From the NCBI GenBank assembly GCA_001971685.1, contig CP019326.1:2356001-2420000 (forward strand): DNA of 64,000 nucleotides. Direction: 5' to 3'. Below are positions 1-64,000 of the stretch, in pieces. The translations under genes and the position numbers were made by a program. How positions within the stretch are numbered: the first letter of the stretch is position 1; every line of letters begins with the position of its first letter. This DNA is from Halomonas sp. 1513. GTDB taxonomy: Bacteria > Pseudomonadota > Gammaproteobacteria > Pseudomonadales > Halomonadaceae. Below the pieces are notes generated by a model that was not told where the DNA came from, made no database searches, and saw only the letters and a list, made by a program, of their open reading frames with translations.

Positions 1-230
1 ATGTCGACGAAGCTCTTCTCATCGAAGGCCTTGGGGTCGACCACCGCAGAGTGGATGTTGGTGAATACCTTGAAATCGTCGGCGCAGCGCACGTCATAGC
101 CGTAGCTCGAGGTCCCGTAGGAGATCACCCGGCTCTCGTCCACATAGCGCACCTGGTCAGCCTCGAACGGCTCGATCATGCCTTCCCGCTCGGCCATGCG
201 GCGGATCCACTTGTCGGATTTGATGCTCAT
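1..230 (-). CDS. dcd: dCTP deaminase, N-terminal part (gene runs off the left edge)
   Basis: Makes dUTP from dCTP for thymidylate synthesis in the cytoplasm. The 76 visible codons begin [19 protein letters not shown] and contain the Dcd signature [19 protein letters not shown] at about residues 36-54. The family is about 190 residues, so roughly 60 percent of the protein lies outside the window. It lies downstream of mrp on the same strand, an order I recall from Pseudomonas, but a hairpin terminator sits between them. Identification is firm; nothing can be said about the C-terminus. Confidence 0.93.
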
Positions 231-280
231 CGGGGCGTCCTTGATAGGGCAAAGCTGCCGCGCCGTCGCGCCAGCACAAA

Positions 281-308
281 GAAAACGGGCCGTCATGATA
301 ACGGCCCG
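281..308 (-). terminator. Rho-independent terminator after mrp
   Basis: Read on the minus strand, the stem GGGCCGT / ACGGCCC (plus-strand arms 287-293 and 301-307, 7-base loop) is followed by GTTTTC. It lies 30-60 bases past the mrp stop and before dcd, so dcd probably has its own promoter or depends on readthrough. Confidence 0.7.
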
Positions 309-340
309 CAAGGCGAATACAAAGCTGGCAATGGCGGTGT

Positions 341-1168
341 TCAGTCTCCGAAGCTGATGCTTGGGCCCGCGGGCTGCTGGCCCTCGACACCCTCGGCCAC
401 CGCACGCGCCACGCCGCGGAAGGTCGCTGCCACCTCGCTGTCGGGGTCGCTGATCACCGTCGGCCGGCCGCTGTCGGATTGTTCGCGAATCGACAGCGTC
501 AGCGGCAGTTGGCCCAGCAGGCGCGTCTCGTACTGAGCCGCAATGCGCTCGCCGCCGCCGGCGCCGAAGATCGGCTCACTGTGTCCGCACTCGGAACAGA
601 TGTGCAGACTCATGTTCTCGACCACGCCGAGCACCGGCACGTTGACCTTGCGGAACATCTCGATGCCCTTGCGCGCGTCGAGCAGGGCGATGTCCTGCGG
701 CGTGGTAACGATCACCGCCCCCGACACCGGCACCTTCTGCGCCAGGGTCAGCTGGATGTCGCCGGTACCCGGCGGCATGTCGATGAACAGGTAGTCGAGG
801 TCGTTCCAGGCGGTCTGGTTGAGCATCTGCTGGAAGGCACCGGCCACCATCGGCCCACGCCATACCATGGGCTCGTTGATGTCGACCATGAACGCCATCG
901 ACATCGCCTGGATGCCGTGGGCCTCGAGGGGCTGAAACTGGTTCTCGCCGGCCTGCTGCGGCCGCACGCCCTCGCCGATCCCCAGCATCTGCGCCTGGCT
1001 GGGCCCGTAGATATCGGCGTCGAGCAGGCCCACCCGATAGCCTTCGGCGGCCATCGCCAGGGCCAGATTGACGGTCACGGTTGACTTGCCTACGCCCCCC
1101 TTGCCCGACGCCACGGCAACGATATGCTTTACCCCTTCGATCACGGCTTGCTCCTGCTGGTCGATCAT
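341..1168 (-). CDS. mrp: Mrp/ApbC-type iron-sulfur cluster carrier ATPase
   Basis: ParA-like P-loop ATPase that binds and transfers Fe-S clusters in the cytoplasm (known for ApbC/Mrp). The deviant Walker A motif [10 protein letters not shown] is at residues 21-30, [10 protein letters not shown] at about 128-137, and the Fe-S ligand pair CSEC at 191-194. I start at MIDQQEQAV (275 residues) because sequence further upstream is not Mrp-like. E. coli Mrp is about 370 residues and carries an N-terminal MIP18/DUF59 domain; this protein begins directly at the ATPase and lacks it. It is separated from dcd by a terminator. Confidence 0.93.
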
Positions 1169-1262
1169 GGCGACCGGTCGGCACCGGTCGATGTGACGGC
1201 GAGTATAACCCGGTAGCGGGCGGTATAACCAAGCGCCATGCTCAACTTTGGCCTGACACATC

Positions 1263-1297
1263 AAAAACGGCGGCGAGCTGGAGGCTCGCCGCCGTGT
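1263..1297 (-). terminator. Rho-independent terminator after the coiled-coil gene
   Basis: On the minus strand the perfect 10-bp stem GGCGGCGAGC / GCTCGCCGCC with a 5-base loop is followed by GTTTTTG. It sits just past the stop of the 1332-2351 gene and isolates mrp from it, so the mrp promoter must lie within about 1169-1262. Confidence 0.85.
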
Positions 1298-1331
1298 AGT
1301 CATACCGCTACGCCACGGGCGTCAGATCAGC

Positions 1332-2351
1332 TCATTCGTCCTCTTCCTGCTGCGCCGCGGCTGCTTCGAGGCTGGCTTCGAGCTCGCTCAGCTCGTCACG
1401 CCAGCTGGCCAGCTGGGCTTCGAGACGCTCGAGCTGCTCGGTCCGGGCAGTGGTCTGCTCGGAGAGCTCGTTGAGGCGCGCCTCTGCCTCTTCGACCTGC
1501 GCCCGGGTTTCTTCATACTCGTTGAGGGCGCCTTCCAGGCCCTCTTCGACGTGGTCGAAGCTGCGCTGTGACGCCTCGATCTGACCATCGAGTTCGTCGA
1601 CGGTCGCCTGGCGCTCCTCGGCCTGGGCTTCCAGTGCTTCGATCTCTTCCTCCAGGGCAGTGACGCGCTCCTGACCGGACTCGACCTGGCTTTCCAGCTC
1701 GGCGTGACGCCCTTCGGCCTCGGCGATCTGCTCCTCCAGTGCCTCGAACGAGTCACGCGCGCTGTCGCGGGCCTCGCGCGTCTCTTCGGCCTGGGCTTCC
1801 AGCGTTTCCAGCTCGGCCTGCTTCTGCGCGACCTGCTCGTCCAGCGCCTGGGCCTGCTCGTTGAGCTCCTCGACCTGTGCCTCGAGCTCATCGCGACGTG
1901 CCGCCAGCTCGTTTTCCTGCTCCTCGCGGCGGGCTTCGAGCTCCTCTTCCTGCTCTTGGCGCCGTGCGTCGAGCTCCTCTTCCTGCTCGGCCTGACGCGC
2001 CTCGTAGGCGGCCTCCTGATCGGCCAGCTGTGCTTCGCTATCGGCCAGTTGGTTTTCTACCTCGGCGAGGCGCTCGCGGGCCGCCTCGGCGTCGGCTTCC
2101 AGCGCCTCGAGCTGCTGCTGGGCCTCCTCGACGCTGCCCTGGGCTTCGGCGAACGTGTCGACTTCGCTGCGCAGCGCGTCGTTCTCGCCCTCGAGCACCG
2201 CGACCCGCTCCTCGAGGCTATCGCGCTCTTCGCGTGCGGAGCTCGCGCCGGAGCTGGCAATCAAGGCATAGACCAGCGCGATCGCTGCCACCCCGGCCAG
2301 GATGCGCACCCGGTTGTCGCGGGAGAGTTCACTCATTGATTGTTGTGCCAT
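1332..2351 (-). CDS. Membrane-anchored long coiled-coil protein, function unknown
   Basis: A 339-residue protein. A short polar N-terminus is followed by one hydrophobic segment at about residues 17-35 (ILAGVAAIALVYALIASSG), then almost continuous heptad-rich sequence to the acidic end (QEEDE). It is very rich in E, A, Q, R and L. Residues about 115-165 hold near-repeats of the unit E-E-E-L-x-A-R-R-x-E-Q. This predicts an inner-membrane anchor with a long rod, most likely periplasmic given the short, basic N-terminal side, though topology is an inference. The start is supported by AAGGGG about 10 bases upstream. It is a single-gene unit with its own terminator. SMC-like similarity would be compositional only. 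Confidence 0.75.
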   Translation of the reverse strand: MAQQSMSELSRDNRVRILAGVAAIALVYALIASSGASSAREERDSLEERVAVLEGENDALRSEVDTFAEAQGSVEEAQQQLEALEADAEAARERLAEVENQLADSEAQLADQEAAYEARQAEQEEELDARRQEQEEELEARREEQENELAARRDELEAQVEELNEQAQALDEQVAQKQAELETLEAQAEETREARDSARDSFEALEEQIAEAEGRHAELESQVESGQERVTALEEEIEALEAQAEERQATVDELDGQIEASQRSFDHVEEGLEGALNEYEETRAQVEEAEARLNELSEQTTARTEQLERLEAQLASWRDELSELEASLEAAAAQQEEDE

Positions 2352-2514
2352 CTATCGATTCCCCTTAGTCAACTGCGTTTACGCCGCCATCGCTCGCACG
2401 ACGCTAGGGTAAGACTCACTCGTTCAGCATACACATTCACGGCGACCAAGAAAGTCATTGCAACGAATTGTTATCCATCGCAGGACATACCGCCATGACT
2501 CAGGTGAAGAAGAT

Positions 2515-3120
2515 TCAGTTCGATGAGACCGGGGTGATTCGCCAACGCGATAGCCAGGCCGAGCCCTGGACGTCCAGCCCCAGCTCCTCGAGCCACTCGA
2601 CGACCTTTAGGTTCGACTGGTGCCCGGCCCAATAGTCGCGGTCGTAGGGTACGAAGTAGAGCCCGAAGGTTTCGCTGTAAACGGGGGGCTCCGGCGCTGC
2701 GGCGTGGAAGGCATCGAGGCGCTGTCGCAGCGCTTCGACGCGCTCGGACTCCGCCGAAAGTTCATAGACCCGCTGGCGCCCCTCGGGGGTCACCCGGGCG
2801 GGCAGCGGTGCGGCCTCGGTGATGTCGTGATCCATGCGTCCGAGTCCACTGTCGGTCGGCCACAGCAAGGCAGAGAGCCCGGCCAGGGTCCCGCGCCGGC
2901 CCTCCACGTACCAGTCCCACTCGCCGAAGGAGTAGCGCGTGAGGCCTTCTCGGTGAGGAATCACCAGGCTGGCGTGGCGGCCGTGATCGACCAGATAGAC
3001 CGGCTGCGGCGTGTCGATGTCGACCGCGGGTGTGACCCGTGCGGCGCATCCGCAGAGCAGGGTAACGGTGAGCAAGGTGCCCAGCACCAGCAGCATTCGA
3101 TAGCGGTACTTGCCCAACAT
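2515..3120 (-). CDS. Lipoprotein, probably DUF2459 family
   Basis: A 201-residue exported protein. MLGKYRYRM precedes a hydrophobic stretch ending LLCGCAAR, a lipobox-like site with lipidation expected at the Cys after Gly. The body has VYLVDHGRHASLVIP and FGEWDWYVEGRRG, which resemble the H-G-x-H/T-x-x-x-V-x-P and G-x-x-x-W-Y pattern I recall from DUF2459 (TIGR02117-type) proteins. That match is from memory and only moderately sure. I chose the internal ATG at 3120 because sequence further upstream is not signal-like and encodes a separate small gene. No enzymatic role is assigned. Confidence 0.6.
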   Translation of the reverse strand: MLGKYRYRMLLVLGTLLTVTLLCGCAARVTPAVDIDTPQPVYLVDHGRHASLVIPHREGLTRYSFGEWDWYVEGRRGTLAGLSALLWPTDSGLGRMDHDITEAAPLPARVTPEGRQRVYELSAESERVEALRQRLDAFHAAAPEPPVYSETFGLYFVPYDRDYWAGHQSNLKVVEWLEELGLDVQGSAWLSRWRITPVSSN

Positions 3121-3140
3121 ATCGACACCCGCGACGCGGC

Positions 3141-3215
3141 TCAGCGCAAGCCGAGCAGCGACAAGACGAACATCACAACCACGATCAGGCCAATGATATA
3201 GATAATGCTGCGCAT
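3141..3215 (-). CDS. 24-residue single-helix membrane peptide
   Basis: The translation is MRSIIYIIGLIVVVMFV followed by LSLLGLR and a TGA stop: one hydrophobic helix with a single Arg near each end. An excellent ribosome site, AAGGAG with 8-base spacing, precedes the ATG. It ends 20 bases before the lipoprotein start on the same strand, so the two are probably cotranscribed. The ORF is too short for automatic callers. I recall similar tiny MRS-I-Y-I-I-G-L-type proteins in other proteobacterial genomes but know of no function. The strong ribosome site and clean hydrophobic composition are the grounds for calling it. Confidence 0.6.
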   Translation of the reverse strand: MRSIIYIIGLIVVVMFVLSLLGLR

Positions 3216-3437
3216 GGTGGCACTCCTTGCATCTCGAGTCGGAAGCGGGCAGCGCGACGTCATCCTGACGGCACGGCATTGCCCAGATCGGCCGGCGTTC
3301 ATGCCGCCGGCCATTCCAGCCTAGCAGCCCTCATCCGCCTTGCACACCGGTAGCGCCCGGGCAACTGGCCGCGACCAGGGAACCAACGCGTTCGCAGCGA
3401 GCTCAAACCAGGCCAACCACTTCAAGGAGATGCGCCT
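3216..3437. other. Divergent intergenic region
   Basis: Holds the start signals for the minus-strand peptide/lipoprotein pair and the plus-strand serine hydrolase. I see no convincing hairpin, RNA or further ORF in it. A good Shine-Dalgarno (AAGGAG) lies 9 bases before the hydrolase ATG. Confidence 0.4.
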
Positions 3438-4463
3438 ATGCTCGCCGTGTCACAGGCATGGATGCGACCCCTCACTGCCATACTCGCCGGCGTGACACTG
3501 TGCGGACTGATGGCGGCTGGCGCAGCCGCCGATGCGCCCTCCGAGCAGGCGCTGACCGAGATGCGAGACGCCACCCAGCGACTCGACAGGGTGCATGCAC
3601 TGGTGGTCGCACATGACGGCGAGATCGTCCTCGAGCACCATCAGGGCGGCCCTGGCACTACCACTCCCGCCAATGTGAAGTCACTCTCCAAGACCGTGCT
3701 GGCGGCGCTCACCGGCGCAGCCATTCACGCCGGGGTGATCGAGGACGACGATCAGCCGCTGGTCGAGTTGCTAGGCGATCGCGTGCCAGCCGATGCCGAC
3801 TCGCGCGTCAACGAGATTACCGTTGGCCACCTGTTGGCACTTCAGGCCGGGCTGGAGCGCACCTCAGGCGGCAACTATGGGGCCTGGGTGGCGAGCCCTG
3901 ACTGGGTCGCCGATGCCCTGCGCCGCCCCTTCGTCGATGAGCCCGGCGGTCGCATGCTCTACTCCACCGGCTCCAGCCACCTGCTGTCAGCCGCCCTGAC
4001 CCAGGCCAGCGGCGAGTCGACGCTGGCACTCGCCCGGCGGCTACTCGGCGAGCCGCTATCGATCGACATTCCGGCCTGGGCGCGCGACCCGCAAGGTATC
4101 TACTTCGGCGGTAACGACATGCTGCTATCGCCGCGCGCGCTGATACAGATCGGCGAACTGTATCGTCACGACGGCCAGCTCAACGGTCAACGCATCCTGC
4201 CCGAGGACTGGGTCGAGCGCTCCTGGACCGCTCGCGGCAGTTCGCCCTGGACCAACGATGGCTATGGCTATGGCTGGTTCGTCACCACCCTGGGCGGCGA
4301 AGCGGCCTACTATGGCCGCGGCTTCGGCGGGCAGGCACTGTTCGTGGTGCCCGAGCGGGCACTGACGATTGCCATCACCGCCGACCCCAACCCGCCGTCT
4401 CCCGGCGGCCAGTTTCAGCGCCAGCTCAACGGCCTGGTCGAGACGCTCCTCGACGCCAACTAG
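3438..4463 (+). CDS. Exported serine hydrolase, beta-lactamase class C / DUF-type esterase family
   Basis: A 341-residue protein with an N-terminal signal-like stretch (LTAILAGVTLCGLMAAGAAA, about residues 12-31), so probably periplasmic. The S-x-x-K nucleophile motif is SLSK at residues 82-85. The second-motif tyrosine is probably Y175 in MLYSTGSSH, where the usual Asn of Y-x-N is Thr. The third motif region is YYGRGFGGQALFVVP near residues 291-305. This architecture belongs to the AmpC/EstB/PBP4-like superfamily, whose members include esterases and peptidases, so the substrate cannot be given. It ends 3 bases from the convergent GT2 gene. Confidence 0.8.
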   Translation: MLAVSQAWMRPLTAILAGVTLCGLMAAGAAADAPSEQALTEMRDATQRLDRVHALVVAHDGEIVLEHHQGGPGTTTPANVKSLSKTVLAALTGAAIHAGVIEDDDQPLVELLGDRVPADADSRVNEITVGHLLALQAGLERTSGGNYGAWVASPDWVADALRRPFVDEPGGRMLYSTGSSHLLSAALTQASGESTLALARRLLGEPLSIDIPAWARDPQGIYFGGNDMLLSPRALIQIGELYRHDGQLNGQRILPEDWVERSWTARGSSPWTNDGYGYGWFVTTLGGEAAYYGRGFGGQALFVVPERALTIAITADPNPPSPGGQFQRQLNGLVETLLDAN

Positions 4464-4466
4464 CGC

Positions 4467-5882
4467 TCATTCACTGCCCCACTGCCCGCTGCGCTTCATC
4501 GCACCCCACTGGTGCTTGCGGCGGGCAAACCACTGCCACAGCCCGCGGCAGCGCCACAGGGTGTTGAGCTGGCGATAGCCGAAGTTCTCGAGTATCGCGA
4601 CCAGGAACAGGCGCAGCATGTCACGGCGCCGCTGATAGACGCGAAACGACAGCGTCTCCAGCAGCAGGCCGTTGACCGACAGCAGGATACCCATGCCGAT
4701 CGCCACCAGCAGGAACACCGTGAGCGCCAGGGGCGAGATGATGCCCATGCTGAAACCGACGATCATGAACAGGTAGCCTGCCACTTCGACCAGCGGCCCC
4801 AGCCACTCGAACAGGGTCATGAAAGGCCAGGCCAGATGCCCCGGCGCCCCGCCCCGTGGGCTGGTGGCCAGTCGCGTGTGGCGGCTCAGGCTCTCGGCCA
4901 GCCCGCGCTGCCAGCGGCTCCTCTGGCGTCCCAAGGTACCCAGGTCCTCGGGCGCCTCGGTCCAGCAGATCGGGTCGGGCAGGTAGCGGATGCGATACGG
5001 CAGGCGTTGCTCGCGGTGATAGCGGTGCAGGCGCACCACCAGCTCCATGTCCTCGCCCACCGTCGAGGTGCTGTAGCCGCCGACATCCATCACCCGCTGC
5101 CGATCGAACAGCCCAAAGGCACCGGAGATGATCAGCACCGCATTCATCGGCGACCAGCCGAGTCGCCCAAACAGGAAGGCACGCAGGTACTCGACGATCT
5201 GGAAGCGTGCCAGCAGGTTGTCGGGGATGCCCGCCTCGAGCAGAAAACCGCCGCGCACCTTGGAGCCGTTGGCAATACGCACGGTCCCCCCCGCCGCCAC
5301 GGTGCGCTCATCCTCGAGAAACGGCTGCACCACTCGCAGCAGGCTGTCGCGCTGCAGGATGGAGTCGGCATCCACCGCGCAGAACAGCCCGTGACGGGCG
5401 GCATTGATCCCCGCATTGAGCGCATCGGCCTTGCCGCCATTGGCCTTGTCGAGCACCTTGAGATTGGCATAGCGCCGCGAGCGATAGACCCCCAGCACCT
5501 CCTGGTGCGGCACGGTGCGGCGCAGCGGCTCGGGATAGGGCTCGAGTTCGAAGGCCTCGCTCAGCACCGCCAGGGTCTCATCCTTGGAGCCGTCGTTGAT
5601 CACCACTACTTCGAACTCGGGGTACTGCATCTGCAGCAGCGACAGGATCGAGGTGCGAATCGTCGCCGCCTCGTTATACGCCGGCACCAGCACCGACACC
5701 GCCGGCTCGACGCCGAGATAGGGGGCGTCCTCACCGAGCTCGGCGCGCTGGCGCATATAGCGCCGCAAGCTGATCATCGACAGCAGGTTGAGCACCAGGT
5801 AGCCGCCGTTGAGCAGCACGAAATAACCGATAAAGCCGACCTGCCCCCACCACACCCAATCGATCGCCGCCACGCTTTGCAT
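4467..5882 (-). CDS. Processive family 2 glycosyltransferase (PgaC/YaiP-like polysaccharide synthase)
   Basis: A 471-residue inner-membrane synthase. One N-terminal helix (about residues 12-34) precedes the GT-A domain with VINDGSKDE (95-102), the DAD metal site at 171-173, GEDME at 276-280 and QRSRW at 320-324. Several C-terminal helices (about 350-430) would form the translocation channel. D, DxD, ED and QxxRW are the residues of processive beta-glycan synthases, so polymer synthesis is likely; the sugar is unknown. It is last in the kinase-receiver-YaiO-HEAT-GT2 operon. Its ATG overlaps the stop of the HEAT gene (TGATG), so translation is probably coupled. The GGAGG site supports this start. 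Confidence 0.88.
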   Translation of the reverse strand: MQSVAAIDWVWWGQVGFIGYFVLLNGGYLVLNLLSMISLRRYMRQRAELGEDAPYLGVEPAVSVLVPAYNEAATIRTSILSLLQMQYPEFEVVVINDGSKDETLAVLSEAFELEPYPEPLRRTVPHQEVLGVYRSRRYANLKVLDKANGGKADALNAGINAARHGLFCAVDADSILQRDSLLRVVQPFLEDERTVAAGGTVRIANGSKVRGGFLLEAGIPDNLLARFQIVEYLRAFLFGRLGWSPMNAVLIISGAFGLFDRQRVMDVGGYSTSTVGEDMELVVRLHRYHREQRLPYRIRYLPDPICWTEAPEDLGTLGRQRSRWQRGLAESLSRHTRLATSPRGGAPGHLAWPFMTLFEWLGPLVEVAGYLFMIVGFSMGIISPLALTVFLLVAIGMGILLSVNGLLLETLSFRVYQRRRDMLRLFLVAILENFGYRQLNTLWRCRGLWQWFARRKHQWGAMKRSGQWGSE

Positions 5883-6988
5883 CAAATTCCTCCTTCGGCC
5901 ATGGCACGGCGCAGGGCATCCTGGCCATATCGGTCGTTCAGCCCCTCGAGCAGCGTGATCAGCTTGTCGCTGCGCATCCCCGGTAACGAGACCAGTGCAT
6001 CCGCCGCTGCCTGACGCACCCACCAGTTGGCATCCTCCAGCAGCGCCGCAAGCAGCGGCGCATCGGCAGCGCTGGCCTGGCGCCGCAGGGCGGCCAACGC
6101 CGCAAGCCTCACCGTGGGCGCCTCGCTGTTGAGGCCGGCGACCAGCCGCTCACGGTCTCGCGGGTCGCACAGCTCGCCGAGGCTGCGCAGCGCCGCACAG
6201 CGCGCCTCGACATCATGGCCCTGCCACTCCCCGCTGGCCGGCGGCTCGGCCAGGAAGCGACGCGCCCAGGAGGCGGCCTGGCTCGGCTCGGCCCAGGACA
6301 GCAGCGCCACGCAGCGGCCGGTGTCACCTTGCGGCGTGTCCAGTTGCTCGAGCAAGGGGCCGCTGACGGCATCGCGGCCGGCTTGCTGGCACAGCGCCTC
6401 GAGACGCGGCAGCGCCCAGTCGCGACGTGACGCGATCAGCGGCAGGATGCGCTGCATGGCGCGCCGCGCATCCATCGCTACCAGCGTCTGGGCGGCAGCC
6501 AGGGATACCGCCGCATTGCGCGACTCGAGCAGCGGCGAAGCGGCGTACCAATGCGCGACATCCGCCAGGTAGCGCAGGCAGGTCAAGGCCACCAGGCGGT
6601 GATGCACGGCGCGACTCTCGAGCAACCCGACCACGGCATCGAGCATGCCGAGACGCTCGAGCAAGACATTGAGCCGCTGCCGGGCGGTGCCGCGCAGCTG
6701 ACGCTGCATGCGACTCCACAGCAGCAGAAACCACATCCGCTCGCGGCGGCCACGCGGCGGCGACGGCAGCGCACTCTCCTCGGCCTGCATGCTCCAGGCC
6801 GCCAGGTGGGGTCGCCAGGCGGCAATGAATGCCTGACGCCGCACCTCACGCCGGGCCGCCAGCTCGGAGAGCACCAGCACCTGCGACATCACCAGCAGGG
6901 TCAGCAGTGCCAGGGCCAGTGCACTGTAGACCGCCAGTCGCAGGACGGGATCGTCCGGCAGGCTGGTGAGCCTAACCGGGGCGGCCAT
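5882..6988 (-). CDS. Membrane-anchored HEAT-repeat protein
   Basis: A 368-residue protein. One N-terminal membrane helix (LAVYSALALALLTLLVMSQV, about residues 18-37) precedes an alpha-helical solenoid. Repeats such as [20 protein letters not shown] and VRQAAADALVSLPG in the last 100 residues are typical HEAT or PBS-lyase-like repeats. It lies between the YaiO barrel gene and the GT2 synthase, with an overlapping stop/start to the latter. It may scaffold or regulate the synthase at the inner membrane, an inference from context only. The ATG at 6988, 26 bases past the upstream stop, is preferred because earlier sequence is not protein-like. Confidence 0.78.
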   Translation of the reverse strand: MAAPVRLTSLPDDPVLRLAVYSALALALLTLLVMSQVLVLSELAARREVRRQAFIAAWRPHLAAWSMQAEESALPSPPRGRRERMWFLLLWSRMQRQLRGTARQRLNVLLERLGMLDAVVGLLESRAVHHRLVALTCLRYLADVAHWYAASPLLESRNAAVSLAAAQTLVAMDARRAMQRILPLIASRRDWALPRLEALCQQAGRDAVSGPLLEQLDTPQGDTGRCVALLSWAEPSQAASWARRFLAEPPASGEWQGHDVEARCAALRSLGELCDPRDRERLVAGLNSEAPTVRLAALAALRRQASAADAPLLAALLEDANWWVRQAAADALVSLPGMRSDKLITLLEGLNDRYGQDALRRAMAEGGI

Positions 6989-7013
6989 GATCAGCGTCAC
7001 AGCGGTTTCAAGC

Positions 7014-7784
7014 TCAGAAGGCGCGTCGCACGCCCAGTTGGATGCCGTGACGATCGTAGAGATCGCCCTGGCTGAGAGTGCCCAGCTCCCACGACAGCGC
7101 CCAGTCGGCATCCAGCCAGTGACGGCCGCGCACGGCGAAGGAGGTCACGTCGCTGGTGATTACCTCTCCCCCCGGTATGCCCTCCTCTTCACGGCCGGTG
7201 CCGGCACGCACGCCGACTACGCTGCGTTCGTGGTAGTAGTGATCGAGTGCCACGGCGTGCCCCACCGGATTGCCGGCACCCTGGACATCGCTGACGTTGA
7301 GGGTGTAGCCGGCACGCCAGTTACCCCAGTAGCGCTCGGCGCCGAGCGCCAGGCGGTCCACCCGGGAGGCGTCGTACTCGGTGCGGCGCACGCTCGCGCT
7401 GCCCACGAACCCCTGCGGCAGACGCCGCTGCAGGCGCAGGTCGGCATACCACTTGGGCAGGAAATCCGCAGCGAACGTTCGGCCCGCCTCGGGCTGCAGT
7501 ACCCAGTTTTCATCCAGGGGAATGGCGGCGCCGAGTTCGACCCCCTCATCCCAGCTGCCGAAGCGCCGCTCGCGCAGCGCCGCCGCGTACCAGGTGGTCT
7601 CACCGGGGCGGCTGGATTGCAGGTCGAGTCGCTGTGTCTGCCAGTCTACAAAGCCGCTGTCGAGGCTGTCATAGCGGTAGGAGATCTCGCCTTCGACGCG
7701 GCGCTCCTCGGCCATGGCGTTGGCGCCGGCCATCATCAGCAACGCCACAAGCCCCACGCAGCGACACACGCTTGCCCCACGCAT
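7014..7784 (-). CDS. YaiO-family outer-membrane beta-barrel protein
   Basis: A 256-residue protein with a signal peptide (VGLVALLMMAGANAMA, cleavage near residue 25). The rest alternates polar and aromatic residues and ends in RRAF, a terminal Phe typical of outer-membrane barrels. The order of strands (GEISYRYDSL, WYAAALRERR, VDRLALGAERYWG, SWELGTLSQGDLYDRHGI) fits YaiO. E. coli yaiO sits beside the GT2 gene yaiP, and the same pairing is seen here, so it probably exports or anchors the polymer. The start overlaps the receiver stop as TGATG; a TTG lies just upstream as an alternative. Confidence 0.82.
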   Translation of the reverse strand: MRGASVCRCVGLVALLMMAGANAMAEERRVEGEISYRYDSLDSGFVDWQTQRLDLQSSRPGETTWYAAALRERRFGSWDEGVELGAAIPLDENWVLQPEAGRTFAADFLPKWYADLRLQRRLPQGFVGSASVRRTEYDASRVDRLALGAERYWGNWRAGYTLNVSDVQGAGNPVGHAVALDHYYHERSVVGVRAGTGREEEGIPGGEVITSDVTSFAVRGRHWLDADWALSWELGTLSQGDLYDRHGIQLGVRRAF

Positions 7785-8194
7785 CAACGTTTCCTCATCG
7801 AGCGACGCAGCCGCGCCAGCAGCTCGTCGGGTTGAAAGGGTTTGGTCACGTAGTCCTCGGCGCCCAGCTCGAGGGCGCGGACGATATCGGCTTCCCGCGC
7901 CTTGGCCGTCAGCATCAGCACCGGTACCGCCTGCCAGGCCGGCTGGGCACGCAGGCGCTCGAGAATTTCCAGGCCATCGTGATAGGGCAGCATGATATCC
8001 AGCAGCACCAGATCGGGGATATCGCCATCGGCAACTGGTTCGCTCAGGCGTTCCAGCGCCTGGCGCCCGTCGGCGGCATGTTCCACTGCATAGCCGTTGC
8101 GCTCGAGCAGAAAACGGATCAGGAAGGCGATGTCCTCCTCATCCTCGACCATCAGGATACGCGGCGCACTGGCACCAGCGGCGGCTTCACTCAT
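7784..8194 (-). CDS. Stand-alone response-regulator receiver (CheY-like)
   Basis: The 136 residues form a single receiver domain. The acid pair is E17-D18-E19 in MVEDEED, the phospho-acceptor is D66 in LLDIMLP, and the switch residues are T96 and K118 (YVTKPF). It has no DNA-binding or enzymatic output domain, so it must act by protein contact, plausibly on the downstream polysaccharide machinery. It overlaps the kinase gene by 4 bases and the YaiO gene by 1, so kinase and regulator form a cognate pair within the operon. Confidence 0.9.
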   Translation of the reverse strand: MSEAAAGASAPRILMVEDEEDIAFLIRFLLERNGYAVEHAADGRQALERLSEPVADGDIPDLVLLDIMLPYHDGLEILERLRAQPAWQAVPVLMLTAKAREADIVRALELGAEDYVTKPFQPDELLARLRRSMRKR

Positions 8195-10254
8195 GGGGTC
8201 TCCTTAGCGTCATTGACGGACGATGCCTCGAGGCGCGGCAGCCAGATCCAGAAACGGCTGCCCTCACCCGGCGTCGAGGTGAAATCGATGGTGCCGTGCA
8301 TCTCCTCGACCAGCGCCCGGGTGATGGCCAGGCCCAGCCCGGTGCCGCCGATACGCCGCCGGTCGGAGGCATCGGCCTGGGCGAAGCGGTCGAAGACCCG
8401 CGGCTGAAACGCCACGGGAATGCCGCTCCCATGATCGGTAACCGACACCTCCAGTCCAGCGTCCCTTCGCCTCTGACCAACCACCACCCGGCCACCGGGC
8501 GGCGAGTGCTTGCAGGCGTTGGAGATCAGGTTGGCCAGCACCTGGGCGAAGCGATGGCGGTCGACCCTCACCCAGTCGTCCAGCGGCGGCCCCTCGGCCT
8601 CCAGGGTAATCTCGAAACTTGCCGCGAGCGGCGAATTATCGCGCAGTGCCGACTCGATCAGCGTGCTGAGCGGCAGCGTTTCCCACTGGAACGACAGCCG
8701 CCCAGACTCGCGTTTTTCGATATCCAGGATGTCGTTGATCAGGTGCACCAGCCGCTCGCTATTGTGATCGGCGATCTCCAGCAGCGGGGTGGCATCGTCG
8801 GGCAGGGCGCCGACCATCCCGCTATTGAGCATGCTCACTGCCCCGCGAATGGCGGTCAAGGGCGTGCGCAGCTCATGGCTGACGGTGGCGATGAACTCGG
8901 CCTTCATGCGTTCCATTTCGCGCCGCTCGGTGATGTCCACCGCCACCGCCAGCAGGTAGCGGCTGCCGTCGGAGAGCGTCAACGGCCGCTTGAGTAGCTG
9001 CAGCCAGCGGGTCCGGCCCTCGGCGTCCTGCACCTCGAGCGCCATGGCGCGCTGCTCAGGCTTGCCCGCCAGCAGCTCGCTATCGCCGGCCATCAGCGGC
9101 AGCATGCACTGGCCATGGCGGAGCTCGGCGGCGCACAGCCCCTCCAGCTGTTCGGGACTGACGCCCAGGAAGGCGGCAAAGGCCTGGTTGCACATGCGGA
9201 AGCGGCCGCTGACGTCGCGGGCAAAGATCAGGTTTTCATCGGCATCGACGACGCTGCGCAAGAAGGTCTGCTGGTCGCGCAGCCGCCGCCGGCTGCGCAG
9301 CCGGTCGGTGACATCGCGACATACCGCCAGATACTCACCGTCGCGGGTCGGCAGCATGCGCACTTCGAATTCGTCACCGCTAGGGGCCTGCCACATGAAA
9401 CTGTGCAGTAGCTCGTCGTCGCCCTCGCCGAGCCGCTCGGTCAGCTCGGCGGCAAAGCCTGACTCGACGGGCAGCTGAGCCTGCGCACGATCCGTCAGGT
9501 GATGCACCCCCTCACCGGGCACGATGCGATAGAGCTCGTCGGGCACCGCCTCGAGCAGCGCCTCCATGCGCGCCTCTCGCTGCAGCGCCTCGAGCGCCAG
9601 CCCTCGCCGCAGACGCAGATTACGGTTGACCGTCAGGAACGCCGCCAGCAGCAGCCCCCCCGCCAGCAGGGCACCCAGCGGCCCCAGCCAGCGCAGCTGC
9701 TCCGCTTGCGACTCGGCGCGCTGGGTATCTGCCGCCAGACGATCGCGCTCATCGACTTCCAGCTGCCCGAGGGTGAGTCGTATACGCTCCATGGTCTGAC
9801 GCCCCCCGGCAGCCAGCAGGCGTAGCGAGGCAGCTTCCAGACCGTCGCTCTCGCGCACGGCGATATTGGCCTCGCTGATCTCGAGGCGCCGCGCGATCAA
9901 CTCATCGAGTTCCTCCAGGGGTGCTTGATCGGCCACGCCGCGTAACGCCAGCAGTTGTTGCAGGGACTCGCGCTCGGTGGCGATCCGTTCGAGGGCTTGA
10001 TGGTAGGGCTGAAGGTAGGCGGTCTGGCCGGTGATCACGAAGCCGCGCTCGCCGGTTTCGACATCCTGCAGGGTCAGCAACATGTCCTGAATGACGGTGA
10101 TCAGTTCTAGGCTGCGATTGACCTCGTGGTTGGCCGTCAGCAGCGCCTGCTGCACGCGCATGCCTTGCCAGCCCAGACCCAGCAGCAGCGTAAAGGCGAC
10201 AATGAACGCGAGGGTATGGCGCCAGGTACCGGGGATGTGTCCTGCGTCGTGCAA
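8191..10254 (-). CDS. Membrane sensor histidine kinase with CHASE3-like and PAS domains
   Basis: A 687-residue protein. One N-terminal helix (about 15-32) and a second at about 190-209 flank an extracytoplasmic alpha-helical region with ETGERGFVITGQ, typical of CHASE3. Then come a degenerate PAS region (about 225-320), a PAS domain (about 325-440), HisKA with the phospho-acceptor H460 in TVSHELRTP, and HATPase motifs NLISNACKHS, DHGSGI and GTGLGLAI. It is the first gene of the operon and would phosphorylate the receiver encoded next. The signal sensed is unknown. The region upstream (10255-10379) is shared with the divergent BrkB-family gene. Confidence 0.9.
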   Translation of the reverse strand: MHDAGHIPGTWRHTLAFIVAFTLLLGLGWQGMRVQQALLTANHEVNRSLELITVIQDMLLTLQDVETGERGFVITGQTAYLQPYHQALERIATERESLQQLLALRGVADQAPLEELDELIARRLEISEANIAVRESDGLEAASLRLLAAGGRQTMERIRLTLGQLEVDERDRLAADTQRAESQAEQLRWLGPLGALLAGGLLLAAFLTVNRNLRLRRGLALEALQREARMEALLEAVPDELYRIVPGEGVHHLTDRAQAQLPVESGFAAELTERLGEGDDELLHSFMWQAPSGDEFEVRMLPTRDGEYLAVCRDVTDRLRSRRRLRDQQTFLRSVVDADENLIFARDVSGRFRMCNQAFAAFLGVSPEQLEGLCAAELRHGQCMLPLMAGDSELLAGKPEQRAMALEVQDAEGRTRWLQLLKRPLTLSDGSRYLLAVAVDITERREMERMKAEFIATVSHELRTPLTAIRGAVSMLNSGMVGALPDDATPLLEIADHNSERLVHLINDILDIEKRESGRLSFQWETLPLSTLIESALRDNSPLAASFEITLEAEGPPLDDWVRVDRHRFAQVLANLISNACKHSPPGGRVVVGQRRRDAGLEVSVTDHGSGIPVAFQPRVFDRFAQADASDRRRIGGTGLGLAITRALVEEMHGTIDFTSTPGEGSRFWIWLPRLEASSVNDAKETP

Positions 10255-10379
10255 TCGTCAAGCTCCCTGCTGATGGATGGCGGTCGCGGTGGAGAGTACC
10301 CTGAACGACCGGCTTGCTCATCCATCCACTAACACATGATGACGCATAGCATAGCCGTTTCATCCATCAGGAGTCATTG

Positions 10380-11294
10380 ATGCAACCCACACGCCGCTGG
10401 CTCGCCACTCTGCTGCCACATCTTGCCCGCTTTGCCTGGCGTGTCATAGCCGCCTTTATGCGCAATCGCGGCATCCTGCTGGCCGGCGGCGTAGGCTATA
10501 ACGTGCTGCTCTCGGTGGTACCGCTGTTGGCGCTGGTCGCCGTGCTGCTGACCCGAATCGTCAACGAGCAGCAGCTGCTCGCGGTGATGACAGTACAGAC
10601 GCAGCACCTGGCGCCGGCGCATGCCGATATCCTGCTCGATGCCGTACGCGCCCTGGTCGCATCCCGGGATGCCATCGGCACCCTGGGCCTGCTGGTGCTG
10701 CTGCTGTTCAGCTCGTTCGCCTTTCGCATGCTGGAGGATGCCATGGCGATCATCTTCCACCAACCCGACAATCCCAGTCGGCGCAGTGCCTGGGTCTCGG
10801 CGCTGCTGCCCTACGCCTTCATGCTGGTGCTAGGCAGCGGGATTCTGGGACTTACCCTGATGGCCTCCATGGCCAGCGCCATCAACGACCTGTGGCTGGC
10901 AATCCTCGGCCGCGAGCTGCCGCTGGTCGGATTCTCCCAGGCGGCGCTCAACCTGTTCAGCTTCGTTGGCGTATTCGCACTGTTCAGCGCCGTCTACAAG
11001 GTACTGCCGGTGGTGCGCATCGCACTACGGCGTGCACTGATCGGCGGGTTCGTGGCCGCGTTGCTGTGGGAAGGGGTCAGGCTGTTGCTGGTGGTCTATT
11101 TCGCCCAGATATCCTTCGTCAACGTCGTCTACGGCTCGCTGGCCACGCTGATCGTGGTGCTGCTGAGCCTCGAGGTCGGCGCCATCATCCTGCTGCTCGG
11201 CGGGCAGGTCATTGCCGAACTGGAGCATAGCGATCGGGTCGGGGTGGCCTGGCACGTCGACCCGCGCCATGCGGTGATCACCACCGTCGACTAG
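10380..11294 (+). CDS. YihY/BrkB-family inner-membrane protein
   Basis: A 304-residue protein with about six hydrophobic segments. It carries the family pattern ILLAGGVGYNVLLSVVPLLA near the N-terminus and the LLWEGVRLLLVVYF / VYGSLATLIVVLLSLE blocks near the C-terminus. The family was once named ribonuclease BN, but that activity belongs to another protein, and its transport role is not settled. AGGAG lies 7 bases before the chosen ATG; the TTG codon just before it is less likely. It is monocistronic, converges with the LapA-like gene and is divergent from the sensor kinase. Confidence 0.85.
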   Translation: MQPTRRWLATLLPHLARFAWRVIAAFMRNRGILLAGGVGYNVLLSVVPLLALVAVLLTRIVNEQQLLAVMTVQTQHLAPAHADILLDAVRALVASRDAIGTLGLLVLLLFSSFAFRMLEDAMAIIFHQPDNPSRRSAWVSALLPYAFMLVLGSGILGLTLMASMASAINDLWLAILGRELPLVGFSQAALNLFSFVGVFALFSAVYKVLPVVRIALRRALIGGFVAALLWEGVRLLLVVYFAQISFVNVVYGSLATLIVVLLSLEVGAIILLLGGQVIAELEHSDRVGVAWHVDPRHAVITTVD

Positions 11295-11302
11295 TCGACC
11301 CA

Positions 11303-11521
11303 TCAGCGCCTCGGCTCACGCGAGCGCAGGCGCTTCAACAGCGCCATCAGGCTCTTGCCGCTGACCATCCCCAGCACGTAGATCAGCACCATCGACAGCG
11401 CCAGCGGCAGCGACAGGCTCCAGGCGAGGAAATTGATCTCCACCACGCGGATGTTCTGCACGAACAGCACCACGATGATCAGCGTGATCAGGATCTTGAG
11501 AATCAGGTATACCTTGTCCAT
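11303..11521 (-). CDS. LapA/DUF1049-like small membrane protein
   Basis: A 72-residue protein with two hydrophobic segments (about 3-23 and 34-56) and the DUF1049 feature of a short V-x-x-N-F-L-A-W-linker followed by a second helix ending in a basic tail (KSLMALLKRLRSREPRR). A canonical lapA is present at 58880-59185, so this is a paralogue. It lies downstream of the TerB gene with a short gap, probably in one transcript. The start MDKVYLILK is preferred over upstream codons because it begins directly at the hydrophobic segment. Confidence 0.7.
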   Translation of the reverse strand: MDKVYLILKILITLIIVVLFVQNIRVVEINFLAWSLSLPLALSMVLIYVLGMVSGKSLMALLKRLRSREPRR

Positions 11522-11563
11522 GGCAGGCGTCCTTTCAAGTGCTGGAACAGGGATAGTGCGCAC

Positions 11564-12037
11564 TCAGGGGCGCGGGTCATCGGCTCCACGGGCGTTCTGC
11601 ACCGCCAGCTTGGCGAGGATGAAGTCGCTGTGACCGACGTGCAGCAGGTCGGCCAGGCGCCGAATACGGTGCTCCTCGAGTGGGTCGATGCTGCCGTCGG
11701 CCCAGGCCAACTGCCACATCAGTTGCACCAGTTCACAGCGCTGGGGGTAGCCGTAGTGCTCCTTGATCAGGCTGACGAACTGGTAGTGGTCAACGGCGTC
11801 CTCGACCTCGCGCTGGGCCAGCGCCATCAACTCATCGACTGCGGCGTCGCTGAGATGATAGCGCTCGACCAGCATGCGGCGCAGGGTGTCGAGTTCTGCC
11901 TCGCTGGTGGCATAGTCGGCGCGCATTACCTCGCACAGCAGCGCCGCAGTGGCGAGCTCCAGGGTCAGCGTGCGATCCGCCCTGGCCTCGGGTTCGGCCA
12001 GGGCGCGTTGGAAGAACTGCTGAATGGCATCGAGCAT
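11564..12037 (-). CDS. TerB-family protein
   Basis: A 157-residue soluble alpha-helical protein. The pattern ALLCEVMRADYATSEAELDT, then ELVQLMWQLAWADGSID and EEHRIRRLADLLHV is that of TerB domains, with two acid-rich helix starts (RADYATSEAE and WADGSIDPLEE) that bind metal in characterised relatives. Single TerB genes without the rest of a ter operon are common, so tellurite resistance cannot be inferred. It precedes the LapA-like gene on the same strand. Confidence 0.85.
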   Translation of the reverse strand: MLDAIQQFFQRALAEPEARADRTLTLELATAALLCEVMRADYATSEAELDTLRRMLVERYHLSDAAVDELMALAQREVEDAVDHYQFVSLIKEHYGYPQRCELVQLMWQLAWADGSIDPLEEHRIRRLADLLHVGHSDFILAKLAVQNARGADDPRP

Positions 12038-12052
12038 TCGCCACGGGCTCCG

Positions 12053-12574
12053 TCAGTGGCCTTGGCCGACCGGCCGGGCATCGTCCCGAGCCGTGATCTT
12101 ATCGATCACTACCTCGGGGTGATGGCGACGCACCATCTCCTTGACGGTCTCCTCCTTGTCACTGGGGACGTCAGCGATCATCAGCAGCGCGCCGCGGTTG
12201 AGCTCGCGCTTGTACTTGCTGACTTTCACGTCCTTGACCGAGACCCCCACCATGGTGCTGGTCCAGAGGCCGAACAGGCCGCCGAACACCGCCATCGCCG
12301 GCACGATCACTACCAGGCTCGGCCCCAGCACAAAGTGAATGACGACACCCAGCACGGCGCCTAGTCCGGCGCCGACCGGCACCCCGCGCTTGGGGGCGTT
12401 CATAACGTCAGTGGTCTCGCGCACGGTAGCCACCGGCACGCCTTCACGCTCCAGTGGCTTCCAGTTGCGGCCTACCACGTGAAGGTCATCCTTAGTAAGC
12501 CCCATCTGATTGAGCTCGTCAGCAATGTCCGAGGTGGTATCGGCATTCGGTGCTAGAAAATACAGGCGTTGCAT
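12053..12574 (-). CDS. DUF1269-like membrane protein
   Basis: A 173-residue protein. The N-terminal alpha/beta part has RLYFLAPNADTTSDIADELN and DDLHVVGR, a ferredoxin-like fold often seen before such membrane segments. It is followed by a glycine-rich hydrophobic hairpin (PVGAGLGAVLGVVIHFVLGP and VVIVPAMAVFGGLFGLW, about 68-110), and the C-terminal part returns to a soluble alpha/beta fold ending in a His-rich tail. The family is often annotated as an integral membrane or stress protein; no function is known to me. It lies 15 bases upstream of the TerB gene, probably the same transcript. Confidence 0.7.
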   Translation of the reverse strand: MQRLYFLAPNADTTSDIADELNQMGLTKDDLHVVGRNWKPLEREGVPVATVRETTDVMNAPKRGVPVGAGLGAVLGVVIHFVLGPSLVVIVPAMAVFGGLFGLWTSTMVGVSVKDVKVSKYKRELNRGALLMIADVPSDKEETVKEMVRRHHPEVVIDKITARDDARPVGQGH

Positions 12575-12667
12575 GATGATGCTCCCCTTCCTTGTGAACG
12601 ATTCCCGAGGTAGTCCCCCTCGGTATAAAGCCTATCTGTCTCCTACTAGCGACAAGTATAGTCGATT

Positions 12668-13675
12668 TCAGGTTCCCTTCTGACGCTGCTTGAGCTGATC
12701 GCGCAATTGGCTGGGCAGTGTCTTGATGATCAAGCGCTCCCGCGTCTCATCGTACTCGACGCTCGAGCCCAGCAGGTGAGAGTCGAAGCTGATCGAGACA
12801 CCCGCGGCACGTCCGGTGAAGCGCCGAAACTGGTTGAGGGTGCGTTTGTCGGGGGGAATTTCAGGCGCCAGCCCGTAGTCGGCGTGGCGAATATGCTCGT
12901 AGAACGCCTTGGGTTGCTGTTCGTCGACCAGCGCCGATAGCTCATCCAGGGTGATCGGCTCGCCGCGGCTGAGCTGCTCGCTGGCATAGTCGACCAGCGC
13001 GTCGGTCTTCTCGCGGCTGGCGTCCTCGTCGAAGTCGCCCTGTTCGACGTAGTCGCTGAACGCCTTGAGCAGGGTGCGGGTCTCGCTGGGTGCATCGATG
13101 CTCTCCTCGACACCGAGCAGCTCGACCAGACTCTCGGCAAGTTTCTTGCCGCCGCGGTCCTTGAGAAAGGAGACGTACTGGACGCCGGGTGAGTCGCTGC
13201 GCCACTGGCTGAGGTTGATGCGCGCCGCCAGGGTCAGTTGGCCGAGATTGAGCTGGGCGGCCGGCACCGCCTGGTGCGCAGCGTCGATCCCGATACCCTG
13301 TCGCTGCTGCAGCAGTGCCAGGCTGAGGCTCTCCGCCTCGCCGCGACGACTGTGGTCGAACACCAGATAGCCGCCCACCGAGAGGCGGTCCTCGAGCAGG
13401 CCGGCCAGCCGCTCGGCGATCGAGCGAGTGACATCGGCGAAGTCGCGCTGAGCGTCGAGATAGGCGCTCAACCAGCCGGCCAGCGGACTCGACGCCTCGC
13501 CCTCGGCGAAGGCGCCCCAGCCCTTGGGCTTGGGGTTGTAGGCATCGCTGATGGCGGCCACCAGCTCGGCCATGACCGCACTTTCGGGGTGGACGTCGGG
13601 CGCGGGCCTGACCACCAGGCGGTCGTTGTCGCCGCTAGGCTCCAGGCGATGAATGATGCTGTGCAGTACGGGCAT
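12668..13675 (-). CDS. yejK: YejK/NdpA nucleoid-associated protein
   Basis: A 335-residue cytoplasmic protein of the 37-kDa nucleoid-associated family (YejK in E. coli). Recognisable stretches are YLVFDHSRRGEAESL and YVSFLKDRGGKKLAESLVEL in the middle and RFTGRAAGVSISFDSHLLG near the end. The family associates with DNA and with type II topoisomerases in some species (known). It is a monocistronic unit between the ABC exporter and the DUF1269-like gene. Length matches the family. Confidence 0.9.
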   Translation of the reverse strand: MPVLHSIIHRLEPSGDNDRLVVRPAPDVHPESAVMAELVAAISDAYNPKPKGWGAFAEGEASSPLAGWLSAYLDAQRDFADVTRSIAERLAGLLEDRLSVGGYLVFDHSRRGEAESLSLALLQQRQGIGIDAAHQAVPAAQLNLGQLTLAARINLSQWRSDSPGVQYVSFLKDRGGKKLAESLVELLGVEESIDAPSETRTLLKAFSDYVEQGDFDEDASREKTDALVDYASEQLSRGEPITLDELSALVDEQQPKAFYEHIRHADYGLAPEIPPDKRTLNQFRRFTGRAAGVSISFDSHLLGSSVEYDETRERLIIKTLPSQLRDQLKQRQKGT

Positions 13676-13720
13676 AGATCACGCTTGAACAAGAGGGCTG
13701 AAGTGGCCGTGAGCCAGCGC

Positions 13721-14482
13721 TCACGGCTTGAGGCGGTAACCGCTGCGGAACATCCAGGCGATGACCGCCAGGCACACGGCCAGGAAGAACAGGATCATCG
13801 CCACGCTGGCCACCAGGCTGACATCGCTGATGCCGTAGAAACTCCAGCGAAACCCGCTGACCAGATAGACCACCGGATTGAACAGCGTCAGGGTCTGCCA
13901 CACCGGCGGCAGCATGTCGATGGAATAGAAGCTGCCGCCGAGGAAGGTCAGTGGCGTGATTACCAGCAGCGGCACCAGCTGCAGCTTGTCGAAGCCGTCG
14001 GCCCAGATGCCGATGATGAAACCCAGCAGGCTGAAGGTCACCGCGGTCAGGATCAGAAAGGTCAGCATCCACAGCGGGTGGGCGATCTCCAGCGGCACGA
14101 ACAAACCCGCCGTAGCGAGGATGATCAGCCCCAGCAGGATCGACTTGGTGGCCGCGGCGCCGACGTAGCCAATGACGATCTCGACATGCGAGATCGGCGC
14201 CGACAGCAGCTCGTAGATGCTCCCCGAGAACTTGGGGAAGAAGATCCCGAACGAGGCATTCGAGACGCTCTGGGTCAACAGCATCAGCATGATCAAGCCG
14301 GGCACGATGAAGGCGCCGTAGCTGACCCCGTCGATCTCGCTGATCCGCGAGCCGATGGCGGCGCCGAACACCACGAAGTAGAGCGAGGTGGAGATCACCG
14401 GCGAGACGATGCTCTGCAGCAGGGTGCGACGCGTGCGCGCCATCTCGGCGGCGTAGATGGCGCGCACCGGATAGAGGTTCAT
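13721..14482 (-). CDS. ABC-2 type transporter permease (YadH-like)
   Basis: A 253-residue inner-membrane permease with six hydrophobic segments and an N-terminal cytoplasmic helix ([19 protein letters not shown]). The conserved ABC-2 motif appears as [20 protein letters not shown]. It overlaps the upstream ATPase by 4 bases, so the two form one exporter. The pair resembles E. coli YadGH, an export system of uncertain substrate. The substrate is not given by the sequence. Confidence 0.88.
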
Positions 14483-15477
14483 GAGCGCTCCTTGACCAGG
14501 TCGACGAAGATGTCCTCCAGCGAACTCTGGCGGGTATGCAGGTCCTTGAAGGCAATACCCGCCGTATCGAGGTCACCGAGCAGCGCGGTGATACCGCTGC
14601 CCTCCTCCGAGCCGTCGTAGGTATAGATCAGTTGGCTGCCGTCGGCGGCCAGCTGCAGGTCGTAGTGGGTCAGGGCCGCCGGCACCTCGGCCAGCGGCGT
14701 GTGCAGGTCCAGGGTCAACTGCTTGCTGCCGAGCTTGCGCATCAGCGCCGCCTTCTCCTCCACCAGCACGATCTGGCCGCCGTTGATGACGCCGATGCGA
14801 TCGGCCATCTCCTCGGCTTCCTCGATGTAGTGGGTGGTCAGGATGATGGTCACGCCGCTGTCGCTGAGCTGGCGCACCACCTGCCACATCTCGCGGCGCA
14901 GCTCGACGTCGACGCCCGCGGTGGGCTCGTCGAGGAATAGGATGCGCGGCTCGTGGGAGAGCGCCTTGGCGATCAGCACCCGACGCTTCATGCCGCCGGA
15001 CAGGGTGATCAAGCGATTGTTGCGCTTGTCCCACAGCGCCAGCGACTTGAGCACCCGCTCGATATGGCCAGGATCCGGCGGCTTGCCAAACAGCCCACGG
15101 CTGAAACTGACCGTATTCCATACCGTCTCGAAGGCTTCGTTGGTCAGTTCCTGTGGCACCAGGCCGATCAGCGCCCGCGCCTGGCGGTAGTCGCGCACAT
15201 TGTCGTAACCATCGACCCGCACTTCACCGCCGCTGGGATTGACCAGCCCGCAGACCACGCTGATCAACGTGGTCTTGCCGGCACCGTTGGGGCCCAGCAG
15301 AGCGAAGATCTCGCCGCGATGAATGCTCAGGTCGACGGACTTGAGGGCATGAAAGCCGCCGGCATAGACCTTGTCAAGCCCGGTGATGCGGATCACCGGC
15401 TCGGTGGCTGCGCCGCGCGTGTCCGGGTCGGCGAGCAGTGATGCCTGATGCAGGTCATTCAAGCTCGATGGTTCCAT
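14479..15477 (-). CDS. ABC transporter ATP-binding protein (YadG-like)
   Basis: A 332-residue ATPase: Walker [11 protein letters not shown]-loop VPQELT, signature LSGGMKRR, Walker [13 protein letters not shown] and H-loop THYIEEAEE. An extra C-terminal region of about 80 residues follows the NBD, as in drug or polymer-type exporters. It drives the permease encoded next (4-base overlap). The ATG at 15477 lies inside the end of the DUF6494 gene, a 23-base overlap; a TTG precedes it. No later Met is available before the NBD, so the overlap is likely real and suggests coupled translation. Confidence 0.9.
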
Positions 15478-15661
15478 CAAAGGTGACCGTGAGGTCGAGG
15501 CCCTCGACGTTGAGGGTCATGGTCGCCGGCAGCGACTCGTTGCCGCTGATACGCCCCTCGGCGCGGGCCTTGTCGACGGCCTGCTCGATTTCACGCTGCG
15601 AACTGACGCCCACGGTCTTGAGAAACTTGCGCAGGCTCAGATTGAAGGCTTCTTCATTCAT
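15455..15661 (-). CDS. DUF6494-type small protein
   Basis: A 68-residue acidic cytoplasmic protein. [20 protein letters not shown] is followed by [15 protein letters not shown] and a beta-rich end, [20 protein letters not shown]. The pattern fits a short family I recall as DUF6494, with no known function. GAGGAG lies upstream at proper spacing, which selects this start over longer frames. The coding end overlaps the start of the ABC ATPase gene. Confidence 0.72.
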
Positions 15662-15720
15662 GGCGGTCTCCTCATGAGAACGGCGCCCAGCGACGACCTC
15701 GCTGGGCATCAGGCAAAGCA

Positions 15721-15999
15721 TCACGTGCGCTCGGTGACTTCCAGCAGATGATAACCGAACTGGGTCTTGACCGGCCCCTGGACCTGATTCAGCTCGGCGC
15801 TGAACACCACCTTGTCGAACTCGGGCACCATCTGACCGGGGCCGAAGCTGCCCAGATCACCGCCCTGGCGGCCCGACGGGCAGGACGAATGGGCCTTGGC
15901 GACCTCGGCAAAGTCTTTGCCGCCCTCGATCTCCTGCTTGAGGGCAAGGCATTTCTCTTCGCTGTCGACCAGAATATGACGTGCGCTGGCGCGGGCCAT
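15721..15999 (-). CDS. ppiC: Parvulin-type peptidyl-prolyl isomerase C
   Basis: A single 92-residue parvulin domain with no signal peptide, so cytoplasmic. The family blocks are ASARHILVDSEEKC, FAEVAKAHSSCPSG, GGDLGSFGPGQMVPEFD and TQFGYHLLEV. Length and sequence match E. coli PpiC (93 residues). It accelerates cis-trans isomerisation of peptide bonds before proline. A GGAGG site precedes the ATG. The next gene on the strand starts 60 bases away and may be cotranscribed. Confidence 0.95.
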   Translation of the reverse strand: MARASARHILVDSEEKCLALKQEIEGGKDFAEVAKAHSSCPSGRQGGDLGSFGPGQMVPEFDKVVFSAELNQVQGPVKTQFGYHLLEVTERT

Positions 16000-16017
16000 G
16001 GTAGGACCTCCTGAACA

Positions 16018-17136
16018 TCACTCTATGAATGGGACTGGCAAGCTTAGCACGCCGCTCGCCTCGATGGCCGCCCCCACCTCGGCCAGTAGCCGCTCATGGG
16101 GAACCACGTCCAGCGGTCCGCGCGTGCAGGCCACTACCGCCACCTGACGCTGGCCGCCACGCTGGGCAATGCCGGCATCGCAGGTGCGGCGATGCTGGGT
16201 GCCGGTCTTGTGGGCATAGACCACGTCATCGCCGAATCCGGCCTTGAGGCGCGCCTCGCCGGAGCGGGTGCGCCGCATGACCGCCAGCAGCGCCTCGCGG
16301 CTGGCAGCGCTCAAGCCGGCCTGACTAGGCCCACCGCGCGCCAGGGTCGCCAGCAGCTCGCCGAACGCCACCAGCGTGCCGCCGTTGAGCGCGCTGGCCT
16401 CGTAGGCATCGAAGGCGGCGTCGTAGGTGTCCAGCTTGAGCTCCTCCCGCGCCACCCCCAGGCGCTCGGCGAAGGCGGTCACGCGGGTGGCGAGATCGTC
16501 GTTATGGCGTAGCGCGATATAGTCCATACCGCCGAGGTCGCGGGCATCGGGATGCAGTTCGCCGAACAGCGCGTGGCGTACCTCGAGCAGGCTGGTGATC
16601 TCGCCCAACTGGGCGGGGTCACCGCCGGCCGCGGCGACCATATCCCGGGCACGGCGGTTGCTCGCGGCAAGGCCGACCCGACGGATCAGCATGTCGCTGG
16701 CGGTGTTGTCGCTGACGGTGAGCATCTCATCGAGCAGGAAGCGCAGTGTCAGCCGGCTGCCCGGCTCCTGCCAGTTGGTCTGACCGGCGCCGTCGACGTA
16801 GTCACTGCGGGTCAGGGTCAGGCGCTCGTCGAGGCTCAGCTCGCCCTGGTCGAGACGAGCGAACGCCTCCACCGCCACCGGCACCTTGATCAGCGACGCC
16901 AGGTACCAGTCACGATCCGCTCGCCACGACAGCGCCTCACCGCTGTGCAGATCCTGGACGTAGACCCCGAATTCGCCCGAAAAATCGCGCTCCAGTTCCG
17001 CCAGACGCGTCTCCAGCGGCGCCTGCCAGGCGCTGCGCTTGTCGACCTGGTAGTACCAGTCAGCGTGCATCCCTGCGGCGTGGAGAGCACTGCTGACCAG
17101 CAGCAGCATCAGGCAGCAGATCGCGCGATATATCAT
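16018..17136 (-). CDS. Class A beta-lactamase-like serine hydrolase
   Basis: A 372-residue exported protein with a signal peptide (residues 1-20, ending SSALHA). It has the full class A set: SLIK with S81 and K84, SDN at 142-144, and KTG at 310-312. The class A E166 is not obvious at the expected place (HPDARD near 195-200), so it may be a peptidase or PBP-like hydrolase rather than a true beta-lactamase. Its ATG overlaps the stop of the upstream acyltransferase gene by 4 bases (ATGA), so they are translated together. This pair is divergent from a large PBP. Confidence 0.85.
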   Translation of the reverse strand: MIYRAICCLMLLLVSSALHAAGMHADWYYQVDKRSAWQAPLETRLAELERDFSGEFGVYVQDLHSGEALSWRADRDWYLASLIKVPVAVEAFARLDQGELSLDERLTLTRSDYVDGAGQTNWQEPGSRLTLRFLLDEMLTVSDNTASDMLIRRVGLAASNRRARDMVAAAGGDPAQLGEITSLLEVRHALFGELHPDARDLGGMDYIALRHNDDLATRVTAFAERLGVAREELKLDTYDAAFDAYEASALNGGTLVAFGELLATLARGGPSQAGLSAASREALLAVMRRTRSGEARLKAGFGDDVVYAHKTGTQHRRTCDAGIAQRGGQRQVAVVACTRGPLDVVPHERLLAEVGAAIEASGVLSLPVPFIE

Positions 17137-18263
17137 TTGTTGGCTCCTATCCAGCGCGTCAGGGCGATCCAGCCCGCTGCCCCCAGCACCAGTGCCACGC
17201 CGATACCCAGTACCTGGGGATAGCTGTAGACCTGCCAGCTGTCGAGCAGGAAGCGCAGCACCAGGAAGATCGCCACGATATGGAAGATGAACGCCTTGAG
17301 CGCATCCGAGCCGATCAGGGTGATCGGTAGCAGCACTCGCGACAAGCGCTCGCCGCCGGCCAGCGCCGCCGCCAGGATCACCAGCGCCCCACCCACGCTG
17401 AACAGCATGAAGGCCAGCTCTGGGGGATGCTTGCCGACGTTGCGCGCCACCGCCATCAGCGCAGCGTGCACCTCGCCAGCGAGGGCGGCGAGCACGAAAA
17501 ATGCCGCCAGCATGACGCCCCCCAGGCCCAGCAGGGTCATTACCAGACGCCGCCGCCAGGCGGGCGTGAAATAGCAGCGTAGCAGCGCCTCGCCGATCAG
17601 CAGCCCGGCCATGATCAGCGGCGCCCGCGACAGCTGTCCCCAGGCGTAATGATCCTCATGGTCGACCAGCAGCGCCTTGAGGATGTCATTGCCGCCGAAG
17701 TCGACGCCCTGCAGCCAAGCCGCCAGCGCAGTGACCAGCACCATCGCCGCCAGGCGACTCCACAGCGGGGCACGTGCCCACAGCGGCAGGGCCAGCGGCA
17801 CCCATATCAGGGCGATGGCATAGAAGCCGAGGATCTCGACCCAGATCGCGAAGTTGTTCCACAGCAGGGTGGCGAGAATATCTTCCGGAGCATACAGCGG
17901 CAGCATCTCGACGACGGTCAGCGCCTTGTACCAGAACAGCACCTCGAGGCCGCGCAGCCACAGCTTGAGGCGTCGACGCGGCCAGCCGGCGCCGCGCGCA
18001 TGGGGCAAGAACGCCACGGCGAGTGCAATGCCGAACACCAGAATGAACAGCGAGGAGGAGAACTTGGTGATCAGGTGCACCGGCACCATGCCCCACTCCG
18101 GCACCAGCCGCAGGCCCAGCAGCCCGCTCACCGCATGGCTGACGATCATCAGGGCGATTGCCACACCCCGCGCCAGGTCGATGGCCGCGATGCGCCCCTC
18201 GGCGCGCGGTAGATGTGGCGCATCCCGCAGATGGCGCCGCAACTCGGCTGTGGTGTGGTTCAT
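17133..18263 (-). CDS. Polytopic membrane acyltransferase-like protein (HGSNAT/DUF1624 or OpgC-like)
   Basis: A 376-residue protein with about ten hydrophobic segments. The N-terminal signature IAAIDLARGVAIALMIVSHA (about residues 22-41) is that of transmembrane acyltransferases that move acetyl groups to sugars outside the membrane (HGSNAT, OpgC and Acyltransferase_3 share the R-G-x-x-I-x-x-M-x-x-x-H pattern). It is translationally coupled to the beta-lactamase-like hydrolase and divergent from a PBP, so a cell-wall or periplasmic glycan substrate is likely. The precise family is uncertain. Confidence 0.7.
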   Translation of the reverse strand: MNHTTAELRRHLRDAPHLPRAEGRIAAIDLARGVAIALMIVSHAVSGLLGLRLVPEWGMVPVHLITKFSSSLFILVFGIALAVAFLPHARGAGWPRRRLKLWLRGLEVLFWYKALTVVEMLPLYAPEDILATLLWNNFAIWVEILGFYAIALIWVPLALPLWARAPLWSRLAAMVLVTALAAWLQGVDFGGNDILKALLVDHEDHYAWGQLSRAPLIMAGLLIGEALLRCYFTPAWRRRLVMTLLGLGGVMLAAFFVLAALAGEVHAALMAVARNVGKHPPELAFMLFSVGGALVILAAALAGGERLSRVLLPITLIGSDALKAFIFHIVAIFLVLRFLLDSWQVYSYPQVLGIGVALVLGAAGWIALTRWIGANK

Positions 18264-18400
18264 AGCACTCGTCCCTGTGTCGACCATGAGAAATAAGAAA
18301 TAAAGGCATCCACTTTTGCGTGCGCAGGCTACGCTACAAAGTAAGGCGAAGCTTATGCCGAAATCACATTGTCGGGCTACGTATGCGCTGGGGGTGGCAC

Positions 18401-21400
18401 ATGAGCGCAACCGTCTCGTCTCATGCAGGGCAGCCGCCAGCGGGCCACGGTGAACTGGTGCCGCTGCCGCAACCCGTAAGGCGTCGGCACCGGCTGCGCA
18501 ACAGCCTGCTGATCGTCATGGCGCTGATCTCGATCAGCCTGGCCTCGCTGTTGGTCGCCGAGGCGCGCACCTCACACTTTCAGGCCCAGGAGCTGTCACG
18601 CTTCGCCGGCACCCTCACCTATACCTTATCGCCGGGCCCCAGCGAGCGCATCGTGTTTCCGCAGTACGGGCCCTTTGACATCCGCCTCGGCTACACTCGC
18701 CTGCCGCAGTTCGAGGCGCGCCTGCGCGCCAGCGACTTCGTGGTCGAGCGTCAGGCCCGCTTCTCGCCGGCGCTGCTCGACTACACCCAGCGGGGGTTCT
18801 TCCCACCCTACGCCGAGAAGACCCGCGCCGGCCTGACGCTGGAGGAGTGTCGCGGGGAAACGCTATACGCCTTCCGCCACCCGCAGCGCCACTACCCGCA
18901 TTTCGATGCCGTCCCACCGCTGGTCCTGCAGGTGCTGCTGTTCATCGAGAACCGCGAACTGCTCGACGCCCGCTCACCCTACGCCAACCCGGCGGTGGAC
19001 TGGCCGCGCTTCGCCAAGGCGGCGATGTCCCAGGTCGGACGCGCCCTGGACCTCTCGGGGCAGTCATCCGGCGGCAGCACGCTGGCCACCCAGGTGGAGA
19101 AGTACCGCCACTCTCCCCATGGCATGACCGGCTCGGCGCGAGAGAAACTGCGCCAGATGATTTCCGCCAGCGTACGCGGTTATCGCCAGGGGCCACAGAC
19201 CCTCGCTGCCCGCCAGGACGTGGCGCTCGACTACCTCAACAGCGTGCCGCTCTCGGCGGCACCGGGCTACGGCGAAGTGCATGGCATCGGCGACGGCCTC
19301 TGGGTATGGTTCGATGCCGACTTCGACGCCTTCAACCAGCTGCTGGTACCCGGCTTCAACGGCCCTGGCAATCTGCCGCAGCAGGCCCTGGCACTGCGCC
19401 AGGTGGTAGCGCTGATGATCGCCCAGCGCCGCCCTTCCTGGTACCTGACCACCGGGCGCCAAAGCCTCGAGCGGCTCACCGACAGCTATCTGCGGATCCT
19501 CGCCGAGGCCGAGGTGATCGATCCGCTGCTGCGCGATGCCGCGCTGGTCCAGCGGCTCAGCTTCCGCGACTTCGCCCGTGACCCGGTGCGCCTGCAGGTG
19601 GAGCGCGACAAGGGGCTGCAGGTGGCCCGCAGCCGTCTGGGCAGCCTGCTCGGCACCTCGTTCTACGACCTCGATCGACTCGATCTCTCGGCACGCACCA
19701 CCCTCCACGGCGAGGTGCAGCGCCAGGTCACCGACTACCTCTACCGGCTCGCCGATCCCGCGTTCGCCGAACAGATCGGGCTGTTCGGCGAGCGCTTGCT
19801 GTCAGCGGAGAATACCGCCGAGGTCAACTACAGCTTCACGCTGTTCGAGCGCGGCGAGGATGGCTATCGCGTTCGCATCCAGACCGACAATACCGGCCAG
19901 CCCTTCGACATCAACGAGGGCAGCAAGCTGGAGCTGGGCTCCACCGCCAAGCTGCGGGTGCTGGCCACCTATCTGGAAGTGATTGCCGAGCTGCATCAGC
20001 GCCACGCCGGCCAACCCAGCGACGCGCTGCGCGCTATCGAGCTAGACCGCCAGGACGCGCTGAGCCGCTGGGTCATCGATCAACTGATCGCCAGCCCCGA
20101 CCTCGACTTGCGCACCCTGCTGGATGAGGCCATGCAGCGACGCTACTCGGCCAGCCCCCACGAGGCCTTCTTCACCGGCGGCGGCCGTCACACCTTCAGC
20201 AACTTCCGCCGCGAGGACAACGGCCGCCACCCGACGCTGAGCGAGTCGATGCAGGAGTCCCTCAACCTGCCTTTCGTGCGCCTGCTGCGTGACCTGGTGC
20301 GCTATAGCATCCACCAGAACGAGCGCCGCACCCAACTGCTCGAAGACGATCAGGATCCGCGCCGCCAGGACTACCTGCAGCGCTTCGCCGACCGTGAAGG
20401 CCGGGTCTTCCTGCAGCGTTTCTGGAACAAGTACCGCGGCAAGGAGAGCGACGAGCGGCTGGCGCTGTTCCTCGACGGCCTGCGCACCACCGCGCCACGC
20501 CTGGCGGCGGTTCACCGCTATCTGTTCCCGGAGGCCGACGAAGCCAGCTTTGCCGCCTTCATCCGCCAGCGACTGCCCCATGAAACGCTCAGTGAGCAGC
20601 GCATCGGCTCGCTCTACCGCAGCTATGCCCCAGGCAGCTACGATCTTTCCGATCAGGGCTATATCGCCCGGGTCCACCCGCTGGAGCTATGGCTGCTCGG
20701 CTATCTGCTCGATCACCCCGAGGCCACCTTCGGCGAGGCCGCCCACGCCAGCCGCAGCGAGCGCCAGGAGGTCTACGGCTGGCTGTTCAAGACCCGCCAC
20801 CGCAACGCCCGCGATGTGCGCATCCGCACCATGCTCGAAGTCGAGGCATTCCTCGATATCCACCAGCGCTGGGCGCGGCTCGGCTATCCGTTCGACCACC
20901 TGGTGCCGTCGCTGGCCACCGCCGTGGGCAGCTCGGGGGACCGACCGGCGGCCCTGGCCGAGCTGATGGGGATCATCCTCAACGACGGCGTGCGCCTGCC
21001 GACGCTGCGCATCGATGATCTGCACTTCGCCGCCGACACGCCCTACGAGACCCGCTTGGTGCCCGCCGGCACCCGCGGCCAGCGGGTCATGCAACCCGAG
21101 GTGGCCGCGGTGCTGCGTAGCACCCTCGCCGAGGTGGTCGAGGGCGGCACCGCACGGCGCCTGCAGGGCAGTTTCAGCCTCGACGAGGACATGCCGCTGG
21201 TGATGGGCGGCAAGACCGGTACCGGCAACAACCGCTTCGAGACCGTGGGGCGCGGCGGACAGGTGCTCAGCTCCCAGGCCCGCAACCGCACCGCCACCTT
21301 CGTCTTCTACCTGGGCGACGACCACTTCGGGACCCTGACCGCCTTCGTCCCGGGCAGCGCCTCGGACAGCTTCCGTTTCACCTCGGCACTGCCGGTGCAG

Positions 21401-21529
21401 GTGCTCAAGGGCATGCAGGAGATCCTGCGCCCGCTGCTGGCCCAGGAGGGCGACGGCTGCCTGCCGGGCGGCGGCCAGGAGCTGCTGGTGGCCGAGCAGC
21501 GACGCGTACCGCCTGGCACAAGCGAGTAG
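18401..21529 (+). CDS. Large divergent class A penicillin-binding protein
   Basis: A protein of about 1042 residues. A cytoplasmic tail and one anchor helix (about residues 29-50) precede a GT51-like region with FIENREL near 181-187 and SSGGSTLATQVEKY near 222-235. The transpeptidase has STAK (about 514-517), SLN in SMQESLN and KTGTGNN near 938. GT51 motifs are drifted (ENREL for the usual EDRxF, ATQ for TQQ), but the catalytic Glu is kept. It is longer than E. coli PBP1a/1b because of insertions between the STAK and SLN motifs and after SLN. It may polymerise and cross-link peptidoglycan under special conditions. An upstream ATG at 18383 is an alternative start. Confidence 0.85.
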   Translation: MSATVSSHAGQPPAGHGELVPLPQPVRRRHRLRNSLLIVMALISISLASLLVAEARTSHFQAQELSRFAGTLTYTLSPGPSERIVFPQYGPFDIRLGYTRLPQFEARLRASDFVVERQARFSPALLDYTQRGFFPPYAEKTRAGLTLEECRGETLYAFRHPQRHYPHFDAVPPLVLQVLLFIENRELLDARSPYANPAVDWPRFAKAAMSQVGRALDLSGQSSGGSTLATQVEKYRHSPHGMTGSAREKLRQMISASVRGYRQGPQTLAARQDVALDYLNSVPLSAAPGYGEVHGIGDGLWVWFDADFDAFNQLLVPGFNGPGNLPQQALALRQVVALMIAQRRPSWYLTTGRQSLERLTDSYLRILAEAEVIDPLLRDAALVQRLSFRDFARDPVRLQVERDKGLQVARSRLGSLLGTSFYDLDRLDLSARTTLHGEVQRQVTDYLYRLADPAFAEQIGLFGERLLSAENTAEVNYSFTLFERGEDGYRVRIQTDNTGQPFDINEGSKLELGSTAKLRVLATYLEVIAELHQRHAGQPSDALRAIELDRQDALSRWVIDQLIASPDLDLRTLLDEAMQRRYSASPHEAFFTGGGRHTFSNFRREDNGRHPTLSESMQESLNLPFVRLLRDLVRYSIHQNERRTQLLEDDQDPRRQDYLQRFADREGRVFLQRFWNKYRGKESDERLALFLDGLRTTAPRLAAVHRYLFPEADEASFAAFIRQRLPHETLSEQRIGSLYRSYAPGSYDLSDQGYIARVHPLELWLLGYLLDHPEATFGEAAHASRSERQEVYGWLFKTRHRNARDVRIRTMLEVEAFLDIHQRWARLGYPFDHLVPSLATAVGSSGDRPAALAELMGIILNDGVRLPTLRIDDLHFAADTPYETRLVPAGTRGQRVMQPEVAAVLRSTLAEVVEGGTARRLQGSFSLDEDMPLVMGGKTGTGNNRFETVGRGGQVLSSQARNRTATFVFYLGDDHFGTLTAFVPGSASDSFRFTSALPVQVLKGMQEILRPLLAQEGDGCLPGGGQELLVAEQRRVPPGTSE

Positions 21530-21546
21530 CCGCTTGCGCTACTCGC
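21522..21546. repeat. Hairpin containing both convergent stop codons
   Basis: The perfect arms GCGAGTAG (21522-21529) and CTACTCGC (21539-21546) hold the TAG of the PBP and the TAG of the convergent lipoprotein gene. No T-run follows on either side, so it is at most a weak bidirectional terminator. Confidence 0.4.
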
Positions 21547-21904
21547 CCAGCGCCTCGAGGCGCGTCACCGTCAAGCGGCGGCCGCCGCGCTCGCCCAGGC
21601 GAAAGGTGCCGGTCACGCGCACCTGCTGCCCGAGGTACTCTGCCACGGCGTCATGAGGAAACAGCTCGACGCGATTGAGATCCTGATCCTCGATCCAGTA
21701 GTGCAGCGGATCGTCGAAGCGTCGCACCACACCTTGCGTCACTACGCGCTCACCGTCATGGGCACTGCCCTCACCGGCCAGCACGTAGAGCGGCACCTGA
21801 CTCTCACTGTCGCCGCCGCAGCCACTGACGCCGAGCATCATGGCCACCACCAGCGCCATCGCGGGCCGCAGCGACAAACGGCGCAACGTCGCCATGCGCG
21901 CCAT
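21539..21904 (-). CDS. Small lipoprotein with OB-fold-like body
   Basis: A 121-residue protein. The N-terminal hydrophobic stretch ends MLGVSGCGGDSES, a good lipobox with lipidation on that Cys. The remaining sequence, with VTQGVVRRFDDPLHYWIEDQ, QVRVTGTFRLGERGGRRLTV and alternating hydrophobics, looks like a small OB-fold (BOF/YgiW or NfeD-like). Function is unknown. The ATG overlaps the stop of the VOC gene (TGATG), so the two are translationally coupled. A GTG just upstream is an alternative. Confidence 0.7.
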   Translation of the reverse strand: MARMATLRRLSLRPAMALVVAMMLGVSGCGGDSESQVPLYVLAGEGSAHDGERVVTQGVVRRFDDPLHYWIEDQDLNRVELFPHDAVAEYLGQQVRVTGTFRLGERGGRRLTVTRLEALGE

Positions 21905-22581
21905 CACGCGCTGACCACCGGCTGGGCGTCGCGGCTGCTGAGGACCCGACGCCCCAGCGTCGTTTCCAGCTCGGCCTCGAGCCAGGCATCGTCAGCGTCT
22001 GTGATCGGCTCGACCCGGGCCAGCTCGGCGGCACCCAGACGCTGCAGGCAGGCTGCCAGCCAGTCGGCACGCGGGTGATACAGTGTCAAGCGCGTCAAGC
22101 GACAGCCCAGATCCTGCATGCCCGCTGCGGGATGCGTATCGCCATGCCACTGCAGCGCCGCCGGCAGCAGGCCGCCGGCGGCCAGGCTTCCGTCGGCGGC
22201 AACGGTGATATCCCAGTTCAGCGCGCCGCGGCTCATCGGCTCGATGCGCCCCAGCGGCACCTCGTCCAGCGCCAGCGCATCGAGCCGGGGGGTGTTCACC
22301 GCCCAGGTCAACAGGCGCGGCGACGCCGCCAGGCTGGCACGCACATGGGGATCATCGAGGCCGAACCAGCGCGGCCGCGAGGGCGGCGCGGCGTCGGGGT
22401 CGATGGCGATCACCTCGACGAAACTGCTCGCCGAGAGCCGCATCAGGTGATTGTGCGTGCCCATGCGCGGATGCTCGCCGCCCTTGGGCAGCCGTACGCC
22501 AAGCTGGCGCTCGAGGTAGTCGACGCCAGCGCTCACGCTTGCGGCGGCTACCACCAGGTGGTCGAATCGCGTCGTGGACAT
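21904..22581 (-). CDS. VOC/glyoxalase-like domain protein
   Basis: A 225-residue cytoplasmic protein. FDHLVVAAASVSAGVDYLER at the start and GTHNHLMRLSASSFVEVIAI form the first beta-alpha-beta-beta-beta module with a metal-ligand His and Glu (H7 or H38 and E47 by rough count). This is the Glyoxalase_3 layout, in which the second module is degenerate. The substrate is unknown. I start at MSTTRF because a GGAG site lies upstream of it and a terminator hairpin lies just beyond. It is coupled to the downstream lipoprotein gene. Confidence 0.78.
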   Translation of the reverse strand: MSTTRFDHLVVAAASVSAGVDYLERQLGVRLPKGGEHPRMGTHNHLMRLSASSFVEVIAIDPDAAPPSRPRWFGLDDPHVRASLAASPRLLTWAVNTPRLDALALDEVPLGRIEPMSRGALNWDITVAADGSLAAGGLLPAALQWHGDTHPAAGMQDLGCRLTRLTLYHPRADWLAACLQRLGAAELARVEPITDADDAWLEAELETTLGRRVLSSRDAQPVVSA

Positions 22582-22627
22582 AGGCGTTGCTCCGGTCGGG
22601 ATCGAGGACGTCACAGCATACTAAACG

Positions 22628-22664
22628 CAGCGACCCCGGTGTGACGATCACACCGGGGTCGCTG
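22628..22664 (-). terminator. Perfect 17-bp inverted repeat, probable terminator of the 22686 gene
   Basis: Arms CAGCGACCCCGGTGTGA (22628-22644) and TCACACCGGGGTCGCTG (22648-22664) are perfect, with a 3-base spacer. It lies just past the stop of the minus-strand lipoprotein gene; on that strand it is followed by CGTTTAGT, a weak T-run. The stem reads equally well both ways. Confidence 0.65.
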
Positions 22665-22685
22665 AGATGGGCCCAGCCGAGATAG

Positions 22686-22955
22686 TCAGCGGCAGGGCAC
22701 GACCTTGCGCATGGTGTCCTTGGCCCAGAGTGTCTGGCCATCGGGCGTCTTGCCATGCTCGCTCCAGCGCTCGGTAATCTCGAGACAGAAGGAGCCGGCG
22801 TTTTCGGTACGCCGGTCCGGGTTGGCCGGACGATCGCCGCCAATCCGCAGGACATCGGGATTGTCGGTGGTATAGCGCGGCGCAATGGTATTGCTGGCAC
22901 AGCCGGTGGCGAAGGCAGCCACCAGCAGAATGGGTAAACAGCGGCGCAGAGGCAT
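22686..22955 (-). CDS. Small lipoprotein, unknown function
   Basis: An 89-residue protein: MPLRRCLPILLVAAFATGCA is a lipoprotein signal, with lipidation on the Cys of ATGC. The mature part has two further Cys (in GSFCLEITERW and the terminal VPCR) that could form a disulfide. I do not recognise the family. A GTG two codons upstream has slightly better Shine-Dalgarno spacing and is a possible start. It is a single-gene unit ended by the 17-bp hairpin. Confidence 0.65.
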   Translation of the reverse strand: MPLRRCLPILLVAAFATGCASNTIAPRYTTDNPDVLRIGGDRPANPDRRTENAGSFCLEITERWSEHGKTPDGQTLWAKDTMRKVVPCR

Positions 22956-23134
22956 GTTCACGAACCCTCGAAGAGCGTTGATAGGCCCGGCACGAATTGC
23001 CGGTAGCGCTAGATATCACCGCTTTTAGACCTGCGTCAACACTTTTCGAACAGCGTTTGACATCCTCACCATGACAGTTCACCGCGACTGTGCGACGCTG
23101 GCCGTTCGATCCCCTTCGCCACGAGGCTGCGCGC

Positions 23135-23764
23135 ATGATCGATTTCTGGACCTGGACCACCCCCAACGGCCGTAAGGTCTCGATTCTGCTCGAAGAGCTA
23201 GGACTCGATTACCGCACTCATGCGGTCGACCTCACCCAGGGCGAGCAGCACACCCCGGCGTTCCTCGCGGTCAGCCCCAACAACAAGATCCCCGCCCTGC
23301 GCGATGACGACACCGGCGTCACCCTGATGGAGTCGGGCGCCATCATGTACTACCTAGCCGAGCGCCATGGGCGTTTTATGCCCGCCGAGGGCGAGCCACG
23401 CTACCGGGTCATGGAGTGGCTGATGTGGCAGATGGGCGGTTTGGGGCCGATCCTCGGCCAGGCGCACCACTTCCTGCACTTCAACCCCGGCAAGGCGGCC
23501 TATGCCGAAGCGCGCTTCTTCGACGAGGCGCAGCGCCTCTATCGCGTGCTGGATACCCGCTTGAACGAGCGCAGCTACCTGGCCGGCGAATACTCCATTG
23601 CCGACATGGCGGTATGGCCGTGGGTGTCGCGCTTCGAGTGGCAGCGCATCGATCTCGACGCCTACCCTGCGGTCAAACGCTGGTATCTGGAGATCGCCGC
23701 CCGGCCGGCGGTGCAGCGCGGCTATCACAGCCCGCACAAGGTCAACGATATTCCACTGCCCTGA
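23135..23764 (+). CDS. Glutathione S-transferase, YfcG/Nu-class-like
   Basis: A 209-residue cytoplasmic GST. The thioredoxin-like N-domain has TTPNGRKVSILLEELGL, matching the TPNG motif of YfcG-type GSTs, whose active residues are Thr and Asn rather than Tyr or Ser. NNKIPALRD and LMESGAIMYYLAE bind glutathione. The C-domain ends with ERSYLAGEYSIADMAVWPW. Known YfcG enzymes act as glutathione-dependent disulfide reductases. The start MIDFWTW is chosen because upstream codons are not GST-like. The structured repeat lies just downstream. Confidence 0.9.
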   Translation: MIDFWTWTTPNGRKVSILLEELGLDYRTHAVDLTQGEQHTPAFLAVSPNNKIPALRDDDTGVTLMESGAIMYYLAERHGRFMPAEGEPRYRVMEWLMWQMGGLGPILGQAHHFLHFNPGKAAYAEARFFDEAQRLYRVLDTRLNERSYLAGEYSIADMAVWPWVSRFEWQRIDLDAYPAVKRWYLEIAARPAVQRGYHSPHKVNDIPLP

Positions 23765-23786
23765 CTCGCGCGTTGCAGCCGCTGTA

Positions 23787-23896
23787 GCGAGGAGCGCTGG
23801 CGGTAGGTCGAAGAGGAGGTTCTACGCCATGGATGGCGTAGGTAGCGCCCAGGGACGGGTTTACAGCGCCTCCTCGTAGGCCTACCGCCGGATCAG
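23787..23896 (+). repeat. 110-bp structured repeat, copy 1
   Basis: Aligns without gaps to 35188-35297 (about 85 of 110 positions identical by hand). The plus strand folds as an outer stem GGCGGTAGG / CCTACCGCC, a second stem GAGGAGG / CCTCCTC, a hairpin CTACGCCA-TGGA-TGGCGTAG and a small hairpin CCC-AGGGAC-GGG. Differences from copy 2 keep the pairing in most cases. Both hairpins display an ANGGA sequence. It lies between the GST gene and thiI, both on the plus strand, and I see no T-run terminator or ORF belonging to it. Confidence 0.85.
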
Positions 23897-24008
23897 CTCC
23901 GAGCGGGGCTGCTATCTGCAGTGGTCTCAGGCCCTTGGCGAGCCAACTGGCGATGCGTGGCAGCGGATTGCTACCATGACGCGTTCGTGTCTCCTCGAAG
24001 TGAAGCGC

Positions 24009-25481
24009 ATGCGCTATCGAATCAAGCTGTTTGGCGAAATCACCATCAAGTCCCGCGCGGTGCGCAAGGAGATGGTGCGCTGCCTGCGCACCAATATCCG
24101 CAATAGCCTGCGCCACCTCGACACGCGGGTGCGGGTCGCCGACCACTGGGACGCGCTGGAGGTTCGCCCCTCGGCGCATCTTGATGACGCGGCACATGCC
24201 GCCGTCGAAGCCAGCCTGACGCGTATCTCCGGCATCCAGGAAATCCAGGTGGTGGAGGCGTATCCCTTTACCGATTTCGCCACCACCGCCGAGCGGCTGG
24301 TAGCGCTATGGCGCGACGTACTGCCCGGCCGGCGCTTTCGGGTCAGCGTCAAGCGCCGCGGCCGGCACGACTTCGGCTCGGAAGATCTCGAACGCTACCT
24401 GGGCAGCGCCCTGCTCGAGGCCGTGCCCAGCGCGCGGGTCGATCTGCGCCATGCCGAGTTCGACGTGGGCCTGGAGCTCAAGGATCAGCGCCTGCTGCTG
24501 GTCAGCCGGCGCCTGGCAGGCCTCGGTGGCTACCCGCTGGGCACCCAGGGCCAGGCGCTGGCGCTGATCTCGGGCGGCTTCGATTCGCCGGTGGCCGCCT
24601 GGCGGCTGCTGCGCCGCGGGCTCAAGACCCACTTCCTGTTCTTCAATCTCGGTGGGCCGGCCCACGAGCAAGGCGTACGCGAGGTCACCCACCACCTCTG
24701 GCAGCAGTACAGCGCCTCGCACCGGGTCAACTTCATCAGCGTACCCTTCGGTGGCGTGGTCGACGAGATCCATCGCCGAGTGCCGGCCGGCCTGGCCGGG
24801 GTGGTGCTCAAGCGCATGATGCTGCGCGCCGCCAACCGGGTCGCCGCCCGAGCGCGGATCCCCGCGCTGGTCACCGGCGACGCCTTGGCCCAGGTCTCGA
24901 GCCAGAGCCTCGTTAACCTGGGGCTGATCGATGCGGTCAGCGAGCGACCGATCCTGCGTCCGCTGATCGCCAGCGACAAGCAGACGATCATTGCCGACGC
25001 CCGCCGCATCGGCACCGCCGCCTACGCCGAACGGCTCCCCGAGTACTGCGGCGTGATCTCGAACCGCCCCCACGTGCGCCCCAGCCCGGCGCAGCTCGAG
25101 GCCGCCGAGGCGGGCTTCGATCAGGCGGTGCTCGATGCCGCCATCGCCGCCGCCAAGATGACGCGCAGCGACCGCCTGCTGGAGAGCGCCCCTGTGCTGG
25201 GAGAGATCGACGAGATCGCCACGCCGCGCGCACTGGCCGAGGCCGGCGACGCCACCGTGATCGATATTCGCCACCCCGAGGAGCGCGACGCCGCGCCACT
25301 CCGCCTGCCCCGCGGCGAGCCGCTGGCAATCCCCTTCTTCGAACTGGCCCGGCGCGCCCCGAGGCTGCCGCGCCGACGCTACCTGCTCTACTGCGATCAG
25401 GGCGTGATGAGCCGCATGCAGGCGCTACAGCTCGCCGACCAGGGCCTCGACCACTTTGGCGTCTACCGAGGCGAGTCGTGA
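24009..25481 (+). CDS. thiI: tRNA 4-thiouridine synthase / thiazole-pathway sulfurtransferase ThiI
   Basis: A 490-residue cytoplasmic enzyme that adenylates U8 of tRNA and transfers persulfide sulfur; it also serves thiamine thiazole synthesis in enteric bacteria. Domains: N-terminal ferredoxin-like and THUMP (MRYRIKLFGEITIKS to about 170), PP-loop ATPase with SGGFDSPVA near 190, and a C-terminal rhodanese domain with the active Cys in YCDQGVMSRMQAL. The rhodanese domain is present, as in E. coli. The start at 24009 matches the family's N-terminus. Its stop overlaps the next gene's GTG start (GTGA). Confidence 0.95.
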   Translation: MRYRIKLFGEITIKSRAVRKEMVRCLRTNIRNSLRHLDTRVRVADHWDALEVRPSAHLDDAAHAAVEASLTRISGIQEIQVVEAYPFTDFATTAERLVALWRDVLPGRRFRVSVKRRGRHDFGSEDLERYLGSALLEAVPSARVDLRHAEFDVGLELKDQRLLLVSRRLAGLGGYPLGTQGQALALISGGFDSPVAAWRLLRRGLKTHFLFFNLGGPAHEQGVREVTHHLWQQYSASHRVNFISVPFGGVVDEIHRRVPAGLAGVVLKRMMLRAANRVAARARIPALVTGDALAQVSSQSLVNLGLIDAVSERPILRPLIASDKQTIIADARRIGTAAYAERLPEYCGVISNRPHVRPSPAQLEAAEAGFDQAVLDAAIAAAKMTRSDRLLESAPVLGEIDEIATPRALAEAGDATVIDIRHPEERDAAPLRLPRGEPLAIPFFELARRAPRLPRRRYLLYCDQGVMSRMQALQLADQGLDHFGVYRGES

Positions 25482-26623
25482 ACCCGCCCGCGCCGCACCA
25501 AGAGTACGTTTCCGAGCCCAGCGTGCTCGAGCGCTGGGCGGGCGACTATCTGGCGCAGCGCAATTCGCATCGCGACGTACCGGCGCGTCCGCGCACCGCT
25601 GCCGAACGCCGCGCGCTGGTCCGCGCCTGCCGGCGCACGGTGCTCTACGCCGCCCTGGCCGGCATCCTCTCCGGGGCCTTGATCGGCGGCATGGAGTGGT
25701 ACATGCGCGAGGTCATCGCCGACGGCATGCAGGACATGACGCTCAAAGAGCAACTGCCCTACTGGGCCGGCTTCTTTGCCGTCGCCGGCGTGGTCAGCGC
25801 CATCGAGATCCTGTTCCTATACTGGAACGCCCTGCGCGGGGTGCTTAAGATCAGCGATCTTGCCCAGGTACCGCTCCGGCACGGCGCCCACGGGCTACTG
25901 ATCAAACGGGGCCTGGCGCGGGTGGCGCTGGAATTCCCCAGCCCCCGCGACCACGTCTACGGCATCGACCCCTATGCTCAGATGAAACGCTGGAAGCTCA
26001 CCGCCCGCGCCCTGCTGTATCGCATGAAGGTCGGCGTCACCAGCTTCGTACTGCGCATTCTGATGCGGCGGATCTTCGGGCGCATGGCGCTGCGCGGGCT
26101 GCTGCCGCTGGTCACCGGCCCACTCTATGCCGTATGGAATGGCCTGATCAGCTACTGGATCATGCGCCAGGCCCGCGAGAACGCGCTGGGTCCCTTCGCC
26201 ATCGACAGCCTGATCGCAAGGCTCGAGGGCGCGGCCCAGGACCTGAGCGATAGCGCCCGGGAGGCGATCCTGCACGGCGTCGGCGAAATGATCATGCGCC
26301 ATCAGGACGCCCACGCCAATCACGTCTACCTGCTGTCGCGGCTGCTCGATGTCTTCGATCACGAGACCCGCGCGCTGGACGTCGACTGGCCGCGCCAGGC
26401 ACGCGCCCTAGCGGGGCTCAGCGAGAGCGAACGGTCCTGGCTAGTGGAGACCCTGAGCCTGGCCGCGGTGCTGGTCGGCCCGCTGCGCGGGCGGCGCAAG
26501 GATTTTCTGGAAGAGGTCTTCGACGCCTGCGGGGTGGCGTTCGACAGCCGCGCCCTGGGCCGCCTGCGCCGCGCGCTGATGAACGGCGAGACGCCGCCAT
26601 CGGCGATGCCCGGCGGTGCCTAG
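25478..26623 (+). CDS. Two-helix membrane protein of unknown function (possibly LBF_2804 family)
   Basis: A 381-residue protein. A basic N-terminal tail is followed by two hydrophobic helices ([20 protein letters not shown] at about 49-68 and [20 protein letters not shown] at about 95-114). A further hydrophobic block, [20 protein letters not shown], lies near 205-224, and a soluble helical C-terminus may be TerB-like ([20 protein letters not shown]). I recall the name LBF_2804 for similar proteins but cannot verify it. The GTG start overlaps the thiI stop, suggesting coupling. The stop TAG lies in a CTAG that is also the stop of the convergent polB. Confidence 0.6.
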
Positions 26624-29001
26624 AAGAGCCCCAACTGGCGGTCGATCAAGGCGCTGAAGTCATCGTCGACGAACGGCAGGATGGCATCCGCCACCGGCTG
26701 CAGCTGGCGCGTCAGGTAGTGCTGATAGTCGATGGCCGAGCGGCGCAGCTCCAGCGGCTCGGGGCCGGCGACGGTGATCACGTAGCGAATCCAGCCGCCG
26801 TGCTGGTACTGCCGCGGCCGCCCCAGGCGCTGGTTGAGCTCATCGGCCAGGCGCGCGGCGCGCACGTGGGGCGGCACGTTGCGCTGGTAGTCGCCTAGCT
26901 TGCGGCGCAGCCGCTTGCGATAGACCAGCTGCTCGTCGTACTCACCGGCCAGGGTGCAGGCCACGTAGTCGCGCACGAAGTCGCGGTAAGGTTCGCCCAG
27001 AAAGATCCGTCGATAGAGTTCCTGCTGGAAGGTCTTGGCCAGCAGCGTCCAGTCGGCGCGTACCGTCTCGAGCCCCTTGAACACAAGCTGCGACTGCCCC
27101 TCGGCATCCTCCACCAGCCCCGCGTAGCGCTTCTTGCTGCCCTCTTCGGCGCCGCGAATGGTGGGCATCAGAAAGCGCCGATAGTGGGTCTCGAACTGCA
27201 GTTCCAGGGCGCTCTCCAGGTCATAGGTAGCGCGCAGATGGTCGCGCCACCAGGCGTTGACCTTGGCCGCCAGGCGGCGGCCGATGGCCTCCGCCGCATC
27301 GCCCTGGTGGGCACCCTGGAGCCAGACGAAGGTGGAGTCGGTATCGCCGTAGATCACCGCATGGCCTTCGGCCTCGATCAGCTCGCGGGTGCGCTGCATG
27401 ATCTGGTGGCCGCGCAGGGTGATCGACGAAGCCAGCCGCGGATCGAAGAAACGACAGCCCCGCGAGCCGAGCACGCCGTAGAAGGCATTCATGATGATCT
27501 TCAGCGCCTGGGCCAGCGGTGCGTTGCCGTCACGCTTGGCGGCCTCGCGGCCCCGCCATACCCCCGCCACGATCTCGGGCAGCGCGTGGCGGCTGCGCGA
27601 GAAGTGCGCGCCGCGAAAGCCGGGCACCGTCCGGCCGCTTTCCGGTGCCGCCTGCTCCTCGGCGAGCCCCGTTACCAGGCCCACCGGGTCGATCAGGAAG
27701 GTGCGGATGATCGACGGGTAGAGGCTCTTGAAGTCGAGCACCAGCACCGAGTCGTAGAGCCCCGGACGCGAGTCCATGACGAAGCCCCCGGGGCTGTTGT
27801 CGCCCTCGACGTCGCCGAGGTTTGGCGCCACGAAACCCAGGCGGTGCATGCGCGGCAGGTAGAGGTGCGAGAACGCCGCCACCGAGCCGCCCATGCGGTC
27901 GACGGGCAGGCCGGTGACCGCGGCACGCTCGAGCAGGAAGTCGATCAACTGGGTCTTGGCGAAGATCCGCGTGACCAGCTCGCAGTCCTTGAGGTTGTAG
28001 CGCGCCAGCGCCGGCTTGTCCTCGGCGAACATGCGGTTGATGTCGTCCATGCGCTGGTAGGGGTTGTCGATCGCCTTGCCCTCACCGAGCAGCGTCTGGG
28101 CGACGCTCTCCAGGCTGAACGAGGAGAACTGCCAGGTCGCCTGGCGCAGCGCCTCGATACCGTCGATGATCAGCCGCCCCGGCGCCGCGGCGAAATAGTG
28201 GTTGGCCTGGCTGCCGTGGGCGCGCCAGCTCATCGCCTCACCGCCGCGGCCGAGCCGCAGCGGGACGCCGAGCTGCTCGGCGTGGCGCTGCAGCACGCGC
28301 AGATCGAACTGCACCAGGTTCCAGCCGATGATCGCGTCCGGATCGTGCCTGGCGACCCAGTCGTTGAGCCGCTCCAGCAGCGCGGCGCGGGTGGTGCAGT
28401 AGCTCAGGTCGATGCCGTCTGGCGCAGCAGCGGGCTCGGCGCCGGCCTGCTCGTCGAGCATGAAGACCTGGCGCTGACCGCAGCCCTGCACGGCAATCGA
28501 GTAGAGCGCGCCGCGCTCGCTGGTCTCGATGTCCAGCGAGCAGAGTCGCAGTTGAGGGCGATAGCAGGCATCCGGCTTGAGGTCGGCATCGACCACCCGG
28601 CCGCCGTCGTGCGGCGATGCGTCAAACCGCACCGCAGCGGTGATAAAGCGCTCCATCAGGTAGCGTTCGGGGGGCCTGATATCGGCCTCGAGCAGCGCGA
28701 CCCCGGCATCAGCCAGGCGCTTTTCGAGCTGCATCAGTTGGCGCTGGTGACGGCAGTAGAGCCCCAGCACCGGGCGCTGTTGAAAATCGCACAGCGCCAG
28801 TTCGCGCAGCTCCACGCCGCGCTCCTGCGCCAGCAGCGGCGCCACTCGCTGGCGCTCGGTGGCGGCCACGAAAGCCACCGACGGGCGTGGCGGCAGCACC
28901 ACGTAGTGTGGCCCGGCGTCGGTGGCCAGCCAGAATGACACCTCGCAGCCGGCCGGAGTGTCCCGCCAGTGCCGGGTGAGGAGAAAACCCTGCTGTGCCA
29001 C
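26620..29001 (-). CDS. polB: DNA polymerase II (family B)
   Basis: A 793-residue repair polymerase with 3'-5' proofreading, normally SOS-induced in E. coli. The N-terminus [17 protein letters not shown] matches Pol II closely. Exo I is [10 protein letters not shown], polymerase motif A is [11 protein letters not shown], and motif C is YGDTDSTFV, all intact. The start is a GTG at 29001 that aligns with the E. coli start and has GAGG 8 bases upstream. It is divergent from metG, with 145 bases between. I do not see a clear LexA box there. Confidence 0.94.
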
Positions 29002-29146
29002 GCCGTGCCTCGCTGCTGCCTGCCAGACTCGGATGGTACGTGCTGCCGGCGTCGATGTCGCTGGCCAGGCGCGGCACACGGATGCAGCGGGCGGCGAAGA
29101 TGGCTACAATCGGGGGTCTGATTTTCTGGGGAACGTCATCGCCACT

Positions 29147-31192
29147 ATGTCCAACTCGCCACGTCACCACGCGCGCAAGATTCTCGTTACCAGCGCCCTG
29201 CCCTACGCCAACGGTGCGATCCACCTCGGCCACCTGCTGGAGTACATCCAGACCGATATCTGGGTGCGCTTCCAGAAGAGCCGTGGCAATGCGTGCCACT
29301 ACGTGTGCGCCGACGACGCCCACGGCACCGCCATCATGCTGCGTGCCGAGCAGGAGGGCATCACCTCCGAGGCGCTGATCGAGCGGGTGTCCCGCGAGCA
29401 CCAGACGGATTTCGCGCGTTTCGGCGTGGCCTTCGACAACTACCACTCGACCCACTCCGACGAGAACCGCTACTTCAGCGAGCTGATCTACACCCGCCTT
29501 CGCGACGCCGGGCATATCGCCACCCGCGACATCGAGCAGATGTACGATCCGGTCAAGGGGCTGTTCCTCGCCGACCGCTTCATCAAGGGTACCTGCCCCA
29601 AGTGCAAGGCCGAGGATCAGTACGGCGACAACTGCGAGGCGTGCGGCGCCACCTATACGCCGGCCGAGCTGATCGACCCGGTCTCGGCGATCTCCGGCGC
29701 CACGCCGGAGGTGCGCAGCTCGACCCACTACTTCTTCAAGCTGCCCGACTTCGCCGACTTCCTCAAGCGCTGGACCCGCGGTGAGCACGTCCAGACCCAG
29801 ATCAGCAACAAGCTTCAGGAGTGGTTCGAGTCGGGGCTCAACGAGTGGGACATCTCCCGCGATGCGCCCTACTTCGGCTTCGAGATCCCCGACGCCCCGG
29901 GCAAGTACTTCTACGTCTGGCTCGACGCGCCGATCGGCTACCTGGCCAGCTTCAAGAACCTCTGCGACCGCGAGGGCATCGATTTCGACGCCTACTGGAA
30001 GCGCGACAGCGAGGCCGAGGTCTACCACTTCATCGGCAAGGACATCGTCTATTTCCACGCGCTGTTCTGGCCGGCGATGCTCGAGGGGGCCGACTTCCGC
30101 ACCCCGACCGGGGTCAACTGCCACGGTTTCGTCACCGTCAACGGCGCCAAGATGTCCAAGTCGCGGGGTACCTTCATCAAGGCGGCGACCTATGCCGAGC
30201 ATCTCAACCCCGAGTACCTGCGCTACTACTTCGCCGCCAAGCTGACCTCGGGGGTCGACGACCTCGACCTCAACCTCGAGGACTTCGCCCAGCGCGTCAA
30301 CTCGGACCTGGTCGGCAAGGTGGTCAACATCGCCAGCCGCTGCGCCGGTTTCGTCAACAAACTGGGCGACGGCAAGCTGTCGGCCCACTGCGCCGAGCCG
30401 GAGCTGGTGGCCCGCTTCATCGCCGCTGGTGACGATATCGCCGCCGATTTCGAGGCGCGTGAATTCGGCCGCGCCATGCGCCGGGTGATGGAGCTCGCCG
30501 ACGAGGCCAACACCTATATCGCCGACAAGGCGCCGTGGGTGCTGGCCAAGGAGCCGGGGCGCGAGCAGGAGGTCCTCGATATCTGCTCGGTGGGCATCAA
30601 CCTGTTCCGCCAGCTGATGGTCTACCTGGCACCGGTGGTGCCGGCCATGGCCGAGGGTGCCCGCGAGTTCCTCAAGCTCGACGGCCTCGACTGGCACAGC
30701 CGCCACGCGGTACTGCTGGATCACGAGGTGGCCAAGTTCAAGCCGCTGATGACCCGCGTCGAGCGCGACAATATCGATGCCATGATCGAGGCATCCAAGG
30801 AGGACCTGGTGGAAGAGCAGAAACTCAAGGACACGCCCAAGGGGCCGCTGAGCGACGAGCCTATCGCCGCGGAAATCGGCTTCGACGACTTCATGAAGGT
30901 CGATCTGCGCATCGCCCGCATCGCCAAGGCCGACTACGTCGAGGGCGCCGACAAGCTGCTCCAGCTGACCCTCGACCTGGGCGGCGAGACCCGCACGGTG
31001 TTCTCCGGCATTCGCTCCGCCTATGCGCCGGAGGCCCTCGAAGGACGCCTGACCGTGATGGTCGCCAACCTGGCGCCGCGCAAGATGCGCTTCGGCGTCT
31101 CCGAAGGCATGGTGCTGGCCGCCGGCAATGGCGACGGCATCCATCTGCTGTCGCCGGACTCCGGCGCCGAACCGGGCCAGCGCGTGGTGTAA
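29147..31192 (+). CDS. metG: Methionyl-tRNA synthetase
   Basis: A 681-residue class I synthetase. HIGH motif variant HLGH is in [16 protein letters not shown] is in [11 protein letters not shown], and a zinc knuckle has two CxxC pairs (CPKC and CEAC). The C-terminal EMAP/Trbp111-type tRNA-binding domain ([11 protein letters not shown] to the end) is present, so this is the long dimeric form. The start [14 protein letters not shown] is chosen by family length. A strong terminator follows. Confidence 0.97.
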
Positions 31193-31214
31193 CCGCTTAC
31201 GCCAACGCAGTAGC

Positions 31215-31245
31215 GGGCGCCTGGAATATCCAGGCGCCCGTTTTT
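31215..31245 (+). terminator. Rho-independent terminator after metG
   Basis: The perfect 10-bp stem GGGCGCCTGG / CCAGGCGCCC with loop AATAT is followed by GTTTTTG, 22 bases past the metG stop. Confidence 0.92.
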
Positions 31246-31435
31246 GTGAGTGGGCCACACCACAGATGATCGACATCGATCACTTCAAGCGCCACAACGA
31301 TCACTACGGCCCATACAGGCGATTTCGTTAACAGCGCCTTCGACATGATGCGCTGGAGCGCGGCGTGGCCGGTACCTGTGATAGCGCAAAGCACGTACAA
31401 TACAGGCCTGTCGACGAGCCCAACGAGGAGCCACT

Positions 31436-32422
31436 GTGACGGGCCAGCACGACCTGATCGACGCCATCGATGCCGAACTTCCCCAGACCCAGTGCGGCAA
31501 GTGCGGCCAACCGGGATGCCGCCCCTACGCCGAGGCGATCGCCAACGGCGAGGCAATCAACCGCTGCCCGCCGGGCGGCGAGCGCACCGTGGCGCGCCTG
31601 GCGGCACTCACCGGGCGCCCCGTCATGGCACTCGAGCAGCCGGCTCAGTCGCCGCTGACCGCCTATATTCGTGAGGACGAGTGCATCGGCTGCACCAAGT
31701 GCATCCAGGCCTGCCCGGTGGACGCCATCCTCGGTGCCGCCAAGCTGATGCACACCGTGATCGTCGACCAGTGCACCGGCTGCGAACTATGCGTCGCCCC
31801 CTGCCCGGTCGACTGTATCGATATGCTCCCCCATCCGCAGTGGCAGGCGGCCAGCAGCGAATCACAGCAGCAGCGCTATCTGGCTTATCGCGCCGATCAG
31901 GGCCGCAAGCGCTTCGACGCGCGCCAGCGGCGCCTGGCGGCCCAGGCCGAGGCCAAGCGACAGCGCCGCGCTGCGCGGCTGACCAGGGCTGCTCCGGCGG
32001 CGTCCAGCGCCGCGCCGGCGCTGTCTGCCAGCGCACTGCGTGCCAACCGCGTACGCCTGGCGGCCGCCCTCAAGCGCCTTACCCGCCAGCGTCAGAACAG
32101 CGACGATGATGCGCAGCGTCAGGCCCTGACGGCACGCATCGCCGAGCACCAGTCGCAGCTCGACGACCTCGACCGGCAGCTCGGTCAGGTTCAAGCATCT
32201 TCGTCGCCGCGCACACCGGGGCTGCAGCAGAAACGCATGGCCGTCAACGCGGCCGAGCAGTCGCTGCGCAAGGCGCGCCAGCAGTTGGCCCACGCCGAGC
32301 GCCAGCATGATGCGGCCGCCCAAGCCAGCGCCCATGCGCAGATCGAACAAGCCAGCGCTATGCTCGAGCAGGCCCGCGCCGCCCTCGTCTCTCAGTCACC
32401 GTCACACGGCCAACCGTCATGA
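31436..32422 (+). CDS. rnfB: RnfB-like ferredoxin protein, soluble form with coiled-coil tail
   Basis: A 328-residue protein. The N-terminal 4Fe-4S domain (C20, C23, C28, C44 in [12 protein letters not shown] and RCPPGG) and a 2[4Fe-4S] ferredoxin (C83, C86, C89, C93 and C113, C116, C119, C123) are those of RnfB/RsxB. The usual N-terminal membrane helix is absent: the protein begins only 12 residues before the first domain. Residues about 140-328 form a basic then Gln/Ala-rich coiled coil. No rnfA, C, D, G or E is adjacent. The GTG start has GAGGAG 5 bases upstream. It overlaps nth by 4 bases. Confidence 0.88.
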
Positions 32423-33054
32423 ATGCCCACAAACGCCATGCGATATTCACCCGGCTGCGCGAGCATATGCCCGAGCCGACCACCGAGCTGAACTGGACCA
32501 CGCCCTTCGAACTGCTTACCGCGGTGCTGCTCTCGGCCCAGGCCACCGATGTCGGCGTCAACAAGGCTACCGCGCGACTCTTCCCAGTGGCCAATACGCC
32601 CCAGGCAATCATCGACCTCGGCATCGACGGCCTCAAGCAGCACATCAAGACCATCGGCCTCTACAACACCAAGGCCGAGAACCTGATGAAGACCTGCCAT
32701 CTGCTGGTCGACAAGCATGCCGGCGAGGTGCCGCAGACCCGTGCCGCCCTCGAAGCGCTGCCCGGAGTGGGCCGCAAGACCGCCAACGTGATTCTCAACA
32801 CCGCCTTCGGCCAGCCCACCATCGCCGTCGACACGCATATTTTCCGAGTCTCCAACCGCACCCGCATCGCCCCGGGCAAGGACGTGGTCGAGGTCGAGAA
32901 GAAACTGATGCGCCACGTGCCCAGGGAGTTTCGCCAGGACGCCCACCACTGGCTGATCCTCCACGGCCGCTATACTTGCGTAGCGCGCAAGCCGCGCTGC
33001 GGCAGCTGCGTGATCGAGGACCTATGCGAGTTCAAGGACAAAGTCGACCTCTAA
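32419..33054 (+). CDS. nth: Endonuclease III
   Basis: A 211-residue base-excision glycosylase/AP lyase for oxidised pyrimidines. The HhH motif [13 protein letters not shown] contains the catalytic Lys (K120 by E. coli numbering), VDTHIFRV contains the catalytic Asp, and the C-terminal [4Fe-4S] cluster has four Cys in [17 protein letters not shown]. The ATG overlaps the rnfB stop (ATGA), as in rsx/rnf-nth operons. Confidence 0.97.
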
Positions 33055-33074
33055 CAAATACCAGCGAGCCGCCC

Positions 33075-34133
33075 ATGCAGATACACGACCGCCCCCTGGC
33101 ACAGCGCATCGAGTGGCTGCTGACCCTGTCCCGCGACCACGCCGAGAGCTTCGGCAGCCCGTCGGCCTGGCTGGCCCGGGAGCGCTACCTGGCCGCGCAT
33201 CCCACCCGCATCGTAGCGATGAAGTGCATGGACGGACGGATTCACCTGCCGCATGCCACGCGCACGCCGCTGGGCATCATTCGACCATTTCGCAACCTCG
33301 GCGGCATCTTCCACCTCGGCTGGCCCTACCTGGGCGAGATGCTCGCCGAGAGCGTCAGTGAAGCCGCCCGCGCCGGCCACGGGGTGCTGATGCTGATCAC
33401 CTACCACTTCTCCCGCGGTCAGCGGTCACGCGGCTGTGCCGGGTTCGAGTGCGACAGCCAGGCGGCACTGGCCCACGCCTACCAGATCCGCGCCCAGGCC
33501 GAGCAGCTGTTCGGCGCTGACCACCGTCACGTCTATCCCTTGGTGTGCGGCTTCGAGACCGACAGCGATGCGCTGATCATCCATGGCGACGACGGCAGCG
33601 TACTCGACATCGGCAGCCTGGATGCCGATCAGGCCGATGGCCTGGCCCAGCGCGTCACCGCACTCTGCCCCGATATGCCGGCGGCCACGCTGCGCGACCT
33701 GCTGCCGCTGCTGGAGGGCAACCTGGCACACGTCGACTCGCTGCGCGGGGTATCCCGCGCCCTGGATATCGAGCACCGCGAATGGGTGATCTGCATCGGC
33801 CGGGGCTTCGACTTCCTGCACGTGCCCAATACCGCGCTGATCGTCGGTCCCTACAGCCCCAACCTCTCGGAGCCGATCGGTACCGCGGCGGGCATCATCG
33901 ATGCCAACATGCGCGCCGGGCGCATCCCAGACGACGGCTTCATGCTGCTGGCCTCGACGCCCTACCAGGACATCGGCGTCGATCGCGCCCGCGCCGAACT
34001 CAAGTCGCGCTTCCTGTCGGACTTCGCCAGCCAGGTAATTGGCCATGAACACCCGGCACTCGCCGAGCGCATGGTGCGGCACACCGCCGTGGTCCACTGG
34101 CCGACACGACGCCTCGAAGAGCTCGTCACCTGA
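33075..34133 (+). CDS. Carbonic-anhydrase-like protein resembling the carboxysome shell enzyme CsoSCA
   Basis: A 352-residue protein with no signal peptide. Residues C51, D53 and R55 form CMDGR, the C-x-D-x-R dyad of beta-type carbonic anhydrases. HFSRGQRSRGC (H111 and C121) would supply the other two zinc ligands, with the long His-to-Cys spacing I recall for CsoSCA rather than the H-x-x-C of ordinary beta enzymes. IIRPFRNLGGIFHLGWPYLG lies between. No carboxysome or RuBisCO gene is in the window. It follows nth by 20 bases and may be cotranscribed. Activity is inferred from residues only. Confidence 0.65.
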   Translation: MQIHDRPLAQRIEWLLTLSRDHAESFGSPSAWLARERYLAAHPTRIVAMKCMDGRIHLPHATRTPLGIIRPFRNLGGIFHLGWPYLGEMLAESVSEAARAGHGVLMLITYHFSRGQRSRGCAGFECDSQAALAHAYQIRAQAEQLFGADHRHVYPLVCGFETDSDALIIHGDDGSVLDIGSLDADQADGLAQRVTALCPDMPAATLRDLLPLLEGNLAHVDSLRGVSRALDIEHREWVICIGRGFDFLHVPNTALIVGPYSPNLSEPIGTAAGIIDANMRAGRIPDDGFMLLASTPYQDIGVDRARAELKSRFLSDFASQVIGHEHPALAERMVRHTAVVHWPTRRLEELVT

Positions 34134-34135
34134 GG

Positions 34136-35143
34136 CTAGAAGCCCAGCGATTCGAGCCGGTCGGCCAGGTCATCGAGGATCTCGATGCCCTGCACGTCGG
34201 TGGGTAGCCACGGCAGGTGCGGCCTGGGCAGGTGGCTGAAGGCCTGGTCGATGCTGGTCAGGTAGACCGACTCCTGAGCACGCCGCGCGCGCAGGAAGTC
34301 ACCGTCGGCATCCTCGGGAATCACCCGGTTGACCAGGGTCCCGGCGACCGGAATCTTGACCGCCTCCAGCGCCTCGACGGCGCGCGCGGTCTCGAGGATC
34401 GGCAGCCGCTCCGGGGTCATCACGAACAGGAAGTTGCTCTGCTCGGGATCTTCGATGCGCCGACGCGCCTGATGGAACAGCCGCCGACGATTGAGCAGGG
34501 TCTGCGCCACGTCGCGGGTGCGTTCATCGAGATCACTGAAGGCGTCCTCCTGGGGATCATCGAAGGGCGTGGCCACGTCGCGGCCACGCTTGGGGGTCAG
34601 GTGCTTGAGCACCTTGCCAAGCTCCTCGGACTTGCGATTGTGCGCCAGCAGTCCATCGGTCCACGCCGCCATCGCCTCGGGCAGCGTCAGCAGTCGCAGG
34701 GTGTGGCCGGTGGGCGCGGTATCGAAGATGATCAGGTCGTAGGGGAGCTGGTCGTCGGTCATCAGCCGCGCCAGGCGCTCGAGCAGCGCCGCCTCCTGGG
34801 TGCCCGGCGACTGTCGGGTCAGGCGCATCTGGCGCTCGAGCTCCTTCATCATCTCCGGCGCGGCGTAGCGGCGCATCTGCTCGGTGACTCGCGCCAGGTG
34901 GGCCTCGACCTCGATATCGGGGTCGATCTCCATGGCGTCGAGGTTGGGCAGCAGGCGCCGTGGCGTATCGCTCAGCTCGCGGTCGAAGACATCGCCGAGG
35001 CTGTGTGCCGGGTCGGTCGAGACCACCAGCACGCGCCGTTCGCGACGCGCGGCGAGCACCGCCAGCGAGGCGGCCACGGTGGTCTTGCCCACCCCGCCCT
35101 TGCCGCCTACCCATAGCAGACGTTTCTGCAATAAAGCTTTCAT
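34136..35143 (-). CDS. ArsA/Get3-family ATPase
   Basis: A 335-residue soluble ATPase with P-loop GGKGGVGKTT (13-22), switch I DPAHSLGDVF and switch II FDTAPTGHTLRLL. It has a single ATPase domain and one copy, unlike tandem ArsA of arsenite pumps; no arsB or arsD is nearby. The Get3 CxxC zinc motif is not seen. It is the last of three minus-strand genes (cstA, CC-tailed protein, ArsA), separated from the second by the structured repeat. It may be a targeting or regulatory ATPase for a partner membrane or tail-exposed protein, which is speculative. Confidence 0.88.
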   Translation of the reverse strand: MKALLQKRLLWVGGKGGVGKTTVAASLAVLAARRERRVLVVSTDPAHSLGDVFDRELSDTPRRLLPNLDAMEIDPDIEVEAHLARVTEQMRRYAAPEMMKELERQMRLTRQSPGTQEAALLERLARLMTDDQLPYDLIIFDTAPTGHTLRLLTLPEAMAAWTDGLLAHNRKSEELGKVLKHLTPKRGRDVATPFDDPQEDAFSDLDERTRDVAQTLLNRRRLFHQARRRIEDPEQSNFLFVMTPERLPILETARAVEALEAVKIPVAGTLVNRVIPEDADGDFLRARRAQESVYLTSIDQAFSHLPRPHLPWLPTDVQGIEILDDLADRLESLGF

Positions 35144-35187
35144 CGTGCACTTATCCCAATGTCGCGAAGCTATCGCCAAGGCCGGCG

Positions 35188-35297
35188 GCGAGGGGCGCCG
35201 GGGACAAGCCGAAGAGGGGGTTCTAGACCAGGGATGGTCCAGGTAGCCCCCAGGGAGGGGTTCATGGCGCCCCCTCGAAGGCTTGTCGACGGATCAG
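35188..35297 (+). repeat. 110-bp structured repeat, copy 2
   Basis: Gapless partner of 23787-23896. On the plus strand the outer stem is GACAAGCC / GGCTTGTC with extra pairs, the second stem is GAGGGGG / CCCCCTC, and the hairpin CTAGACCA-GGGA-TGGTCCAG has one mismatch. The small hairpin CCC-AGGGAG-GGG keeps the AGGGA loop. It lies between the CC-tailed gene and the ArsA gene, both on the minus strand, so it would be antisense to that transcript if read in the same sense as copy 1. Confidence 0.85.
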
Positions 35298-35355
35298 CCT
35301 CGAGCACTCCCCCAAGCGAGGACCATGGCTCACTTTCGTGTGGAAACCGTCTGCG

Positions 35356-35658
35356 CTAGCAGCATCTGAAATGATCCAGCGGCGAGCGTTCCATCCCCAT
35401 GCGTGTGTGCCAGTCATGGAAACGTTCGAGCAGCAGCGGCTGGAGTTCGAGGGTGTAGTAGGCGGCCGGATTGGGCACCCCCATCATCTCGGAGAACACC
35501 AGCAGCATGAACAGGTCGTCCTCGTCGCGGCGGGCCCGGGCAATCGCCCCGCGATAGCGCGAGGAGTAGACCTCCTCGGCGAAGAAACGGGCCTGGCTCA
35601 GCCAGGCCCGTACTCTTTCGCGACGAGGATCATGACCGCTGTCATGATCGTCGTGCAT
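35356..35658 (-). CDS. Small CC-tailed protein (cory-CC-star-like)
   Basis: A 100-residue soluble protein. The N-terminal half is charged and helical; the distinctive part is FSEMMGVPNPAAYYTLELQP followed by FHDWHTRMGMERSPLDHF and a C-terminal RCC just before the stop. The Cys-Cys end at the last two residues and this GVPNP-YYTLEL pattern recall the family named cory-CC-star, from memory and unverified. AGGAG lies 7 bases before the ATG. It starts 19 bases after cstA and is followed by the ArsA ATPase gene, so a functional link of terminal Cys pair and ATPase is possible. Confidence 0.7.
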   Translation of the reverse strand: MHDDHDSGHDPRRERVRAWLSQARFFAEEVYSSRYRGAIARARRDEDDLFMLLVFSEMMGVPNPAAYYTLELQPLLLERFHDWHTRMGMERSPLDHFRCC

Positions 35659-35677
35659 ACATCGCTCCTAGGTAACG

Positions 35678-37354
35678 TCAGTCACCCTGTTCGGCCATTT
35701 CCGCGCGGGTGCGCTTGAGCGCCGCCGCACACTCCATGGCCACCATGATCGCGGCAATCAACACCACGATATCCAGGAACAGCAGGAAGTAGTTACCGTC
35801 GTTGAAGAAGGTGCGCAGCTGGATGAGCAGCGCGGCGATGGTCATCACCAGCAGGAAGCACAGCGGCACCAGGGTGTACCACATGGGACGACGCAGGCGC
35901 ACCAGCATCACCGTGATCACCAGCAGGGTCAGACCCGCCAGCAACTGGTTGGTGGTGCCGAACAGCGGCCAGATGATCATGCCGCCGGTACCGTCGGCGC
36001 CGCCGGCACCGAAGGCCAGCAGCAGGCAGCTACCCACCGCCAGCAGGGTGGCCGGGGCCGACTTCTTCATCCACGGCTGGTTATAGATATCGCCCCACTC
36101 CTGGAAAATATAGCGTTGCAGGCGCAGGCCGGTATCCATGGTGGTGCCGGCGAACAGCGCCGCCATGACCGTCAGCAGGGTCGCTGCGGTGGCTTCCGGC
36201 AGGCCCAGGCCGTTGTGGATCATGAAGGCACCGCCCTCGACGAAGGCATTCACGCCACCGGCCCCGAAGGCGGTGTACATGGCTTGCCAATCTGCCAGGC
36301 TGGCGAAACCGGCCGTCGCGGCGAGGATCGCGGCCAGGGCCAGCATGCCTTCACCGACGGCACCGAAGTAGCCGACGAAGCGCGCGTCGGTTTCCTTGTT
36401 GAGCTGCTTGGAAGTGGTGCCCGACGACACCAGGCCATGGAAGCCCGAGATGGCACCGCAGGCGATGGTCACGAACAGCAGCGGCAGCATCGATGGCGTT
36501 CCTGCCGGTACGTCGCTGTTGACCATGGGCGCCACAATGCTCGGGTTGAGCAGCACAATGGCGCCGTAGAGGATGATCAGACCGATGAACAGTTGCAGAC
36601 CATTGATGTAGTCACGCGGCTGCAGCAGCACCCACACCGGCAGCAGCGAGGCGATGGCGGCATAGCCGAACAGGATCAGGATCCATACCGCGTTACCGGA
36701 GAAGCCGGCCACTTCGGCAGGCATCTGGATCGGCACCGACGGCCCAATGCCGATCAGCGCGTAAAGCGCCACGACGCCGATCACCGAGACCACCGGCAGG
36801 CTGAGAATCCGGCGGTAGATCAGCTGACCAATGATCAGTGCCACCAGGATCGCGCCCCACACCGGCACCACCGCGCTGGAGAAGTTCATCATCAGTCCGG
36901 CGATGACCACCGCGAACACCGCGTTGACCATCAGCAGCACCAGGAAGATCACGATCATGAAGATGCTGCGCGCACGGGTACCGACCACGTCGCCGGTGAG
37001 TGCACCCACCGACTTGGCCTTGTTGCGCACGCTGGCCCAGATGGCGCCGAAATCGTGCACCCCGGCGAAGAAGATGGTACCGAACACCACCCACAGGAAG
37101 GCCGGCAACCAGCCCCAGATCACCGCAATGGCCGGCCCCACGATGGGCGCAGCCCCGGCGACCGAGGTGAAGTGGTGGCCCCACAGGATAAAGCGATTGG
37201 TGGGCACGTAGTCGACACCGTCCTCGAACTCGTGGGCCGGCGTCTTGAAGTCAGGATCGAGGCGATAGATCTTCTCGGCGATGAACTTGGAGTACACGAA
37301 GTACCCCCCGGCCATCCCGGCAAGACCTAGCACCAGCAGAACGATTGCACTCAT
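35678..37354 (-). CDS. cstA: Carbon-starvation protein A family transporter
   Basis: A 558-residue inner-membrane transporter with about 15 hydrophobic segments. The family signature RFILWGHHFTSVAGAAPIVG is at about residues 54-73. It is shorter than E. coli CstA (about 700 residues), the C-terminal region being reduced. Characterised members import pyruvate or peptides. The usual YbdD/YjiX small partner is not present; the CC-tailed protein takes that position. The upstream AT-rich 120 bases contain an inverted repeat that may be regulatory. Confidence 0.92.
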   Translation of the reverse strand: MSAIVLLVLGLAGMAGGYFVYSKFIAEKIYRLDPDFKTPAHEFEDGVDYVPTNRFILWGHHFTSVAGAAPIVGPAIAVIWGWLPAFLWVVFGTIFFAGVHDFGAIWASVRNKAKSVGALTGDVVGTRARSIFMIVIFLVLLMVNAVFAVVIAGLMMNFSSAVVPVWGAILVALIIGQLIYRRILSLPVVSVIGVVALYALIGIGPSVPIQMPAEVAGFSGNAVWILILFGYAAIASLLPVWVLLQPRDYINGLQLFIGLIILYGAIVLLNPSIVAPMVNSDVPAGTPSMLPLLFVTIACGAISGFHGLVSSGTTSKQLNKETDARFVGYFGAVGEGMLALAAILAATAGFASLADWQAMYTAFGAGGVNAFVEGGAFMIHNGLGLPEATAATLLTVMAALFAGTTMDTGLRLQRYIFQEWGDIYNQPWMKKSAPATLLAVGSCLLLAFGAGGADGTGGMIIWPLFGTTNQLLAGLTLLVITVMLVRLRRPMWYTLVPLCFLLVMTIAALLIQLRTFFNDGNYFLLFLDIVVLIAAIMVAMECAAALKRTRAEMAEQGD

Positions 37355-37471
37355 GAGAGAGGCTCCTTGCGCTGGGAAAACACCACGCGGCGATTTTCCA
37401 TCGTTTCATTTTTTATCGGGCAACTGCTCGTCGAGCCAATAATGGCGCCTGAAAATCGATAAATCTATTAC

Positions 37472-37490
37472 GCACAAGGCATTTTTGTGC
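37472..37490. promoter_or_regulatory. Inverted repeat upstream of cstA, possible operator
   Basis: GCACAA (37472-37477) and TTGTGC (37485-37490) with a 7-base spacer sit in an AT-rich stretch 120 bases upstream of the cstA start. It does not match the CRP consensus. Its regulatory role is an inference from position and symmetry. Confidence 0.35.
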
Positions 37491-37596
37491 AAATTACATC
37501 GAAGGTCGAAAGGCAACCGGCGCCGCGCGGCGATAATCTGCCATCAGCACATCGTCCTCGGCGATGGCCCGCCATCATTGCGTAGAGGCTTACCCC

Positions 37597-37875
37597 ATGG
37601 ATGCATTCTGGCTGCCCCTGGCCATGTCCGCCGCCTTCGGGGCCTTCACCGGCTCGCTGTTCCGACTCAGCCGTCGCCCCGGCTATCAGCGCCCCTTCCT
37701 GTTTCCACTGGTCGGCCTGCTGGCCGGGATCACGGCGTTCTTCATCTATCGCATCCTGCTCGCGGTAACCGGCGCGCCGGTGTGGCTGATGCCGCTGCTG
37801 GTGGTCCTTCAGGTATGGCTGTGGCTGGGCCCGCTGGCACCGCGCTTTACCCAGGCCAACGGCGACAGCAAGTAG
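37597..37875 (+). CDS. Three-helix small membrane protein, unknown
   Basis: A 92-residue protein with hydrophobic stretches at about 3-20, 33-54 and 60-78 (FLFPLVGLLAGITAFFIYRI and VWLMPLLVVLQVWLWLG). I do not recognise a family. The start MDAFWLPL follows a weak GGCTTACC leader; an upstream in-frame ATG at 37564 gives a non-hydrophobic extension and is less likely. It is divergent from cstA with 240 bases between. Confidence 0.6.
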   Translation: MDAFWLPLAMSAAFGAFTGSLFRLSRRPGYQRPFLFPLVGLLAGITAFFIYRILLAVTGAPVWLMPLLVVLQVWLWLGPLAPRFTQANGDSK

Positions 37876-38010
37876 CCGGTAGCGGCTCGCCGGGAAGAAT
37901 CCTCCGCGGTGCGCCGCTATGCGTGGCGTACGTGTCTGCTCGACAAGCTGCCCTGGAGCGCGGGGTGGTGAAGGATCCACCTTGGGTGGACACGACGAGT
38001 CCAACCTGCA

Positions 38011-39018
38011 TCAGCTGCTAGCAATAACCTGTTGGCGCAGCTCATGCGGCATTGAGAACGTCACGGTTTCTTCGCGGCCTTGCAGTTCTATCGGTGCCGC
38101 GGCGCCGAGTGATGTCAGCCGCTCGATCACGCCTTTCACCAGCACCTCGGGCGCACTGGCCCCGGCGGTAACGCCGACGCTGTGCACGTGATCGAGCCAG
38201 CCGGCATCGATCTGCTCGGCGTTGTCGATCAAATAGGCTGGCGTACCCATGCTTTCGGAAAGCTCACGCAGGCGATTGGAATTGGAACTATTCGCACTGC
38301 CGACAACGAGTACCAAGTCGCTCTCGGCGGCCAGCTCGCGAACGGCATCTTGACGGTTCTGGGTGGCGTAGCAAATGTCATCCGTTCGCGGGCCACTGAT
38401 CTCGGGGAATTTACCCCGCAGCGCGCTAATCACCTTGGCGGTATCGTCCATTGAGAGCGTGGTCTGGGTCACGAACGCCAGCCGCGTGGGATCTTCGACG
38501 TCCAGCTTGGCCGCGTCGTGTTCATCCTCGACGAGATAGATTCGCCCGCCGTAGGAGGTGTCGTAGCGCCCCAAGGTGCCTGCTACTTCCGGGTGCCCTT
38601 CATGACCAATCAGAATGCACTCCTGGCCGAGTTTGGCGTAGCGCAGCACTTCCATGTGAACCTTGGTGACCAGCGGGCAGGTAGCATCGAAGACTTTCAG
38701 CCCGCGCCGCTCGGCAGCCTGTTGCACCGCGCGAGAAACGCCGTGGGCGGAGAAAATCACGATGACGTCATCGGGCACTTCATCCAACTCTTCGACAAAC
38801 ACCGCGCCCCGCTGGCGTAGCGTTTCAACCACATAACGGTTGTGAACGACCTCATGGCGCACGTAGATGGGTGGGCCAAATACATCCAGGGCGCGATCGA
38901 CGATATCGATTGCCCGGTTGACCCCGGCGCAAAAACCTCGCGGGTTGGCCAGTTTGATCTGCAGGTGAGGTTCGTTCGTCGTTTCCGAGAGCGCCTTAGA
39001 AGCTGTTTCAGAAGCCAT
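38011..39018 (-). CDS. ispH: 4-hydroxy-3-methylbut-2-enyl diphosphate reductase
   Basis: A 335-residue last enzyme of the MEP isoprenoid pathway, reducing HMBPP to IPP and DMAPP with a [4Fe-4S] cluster. Cluster Cys are in [22 protein letters not shown] and [10 protein letters not shown]. Substrate-site features [22 protein letters not shown] and NSSNSNRL are all present. In E. coli and relatives ispH sits beside lspA and fkpB; here it stands alone, divergent from a squalene/phytoene synthase. A second copy elsewhere in the genome is possible. Confidence 0.95.
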
Positions 39019-39454
39019 GCTCGCGCCTCCGATGCCGAGGCATCGCTTGAAAGATTGAGAGTGCCACTACAAAACGGTAGATGTTCTGGTCGGCAATCCA
39101 TTCTGACCCGGTAGCCCGTATCATGCTGAGCCTATCAGCAAACCGGTGAGCCATCGATAAGCTCGCCTACACTGATGCTCAACGCTCGGCCATCAACCGC
39201 AGGCAGTGGATCCGGGTGGTCCGGGCTGAGATCATTGGCAGGAACGACGCCTTGGCAGGCGGGTACCAATGGATCGGCGACACGGCTGGCATCCGCTAGT
39301 TGACGCGAAGCGCCTGGCCTCATGTTAGAGTAAGCGTGTACCTCGTTTATTGACCATGGCCTTTTCGCGCCCATCCCCAGCGATCGGACGCATTCAATAT
39401 GATCTGGCTTGAGCAGGACACAGACCTGCTCCCGACATCGGAGATGACGCTGCT
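39019..39454. other. 436-base divergent spacer between ispH and the synthase
   Basis: No ORF here looks coding. A minus-strand frame of 79 codons at 39135-39374 has unremarkable composition and no convincing ribosome site. The spacer is longer than most in the window and has somewhat lower GC, with TTGACG near 39300 and an A/T-rich stretch before 39360 that could form the synthase promoter. It may hold divergent regulatory sites or gene remnants. Confidence 0.35.
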
Positions 39455-40513
39455 ATGAGGCCTGCCTCGCTCGCCCTGCAGAACAAACTGCTGCCCGGTG
39501 TCTCGCGGACCTTTGCCCTGACCATTCCACAGTTACCGGCCCCCCTGCGCCCGGCGATCACAAATGCCTATCTCCTGTGTCGTATTGCCGACACGGTGGA
39601 AGATAGCACCGCCATGGCGGCCGACGAGAAAGACGCCCACTACCGGCGCCTGCTGGCTGGGCTGAATGATGCCGGCGCCGCCCAAGCGTTCTCCGAGGCA
39701 CTGCTCGGCACCGAACTGGTACAGGACCCGCTGGAACAGGAGCTCATCGTACAGACACCTGGCGTATTGCGCGCCTTCGGCGAACTACCAGCCACTCAAC
39801 AGGCGGCGTTACACGACTGCGTCACCACCATGTGCCGCGGCATGGCAGACTTCGAACGCCTGAAGAACCCGCATGGCCTCGAAGACGGTAGCAGCCTGCG
39901 CGAGTACTGCTACGTGGCAGCTGGTTGCGTTGGCGAAATGCTGACCCGGCTGTTCGCAGACATCAATCCGTACATTCGCGATCAGCGTGACGAGCTTCTG
40001 CGTCTCTCATTGGCCTTCGGCCAGGGACTGCAGTTGACCAATATCCTGAAAGACGTCTGGGATGATCGCCAGCGCAGCATCTGCTGGCTGCCGCGAGATG
40101 TTTTCGACGCACGTGGCGTCGACCTGAGCACTACACCTGACTGGCAGGATCATGCCGGCTATCGCGACGGCATCCGCTTTCTGGTGGCCGTCGCTCATCA
40201 TCATCTGCGCTTGGCGCAAGACTACACGCTGCGCATTCCGGCCTCTGAGGTGGGGATTCGGCGATTCTGCAGCTGGTCGATCGGCATGGCGCTCTCAACG
40301 CTGCGCAACATTGCCAACAATCCAGGTTACACGACCAGCGAGCAGGTCAAGATCTCGCGGCGCCGGCTGCGTGTCATCGTCGCCACGAACAACCTCTCGG
40401 TAGGCAGCGACCTGCTGCTACGCGGCGTTTTTCGACTCAGCCGCTATGGATTACCCAGCGTCCAGGAACAGCAGGTCGGCCTTCTGCAGGCAGGCTATCA
40501 AGGGCGCGCTTGA
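39455..40513 (+). CDS. Squalene/phytoene synthase family protein
   Basis: A 352-residue head-to-head prenyl synthase. The first Asp motif is RIADTVEDS (about residues 46-54), and the second is ILKDVWDDRQRSICWLP (about 196-212); both keep D-x-x-x-D. SRTFALTIPQLP at the start and ITNAYLLCRIADTVEDS match squalene-type enzymes (FDFT1-like) more than bacterial CrtB. The product may be squalene, dehydrosqualene or phytoene; no desaturase, cyclase or hopanoid gene lies nearby. It is divergent from ispH, an isoprenoid-precursor gene. Codon use has somewhat more A/T than neighbours. Confidence 0.85.
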   Translation: MRPASLALQNKLLPGVSRTFALTIPQLPAPLRPAITNAYLLCRIADTVEDSTAMAADEKDAHYRRLLAGLNDAGAAQAFSEALLGTELVQDPLEQELIVQTPGVLRAFGELPATQQAALHDCVTTMCRGMADFERLKNPHGLEDGSSLREYCYVAAGCVGEMLTRLFADINPYIRDQRDELLRLSLAFGQGLQLTNILKDVWDDRQRSICWLPRDVFDARGVDLSTTPDWQDHAGYRDGIRFLVAVAHHHLRLAQDYTLRIPASEVGIRRFCSWSIGMALSTLRNIANNPGYTTSEQVKISRRRLRVIVATNNLSVGSDLLLRGVFRLSRYGLPSVQEQQVGLLQAGYQGRA

Positions 40514-40528
40514 TAAAACGCAGACTCC

Positions 40529-41209
40529 TCAGTCTCCCGGCGACGAAAACTCGCCGATCTGCGCCACCGTGCGCTGATAGGCGGGGCGCTCGCGGATCCT
40601 CGCCAGGGCTGCCTTGATTGCCGGGTAGCGGTCCAGGCCGTGGCGCATTTCGGCGGCCAGCAGCGGAAAGCTCATCTGGATATCCGCGGCGCTGAACGTC
40701 TCGCCGGCAAACCAGCTCGAGCGTGTAAGCTCGCTCTCCCATAGCGCCAGCAGGTCCTCGATCTGGGGGGCTAAAAACTTCTGCTGCACGCCCTGCCCCA
40801 ACAGCTTGCCGATCGGCCGTATCAGGGCCGGCACCGGCGGCTTGCCGAGCATCGAGAAGACCAGGCTCATCACCAGAGGCGGCATCGCCGAGCCTTCGGC
40901 ATGGTGTAGCCAGAACCGGTAGCGCAGCCGCTCATCGCTACCCATCGCCGGCACCAGGTCACTGCCGTCGAAGCGCTCCACCAGGTACTCGATGATCGCC
41001 CCCGATTCGGCGATCACGCGGCCGTCATGGGCCTCGTCGCTGATCACCGGCGACTTGCCCAGCGGATGCACCTGCTTGAGCGATGCCGGCGCCAACAGCG
41101 TCTTGGGATCACGGCGATAGGTGACGATCTGGTACTCGGCACCGAGCTCCTCGAGCAGCCAGACCACCCGCTGCGAACGCGAGTTTTCCAGGTGGTGAAC
41201 CTTGATCAT
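40529..41209 (-). CDS. Glutathione S-transferase family protein
   Basis: A 226-residue cytoplasmic GST, distinct from the one at 23135. NSRSQRVVWLLEELGAEY has the catalytic-Ser-type N-terminus, GKSPVI is the cis-Pro region, and ESGAIIEYLVE binds glutathione. The C-domain has WFAGETFSAADIQMSFPL. The start MIKVHHLEN fits the fold. It is monocistronic, converging with the synthase 15 bases away and divergent from the receiver gene. Confidence 0.88.
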   Translation of the reverse strand: MIKVHHLENSRSQRVVWLLEELGAEYQIVTYRRDPKTLLAPASLKQVHPLGKSPVISDEAHDGRVIAESGAIIEYLVERFDGSDLVPAMGSDERLRYRFWLHHAEGSAMPPLVMSLVFSMLGKPPVPALIRPIGKLLGQGVQQKFLAPQIEDLLALWESELTRSSWFAGETFSAADIQMSFPLLAAEMRHGLDRYPAIKAALARIRERPAYQRTVAQIGEFSSPGD

Positions 41210-41336
41210 CGAGCGCTCCGTGTCGATGGAATGGAGCTTAACCCTATCACCTCCTGCCAAGGTCGTCTTTCCCCTCCCTGCGCCCCGCCACTAGACTGCA
41301 GTCAACGCATACGCCATCGCAGAAGGGAGAGCCGCC

Positions 41337-41708
41337 ATGGCCAAGGTACTGGTGGTGGACGATGAACCCAATATCGTCCTGTCACTGGAGTTTCTGATGC
41401 AGCAGGCAGGCTTCGACGTGGTCACCGCCGAAGACGGTGAAAGCGCCCTGGACAGCATCGCCGACGGCGCTCCCGACCTGATCCTGCTGGATATCAGCCT
41501 GCCCGGCATCAGCGGCTTCGACGTACTCGAGCAGCTCCGTGCCGACCCCGCCCATGCCAACTTGCCGATCATCATGCTGACCGCCCACGGGCGCGAAGTG
41601 GAGCGTGAAAAGGGCCTGGCACTGGGTGCCGACGACTACATCACCAAGCCATTTTCCACCCAGGCGCTGGTCGACAAGGTACAGGGCCTGCTCGGCGAGG
41701 CAGGCTGA
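41337..41708 (+). CDS. Single-domain response regulator
   Basis: A 123-residue CheY-like receiver: acid pair in VVDDEPN, phospho-acceptor D in LLDISLP (about D55), Thr in MLTAHG and Lys in ITKPFS. It lacks any output domain, so it is not the LuxR-type CrbR that partners CrbS in other species. The stop overlaps the exonuclease ATG (TGATG). It is the first gene of the cluster ending in the SSS-type sensor kinase. Confidence 0.9.
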
Positions 41709-43795
41709 TGGCACCGCGCCCCGCCCGCGGCCACCTGCCCCGCCGCCAGCGCCTGGTGGGCATCTGGCTGCTGATCAGTGGACTGGCCTTCTTCAGCGGC
41801 GCCCTGCTGGCACTGTGGCTGGATGCCGAGCTGGCCCCCAGCGGCGTGCAGCGAGGAGCGCTGTGGGCCGGCAGCCTGGGCGGCGGGGTACTGATCCTGC
41901 TGCTTGGGCTGGTGCTCGAGCGGCGCCTGTTCACCCCGCTGCGCCATCTGCAGGTGCAGATGGCACGCCTGGCAGCCAACCCCGACGCCCGCGACGACTA
42001 CCCCCCGGAAGGCTGGCTCAAGGGGCTCGGCCCCGACCTGGCGCGACTGCGGGAGGGCTGGCGCCAGGATCGTCAGCAGTTGGCCACCGCCCATACCGAG
42101 GGCGCGCGCAGTGCAGCACGCATCCGCCTCGAGCTGGAGTCGCTGCTGCAGGTGCTGGAAACACCGCTACTGCTGTGCGACCAGCACCGCCGCATCCTGC
42201 TGTTCAATCACGCCGCCGAGACGCTGTTCGACGGCCACCCCGGGCTGGGTCTTGGCAAGCGCCTGGAAGGCCTGATCGGGGTCGCCAGCCTGCAGGACGC
42301 CCTGGCCAGACTGCCCGACGACGGCGCCCCCCGCGAACTGCTGGTACCCAGCGACGAGCGCTGGCTGCGCTGCCTGCTCAAGCGCGTGCCCCAGAGCCAG
42401 GGCGAGACCCTGATCACCCTGACCGACACCACCGCCAGCCTCACCGACGAGAGCCACACCCGCGCCGCCCTCGGCGAACTGCTGCCCGCGCTGCGCCGTC
42501 ACGGGGCAGGACTTGCCAGCGCCGCCGAGACCCTGTCACGGCTCGATGCCGACCAACCGGCCAGCGATGCCCACCCGCTGCGCGCGCGCATCACCGCCGC
42601 CATCGACGAGGAGAGCCGCGCCCTGACCGCCGAGCTCGAGCGCCTCGGCCAGCGTATCGACGACCTGCAGCAGCAGGGCGAGCGCCTGGTGCCGCTGTGG
42701 TCCAACGACCTCTGGCAGTCGCTCAACGAGCGCCTCGACCACCTGCCCGACCTGCCCCGCGTCACCGCGATCGGCATGCCCGCCTGGTTCAAGGGCGATG
42801 CCCCGGCGCTGCTGGCGCTGCTCGAGGCGCTGCTCGAGCGGCTCCATCAAGCCACCGGCCGCCACGCCCTGGAGGGCGAACTGTGCCTGGGCAACAGGCG
42901 CGTCTATCTCGATCTGATCTGGCGCGGCGCGCCGCTGCCCCAGCGCACCCTGGCCGAGTGGCACGCCCAGCGTCTCGAGAGCCTGCCGTTGGCACCCAGC
43001 ATCGGCGAGCTGCTCCTGCAGCACGGCAGCGATGCCTGGAGCCTGGCCGATCCGGACGGCGAGCACGCCCGCCTGCGCCTGCCGCTGCCCGCCGTCGAGC
43101 GGGTCGGCGCCCCCGCCGCCCACAAGGCGCCGCGCCCCGAGTTCCATGACTTCGGCATCGCCGACCTGCCGCCGCCGGACGCCGAACTGGCCGCCTGCTC
43201 GCTGCGCGCGCTGGAGATCGTCGCCTTCGACACCGAGACCACTGGCCTCGAGCTGCGCCGCGGCGATACGGTGATCAGTCTCGGCGCCTGTCGCGTCGTA
43301 AACGCCCGACTGCTGGCCGATGACACCTTCGATATGCGCGTCGATCCAGGGCGCCCTATCCCGCCCGCCAGCACCGTGATTCACGGCCTGCGCGACGCCG
43401 ACGTGGCCGGCGCCCCGCCGCTGCACCTGGTGCTGCCGCGCTTTCGTCGCTACGTCGGCGAGGCGGTGCTGCTGGCCCACAACGCCGCCTTCGACCTGCT
43501 GGCGATTCAGCCGCCGGGGGCCGGGGTCGACTTCCAACTGCCGGTACTCGACACCCTGCTGCTGTCACGCGCGCTGGACCCCAGCCTCGACGGCCACGAC
43601 CTCGACAGCCTGGCCGATCGCTTCGACCTCAGCGTGCCCGAGGGCGCCCGGCATACCGCGCTGGGTGATGCCCGCCTCACCGCCGAGCTGTGGCTGGCAC
43701 TGCTGCCGCGCCTGGAGGCACGCGGCGTGATCACCCTGCAGGAGGCACTGACCCTGCAGGCCGGCGCTTTCGATCGTGAGGACGCCAGCGCATGA
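41708..43795 (+). CDS. Membrane-anchored DEDDh 3'-5' exonuclease
   Basis: A 695-residue protein. Two helices (about 18-36 and 52-70) with a short loop are followed by a PAS-like and coiled-coil region to about 480, then a DnaQ-type exonuclease: ExoI VAFDTETTGLE (about 505), ExoII HNAAFDLLA, ExoIII HTALGDARLT. All catalytic residues are intact. Kinase-like H-box or ATP-binding motifs are absent in the middle region. DnaQ-like exonucleases beside CrbS-type kinases are recalled from acetate-sensing loci in other proteobacteria. Overlaps with both neighbours suggest coupled translation. Confidence 0.85.
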   Translation: MAPRPARGHLPRRQRLVGIWLLISGLAFFSGALLALWLDAELAPSGVQRGALWAGSLGGGVLILLLGLVLERRLFTPLRHLQVQMARLAANPDARDDYPPEGWLKGLGPDLARLREGWRQDRQQLATAHTEGARSAARIRLELESLLQVLETPLLLCDQHRRILLFNHAAETLFDGHPGLGLGKRLEGLIGVASLQDALARLPDDGAPRELLVPSDERWLRCLLKRVPQSQGETLITLTDTTASLTDESHTRAALGELLPALRRHGAGLASAAETLSRLDADQPASDAHPLRARITAAIDEESRALTAELERLGQRIDDLQQQGERLVPLWSNDLWQSLNERLDHLPDLPRVTAIGMPAWFKGDAPALLALLEALLERLHQATGRHALEGELCLGNRRVYLDLIWRGAPLPQRTLAEWHAQRLESLPLAPSIGELLLQHGSDAWSLADPDGEHARLRLPLPAVERVGAPAAHKAPRPEFHDFGIADLPPPDAELAACSLRALEIVAFDTETTGLELRRGDTVISLGACRVVNARLLADDTFDMRVDPGRPIPPASTVIHGLRDADVAGAPPLHLVLPRFRRYVGEAVLLAHNAAFDLLAIQPPGAGVDFQLPVLDTLLLSRALDPSLDGHDLDSLADRFDLSVPEGARHTALGDARLTAELWLALLPRLEARGVITLQEALTLQAGAFDREDASA

Positions 43796-44055
43796 AGACG
43801 CCGCGGCTCGGTGAGCGGCTGATCGCGCTGATCGGCGTGGCGCTGGTGCTGTTCAGCCCGCCACTGATCCTGATTGCCGACCGCCCCACCGCCAACGGCC
43901 TATCATGGCTGGCACTCTATCTGTTCGTGGCCTGGGCACTGGTGATAGCGCTGGCCGCCTGGCTGCTCGAATATCGTCATGAGCCGCCGCCCCGCAGCGA
44001 CGACGATGGCGACGCAGCAGCGCCCGCCGATGAGCCGCCGCGAGGCTCGCGGTGA
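43792..44055 (+). CDS. Small two-helix membrane protein
   Basis: An 87-residue protein with helices at about 9-29 and 38-61 and a Pro/Asp-rich C-terminal tail (RHEPPPRSDDDGD). It overlaps the exonuclease stop by 4 bases and the kinase GTG by 4, so it belongs to this transcript. Similar small proteins precede SSS-type transport and sensor genes, possibly as a subunit, but no function is shown here. Confidence 0.75.
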   Translation: MKTPRLGERLIALIGVALVLFSPPLILIADRPTANGLSWLALYLFVAWALVIALAAWLLEYRHEPPPRSDDDGDAAAPADEPPRGSR

Positions 44056-46793
44056 GGACCGATCCGCTGGTACTGACGGTAGCCTTCGGCTATCTGGCGC
44101 TGCTGTTCGTGATCGCCGCCTGGGGCGACCGTCGCGCCGAGCAGGGCCGCTCGCTGATCGGCTCACCGACCATCTATGCACTGTCGATCGCCGTCTACTG
44201 CACCGCCTGGACCTTCTACGGCAGCGTCGGCCGCGCCGCCGAGTACGGCCCCAGCTTCCTGCTGATCTATCTGGGCCCGACCCTGGCGATGCTCGCCGCG
44301 CCGTTCCTGATCCGCAAGATGGTGCGCATTGCCCGCGCCCAGCGCATAACCTCCATCGCCGACTTCATCAGTGCCCGCTACGGCAAGAGCGGCAGCCTCG
44401 GCGCGCTGGTCACGCTGATCGCGCTGATCGGCATCACCCCCTATATCGCGCTGCAGCTCAAGGCCATCACCCTGAGCCATGCGGTGCTGGTCAACTACCC
44501 GGCGCCGCCGGAGCTGCGCCTCGCCGAAGAGAGCTTCTGGGTCGACAAATCGTTCTGGGTGGCGCTGGTGCTGGCGGTGTTCATCATCCTCTTCGGCACC
44601 CGCCACCTGGATGCCAGCGAGCGCCACGAGGGCATGGTCGCGGCCATCGCCTTCGAGTCGCTGGTCAAGCTGGTGGCGTTTCTGGCGGTGGGGATCTTTA
44701 CCGTGTTCGTGCTGTTCCACGGCCCCGCCGACCTGTTCGCGCGCACCGCCGAGCATCCCGCGCTGGTCGATGCGCTGAGCCTCGACGCCGTGCCCGGCGG
44801 CGCGCTGGGCTGGGTGGGCACCCTGGCGCTGGCGTTCCTGGCCTTCCTCACCCTGCCGCGGCAGTTTCAGGTGCTGGTCGTGGAAAACGTCGACGAGCGC
44901 CATCTAAAGCGCGCCAGCTGGCTGTTTCCGCTCTACCTGCTGGCGATCAACCTGTTCGTGATTCCCATCGCCATGGCCGGCATGCTGCTCGGCAACGGCG
45001 CCAGCGACCCCGACAGCTTCGTACTCACCCTGCCGCTATCGGCGGGCCTCGAGGGGCTGCCGCTGCTGGTCTTCATCGGCGGGCTCTCGGCGGCCACCGG
45101 CATGGTCATCGTCGAGACCATCGCGCTCTCGACCATGGTCAGCAACCACCTGGTGATGCCGCTGCTACTGCGCTCCTCGCGCTTCCACCTGGGGTCGCGG
45201 GGCGAGCTCACCGGCTGGCTGCTGGGCATTCGCCGGGTCGCCATCGTGCTGATCCTGCTGCTCGGCTACCTCTACCATGCACTGGTCGGCGACTCCTACA
45301 GCCTGGTCACCATCGGCCTGGTGTCGTTCGCCGCCGCTTGCCAGTTCGCCCCGGCGCTGCTGATCGGCCTCTACTGGCGCGGTGCGACCCGCCTCGGCGC
45401 CACCGGCGGCCTGATCGCCGGTTTCCTGGTCTGGGTCTATACCCTGCTGCTGCCCGGCTTCGCCCAGTCCGGCTGGCTTGATCCGAGCTTCGTCGAGGCC
45501 GGTCCGCTGGGCATCGCCTGGCTACGCCCCTATGCGCTGTTCGGCCTCGAGAATGCCGATATCTACAGCCATTCACTGATGTGGAGCCTGTTGGCCAACG
45601 TCGGCGTGCTGGTGGGCGTCTCGCTGTTCACGCGGCAGAGCCGCCTCGAGCAGACTCAGGCGGCGCTGTTCACCGGGGCCCTGGATTCCGTCGTTAGCTA
45701 TGCCAGCCTGTGGCAGGGCCAGACCACCCGCGGCGAGCTGGAAGCCCTGCTGGCGCGCTATCTCGGCGCTAGCGCCGCCACGCGGGTATTTGCCGGCCAA
45801 CGCGACGACGGCGACCAGCAGGCGGTGCCCCCGGAAGTGATTGCCGGCGCCGAGCAGGCGCTGACCGGGGCGCTGGGTAGCGCCTCGGCGCGGGTGCTGA
45901 TCAACTCGGTGGTGCGCGGCGAGGCGCTCGACCTGGAAGCGGTGCTGAGCATCCTCGACACCACCTCCCAGACCCTCGAGTACAACCGCCGCCTGGAGCA
46001 GAAATCGGAGGAGCTCGCCCGCATCGGCGAGGAGCTGCGCGCCGCCAACGAGCGGCTGCGCGAGCTCGACCGGCTCAAGGATGAGTTCGTCGCCATGGTC
46101 AGCCACGAGCTGCGCACGCCGCTGACCTCGATACGCGCCTTCGCCGAGATCCTGCGCGACGGCCAGGCGCTGCCCGACGACAAGCGCGCGCATTTCCTCG
46201 ACGTGATGGTGCTCGAGAGCCAGCGCCTGTCGCGCCTGATCGAAGAGATCCTCGACCTGGCGCGCCTCGAGAGCGGGCGCTTGACCCTCAATCCCCAGCC
46301 GCTGGATCTCGCCGCGCTGGCCCAGCAGAGCGTGGCCGCCGTGCAGCGCGTGCAGGAGGAGCGCGGGGTAGCGCTGAGCGTCGACCTCGAGGCCGATGAA
46401 GCCTGGGTGATAGGCGACCCCGATCGCCTCGAGCAGGTGATCATCAACCTGCTCGACAACGCCAGCAAGTTCGCCGACGACCATGCCCCCCGGGTACGTC
46501 TGCACCTGTGGCGCCACCAGCAGCAGTGGCGCCTGGCGGTGGAGGACAACGGCCCCGGCATCAGCGCAGACGAACGCGAGCGGGTGTTCGAAAAATTCCA
46601 CCAGATCAAGCAGCAGCACGACACCGGCAAGACCCGTGGCCGCCCCCGCGGCAGCGGCCTGGGCCTGCCCATCAGCCGCGGCATCGTCGCCCACCTCGGC
46701 GGGCGGCTATGGGTCGAGGACGCCCCTACCCTGGGCGGCGCCTGCCTGGTGATGGAGCTGGCGGAGGCGCCTGATGAACGCCTTGGCGATTAG
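44052..46793 (+). CDS. Sensor histidine kinase with sodium:solute symporter domain (CrbS-like)
   Basis: A 913-residue protein. About 13 N-terminal helices form an SSS-family transporter domain (residues 1 to about 500; KMVRIARAQRITSIADFISA is typical). A linker follows, then HisKA with the phospho-acceptor in FVAMVSHELRTPLTS, and HATPase boxes INLLDNASKF, DNGPGI and GSGLGLPISRG. CrbS/MxtR-type kinases control acetyl-CoA synthetase in Vibrio and Pseudomonas (known). No separate PAS domain is obvious. The start is GTG at 44052. A DNA-binding partner is not encoded here, so it must be elsewhere, or the single-domain receiver relays the signal. Confidence 0.9.
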   Translation: MRTDPLVLTVAFGYLALLFVIAAWGDRRAEQGRSLIGSPTIYALSIAVYCTAWTFYGSVGRAAEYGPSFLLIYLGPTLAMLAAPFLIRKMVRIARAQRITSIADFISARYGKSGSLGALVTLIALIGITPYIALQLKAITLSHAVLVNYPAPPELRLAEESFWVDKSFWVALVLAVFIILFGTRHLDASERHEGMVAAIAFESLVKLVAFLAVGIFTVFVLFHGPADLFARTAEHPALVDALSLDAVPGGALGWVGTLALAFLAFLTLPRQFQVLVVENVDERHLKRASWLFPLYLLAINLFVIPIAMAGMLLGNGASDPDSFVLTLPLSAGLEGLPLLVFIGGLSAATGMVIVETIALSTMVSNHLVMPLLLRSSRFHLGSRGELTGWLLGIRRVAIVLILLLGYLYHALVGDSYSLVTIGLVSFAAACQFAPALLIGLYWRGATRLGATGGLIAGFLVWVYTLLLPGFAQSGWLDPSFVEAGPLGIAWLRPYALFGLENADIYSHSLMWSLLANVGVLVGVSLFTRQSRLEQTQAALFTGALDSVVSYASLWQGQTTRGELEALLARYLGASAATRVFAGQRDDGDQQAVPPEVIAGAEQALTGALGSASARVLINSVVRGEALDLEAVLSILDTTSQTLEYNRRLEQKSEELARIGEELRAANERLRELDRLKDEFVAMVSHELRTPLTSIRAFAEILRDGQALPDDKRAHFLDVMVLESQRLSRLIEEILDLARLESGRLTLNPQPLDLAALAQQSVAAVQRVQEERGVALSVDLEADEAWVIGDPDRLEQVIINLLDNASKFADDHAPRVRLHLWRHQQQWRLAVEDNGPGISADERERVFEKFHQIKQQHDTGKTRGRPRGSGLGLPISRGIVAHLGGRLWVEDAPTLGGACLVMELAEAPDERLGD

Positions 46794-47923
46794 CCGTGCC
46801 GAGACTGCGCGGTCTTGATCAGGCGCCGAATCTCCTGCAGGTCGTGGCGCAGCAGCAGGCGCTGGGCGTCGTCGAGCCGCGCCGTATCGACCCAGCCATC
46901 GGCGCTGCGACCGGCCGCCAGGCTGGCCAACTGGGCCTCCAGCACCAGGCCCTGCAGGCGCCCCAGGGCGTCGCCCAGCGCCGTGGCTCGGTTGGCATCC
47001 ACCACCCCTGCCATCACCAGCTCGCCCAGCCGGCCGCGGGTGTCCGGTGCCCGACACCCCTGGCGCATGGCCAACAGCCGCACGGCGCCGCTGAGCGGCA
47101 GTAGCCCCTGGCGTTTCAGGTTGATGGCGCGCTCGTGGGGCGCGCCGTCATCGTCACCGGCCAGGCGCCCTAGGCGATCGAGGGCCACCGGCGTCTCGTC
47201 CAGCAAACTGGCCATCTCGTCGAGAAACAGCGCCGCCCGGGGCACCAGTGCCGCGACCCGTTCACGCAGCGCGTCGGCCAGCGCCGGATCACCGCTAACG
47301 GCATAAAAATCGAGCAGGATATTGGCCTGCTGCACACGCTTGACGCGGCGCTCAGCGGTCCAGATCTCCAGCTGCCGGCTCCACTCGCCAAGCCGCTTGC
47401 GCCACATCGGCCAGCGCGCCATGACATGGCCGTGACAGAGCGGAATGCCGGCCTCATCCAGCGCATCGGTCATGCGCTCGCCGAGCGCCTGGAAGTAACC
47501 ATCGATCTCGGTATGCGCGCTGTCCGGGTAGTCCTCGACGATCATGGCGTTGTCCTGATCCGGCCCCAGCAGGCTCTCGTGGCGAGCCGCGGAGCCCAGC
47601 GTCACGACGCAGAACTGCGTCGGCGGCTCGCCCCAGCCTGCCGCGCGCATGGCATTGAGGCTGCGCTCGACGGCCTGGCGATAGAGCCAGTCGTTATGGT
47701 CGCTGAGCAGTTGGCTGATACGCCAGGCCGGCAGGTCGAGACGCTTTAGCGCCTCGACCAGCCGTGGCTGCCAGGCCTTGGCGTCGGCAAGGCTCGGCGT
47801 CGGCCCCAGCGCGGCCACGGCATCGGCCAACGGGGCCAGTAGCGGCGGCCAGCCGCTGGGGTCGGGAGGGGCGTCGCCGGCGAACAGCGCACGCCAGGAT
47901 GAGGCACGATGCAGCAGGCGCAT
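46790..47923 (-). CDS. DUF294-type nucleotidyltransferase without CBS domains
   Basis: A 377-residue protein with a GlnD-like nucleotidyltransferase core: TLGSAARHESLLGPDQDNAM holds G-S-x-x-R-x-E and D-Q-D-N. A helical C-terminal region (DUF294_C) follows. The cyclic-nucleotide and CBS domains usual in longer members of this family are absent. The start MRLLHRASSW is supported by AAGGAG. It converges with and overlaps the sensor kinase by 4 bases; in related genomes such genes neighbour CrbS-type kinases. A role in nucleotide-linked signalling is likely but unshown. Confidence 0.82.
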   Translation of the reverse strand: MRLLHRASSWRALFAGDAPPDPSGWPPLLAPLADAVAALGPTPSLADAKAWQPRLVEALKRLDLPAWRISQLLSDHNDWLYRQAVERSLNAMRAAGWGEPPTQFCVVTLGSAARHESLLGPDQDNAMIVEDYPDSAHTEIDGYFQALGERMTDALDEAGIPLCHGHVMARWPMWRKRLGEWSRQLEIWTAERRVKRVQQANILLDFYAVSGDPALADALRERVAALVPRAALFLDEMASLLDETPVALDRLGRLAGDDDGAPHERAINLKRQGLLPLSGAVRLLAMRQGCRAPDTRGRLGELVMAGVVDANRATALGDALGRLQGLVLEAQLASLAAGRSADGWVDTARLDDAQRLLLRHDLQEIRRLIKTAQSRHG

Positions 47924-48013
47924 GGCAGGCTCCTTGGTGGCACCCCCAGTGTAACGCCCCACCCGGCAGCCGTGCGCTAAGCCAAAGGGCGCATAGGCAC
48001 CCCACAACCGCGC

Positions 48014-48035
48014 GCGGCGCCCCGGAGGGCGCCGC
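48014..48035. repeat. GC-rich hairpin between genes
   Basis: GCGGCGCCC (48014-48022) and GGGCGCCGC (48027-48035) with a 4-base loop. It lies past the stop of the HlyU-family gene on the minus strand, but no T-run follows, so terminator function is doubtful. Confidence 0.35.
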
Positions 48036-48062
48036 ACGGCAGTGTAACAGCCACTAGAGCGA

Positions 48063-48353
48063 CTACTTGTCGAAGATGGCGTCACCCAGATCGTCGATGA
48101 AGCGCTGCGCCTTGCTGATCATCAGCGACTCGCAGGCCTCGCGCCCGGAGACCACGTCGGAGCGCTCGAAGCGGTGCTCGAGGGTCTCGCCGTCGGCGGC
48201 CGGCTTGCGGATCCAGCCGCTGACGCGGTACTGGCCGTCGCGATCCTGGGGGTCGGGAACGATCAGGTAGCCCTTGTACTCCACCGGCTCGGCCTCGGCG
48301 GCGGGCTTGTCGCCAGCGCCACCGAGCAGGCCGGATAACAGTTTCTTGAGCAT
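48063..48353 (-). CDS. HlyU-family protein
   Basis: A 96-residue cytoplasmic protein. EYKGYLIVPDPQDRDGQYRV, then SGWIRKP, FERSDVV and ISKAQRFIDDLGDAIF, fits HlyU (PF10115-type). The first such protein was named for hemolysin regulation, but many are of unknown role and there is no HTH. The start MLKKLLSGLLGG is chosen because upstream sequence is not family-like; 25 bases separate it from argG, suggesting one transcript. Confidence 0.8.
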   Translation of the reverse strand: MLKKLLSGLLGGAGDKPAAEAEPVEYKGYLIVPDPQDRDGQYRVSGWIRKPAADGETLEHRFERSDVVSGREACESLMISKAQRFIDDLGDAIFDK

Positions 48354-48378
48354 TGGTAGCTCCTCGCTCGGCTGGCGA

Positions 48379-49599
<1,221 letters not shown>

Positions 49600-49763
49600 T
49601 CTGGGCTCCTTTAAATGAACGTCGAAACCGCACGATTATAGCGCTGATGGGCGGCCACGAATACCGCCGTGCCGCGGCAAAGGCCGGGCAAAGCTGTTAA
49701 ACTTTTGCGCAGCCAGTAGCGGGTAACCGCCAGGGAATCAGTCAACCGGGTAGGGAGAGGTGC

Positions 49764-50429
49764 ATGAGCGAGGCAATTGCCCGCGATCTGATGGCTAAGC
49801 GTTTTCGCAGTTTCCTGCCAGTAGTGGTGGATCTTGAAACCGGTGGTTTCAATGCTCAGGGCGACGCGATCCTCGAGATCGCCGCAGTGACGCTGGCCAT
49901 GAACGCGGATGGCATCCTCGTCCCGGAAGCCACCTACGCCTACCACATCACGCCCTTCGCGGGCGCCAACGTCGAACAGTCGGCGCTGGACTTCACCGGC
50001 ATCAAGCTCGACGACCCGCTGCGCCAGAAGGTCGCCCTGAGCGAAGCGGAAGCCCTGGGCGAGATTTTCCGTCCGGTGCGCAAGGCGATAAAGGCCAACG
50101 GCTGCACCCGTGCGGTGCTGGTTGGCCACAATGCCGCCTTCGACCACGGTTTCCTCAACGCCGCCGTGGCGCGCTGCGGCATCAAGCGTAACCCCTTCCA
50201 TCCCTTCTCGAGCTTCGACACCGCGTCGCTGGCCGGTCTCGTCTATGGCCAGACGGTACTGGCCCGCGCCTGCCGCGCCGCGGGTATCGAGTTCGACAAT
50301 TCATCGGCCCACTCGGCGCGCTACGACACCGAACGTACCGCCGAGCTGTTCTGCGCCATGGTCAACCGCTACAAGGACCTCGGCGGCTGGCATCTCGCCC
50401 AGCGCGAACAGGGGATGGAGGAGGACTAG
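49764..50429 (+). CDS. rnt: Ribonuclease T
   Basis: A 221-residue DEDDh exonuclease that trims tRNA and other small RNA 3' ends. ExoI is [12 protein letters not shown], ExoII is [16 protein letters not shown], ExoIII is [16 protein letters not shown]. Length and sequence match the gammaproteobacterial enzyme. It is a single-gene unit ended by a strong terminator. Confidence 0.97.
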
Positions 50430-50478
50430 CGCCGAGCGCCGCTGGATGATGCCATTTGCTGTGCCAGTATCAATCAAA

Positions 50479-50513
50479 GGCCTCGCTGGACGTCACGCCA
50501 GCGAGGCCTTTTT
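50479..50513 (+). terminator. Rho-independent terminator after rnt, possibly bidirectional
   Basis: The perfect stem GGCCTCGCTGG / CCAGCGAGGCC with an 8-base loop is followed by TTTTT on the plus strand. The upstream AAA gives a short T-run for the minus strand, where grxD ends 70 bases away. Confidence 0.92.
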
Positions 50514-50582
50514 GTATCGAATCCTGGACTGCTGCTCACCAGCGCGGCGCTTGGTGCCGGGCAGTTGCAGCTGGGCGCTTTA

Positions 50583-50918
50583 TCAGGCGTCGTCCTGCTG
50601 CTTGGCGGCGGCGTCCTTGATCAGCGTCTCGAGTTCGCCGTTCTGGTACATCTCGACCACGATGTCGCAGCCGCCCACCAGTTCACCGTTGACCCACAGC
50701 TGCGGGAAGGTCGGCCAGTTGGCGACCTTGGGCAGCTCGGCGCGGATGTCCGGATTGTCGAGCACGTTGACGAAGGCGAAGCGCTCACCGCAGGCCATCA
50801 GCGCCTGTACGGTCTGGGCGGAGAAACCGCACTGCGGCAGCTGCGGGGTGCCCTTCATGTAGATGAGGATCGGGTTTTCACTGATCTGCTGCTGGATGTT
50901 CTCTACGGTGGTGCTCAT
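50583..50918 (-). CDS. grxD: Monothiol glutaredoxin Grx4
   Basis: A 111-residue cytoplasmic protein with the monothiol CGFS active site in LPQCGFSAQTV, preceded by YMKGTP, and TFPQLWVNGELVGGCDI for glutathione and cluster binding. Such glutaredoxins carry [2Fe-2S] clusters with BolA partners. The ATG at 50918 is preferred, matching the family N-terminus; an upstream in-frame codon gives a non-homologous extension. Confidence 0.96.
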   Translation of the reverse strand: MSTTVENIQQQISENPILIYMKGTPQLPQCGFSAQTVQALMACGERFAFVNVLDNPDIRAELPKVANWPTFPQLWVNGELVGGCDIVVEMYQNGELETLIKDAAAKQQDDA

Positions 50919-51072
50919 GAGCACTCCTGTCGGGTTTGGTTGGCTTGGCGTTACCCCCATTCTACTGATCCATGGGCACCGAAAACACCCCTACCATGAC
51001 CGGCACCCGCCGCCACATTGCGCCGCAGCGGAGGGATGGCTAGGATGAGGGTTTTTCTCGCGGAGCGACACC

Positions 51073-51993
51073 ATGGCGACTCGCCATTTCCTGACCCTGC
51101 TGGACCTCTCGAGCGACGAACTCAGCTATCTGATTCGGCGTGCGATCACCATCAAGAACGGTCTCAAGACCCACGGCCCGACCTATACGCCGTTCTCGAA
51201 TCGCACCCTGGCCATGATCTTCGAGAAATCCTCGACCCGCACCCGCGTCTCCTTCGAGACCGCCATGGCCCAGTTCGGCGGCCACGCGCTGTTTCTCTCC
51301 TCGCGGGATACCCAACTGGGGCGCGGTGAGCCGATCGAGGACACCGCCCGGGTGCTCTCGGAGATGGTCGATGCGGTGATGATCCGGACCTTTTCCCATC
51401 AGGGACTGGAGGCCTTTGCCGCCGCCAGCGAGGTGCCGGTGATCAACGCGCTGACCGACGACTACCACCCCTGTCAGCTGCTCGCCGACGTGATGACCTG
51501 GACCGAGCTGCGCGGCCATGTGCGCGGTAAGACCGCGGTATGGATCGGCGACGGCAACAACATGTGCCATTCGTGGATCAATGCGGCACGCCAGTTCGAC
51601 TTCCAGCTGCGCATCTGCTGCCCCGAGGGCTATGAGCCGCGCCAGGACATTCTGGCTGCCGCCGGCGAGCGAGTCAGCATCCTTCGCGACCCGCAGCAGG
51701 CCGCCGAGAACGCCGACCTGATCACCACCGATGTGTGGGCCTCGATGGGCCAGGAAGAGGAGCAAGCCAAGCGCGAAGCCGACTTCGCCGGCTTTCAGGT
51801 CACGGAGGCGCTGCTCGATCGCGCCGCCAAGGGCGTGCTATTCCTGCACTGCCTGCCGGCCCACCGCGGCGAAGAGATCAGCACCACGCTGCTCGACGAC
51901 CCGCGCGCCGCCGTCTGGCAGGAGGCCGGCAACCGCCTGCATGCCCAGAAGGCACTGCTCGAATTTCTGCTGCTGGGCCGGGTAGAACACTGA
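51073..51993 (+). CDS. argF: Ornithine carbamoyltransferase
   Basis: A 306-residue enzyme making citrulline from ornithine and carbamoyl phosphate. The carbamoyl-phosphate site [10 protein letters not shown] and HPCQLLAD, and the ornithine site with [10 protein letters not shown], are intact. The length fits anabolic ArgF. The gene stands alone; a GC-rich hairpin (12-bp stem, 51997-52025) follows the stop but lacks a T-run. Confidence 0.96.
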
Positions 51994-51996
51994 GCG

Positions 51997-52025
51997 CTGC
52001 GCCCCTGCTTGCGGCAGGGGCGCAG
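51997..52025 (+). terminator. Strong hairpin after argF without T-run
   Basis: CTGCGCCCCTGC (51997-52008) pairs perfectly with GCAGGGGCGCAG (52014-52025) across a 5-base loop. It starts four bases past the argF stop codon. The following bases are C/G-rich, so it may protect the 3' end rather than terminate on its own. Confidence 0.5.
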
Positions 52026-52064
52026 CCGCCGCCGAGCAAACCGTGGGAATTTTACGGCGACACG

Positions 52065-52097
52065 AAAAAGCCGCCTGTCGGGGTGCGACAAGCGGCT
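52065..52097 (-). terminator. Rho-independent terminator of the tRNA-Ala gene
   Basis: On the minus strand AGCCGCTTGTCG pairs over 12 positions (one G-T) with CGACAGGCGGCT across a 5-base loop and is followed by TTTTT. It lies 18 bases past the tRNA 3' end. Confidence 0.88.
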
Positions 52098-52114
52098 GAT
52101 TCACGTAATCTTTT

Positions 52115-52190
52115 TGGTGGAGCCTAGCGGGATCGAACCGCTGACCTCAACACTGCCAGTGTTGCGCTCTCCCAGCTGAGCTAAGGCCCC
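52115..52190 (-). tRNA. tRNA-Ala(GGC)
   Basis: A 76-base tRNA with encoded CCA. On the minus strand the acceptor arms are GGGGCCT and AGGCTCC (one G-T pair), the D arm is GCTC-GAGC, the anticodon stem is CAACA/TGTTG with loop CTGGCAG giving anticodon GGC, and the T arm is AGCGG-TTCGATC-CCGCT. It is a single-gene unit with its own promoter and terminator. Confidence 0.97.
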
Positions 52191-52252
52191 ACACGAGGTA
52201 CCAAGGATGTACCGGCGGTCGTGCAAGGAACGCTCCCCACAAGACGAAGCGT

Positions 52253-52281
52253 ATGATATACAACGGGTTTGATGACGTCAA
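52253..52281 (-). promoter_or_regulatory. Sigma-70 promoter of tRNA-Ala
   Basis: On the minus strand TTGACG (52281-52276), 17 bases, then TATCAT (52258-52253). Position about 60 bases before the mature tRNA 5' end suits a short leader. Confidence 0.7.
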
Positions 52282-52436
52282 GCCATACCCCGCTAGGCCT
52301 CGTCATCGTCAGTTACGATAGCAGCATCGCAAGTAACGATAACGCTATGGATCAAAGAATTAATTAAAGCTAAGCTTGGCCGGACCGGGCAATTCGCTCG
52401 CATGCCGCCACCATTCGCAAAGATACGGGAGCTGAC
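52282..52436. other. Leader region of the GacA-type regulator
   Basis: An unusually AT-rich stretch for this genome (ATCAAAGAATTAATTAAAGC near 52350) precedes the regulator gene, so a promoter is likely here. I see no ORF, hairpin with T-run or RNA gene. Confidence 0.4.
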
Positions 52437-53090
52437 TTGATAAAGGTCCTCGTCGCAGACGATCACCATCTGGTGCGCACCAGCATCGCCCGGTTACTCG
52501 ACGGCGAAGACGGCATTGCCGTAGTTGGCGAAGCCATCGACGGCGAGGAGGCCATCAGCATGGCCCGCCAGCTGCGTCCCGATATCGTGCTGATGGATAT
52601 CCGCATGCCCGGCATTGGCGGCCTGGAGGCGACCCGCAAGATCGCCAAGGGCATGGCCGATATCCGCGTACTGGTGCTGACGGCCTTCCTCGAGGAGACC
52701 TTCGCCCAGCGCCTGCTCGATGCTGGCGCCAGCGGCTTCATCAGCAAGGGCGCCGAGCTCGACGACATGGTGCTGGCGATCCGTAACATCTTCTCCGGGC
52801 AGCGCTACATCAGCCCCGAGATCGCCCAGCGGCTGGTGCTTACCAAGATGGAAGCCAGCGACAACCCCTTCGACAATCTCTCACATCGTGAGCTACAGGT
52901 GGCGATGATGATCGTCAACTGCCAGAAGGTCAGTGAGATCTCCGACAGGCTCTACCTGAGCCCCAAGACGGTCAACACCTACCGCTACCGGATCTTCGAG
53001 AAACTCGGCGTGCACTCCGACGTCGAGTTGACACATCTGGGCCTGCGTCACGGCTTGGTCGACGGCTATCGCAGCAGCGAGCAGGCCTGA
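52437..53090 (+). CDS. uvrY: GacA/UvrY-family LuxR-type response regulator
   Basis: A 217-residue transcription factor: receiver with VADDHHLVR, phospho-acceptor D54 in LMDIRMPGIGG, Lys in FISKGAE, and a C-terminal LuxR HTH (LSHRELQVAMMIVNCQK to KTVNTYRYRIFEKLGV). Sequence and the uvrC gene immediately downstream identify GacA/UvrY. In characterised species phospho-GacA activates small RNAs (RsmY/Z, CsrB/C) that titrate RsmA/CsrA. The start is TTG at 52437. The cognate BarA/GacS kinase is not in the window. Confidence 0.95.
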   Translation: MIKVLVADDHHLVRTSIARLLDGEDGIAVVGEAIDGEEAISMARQLRPDIVLMDIRMPGIGGLEATRKIAKGMADIRVLVLTAFLEETFAQRLLDAGASGFISKGAELDDMVLAIRNIFSGQRYISPEIAQRLVLTKMEASDNPFDNLSHRELQVAMMIVNCQKVSEISDRLYLSPKTVNTYRYRIFEKLGVHSDVELTHLGLRHGLVDGYRSSEQA

Positions 53091-53142
53091 GCCAATCACC
53101 CCGATCTGGTATGCTGGCCGCAGTTCCGGCCAGTGATTCGCC

Positions 53143-54957
53143 ATGAGTTTCGATTCCAAGCACTTCCTCGCCTCGGTCAGCGCCGCGCCCGGCGTCTATC
53201 GCATGCTCGACGCCCAGGGTGAGACCCTCTATGTCGGCAAAGCCAAGCGCCTGAAGGCACGCCTCGCCAGCTACTTTCGCGGCACCCTGAATGCCAAGAC
53301 CCAGGCCCTGGTCGGCCGGATCGCCGACATCCAGGTCACCATTACCCGCACCGAGACCGAGGCGCTGCTGCTCGAGCAGACGCTGATCAAGGAGCTGCGT
53401 CCGCCGTATAACATCCTGCTGCGCGACGACAAATCCTACCCCTTCGTGTTCGTCAGCGATCGCCACCCCTACCCGGCTCTGGAGTACAAGCGCGCCCGGG
53501 CACGCCGCGACGATGGCCGCTACCTGGGCCCCTACCCCAGCAGCGGCGCGGTGCGCGAGAGCCTGTCGCTGATGCAGAAGATCTTTCGCATACGCAACTG
53601 CGAAGACAGCGTCTTCGCCCACCGCACGCGGCCCTGTCTGCAGTACCAGATCCAGCGCTGCAGCGCCCCCTGCGTCGACTACATCAGCGAAGCGGACTAC
53701 CGCCGTGACCTGGAGCATGCGGTGATGTGCCTGGAGGGCAAGAGCGAGCAGGTCACCGACGAGCTGACGGCGGCCATGGAGCACGCCAGCCAGGCGCTGG
53801 CCTTCGAGGAGGCCGCGCGCCTGCGCGACCAGATCCAGCACCTTCGCCAGCTCCAGGCCCGCCAGTTCGTCGACACCGAGGGCGGCGATGCCGATATCAT
53901 CGCCCTTGCCGAGCGCCCCGGCGCCTTGTGCGTGTCGGTACTCAGCGTGCGCCAGGGGCGCATGCTGGGTGCCCAGCACCACGCCCCCAGCAACGGCCTC
54001 GACCTTGGCAGCGAGGCGCTGCTCGGCGACTTCGTCAGCCAGCTCTACCTGGGACAGAGTCGCGAGGTACCCGCCGAGGTGATCACCACCCACTCGCTTC
54101 CCGACAGCGCGCTGCTGCAGGACGCGCTATCCGCCCACGCCGGCAAGCGCGTGCGCCTGACCCATCAGGTACGCGGCCACCGCGCCCAGTGGCTTCAGCT
54201 GGCACGCACCAACGCCGAGCAGCAGCTGGCCAGCCAGCTCGCCAACCAGCAGCAGCTGGCCAAGCGCTTCGCCGCGCTGCGCGACGCGCTGGACATGCCC
54301 CACACTCCGCAGCGCCTGGAGTGCTTCGACATCAGCCATAGCCACGGCGAGGCCACGGTGGCGTCCTGCGTGGTGTTCGACCACCAGGGCCCCGTCAAGT
54401 CGGACTACCGACGCTTCAATATCGAGGGCGTGGCCGCCGGCGACGACTATGCCGCCATGCGCCAGGCGCTGACGCGCCGCTTCAAGCGGCTGCAGGACGG
54501 CGAAGGCAAGCGTCCCGATGTGCTGGTCGTCGATGGCGGCAAGGGCCAATTGAACATGGCCCGCGAGGTATTTGCCGAACTCGGCATCGCCGACATCCGC
54601 CTGCTCGGCGTGGCCAAGGGCACGACCCGCAAGGCGGGCCTCGAGACGCTGTTCATCGAAACCGTGGAGCGCAGCCTGGCACTGGACGGCGCTTCACCGG
54701 CGCTGCACCTGATCCAGCACATCCGTGACGAATCGCACCGCTTCGCCATCACCGGCCACCGCACGCGACGCGACAAGGCGCGCCGCACCTCGACGCTGCA
54801 GGACATTCCCGGCGTCGGCCCCAAGCGCCGCCGTGAGCTGCTGCGCTATTTCGGCGGCCTGCAGGGCGTGCGCAAGGCCAGCCGCCAGGACCTCGCCAAG
54901 GTCCCCGGCATCAGCGCCAGCCTGGCCGAGGCCATTCATCAGGCGCTACATGGCTGA
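53143..54957 (+). CDS. uvrC: Excinuclease ABC subunit C
   Basis: A 604-residue nuclease that makes both incisions in nucleotide excision repair. GIY-YIG domain (PGVYRMLDAQGETLYVGKAK), a Cys-rich region RPCLQYQIQRCSAPC, UVR motif (HASQALAFEEAARLRDQ), an RNase H-like domain starting CFDISHSHGEATVAS and tandem HhH (IPGVGPKRRRELL, VPGISASLAEAI) are in order. It follows gacA by 52 bases, the classic gacA-uvrC arrangement. Confidence 0.97.
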   Translation: MSFDSKHFLASVSAAPGVYRMLDAQGETLYVGKAKRLKARLASYFRGTLNAKTQALVGRIADIQVTITRTETEALLLEQTLIKELRPPYNILLRDDKSYPFVFVSDRHPYPALEYKRARARRDDGRYLGPYPSSGAVRESLSLMQKIFRIRNCEDSVFAHRTRPCLQYQIQRCSAPCVDYISEADYRRDLEHAVMCLEGKSEQVTDELTAAMEHASQALAFEEAARLRDQIQHLRQLQARQFVDTEGGDADIIALAERPGALCVSVLSVRQGRMLGAQHHAPSNGLDLGSEALLGDFVSQLYLGQSREVPAEVITTHSLPDSALLQDALSAHAGKRVRLTHQVRGHRAQWLQLARTNAEQQLASQLANQQQLAKRFAALRDALDMPHTPQRLECFDISHSHGEATVASCVVFDHQGPVKSDYRRFNIEGVAAGDDYAAMRQALTRRFKRLQDGEGKRPDVLVVDGGKGQLNMAREVFAELGIADIRLLGVAKGTTRKAGLETLFIETVERSLALDGASPALHLIQHIRDESHRFAITGHRTRRDKARRTSTLQDIPGVGPKRRRELLRYFGGLQGVRKASRQDLAKVPGISASLAEAIHQALHG

Positions 54958-55031
54958 GGTCCATGGATGAATCGTGCCAAGACCGCTAAGATAGTGCCTT
55001 CCGTCCACCCGCCAGGACTCGCGACGCACCG

Positions 55032-55580
55032 ATGAATATCCCTAATATCCTGACACTAGCGCGCATTGCCTTCATTCCGCTGCTGGTGGTGGTGTTCTAC
55101 CTGCCGTTCAGTTGGAGCATGCCGCTCGCCGCGGGCCTGTTTGCGATCGCGTCGATCACCGACTGGCTCGATGGCTATCTGGCACGACGCTGGGACCAGA
55201 GCACCCCGTTCGGCGCCTTCCTCGACCCGGTGGCCGACAAGTTGATGGTGGCGGTGGCGCTGGCGCTGCTGATCGAGCGCTACGACGTGGTATGGCTGAC
55301 CCTGCCCGCGCTGGTCATTATCGGCCGCGAGATCGTGATCTCGGCGCTGCGCGAGTGGATGGCCGAGATGGGCAAGCGTGGCACGGTAGCGGTGTCCTGG
55401 ATCGGCAAGCTCAAGACCACCCTGCAGATGGTCTCGATCTTCCTGCTGCTGGGCTTCACCCCCGGCTCGCTGATTGCCAACCTGGGCGTACTCACGCTGT
55501 TCGTCGCCGCCACCCTGACGCTGTGGTCGATGGTCCAGTATCTGCGCGCTGCCTGGCCGCACCTGAGCCGCGCCATGTGA
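55032..55580 (+). CDS. pgsA: CDP-diacylglycerol-glycerol-3-phosphate 3-phosphatidyltransferase
   Basis: A 182-residue inner-membrane enzyme making phosphatidylglycerol phosphate. The CDP-alcohol phosphotransferase motif is [13 protein letters not shown] followed by [10 protein letters not shown], with all Asp and Gly residues intact. About four to five helices. It is the third gene of gacA-uvrC-pgsA, the order seen in Pseudomonas and enterics, with tRNA genes after it. Confidence 0.96.
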
Positions 55581-55615
55581 GGGGTCCCGACCGCCTTGTT
55601 AACGGCAATAAACGA

Positions 55616-55643
55616 TTGACAAGCAGCGGGTTATGCGTAGAAT
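55616..55643 (+). promoter_or_regulatory. Sigma-70 promoter of the tRNA cluster
   Basis: TTGACA (55616-55621), 16 bases, TAGAAT (55638-55643), about 16 bases before the tRNA-Gly 5' end. This is the best consensus promoter I see in the window. Confidence 0.85.
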
Positions 55644-55658
55644 ACGCACTCGAGTCAG

Positions 55659-55733
55659 GCGGGAATAGCTCAGTGGTAGAGCACAACCTTGCCAAGGTTG
55701 GGGTCGCGAGTTCGAATCTCGTTTCCCGCTCCA
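55659..55733 (+). tRNA. tRNA-Gly(GCC)
   Basis: Acceptor GCGGGAA / TTCCCGC, anticodon stem CAACC/GGTTG with loop TTGCCAA (anticodon GCC), T arm with TTCGAAT, CCA encoded. First of three tRNAs in one transcript. Confidence 0.97.
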
Positions 55734-55774
55734 TGATTCTTCGGGAATACGCATTTACCGTTCCCGATATAAGA

Positions 55775-55848
55775 GGCTGGATGGCAGAGTGGTTATGCAG
55801 CGGACTGCAACTCCGTGTACGCCGGTTCGATTCCGACTCCAGCCTCCA
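55775..55848 (+). tRNA. tRNA-Cys(GCA)
   Basis: Acceptor GGCTGGA / TCCAGCC, anticodon stem GCGGA/TCCGT with loop CTGCAAC (anticodon GCA), T arm GCCGG-TTCGATT-CCGAC, CCA encoded. Gly-Cys-Leu order after pgsA is also found in other gammaproteobacteria. Confidence 0.96.
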
Positions 55849-55894
55849 TTTTCCTCTGTACCTCGCTGTGCAAGATCCTGCTGCTCGAACCCCC

Positions 55895-55981
55895 GCCCGG
55901 ATGGCGAAATTGGTAGACGCAAGAGACTTAAAATCTCTCGGTGGCAACACCGTGCCGGTTCGAGCCCGGCTCCGGGCACCA
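55895..55981 (+). tRNA. tRNA-Leu(TAA)
   Basis: An 87-base class II tRNA: acceptor GCCCGGA / TCCGGGC, anticodon stem AGAGA/TCTCT with loop CTTAAAA (anticodon TAA), long variable arm GGTG-GCAA-CACC, T arm GCCGG-TTCGAGC-CCGGC, CCA encoded. Confidence 0.97.
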
Positions 55982-56098
55982 TTGCCTAGCCAACCCCTGC
56001 TTTTCCTTACCCGCCCAACGCCTTATCCTGCTTGTTCCCATGCGAGTGCGGCGCCCTGATGCCCGGCGCACGGCCATGCGCCCGACAAGGAAGCTTCC

Positions 56099-57688
56099 AT
56101 GCGTGACGTACTGATCATTGGCGGCGGTGTCGCCGGCCTGACGCTGGCCCTTAGCGTGGCCGAGCAGCGCCGTGTCACTCTGCTGCGCCCGCTGCGCGAC
56201 CACCAGGGCGCCAGCCAGTGGGCCCAGGGCGGCATCGCGGCGGTGCTGTCGCCTCAGGACGACATCGAAGCCCATGTCAGCGACACCCTGACCGCCGGTG
56301 ATGGCCTATGCGACGCAGCGGCAGTGCGTTTCACCGTCACTCAGGGCCCCGCCGCCATTCAATGGCTGCTCAACCTGGGCGTCCCGTTCACCCCGGACAC
56401 CAGCGATGGCGCCCCCTACCCCTATCATCTGACCCGCGAGGGCGGCCACGGGGTACGTCGCGTGATCCACGCCGACGATGCCACCGGCCGCGCGCTGATC
56501 GATACCCTGCTGGCCCAGGCGGTTAGCCATCCGAATATTCGCCTGCGCGACGACCTGACCGCCGTGCGCCTGGCCAGCGACAGCCGCGGCCACTGCCGCG
56601 GCGCCCACTGCCTGAACGCCGATGGCGAGCCGCTGACCCTGCTGGCACACGACACGGTGCTGGCCAGCGGCGGCGCCAGCGGGCTATACCAGCACACCAC
56701 CAGTCCGCAACCCGCCTGCGGCGAGGGCATGCTGATGGCCGCCGAACTGGGGGCCGAGCTGATGAACCTGGAGTTCCAGCAGTTCCACCCCACCTGCCTG
56801 TATGATCCCACCGGCGCGCCGTTCCTGATCAGCGAGGCACTGCGCGGTGAAGGTGGCATATTGAAGAACCTCGCCGGTGAGCGCTTCATGCCATCACTCG
56901 ATCCGCGCGGCGAGCTGGCCCCGCGGGATATCGTCGCCCGCGCCATCGACGCCGAGATGCAGCGCGAGGGCGGCCAGCACCTGTGGCTCGACATCAGCCA
57001 CTTGCCAGCCGACGACATTCGCCGCCAGTTTCCCACCATTCATGCGCACTGCCTGTCGCGAGGCATCGACATTACCCAGGTCCCCATCCCGGTGGTCCCG
57101 GCGGCCCACTACAGCTGCGGCGGCATCGCCACCGACCTGCATGGCGCCAGCAGTGTGCCCCACCTCTACGCCATCGGCGAAAGTGCCTGCACCGGCCTGC
57201 ATGGCGCCAACCGCATGGCCAGCAACTCACTGCTCGAATGCCTGGTATTCGCCCGGGCCGCTGCGGCGCAACTGCGCGATGGCTCGGCAGTAGACGCTGA
57301 CATGCTGAGTGACCGCGACGTGGATAGCCGAGGCTGGCTGGCCCAGGCAACCGCCGCAACAAGCCCCGCGTGGGTCGCCGAACGCTTTACGACGCTACGC
57401 CGGATCATGAGCCGTCAGGTGGGTATCGTGCGCAGCGACGCCGGGCTCGCCAGTGCCGCCGAGGCGCTGGGCGAACTCGAGCGCTCAGTGTGCCACGACG
57501 CCCATCAGCAGCCTGTCAGCGTGCCCTTGGCACGCCTCCAGCACGCCCTGCAGTTGGCACGACTCAGCGTCATGGCAGCCCGCCAGCGACGCGAATCACG
57601 CGGGCTGCACTACAATCGCGACTGTTCCTCCCAGGCCTCCCAGGCCCGCGCCTCGCGGCTGCGACTCAGTGACCTGCCGCCCGCCTAG
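56099..57688 (+). CDS. nadB: L-aspartate oxidase
   Basis: A 529-residue flavoenzyme for the first step of NAD synthesis (aspartate to iminoaspartate). FAD-binding IIGGGVAGLTLALSVAEQ, SQWAQGGIAAVL, the active-site region HPTCLY with EALRGEGG and AAHYSCGGIATD, and ESACTGLHGANRMASNSLLE are all typical. Length matches. It converges on ygfX with a 4-base overlap. Confidence 0.96.
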   Translation: MRDVLIIGGGVAGLTLALSVAEQRRVTLLRPLRDHQGASQWAQGGIAAVLSPQDDIEAHVSDTLTAGDGLCDAAAVRFTVTQGPAAIQWLLNLGVPFTPDTSDGAPYPYHLTREGGHGVRRVIHADDATGRALIDTLLAQAVSHPNIRLRDDLTAVRLASDSRGHCRGAHCLNADGEPLTLLAHDTVLASGGASGLYQHTTSPQPACGEGMLMAAELGAELMNLEFQQFHPTCLYDPTGAPFLISEALRGEGGILKNLAGERFMPSLDPRGELAPRDIVARAIDAEMQREGGQHLWLDISHLPADDIRRQFPTIHAHCLSRGIDITQVPIPVVPAAHYSCGGIATDLHGASSVPHLYAIGESACTGLHGANRMASNSLLECLVFARAAAAQLRDGSAVDADMLSDRDVDSRGWLAQATAATSPAWVAERFTTLRRIMSRQVGIVRSDAGLASAAEALGELERSVCHDAHQQPVSVPLARLQHALQLARLSVMAARQRRESRGLHYNRDCSSQASQARASRLRLSDLPPA

Positions 57689-58092
57689 CCAAACACGCCC
57701 TTCGAGGCCTGCTCGCCCCGCAAGCGGCGGCGCAGCTCGCGACGCGCCTCAGGCTCGGCGCTGTCAGGCCACAGCCATACCGGCCGACCATCGAGCCTCA
57801 CTCCGACCAGCCACGGCCCGAGATAGATCACCTCCAGGCTCACCCCATGCCAGTCATGAGCAGCGCCCGACACCTGCCAGCCGCCCTCGCCGCCGGCATG
57901 GCGCAGTGACCAGCGGCGCTGCCTCAGCCACCATTGGCCAATCACCACCCCCAGACACAGCAGCGCCGTGGCGACCAGCCACGGCGCTGCTACCCACGCC
58001 AACAGACCACCGACGGCGAGTGCCAGGCCCGCCTGGGCGATCAATGCCAGCCTAGAGGGTACGATACTGATCGTTACCGGTGGTTTCGGCAT
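57685..58092 (-). CDS. ygfX: YgfX/CptA-like membrane protein
   Basis: A 135-residue protein with two close hydrophobic helices (about 15-52) and a soluble C-terminus ending RRELRRRLRGEQ. Size, topology and position after sdhE match YgfX (CptA), first described as a toxin affecting MreB/FtsZ in E. coli and also discussed as a partner of SdhE. The gene starts inside sdhE with a 41-base overlap. Confidence 0.82.
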   Translation of the reverse strand: MPKPPVTISIVPSRLALIAQAGLALAVGGLLAWVAAPWLVATALLCLGVVIGQWWLRQRRWSLRHAGGEGGWQVSGAAHDWHGVSLEVIYLGPWLVGVRLDGRPVWLWPDSAEPEARRELRRRLRGEQASKGVFG

Positions 58093-58345
58093 AGTCGACG
58101 ATCATCTGCACGATACGCCGCTTCGCCGGCTCGGTGGGCCAGTCGCGACGCATCAACCACACGAAAAGATCCTGATCCTCTTCGGTGATCAGTGCCTGAA
58201 AGGCCGCCTGGTCGGCCGCCTCGAGGCCGTCGTAGCGGTGCTCGAGGAACGGGATCAGCAGCAGATCGAGCTCCCACATGCCGCGCCGGGAGTGCCAATA
58301 TAGGCGCTTGCGGGTGATGTCTTCGGCAGACGCTTGTTCGCTCAA
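58052..58345 (-). CDS. sdhE: Succinate dehydrogenase flavinylation factor SdhE
   Basis: A 97-residue cytoplasmic protein with the RGMWELD version of the R-G-x-x-E motif needed for FAD attachment to SdhA/FrdA, plus FLEHRYDGLEAADQAAF and DLFVWLMRRDWP. It forms the conserved sdhE-ygfX pair next to nadB. It is divergent from ihfB with about 190 bases between. Confidence 0.94.
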   Translation of the reverse strand: MSEQASAEDITRKRLYWHSRRGMWELDLLLIPFLEHRYDGLEAADQAAFQALITEEDQDLFVWLMRRDWPTEPAKRRIVQMIVDYAETTGNDQYRTL

Positions 58346-58538
58346 GGGAAACCTCGAAACGTTGGGTGGATGTCGCCGCAGTATACCCGAGCGCTACCGG
58401 CGGCACACGATGGCGCCGGCCGCGCGCCGCCAGGTAGCGGATGGTCGCAGTCTAGTGCGTTGTTTTATCACGGTTTGCGCAGTATGCTGAAGACAAACAA
58501 CAAGCCGGATATGGCGTAGACCGCATTGGAGACGTGCA

Positions 58539-58835
58539 ATGACCAAGTCCGAACTCATCGAGCAGATAGCAATGCGGCAGCCCGAGCTGTCGATCAAGGA
58601 AGTCGAAGCGGCCGTGCGGCTGATCCTCGACGATATCACCGATGCACTGGCCGACGGCGGGCGCGTGGAGATTCGCGGCTTCGGCAGCTTTTCCCTGCAC
58701 TATCGCGAACCGCGGGTGGGGCGTAATCCCAAGACCGGCGATCCGGTCGAACTGGACGGCAAGTTCGTGCCACACTTCAAACCTGGCAAGGAACTTCGCG
58801 AGCAGGTCAACGCCAGCCGTGCCCTCGGTTACTGA
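58539..58835 (+). CDS. ihfB: Integration host factor subunit beta
   Basis: A 98-residue DNA-bending protein of the HU/IHF family: [37 protein letters not shown] and the beta-arm [27 protein letters not shown]. It pairs with IhfA encoded elsewhere. rpsA normally precedes ihfB in this group but is missing here; lapA follows 44 bases on. Confidence 0.96.
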
Positions 58836-58879
58836 CACCCCGCTCCGGCTTCATTGAACGACTGAAGGAATCCATCACC

Positions 58880-59185
58880 ATGCGTTGGCTCAAAGGCGTG
58901 ATATTGGCAATAATCCTGCTGGCAGTCCTGCTGGTCGGCATTCTGTTTGCCGTCAACAACCAGCAGGCCATGCCACTCAACCTGATCTGGCTCGAGCTAC
59001 CGGCAGCGTCGCTTTCGGTGTGGCTGCTCGGCGCGCTGGCTTGCGGGGTACTGCTCGGCATGCTGGCAATGAGCGGTGTCTATCTGCGCCTGCGCACCCT
59101 GCTGACGCGCGCCCAGCGCCACAATCAGCAGCAGCGCAAGGAACTCGACCGCCTGCGCGTCCAGGAGCTCAAGGAACTGCCCTAA
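58880..59185 (+). CDS. lapA: LapA (YciS), LPS assembly protein A
   Basis: A 101-residue inner-membrane protein with two helices (about 5-25 and 42-65) and a basic coiled C-terminus (RAQRHNQQQRKELDRLR). It has the DUF1049 pattern AVNNQQAMPLNLIWLELP. Its stop abuts the lapB start with no gap (TAAATG). With LapB it controls LpxC turnover in E. coli. Confidence 0.92.
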   Translation: MRWLKGVILAIILLAVLLVGILFAVNNQQAMPLNLIWLELPAASLSVWLLGALACGVLLGMLAMSGVYLRLRTLLTRAQRHNQQQRKELDRLRVQELKELP

Positions 59186-60361
59186 ATGCTCGACCCGATG
59201 CTGCTGGCACTCGTGTTGGCAGCGGTCGCCATCGGCTGGTGGCTGGGCCGCCGCCAACGCGCCCCCGACGACGACGCGCCGCAGCCGTCCCTGACGCGTG
59301 ACTATTTCCTGGGTCTCAACTATCTCCTCAATGAGCAGCCCGATCGGGCCATCGAGACCTTCGTCGCCGCCCTCGAGGTCAATAGCGACACCATCGAGAC
59401 CCATATCGCCCTGGGCAACCTGTTCCGCTCCCGCGGCGAGGCCGATCGCGCCGTCAAGATCCATCAGAACCTGCTGGCACGCCCTACGCTGACAGCCTAT
59501 CAGGGCGATAGCGTGCAGCTCGAGCTGGCCCGCGACTTCTTCCACCTGGGCCTGCTCGACCGCGCCGAGAAACTGCTCCAAGGGCTCGTCCACGATGCCC
59601 ATCTCGATGAGGTACGTCGCCACGCCAAGCGCCTGCTAGCCGACCTGCTGGAACGCGAGAAGGAGTGGCAGGCGGCACTCGACGTGGCGCAGCCGTTGAT
59701 TCGTGAGGATAACGGCTTACGCCGCGCCGCCGCCCACTGGCAGTGCGAACTCGCTCAGCAGGAACTCGACTCGGCGAGCCCATCGCGCGCCCGCAAGCGA
59801 CTCAAGCAGGCGCTGAAAACCGATCCGGCCTGCGTACGAGCGACCTGGATGCTGTCGCGCATGGAGCACGACACCGGCCACTACAAGACAGAGATCAAGC
59901 TGCTCAAGCGTATTCCCGATCAGGATCCCGACTTCACGCCGCTGGTGCTGGGGCCTCTGCGCGACGCCTACCTGCGCCGAGAAGACCCCGCGGGCCTCGA
60001 ACAGACGCTGGAAACCCTGGTCGAGAGCACTCGCTCGACCAGTGCCATCATCATGCTCGCCGAATGCCTGCGGCAGCGCCAAGGCAATCAGCTAGCCGCC
60101 GAGTTCGTCAGTCAGCAGCTGCAGCAAACGCCCAACCTGCGCGGCATCGACTATCTGGTCGACCTTTACCGCCACCAGCCAGGCCTGGCCGAAAACCAGC
60201 CGATGGCGCTGCTCAAGCAACATACCCAGTCGCTGCTCGACGCCAGCCCCCACTACCGCTGCCAGCGCTGCGGCTTCGATGGCCGCCAGCTGCACTGGCA
60301 GTGCCCCAGCTGCCGCAGCTGGGGCACCACCCGGCCGATCACCGGCCTGCGCGGCGAGTAG
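59186..60361 (+). CDS. lapB: LapB (YciM), LPS assembly TPR protein
   Basis: A 391-residue protein. One N-terminal helix anchors it to the inner membrane; nine or so TPR repeats follow (e.g. DYFLGLNYLLNEQPDRAIET), and a C-terminal rubredoxin-type metal domain has CQRCG and CPSCRSWG. Known to direct LpxC to FtsH. The Cys pairs are all present. Confidence 0.95.
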   Translation: MLDPMLLALVLAAVAIGWWLGRRQRAPDDDAPQPSLTRDYFLGLNYLLNEQPDRAIETFVAALEVNSDTIETHIALGNLFRSRGEADRAVKIHQNLLARPTLTAYQGDSVQLELARDFFHLGLLDRAEKLLQGLVHDAHLDEVRRHAKRLLADLLEREKEWQAALDVAQPLIREDNGLRRAAAHWQCELAQQELDSASPSRARKRLKQALKTDPACVRATWMLSRMEHDTGHYKTEIKLLKRIPDQDPDFTPLVLGPLRDAYLRREDPAGLEQTLETLVESTRSTSAIIMLAECLRQRQGNQLAAEFVSQQLQQTPNLRGIDYLVDLYRHQPGLAENQPMALLKQHTQSLLDASPHYRCQRCGFDGRQLHWQCPSCRSWGTTRPITGLRGE

Positions 60362-60370
60362 CCAGCGCCC

Positions 60371-61072
60371 TCAGCTGCCCGCCAGCTCCGCCTCGATGGC
60401 CGCCAGCGCCGCCATCGGCTCCTCGGCCTGGGTGACCGGCCGTCCCACCACCAGATGCGTACTGCCCGCCGCCATGGCGGCGGCCGGGGTCATCACCCGA
60501 CGCTGATCGCCGGCCGCGGCGCTGGCCGGGCGAATGCCCGGCGTGACCTTGAGAAAGTCCTCGCCGCACAGTGTCCGCAGCCGCTCGGCTTCCTGGGCCG
60601 AGCACACCACGCCATCCAGGCCGCTGGCGCGGGTCAGCTGCGCCAGCCGCTCGACGTGCTCGGCGGGGCTGGCGGTGATGCCGACCTCGGCAAGATCCGC
60701 GGCGGCCATACTGGTCAGCACCGTCACCGCGATCAGCCGCGTCTCGAGACCGCCCGCCTCGAGCCGCTCGCGGGCCGCCTCCATCATCCGCCGTCCGCCG
60801 CCGGCATGCACATTGACCATCCATACCCCCTGCTGGGCAGCGGCCTCCACGGCACCGGCCACGGTATTGGGGATGTCATGGAACTTGAGATCCAGGAACA
60901 CCTCGAAACCGCGGCCGTGCAGGGCATCGAGCACATCGGGGCCGCTGCGGGTGAACAGCTCCTTGCCGACCTTGACCCGGCAGCGACGCGGGTCGAGGCG
61001 ATCCGCCATGCACAGGGCAGCGTCGAGAGAGGCGTAGTCGAGGGCAATGATCAAGGGAGAGGAAATCGACAT
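60371..61072 (-). CDS. pyrF: Orotidine-5'-phosphate decarboxylase
   Basis: A 233-residue TIM-barrel enzyme making UMP. Catalytic [11 protein letters not shown] and substrate-site VTPGIRPA are present, with LIIALDYAS at the N-terminus. In E. coli pyrF follows lapB on the same strand; here it is inverted and converges with lapB 9 bases away. Confidence 0.96.
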
Positions 61073-61310
61073 GCGCGAGAGAGGCTCCGTCCAGGCTGTG
61101 AGGGATATGCCTCAGTATATCAGTCGAGTGACGTCCACTGCCGGTAAGCCATGGCTTTCATGCCTTGTTATATAAGTCTTACAGAAAATGGAGAAATGAC
61201 TCACACCCCAGCGCCATCGCCCCTGTCTATGGTTAAAGAGCACGCAGGGCCTCCCAGCAGCTTCGCCCGGCGCTGCCGACCCACTCGATAACTCTAGTAA
61301 GGAGAACGGT

Positions 61311-61577
61311 ATGCAAGGACTCTTCAAGGCGTTTGTCATCAGCCTGCTGCTGACGTTTGCGCTGCCCGCCCTGGCCCAGGAGATGGCCCCCATCGACGTG
61401 AATACCGCCGACGCAGAGCTACTGGCAGAGCTACCCGGCATTGGTGAGACGCGTGCCCAGGCCATTGTCGAAGAGCGTGAGGCCAACGGCCCCTTCGAGA
61501 GTGCCGATGACATGACGCGGGTGAGCGGTATCGGCGCCGCCACGGTAGACGGTTTTCGCGACCAGGTAAGCTTCTGA
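61311..61577 (+). CDS. ComEA-like exported helix-hairpin-helix protein
   Basis: An 88-residue protein: signal peptide (to about residue 22, LPALAQ) followed by two HhH motifs, INTADAELLAELPGIGETRA-type and RVSGIGAATVDGF. Such proteins bind DNA in the periplasm and serve uptake in competent bacteria; single short members are widespread and their role is not always competence. An inverted repeat that may terminate lies after it. 240 bases upstream separate it from divergent pyrF. Confidence 0.88.
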   Translation: MQGLFKAFVISLLLTFALPALAQEMAPIDVNTADAELLAELPGIGETRAQAIVEEREANGPFESADDMTRVSGIGAATVDGFRDQVSF

Positions 61578-61629
61578 TTCAATGTGTGTCCGGCTTTAGA
61601 GCTCGATTCCTCCCTCCCTGCTGAGCTCA

Positions 61630-61660
61630 CCGGGCGACCCAACGGGCCGCCCGGCTTCTT
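61630..61660 (+). terminator. Probable terminator after the ComEA-like gene
   Basis: CCGGGCG / CGCCCGG (61630-61636 and 61648-61654) with an inner CCC-GGG pairing is followed by CTTCTT. The T-run is weak. Confidence 0.5.
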
Positions 61661-61674
61661 GAGCGCACGACAGG

Positions 61675-62436
61675 TTAGATCCTCAAGCCACCGTCACACT
61701 CGATCACCCGTCCGGTGAAGTAGGCGTTATCGAAGATAAACGCCACGCTCTCGGCGATATCTGCCGGCTGACCGAGGCTACCCAACGGAATCCCCTTGGC
61801 GATCTTCTCGAGCACTTCGGGACGAATGGCACTGGTCATCTCGGTCTCGATGAAGCCCGGCGCCACCGCGCCCACGCGGATACCGTGGCGGGCCAGTTCC
61901 TTGGCCCAGGTCACGGTCAGCGAGGCGACGCCCGCCTTGGCGGCCGAATAGTTGCTTTGGCCCATGTTGCCGGCGCGGGAAATGCTCGAGATATTGACGA
62001 TCACCCCGCCCTGGCCGGCCTCGACCATCTGGCTGGCCGCTTCACGGCCGCACAGGAACACCCCGGTCAGGTTGACGTCGATCACCTGGCGCCACTGCTC
62101 GAGGGACAGGGTGCTCTCGACTTTCCCGTCGCGGGCCTTGACCAGCAGGCCGTCACGGGTAATACCGGCGTTGTTGACCAAGCCGTTGAGCGGACCCAGC
62201 TGCGCCGCGATGTCCGCAAACGCCTGGCGCACCGAGGTCTCGTCGGCCACATCCACCACGAAGCCTGTCGCCTGCACGCCCTGATCGAGCAATACGTTGG
62301 CTGCATTGTCGAGCGCCTCACGCTCGAGGTCGAGCAGGGCAATTCGTGCGCCCTTGCGCCCCAGTGCCGCGGCCATGGCCAGGCCAAGCCCGCGCGCCCC
62401 ACCGGTAATCGCCACCACCGAATCGTTCCACTGCAT
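61675..62436 (-). CDS. Short-chain dehydrogenase, FabG-like
   Basis: A 253-residue NAD(P)H oxidoreductase. The cofactor motif is TGGARGLGLAMA; NNAGIT is present; catalytic Ser in VNISSISR, Tyr and Lys in YSAAKAG, and the ending FTGRVIECDGGLRI is typical of beta-ketoacyl reductases. It is isolated from fab genes, so it is probably not the essential fatty-acid FabG; acetoacetyl-CoA or another ketone are alternatives. Cofactor specificity is not clear: D after the second strand (LLDLE) hints at NAD(H). Confidence 0.88.
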   Translation of the reverse strand: MQWNDSVVAITGGARGLGLAMAAALGRKGARIALLDLEREALDNAANVLLDQGVQATGFVVDVADETSVRQAFADIAAQLGPLNGLVNNAGITRDGLLVKARDGKVESTLSLEQWRQVIDVNLTGVFLCGREAASQMVEAGQGGVIVNISSISRAGNMGQSNYSAAKAGVASLTVTWAKELARHGIRVGAVAPGFIETEMTSAIRPEVLEKIAKGIPLGSLGQPADIAESVAFIFDNAYFTGRVIECDGGLRI

Positions 62437-62704
62437 AATGGATATCTCCTCATCGGGCCAGCGTGCCTGGCCTCTCGCTAATTGCGGGTTCGCGCCCAGA
62501 TTGACTGACTTGGCCAGAAGCCGCCGATGCTATTGTGCATCGCAACATAATTCACCCTAGCACGAGTCGCGGTGTTCGCCCAGCCAACCAATGGCGAAGA
62601 CCAAGCGTCGATAATGCCTCCCCCTACTATCGGCCGATGCCTGCCGCGACTTGAAAACCCGGTTACCACCTCCATATCAAGGCCAAACTACACCAGGAGT
62701 CACC
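62437..62704. other. Intergenic region between the SDR gene and fxsA
   Basis: A 268-base divergent spacer. It contains the near-symmetric TTGTGCATCGCAACA near 62533-62547 and an AT-rich stretch to 62560, likely part of the SDR promoter. I see no ORF or RNA in it. AGGAG precedes the fxsA ATG. Confidence 0.35.
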
Positions 62705-63223
62705 ATGCCCTTCCTGTTGCTCTTTACCCTCTTCGCGCTGCTCGACTTCGTCATCCTGTTCTCGGTGGGCAGCCAGATCGGTCTGCTCACTACCCTGCTG
62801 CTGGTGCTGGCGACCGGCTTCATCGGTCTGCATCTGGTGCGGCGCCAGGGCGTCGCCACCCTGCAGCGCGCGCAGCAGCGCTTCGCCCAGGGCGAGCTGC
62901 CCTCCGGCGAATTGATCACCGGCGCCGCCTTGATCTTCGGCGGCGCTCTGCTGATGGCCCCGGGCTTCGTCTCCGATGCGCTGGGCTTCATGTGCCTGAT
63001 TCCCGGCACTCGCCAACTGCTCGGCCGCGCCTTCGGCCGGGTAGGCGTCAAGGCGCGTGGTTTCAGCTTCCATCATCAGCCGGGGCCAAGCCCAGACGAC
63101 TGGCACCAGGCTGGCCGAGACGCCGCCGGCGACGATTGGCAAGCGCAGCGCGGTAGCCAAAGCGGCGACGCTCAGGGCCCCATCGAGGGCGACTTCATCA
63201 GCCGCGACGACGCACGCCGCTGA
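62705..63223 (+). CDS. fxsA: FxsA-family membrane protein
   Basis: A 172-residue inner-membrane protein: two or three helices in the first 70 residues, then GELPSGELITGAALIFGGAL and APGFVSDALGFMCLIPGTRQLLG, the FxsA signature, and a hydrophilic C-tail. FxsA alleviates F-exclusion of phage T7 in E. coli when overproduced. It lies just before groES, as in E. coli. Confidence 0.93.
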   Translation: MPFLLLFTLFALLDFVILFSVGSQIGLLTTLLLVLATGFIGLHLVRRQGVATLQRAQQRFAQGELPSGELITGAALIFGGALLMAPGFVSDALGFMCLIPGTRQLLGRAFGRVGVKARGFSFHHQPGPSPDDWHQAGRDAAGDDWQAQRGSQSGDAQGPIEGDFISRDDARR

Positions 63224-63258
63224 GTGGCTGAAAAGCGTAAATTTTTTTTCTTGGCGGC

Positions 63259-63284
63259 CTTGAAAGGCTTCCCCCAGCCCCCAC
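63259..63284 (+). promoter_or_regulatory. Sigma-32-like heat-shock promoter of groESL
   Basis: CTTGAAA (63259-63265), 13 bases, CCCCAC (63279-63284). This is close to the sigma-32 consensus CTTGAAA / CCCCAT at the right spacing, about 150 bases before groES. No CIRCE element is seen. Confidence 0.8.
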
Positions 63285-63435
63285 TGTTGGGGCTAGAAGA
63301 CGAGCTTCGGTTGCCGGGGTCTCCTCGGCACCAATGACAAAGAAGGCATCCGCCTTCCCGGAAGCCCGCTTCCGGAGCTGTTATGGACCGTCGTGTACCA
63401 ACACGACACAGCAAACCATCAGGAGAACGTGAGCA

Positions 63436-63729
63436 ATGAACATCCGTCCCTTGCACGATCGCGTCGTCGTCCGTCGCGTCGAAGAAGAACAGAAAACCGC
63501 TGGCGGCATCGTGCTCCCGGGCAACGCCCAGGAAAAGCCGACTCGTGGCGAAGTCCTCGCCGTCGGTAACGGCCGGATTCTCGACAACGGCGAAGTGCGT
63601 CCGCTGGACGTCAAGGTCGGTGACACGGTGATTTTCAAGGATGGCTTTGGCGTCGAGAAGCAGAAGATCGACGGCGAAGAAGTCCTGATCATGAGCGAGT
63701 CCGACATTCTCGCCGTGGTCGAAGGCTAA
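63436..63729 (+). CDS. groES: Co-chaperonin GroES
   Basis: A 97-residue co-chaperonin. [19 protein letters not shown], the mobile loop [20 protein letters not shown] and the roof-loop to C-terminus [15 protein letters not shown] are intact. It forms the operon with groEL 59 bases downstream. Confidence 0.98.
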
Positions 63730-63776
63730 GCCTCTACCCGTTACTGCACCGCGTTAGTTTCACGAACTCAGATTAG

Positions 63777-64000
<224 letters not shown>

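Follow-up and report, generated by a model that had tools for sequence, protein, structure and literature searches.

The window analysed here, a stretch of 64,000 nucleotides from Halomonas sp. 1513, contains two copies of an intergenic repeat. Copy 1 is located between a glutathione S-transferase-like gene and thiI and is sense to both, and copy 2 has an ArsA-type gene on one side and a small open reading frame (ORF) on the other and is antisense to both. The features are given below by window position, together with the matches to R1, a covariance model that was built from 31 copies of the repeat; stems and hairpins are as predicted.

23135..23764, + strand: gene upstream of copy 1, glutathione S-transferase-like (Pfam GST_N/GST_C; the ORF may start at 23090)
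23777..23908, + strand: copy 1, full covariance-model span (R1 match G000:C1:2379777-2379908:+, 137.4 bits; core 23787-23896)
23797..23809, + strand: copy 1, outer stem 5' arm, pairs with 23879-23891 (compensatory changes at 23803, 23804 and 23806)
23813..23820, + strand: copy 1, inner stem 5' arm, pairs with 23868-23875 (double change 23817/23871)
23822..23841, + strand: copy 1, hairpin 1, loop AUGGA at 23829-23833 (UGGA unpaired with probability 1.0)
23842..23864, + strand: copy 1, hairpin 2, loop AGGGA at 23851-23855 (unpaired with probability of at least 0.99)
23868..23875, + strand: copy 1, inner stem 3' arm (from the fold and the comparison with copy 2)
23879..23891, + strand: copy 1, outer stem 3' arm (from the fold and the comparison with copy 2)
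23976..25481, + strand: gene downstream of copy 1, ThiI (Pfam ThiI, THUMP)
34136..35143, - strand: ArsA-type ATPase gene with its 5' end towards copy 2 (Pfam ArsA_ATPase)
35178..35309, + strand: copy 2, full covariance-model span (R1 match G000:C1:2391178-2391309:+, 120.6 bits; core 35188-35297)
35223..35242, + strand: copy 2, hairpin 1, loop AGGGA at 35230-35234 (placed by gapless alignment; GGA unpaired with probability of at least 0.96)
35243..35265, + strand: copy 2, hairpin 2, loop AGGGA at 35252-35256 (placed by gapless alignment; GGA unpaired with probability of at least 0.82)
35356..35658, - strand: small ORF with its 3' end towards copy 2 (no Pfam match; directly 3' of the cstA-like gene)
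35678..37354, - strand: cstA-like gene (Pfam CstA)

The original prediction described a repeat pair that aligns over 110 bases without a gap, with about 25 differences and at least six double changes that preserve pairing. The gapless alignment of 23787-23896 with 35188-35297 was borne out, exactly 25 differences were counted over the 110 bases, and the six double changes listed are present: three in the outer stem (23803/23885, 23804/23884 and 23806/23882), one in the inner stem (23817/23871) and two in the hairpin (23825/23838 and 23826/23837). The predicted fold of copy 1 has 47 pairs over 23777-23908; when copy 2 is placed on this fold, 27 pairs are unchanged, 8 are preserved through double changes and 4 through single changes, and 8 are broken. 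Compared with 200 dinucleotide shuffles and including 10-nt flanks, the folding z-score is -5.8 for copy 1 and -3.2 for copy 2. In copy 2, the shared fold is the centroid only, and the best single-sequence fold differs and lacks hairpin 2 as drawn.

The repeats are real, but they are not a pair. BLAST with copy 1 listed 40 copies in the 4.13-Mb genome, and R1 detected 79 places at E ≤ 0.001; at E ≤ 1 it returned 85 rows, of which the 6 beyond the 79 are opposite-strand shadows of counted copies. The window repeats belong to a family that numbers about 80 copies, scattered just behind genes in this Halomonas-like bacterium. Four genus relatives carry 80, 80, 97 and 60 R1 copies, and R1 matches were obtained in 15 of 29 genomes including our own, i.e. 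in 14 of 28 relatives. Across the order, R1 matches at E ≤ 1e-4 occur in 90 of 293 genomes, ours among them, where no more than 11 candidates were scored in each. The exact core motif occurs in at least 118 stretches of a database scan, and the 80 loci listed belong to Halomonas, Billgrantia, Vreelandella, Salinicola, Onishia and Chromohalobacter, which are genera of the Halomonadaceae. A phage origin was rejected on the basis of 50,697 phage records, none of which matched the element, and the plasmid search found it in one record only, a Halomonas record of 1.8 Mb. Among the titles and abstract openings listed for Halomonas with palindromic repeats, MITE, CsrA or small RNA, for CsrA with repetitive extragenic palindromes and for CsrA sponges, none reports such an element, and a literature search on Pseudomonas and Marinobacter palindromes gave no paper. 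The excerpt of one article gives the CsrA sequence for H. hydrothermalis and mentions no repeat (PMC12889724).

That the element is conserved, structured and non-coding, as originally proposed, was open to two objections, namely lack of covariation in other copies and absence from relatives; both were checked, covariation proved strong and relatives carry the element. In the 31 copies, 98.7% of the cells are paired and compensatory double changes occur in 17 of 34 pairs, compared to a mean of 6.6 after shuffling, which none of 500 shuffles reached, and to 2-4 for slid structures. In 54 order-wide rows, 1583 cells are Watson-Crick pairs, compared to 822 after shuffling, and most stem pairs show all four Watson-Crick types. 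Two opposite-strand shadows in alignment A4 and one in alignment A3 had been removed before counting, together with duplicates (A4 from 69 to 60 rows). Judged by these comparisons, the structure of the element is under selection. Chance similarity or a coding-sequence remnant is refuted by the 79 copies, the covariation and the intergenic position of all 72 own copies examined, and retains practically no probability.

Covariation in a repeat can also be read in terms of DNA. Selfish palindromes of the REP/BIME, ERIC or MITE kind could be spread by transposase or recombination and tolerated only behind stops, and template switching at replication forks would correct one arm from the other. REP/BIME, REPIN and ERIC palindromes are high-copy, structured and intergenic and are found behind genes, and the Halomonas element is likewise dispersed, intergenic and near stop codons; ERIC resembles it in size and location only. 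The wobble pairs bear on this reading. When constant wobble and loop-closing pairs are left out, G·T exceeds A·C pairs by 47:11 in 60 own rows, 68:18 in 89 Halomonadaceae rows and 50:7 in 54 order-wide rows, with the caveat that covariance searches favour G-U pairs. Counted per column, the excess is 17 versus 2 in the Halomonadaceae set and 15 versus 1 in the order-wide set; in the own-genome set alone it is not significant (10 versus 4 columns, p = 0.18). In 31 rows that were found by BLAST or in the window, and hence without the covariance model, the ratio is 29:6, with 13 of the 29 in one column. Antisense copies show the same tendency (8:2) but are too few to weigh. Because DNA hairpins and arm correction should yield equal numbers of both mispairs, the excess of G·T over A·C points to RNA of the + strand, and the palindrome reading offers no reason for it.

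A second feature for which palindromes offer no reason is the nature of the loops. Both hairpins close on an ANGGA loop, mostly of the six-base form ANGGAN, and these loops are constant although the stems vary, which is the reverse of terminal inverted repeats. ANGGA is present in the hairpin 1 loop of 58 of 60 own rows, equally often in the hairpin 2 loop, and in both loops of 56/60 own, 81/89 Halomonadaceae and 48/54 order-wide rows, where rows with an inserted module were scored by the module's own hairpin. The GGA-to-GGA distance is 22-25 nt in the 56 own, 69 Halomonadaceae and 53 order-wide rows measured; this near-fixed spacing is likewise without a reason if the copies are selfish palindromes.

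According to excerpts from a review, CsrA/RsmE binds hairpins with an ANGGAN hexaloop, with the SELEX consensus RUACARGGAUGU, and the CsrA dimer bridges sites that are 10-63 nt apart (PMC7652899). The elements present the corresponding arrangement of at least two hairpin ANGGA loops within this range of distances, and GGA is predicted to be unpaired in both window copies with a probability of at least 0.82. The SELEX core UACANGGANGUA occurs in 13 and the full consensus in 5 of the 54 order-wide rows. As modelled, the two-hairpin geometry is that of a CsrA/RsmA dimer site, and each family member probably folds as RNA into two hairpins that are shaped like CsrA docking sites. A single gene encodes CsrA in the own genome (G000:C1:560766-560921, 65 amino acids starting with MLILTRR); the protein aligns to solved CsrA over residues 1-59 and is present and intact. 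CsrA is also encoded in 28 of 28 relatives searched. Two observations argue against CsrA as the ligand: the hairpin 1 stem of 6-8 bp is longer than that of most SELEX hairpins, which have four or fewer contiguous pairs according to the same excerpts (PMC7652899), and 14 of the 28 relatives lack an R1 match though all of them encode CsrA. GGA in hairpin loops that are spaced for a CsrA dimer is also a feature of CsrB, CsrC, RsmX, RsmY and RsmZ; yet these are few dedicated sRNA genes with many sites, whereas the Halomonas elements have two sites per unit and about 80 units behind genes, and at the two window copies they show neither promoter nor terminator.

The original prediction did not recognise a named element; the copies are, however, related to a described RNA family, TwoAYGGAY (RF01731). 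At the gathering cut-off, Rfam reports tRNAs only over the window, and the other relaxed-E hits on the hairpins (miRNA precursors, Ysr224) fall well short of their cut-offs and were regarded as chance. In the own genome, RF01731 gives five weak matches at E ≤ 10 (E 0.8 to 4.4), all on R1 copies and on the same strand; the scores reach at most 22.9 bits, none above the gathering cut-off of 43 bits, and in this search 1 of 14 control genomes also matched, below cut-off. In 12 order genomes that were picked for having R1 matches, RF01731 matched all 12 (E ≤ 1), several at the same place and strand as R1, and exceeded the cut-off in six, while none of 14 controls matched. At relaxed thresholds, it also matches two order-wide loci with 35.1 and 31 bits (cut-off 43). 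Conversely, R1 gives 12 matches across 20 RF01731-derived loci, not at every locus, with E = 2.9e-8 at L317. A class-wide search, with at most 7 candidates scored per genome and the own genome outside the set, found RF01731 in 23 of 369 genomes, 15 of them above cut-off.

Because R1 recognises RF01731 members in relatives and RF01731 recognises R1 members there, the Halomonas elements are, by sequence and structure comparison, homologous to TwoAYGGAY RNA. They share the outer stem that encloses two side-by-side hairpins with GGA loops, and this stem is supported by covariation. They differ in score, in loop 2 and in 18 inserted modules that overlap the 79 copies. Loop 1 reads AUGGAU in 44 of 60 own rows and loop 2 is mostly AGGGAN, so that a strict AYGGAY is not present in both loops. 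The score below cut-off and the deviating loop 2 place the elements in a TwoAYGGAY-related subfamily rather than among the members by Rfam's rule. In the excerpts consulted, Weinberg et al. (2010) graded TwoAYGGAY as probably an RNA and probably not cis-regulatory, and listed human gut, gamma-Proteobacteria and Clostridiales as sources (PMC2864571). This grading counts against the reading favoured below; the Rfam type, by contrast, is Cis-reg. CsrA binding was proposed for TwoAYGGAY by Gardner and Eldai on the basis of the loop motif, as stated in an excerpt of their article (PMC4333381).

The genomic context was determined with a codon-usage ORF caller for the 72 of 79 own copies with flanks, all of which are intergenic. 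Relative to the element, the strands of the upstream and downstream neighbours are same/same in 42, opposite/opposite in 17, opposite/same in 8 and same/opposite in 5 cases. Copies between tandem genes are nearer to the stop codon than to the next start in 52 of 59 cases (p = 1.4e-9), and more often sense than antisense (42 versus 17, p = 0.0015), window copy 2 being among the antisense ones. Where the upstream gene is codirectional (47 copies), a median of 37 nt separates its stop from the element, and for 44 of the 47 this spacing falls between 10 and 80 nt, with 12 nt trimmed from the match before measuring. The placement would also suit a 3'-UTR stem-loop whose role is to stop 3' exonucleases or to promote Rho-dependent 3'-end formation, with GGA serving another protein or only loop stability, and so would the stable fold and the lack of an intrinsic terminator signature at both window copies. 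Such a plain barrier, however, needs no ANGGA loops at a near-fixed distance, and 17 of 72 copies are antisense to both neighbours, which renders this explanation improbable. Neither an intrinsic terminator nor, in a crude scan, a sigma-70-like promoter was found at either window copy, and both assignments were rejected.

The context also contains observations that speak against CsrA docking on transcript 3' ends: 8 of 72 copies are located between divergent genes, 17 of 59 tandem copies are antisense, and window copy 2 is antisense and without promoter signature, yet strongly conserved. In other genomes, a cruder, length-only ORF caller has 10 of 29 single loci overlap an ORF from within, which would point in the same direction, and finds a codirectional upstream ORF at 19 of 29.

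The turnover of sites lends support to the reading as selfish palindromes. When 27 copies of relatives were compared with the flanks of 72 own copies, 16 could be assigned to the site of an own copy, three of them through a single flank, whereas 11 had no flank match. At these orthologous sites, which correspond to 11 own sites, the orientation is the same in 7 of 16 comparisons and opposite in 8, with one not called. The copy 1 site carries an element in the same orientation with an internal deletion in relative G001, elements in opposite orientation in G003 and G004 and a remnant in G002; the 4 genus relatives all carry copy 2 in unchanged orientation. Mere in-place inversion was rejected, as remnants of a second, opposite copy are present at some sites, and these remnants make loss and gain of neighbouring copies an equally good account. 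Arm remnants on the opposite strand were seen beside an intact copy at L011 (1836203) and L017 (1695539), where the relative is intact in the other orientation.

Against this turnover stands the constraint on the copies that remain. In 11 same-orientation orthologous comparisons, in which part of the flank is coding, differences affect 38 of 1223 positions within the element, where 0 gap columns occur, and 220 of 1827 positions in the flanks, where 137 gap columns come in addition. As the element is less changed than its flanks, elements that stay appear to be held by selection, though sites come and go. The copy ends are ragged and fade gradually, and no clear target-site duplication was seen in the strongly diverged flanks, which may count against a transposed palindrome. 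A RAYT-type transposase (PF01797, Y1_Tnp) has no match in the one own genome, while 5 of 14 control genomes match, and RAYT-driven REP elements were rejected for this reason. The absence of RAYT, the constant loops, the variable stems and the G·T bias separate the Halomonas element from REP/BIME, REPIN and ERIC, and we consider its origin as a selfish palindrome unlikely.

Some copies contain an extra module of 83-87 nt within hairpin 1, which would suit a mobile palindrome. In 13 aligned cases it resides in the hairpin 1 loop and brings its own hairpin, in most of them with an AUGGAU loop. A module that moves independently was rejected, because 18 of 18 own matches of the 83-nt module are within or overlap R1 copies, as in L120:1034-1116. 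At the copy 1 site, the long form is present in G003 and the short form in G004. A different module of 57-58 nt occupies the same loop in L222, L213 and L184 (Vreelandella) and in L179 (Halomonas ventosae), and its ATGGAT hairpin corresponds to the opposite strand.

Taken together, we favour a dispersed, structured 3'-end RNA element, divergent from but related to TwoAYGGAY, that docks CsrA, and assign this reading a probability of roughly 0.65. As most elements follow a stop codon at 10-80 nt, transcripts of the upstream gene would extend beyond the stop into the element. The RNA is then predicted, by comparison and folding, to form a long closing stem that presents two side-by-side ANGGA hairpins with a GGA-GGA distance of 22-25 nt, and, in line with known CsrA recognition, a CsrA/RsmA homodimer could clamp both loops, one per RNA-binding face. 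About 80 such two-site elements per genome would represent distributed CsrA docking sites. The family might titrate CsrA in proportion to bulk transcription, and/or CsrA on the element might alter how stable the host mRNA is or how its 3' end is processed. More tentatively, and with odds that we rate below even, a proliferating RNA repeat might make about 80 transcript 3' ends act together as a CsrA sponge and regulon that is decentralised and spans the genome.

TwoAYGGAY, which is without established function, has a high-copy relative behind genes here, and rows from 8 families of the order (alignment A3) retain the modelled CsrA-dimer geometry. If CsrA docking is correct, ordinary transcripts can share in the titration of CsrA, and sites of post-transcriptional regulation can proliferate in the manner of repeats. 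If the sponge also exists, CsrA availability would be set by the summed mRNA 3' ends and not by dedicated sRNAs alone, CsrA sites would be gained and lost like REP elements, and the orphan TwoAYGGAY would gain a function across the order.

The strongly conserved copy 2 adjoins the small ORF behind the cstA-like gene (window 35178-37354); cstA is named in the account of CsrA targets in excerpts from a review (PMC7652899). Outside Halomonadaceae, 24 pairs of opposite-strand elements with a separation below 400 bp occur among the matches listed, and all 24 are divergent ('- then +'), a number that was counted by eye and in which some loci may be orthologous (L072, L074, L292, L294, L296, L297, L301, L304, L309, L311, L319, L323 and L348 are included). 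Within Halomonadaceae, two opposite-strand pairs are convergent, one in the own genome (1191766/1191939) and one at L220.
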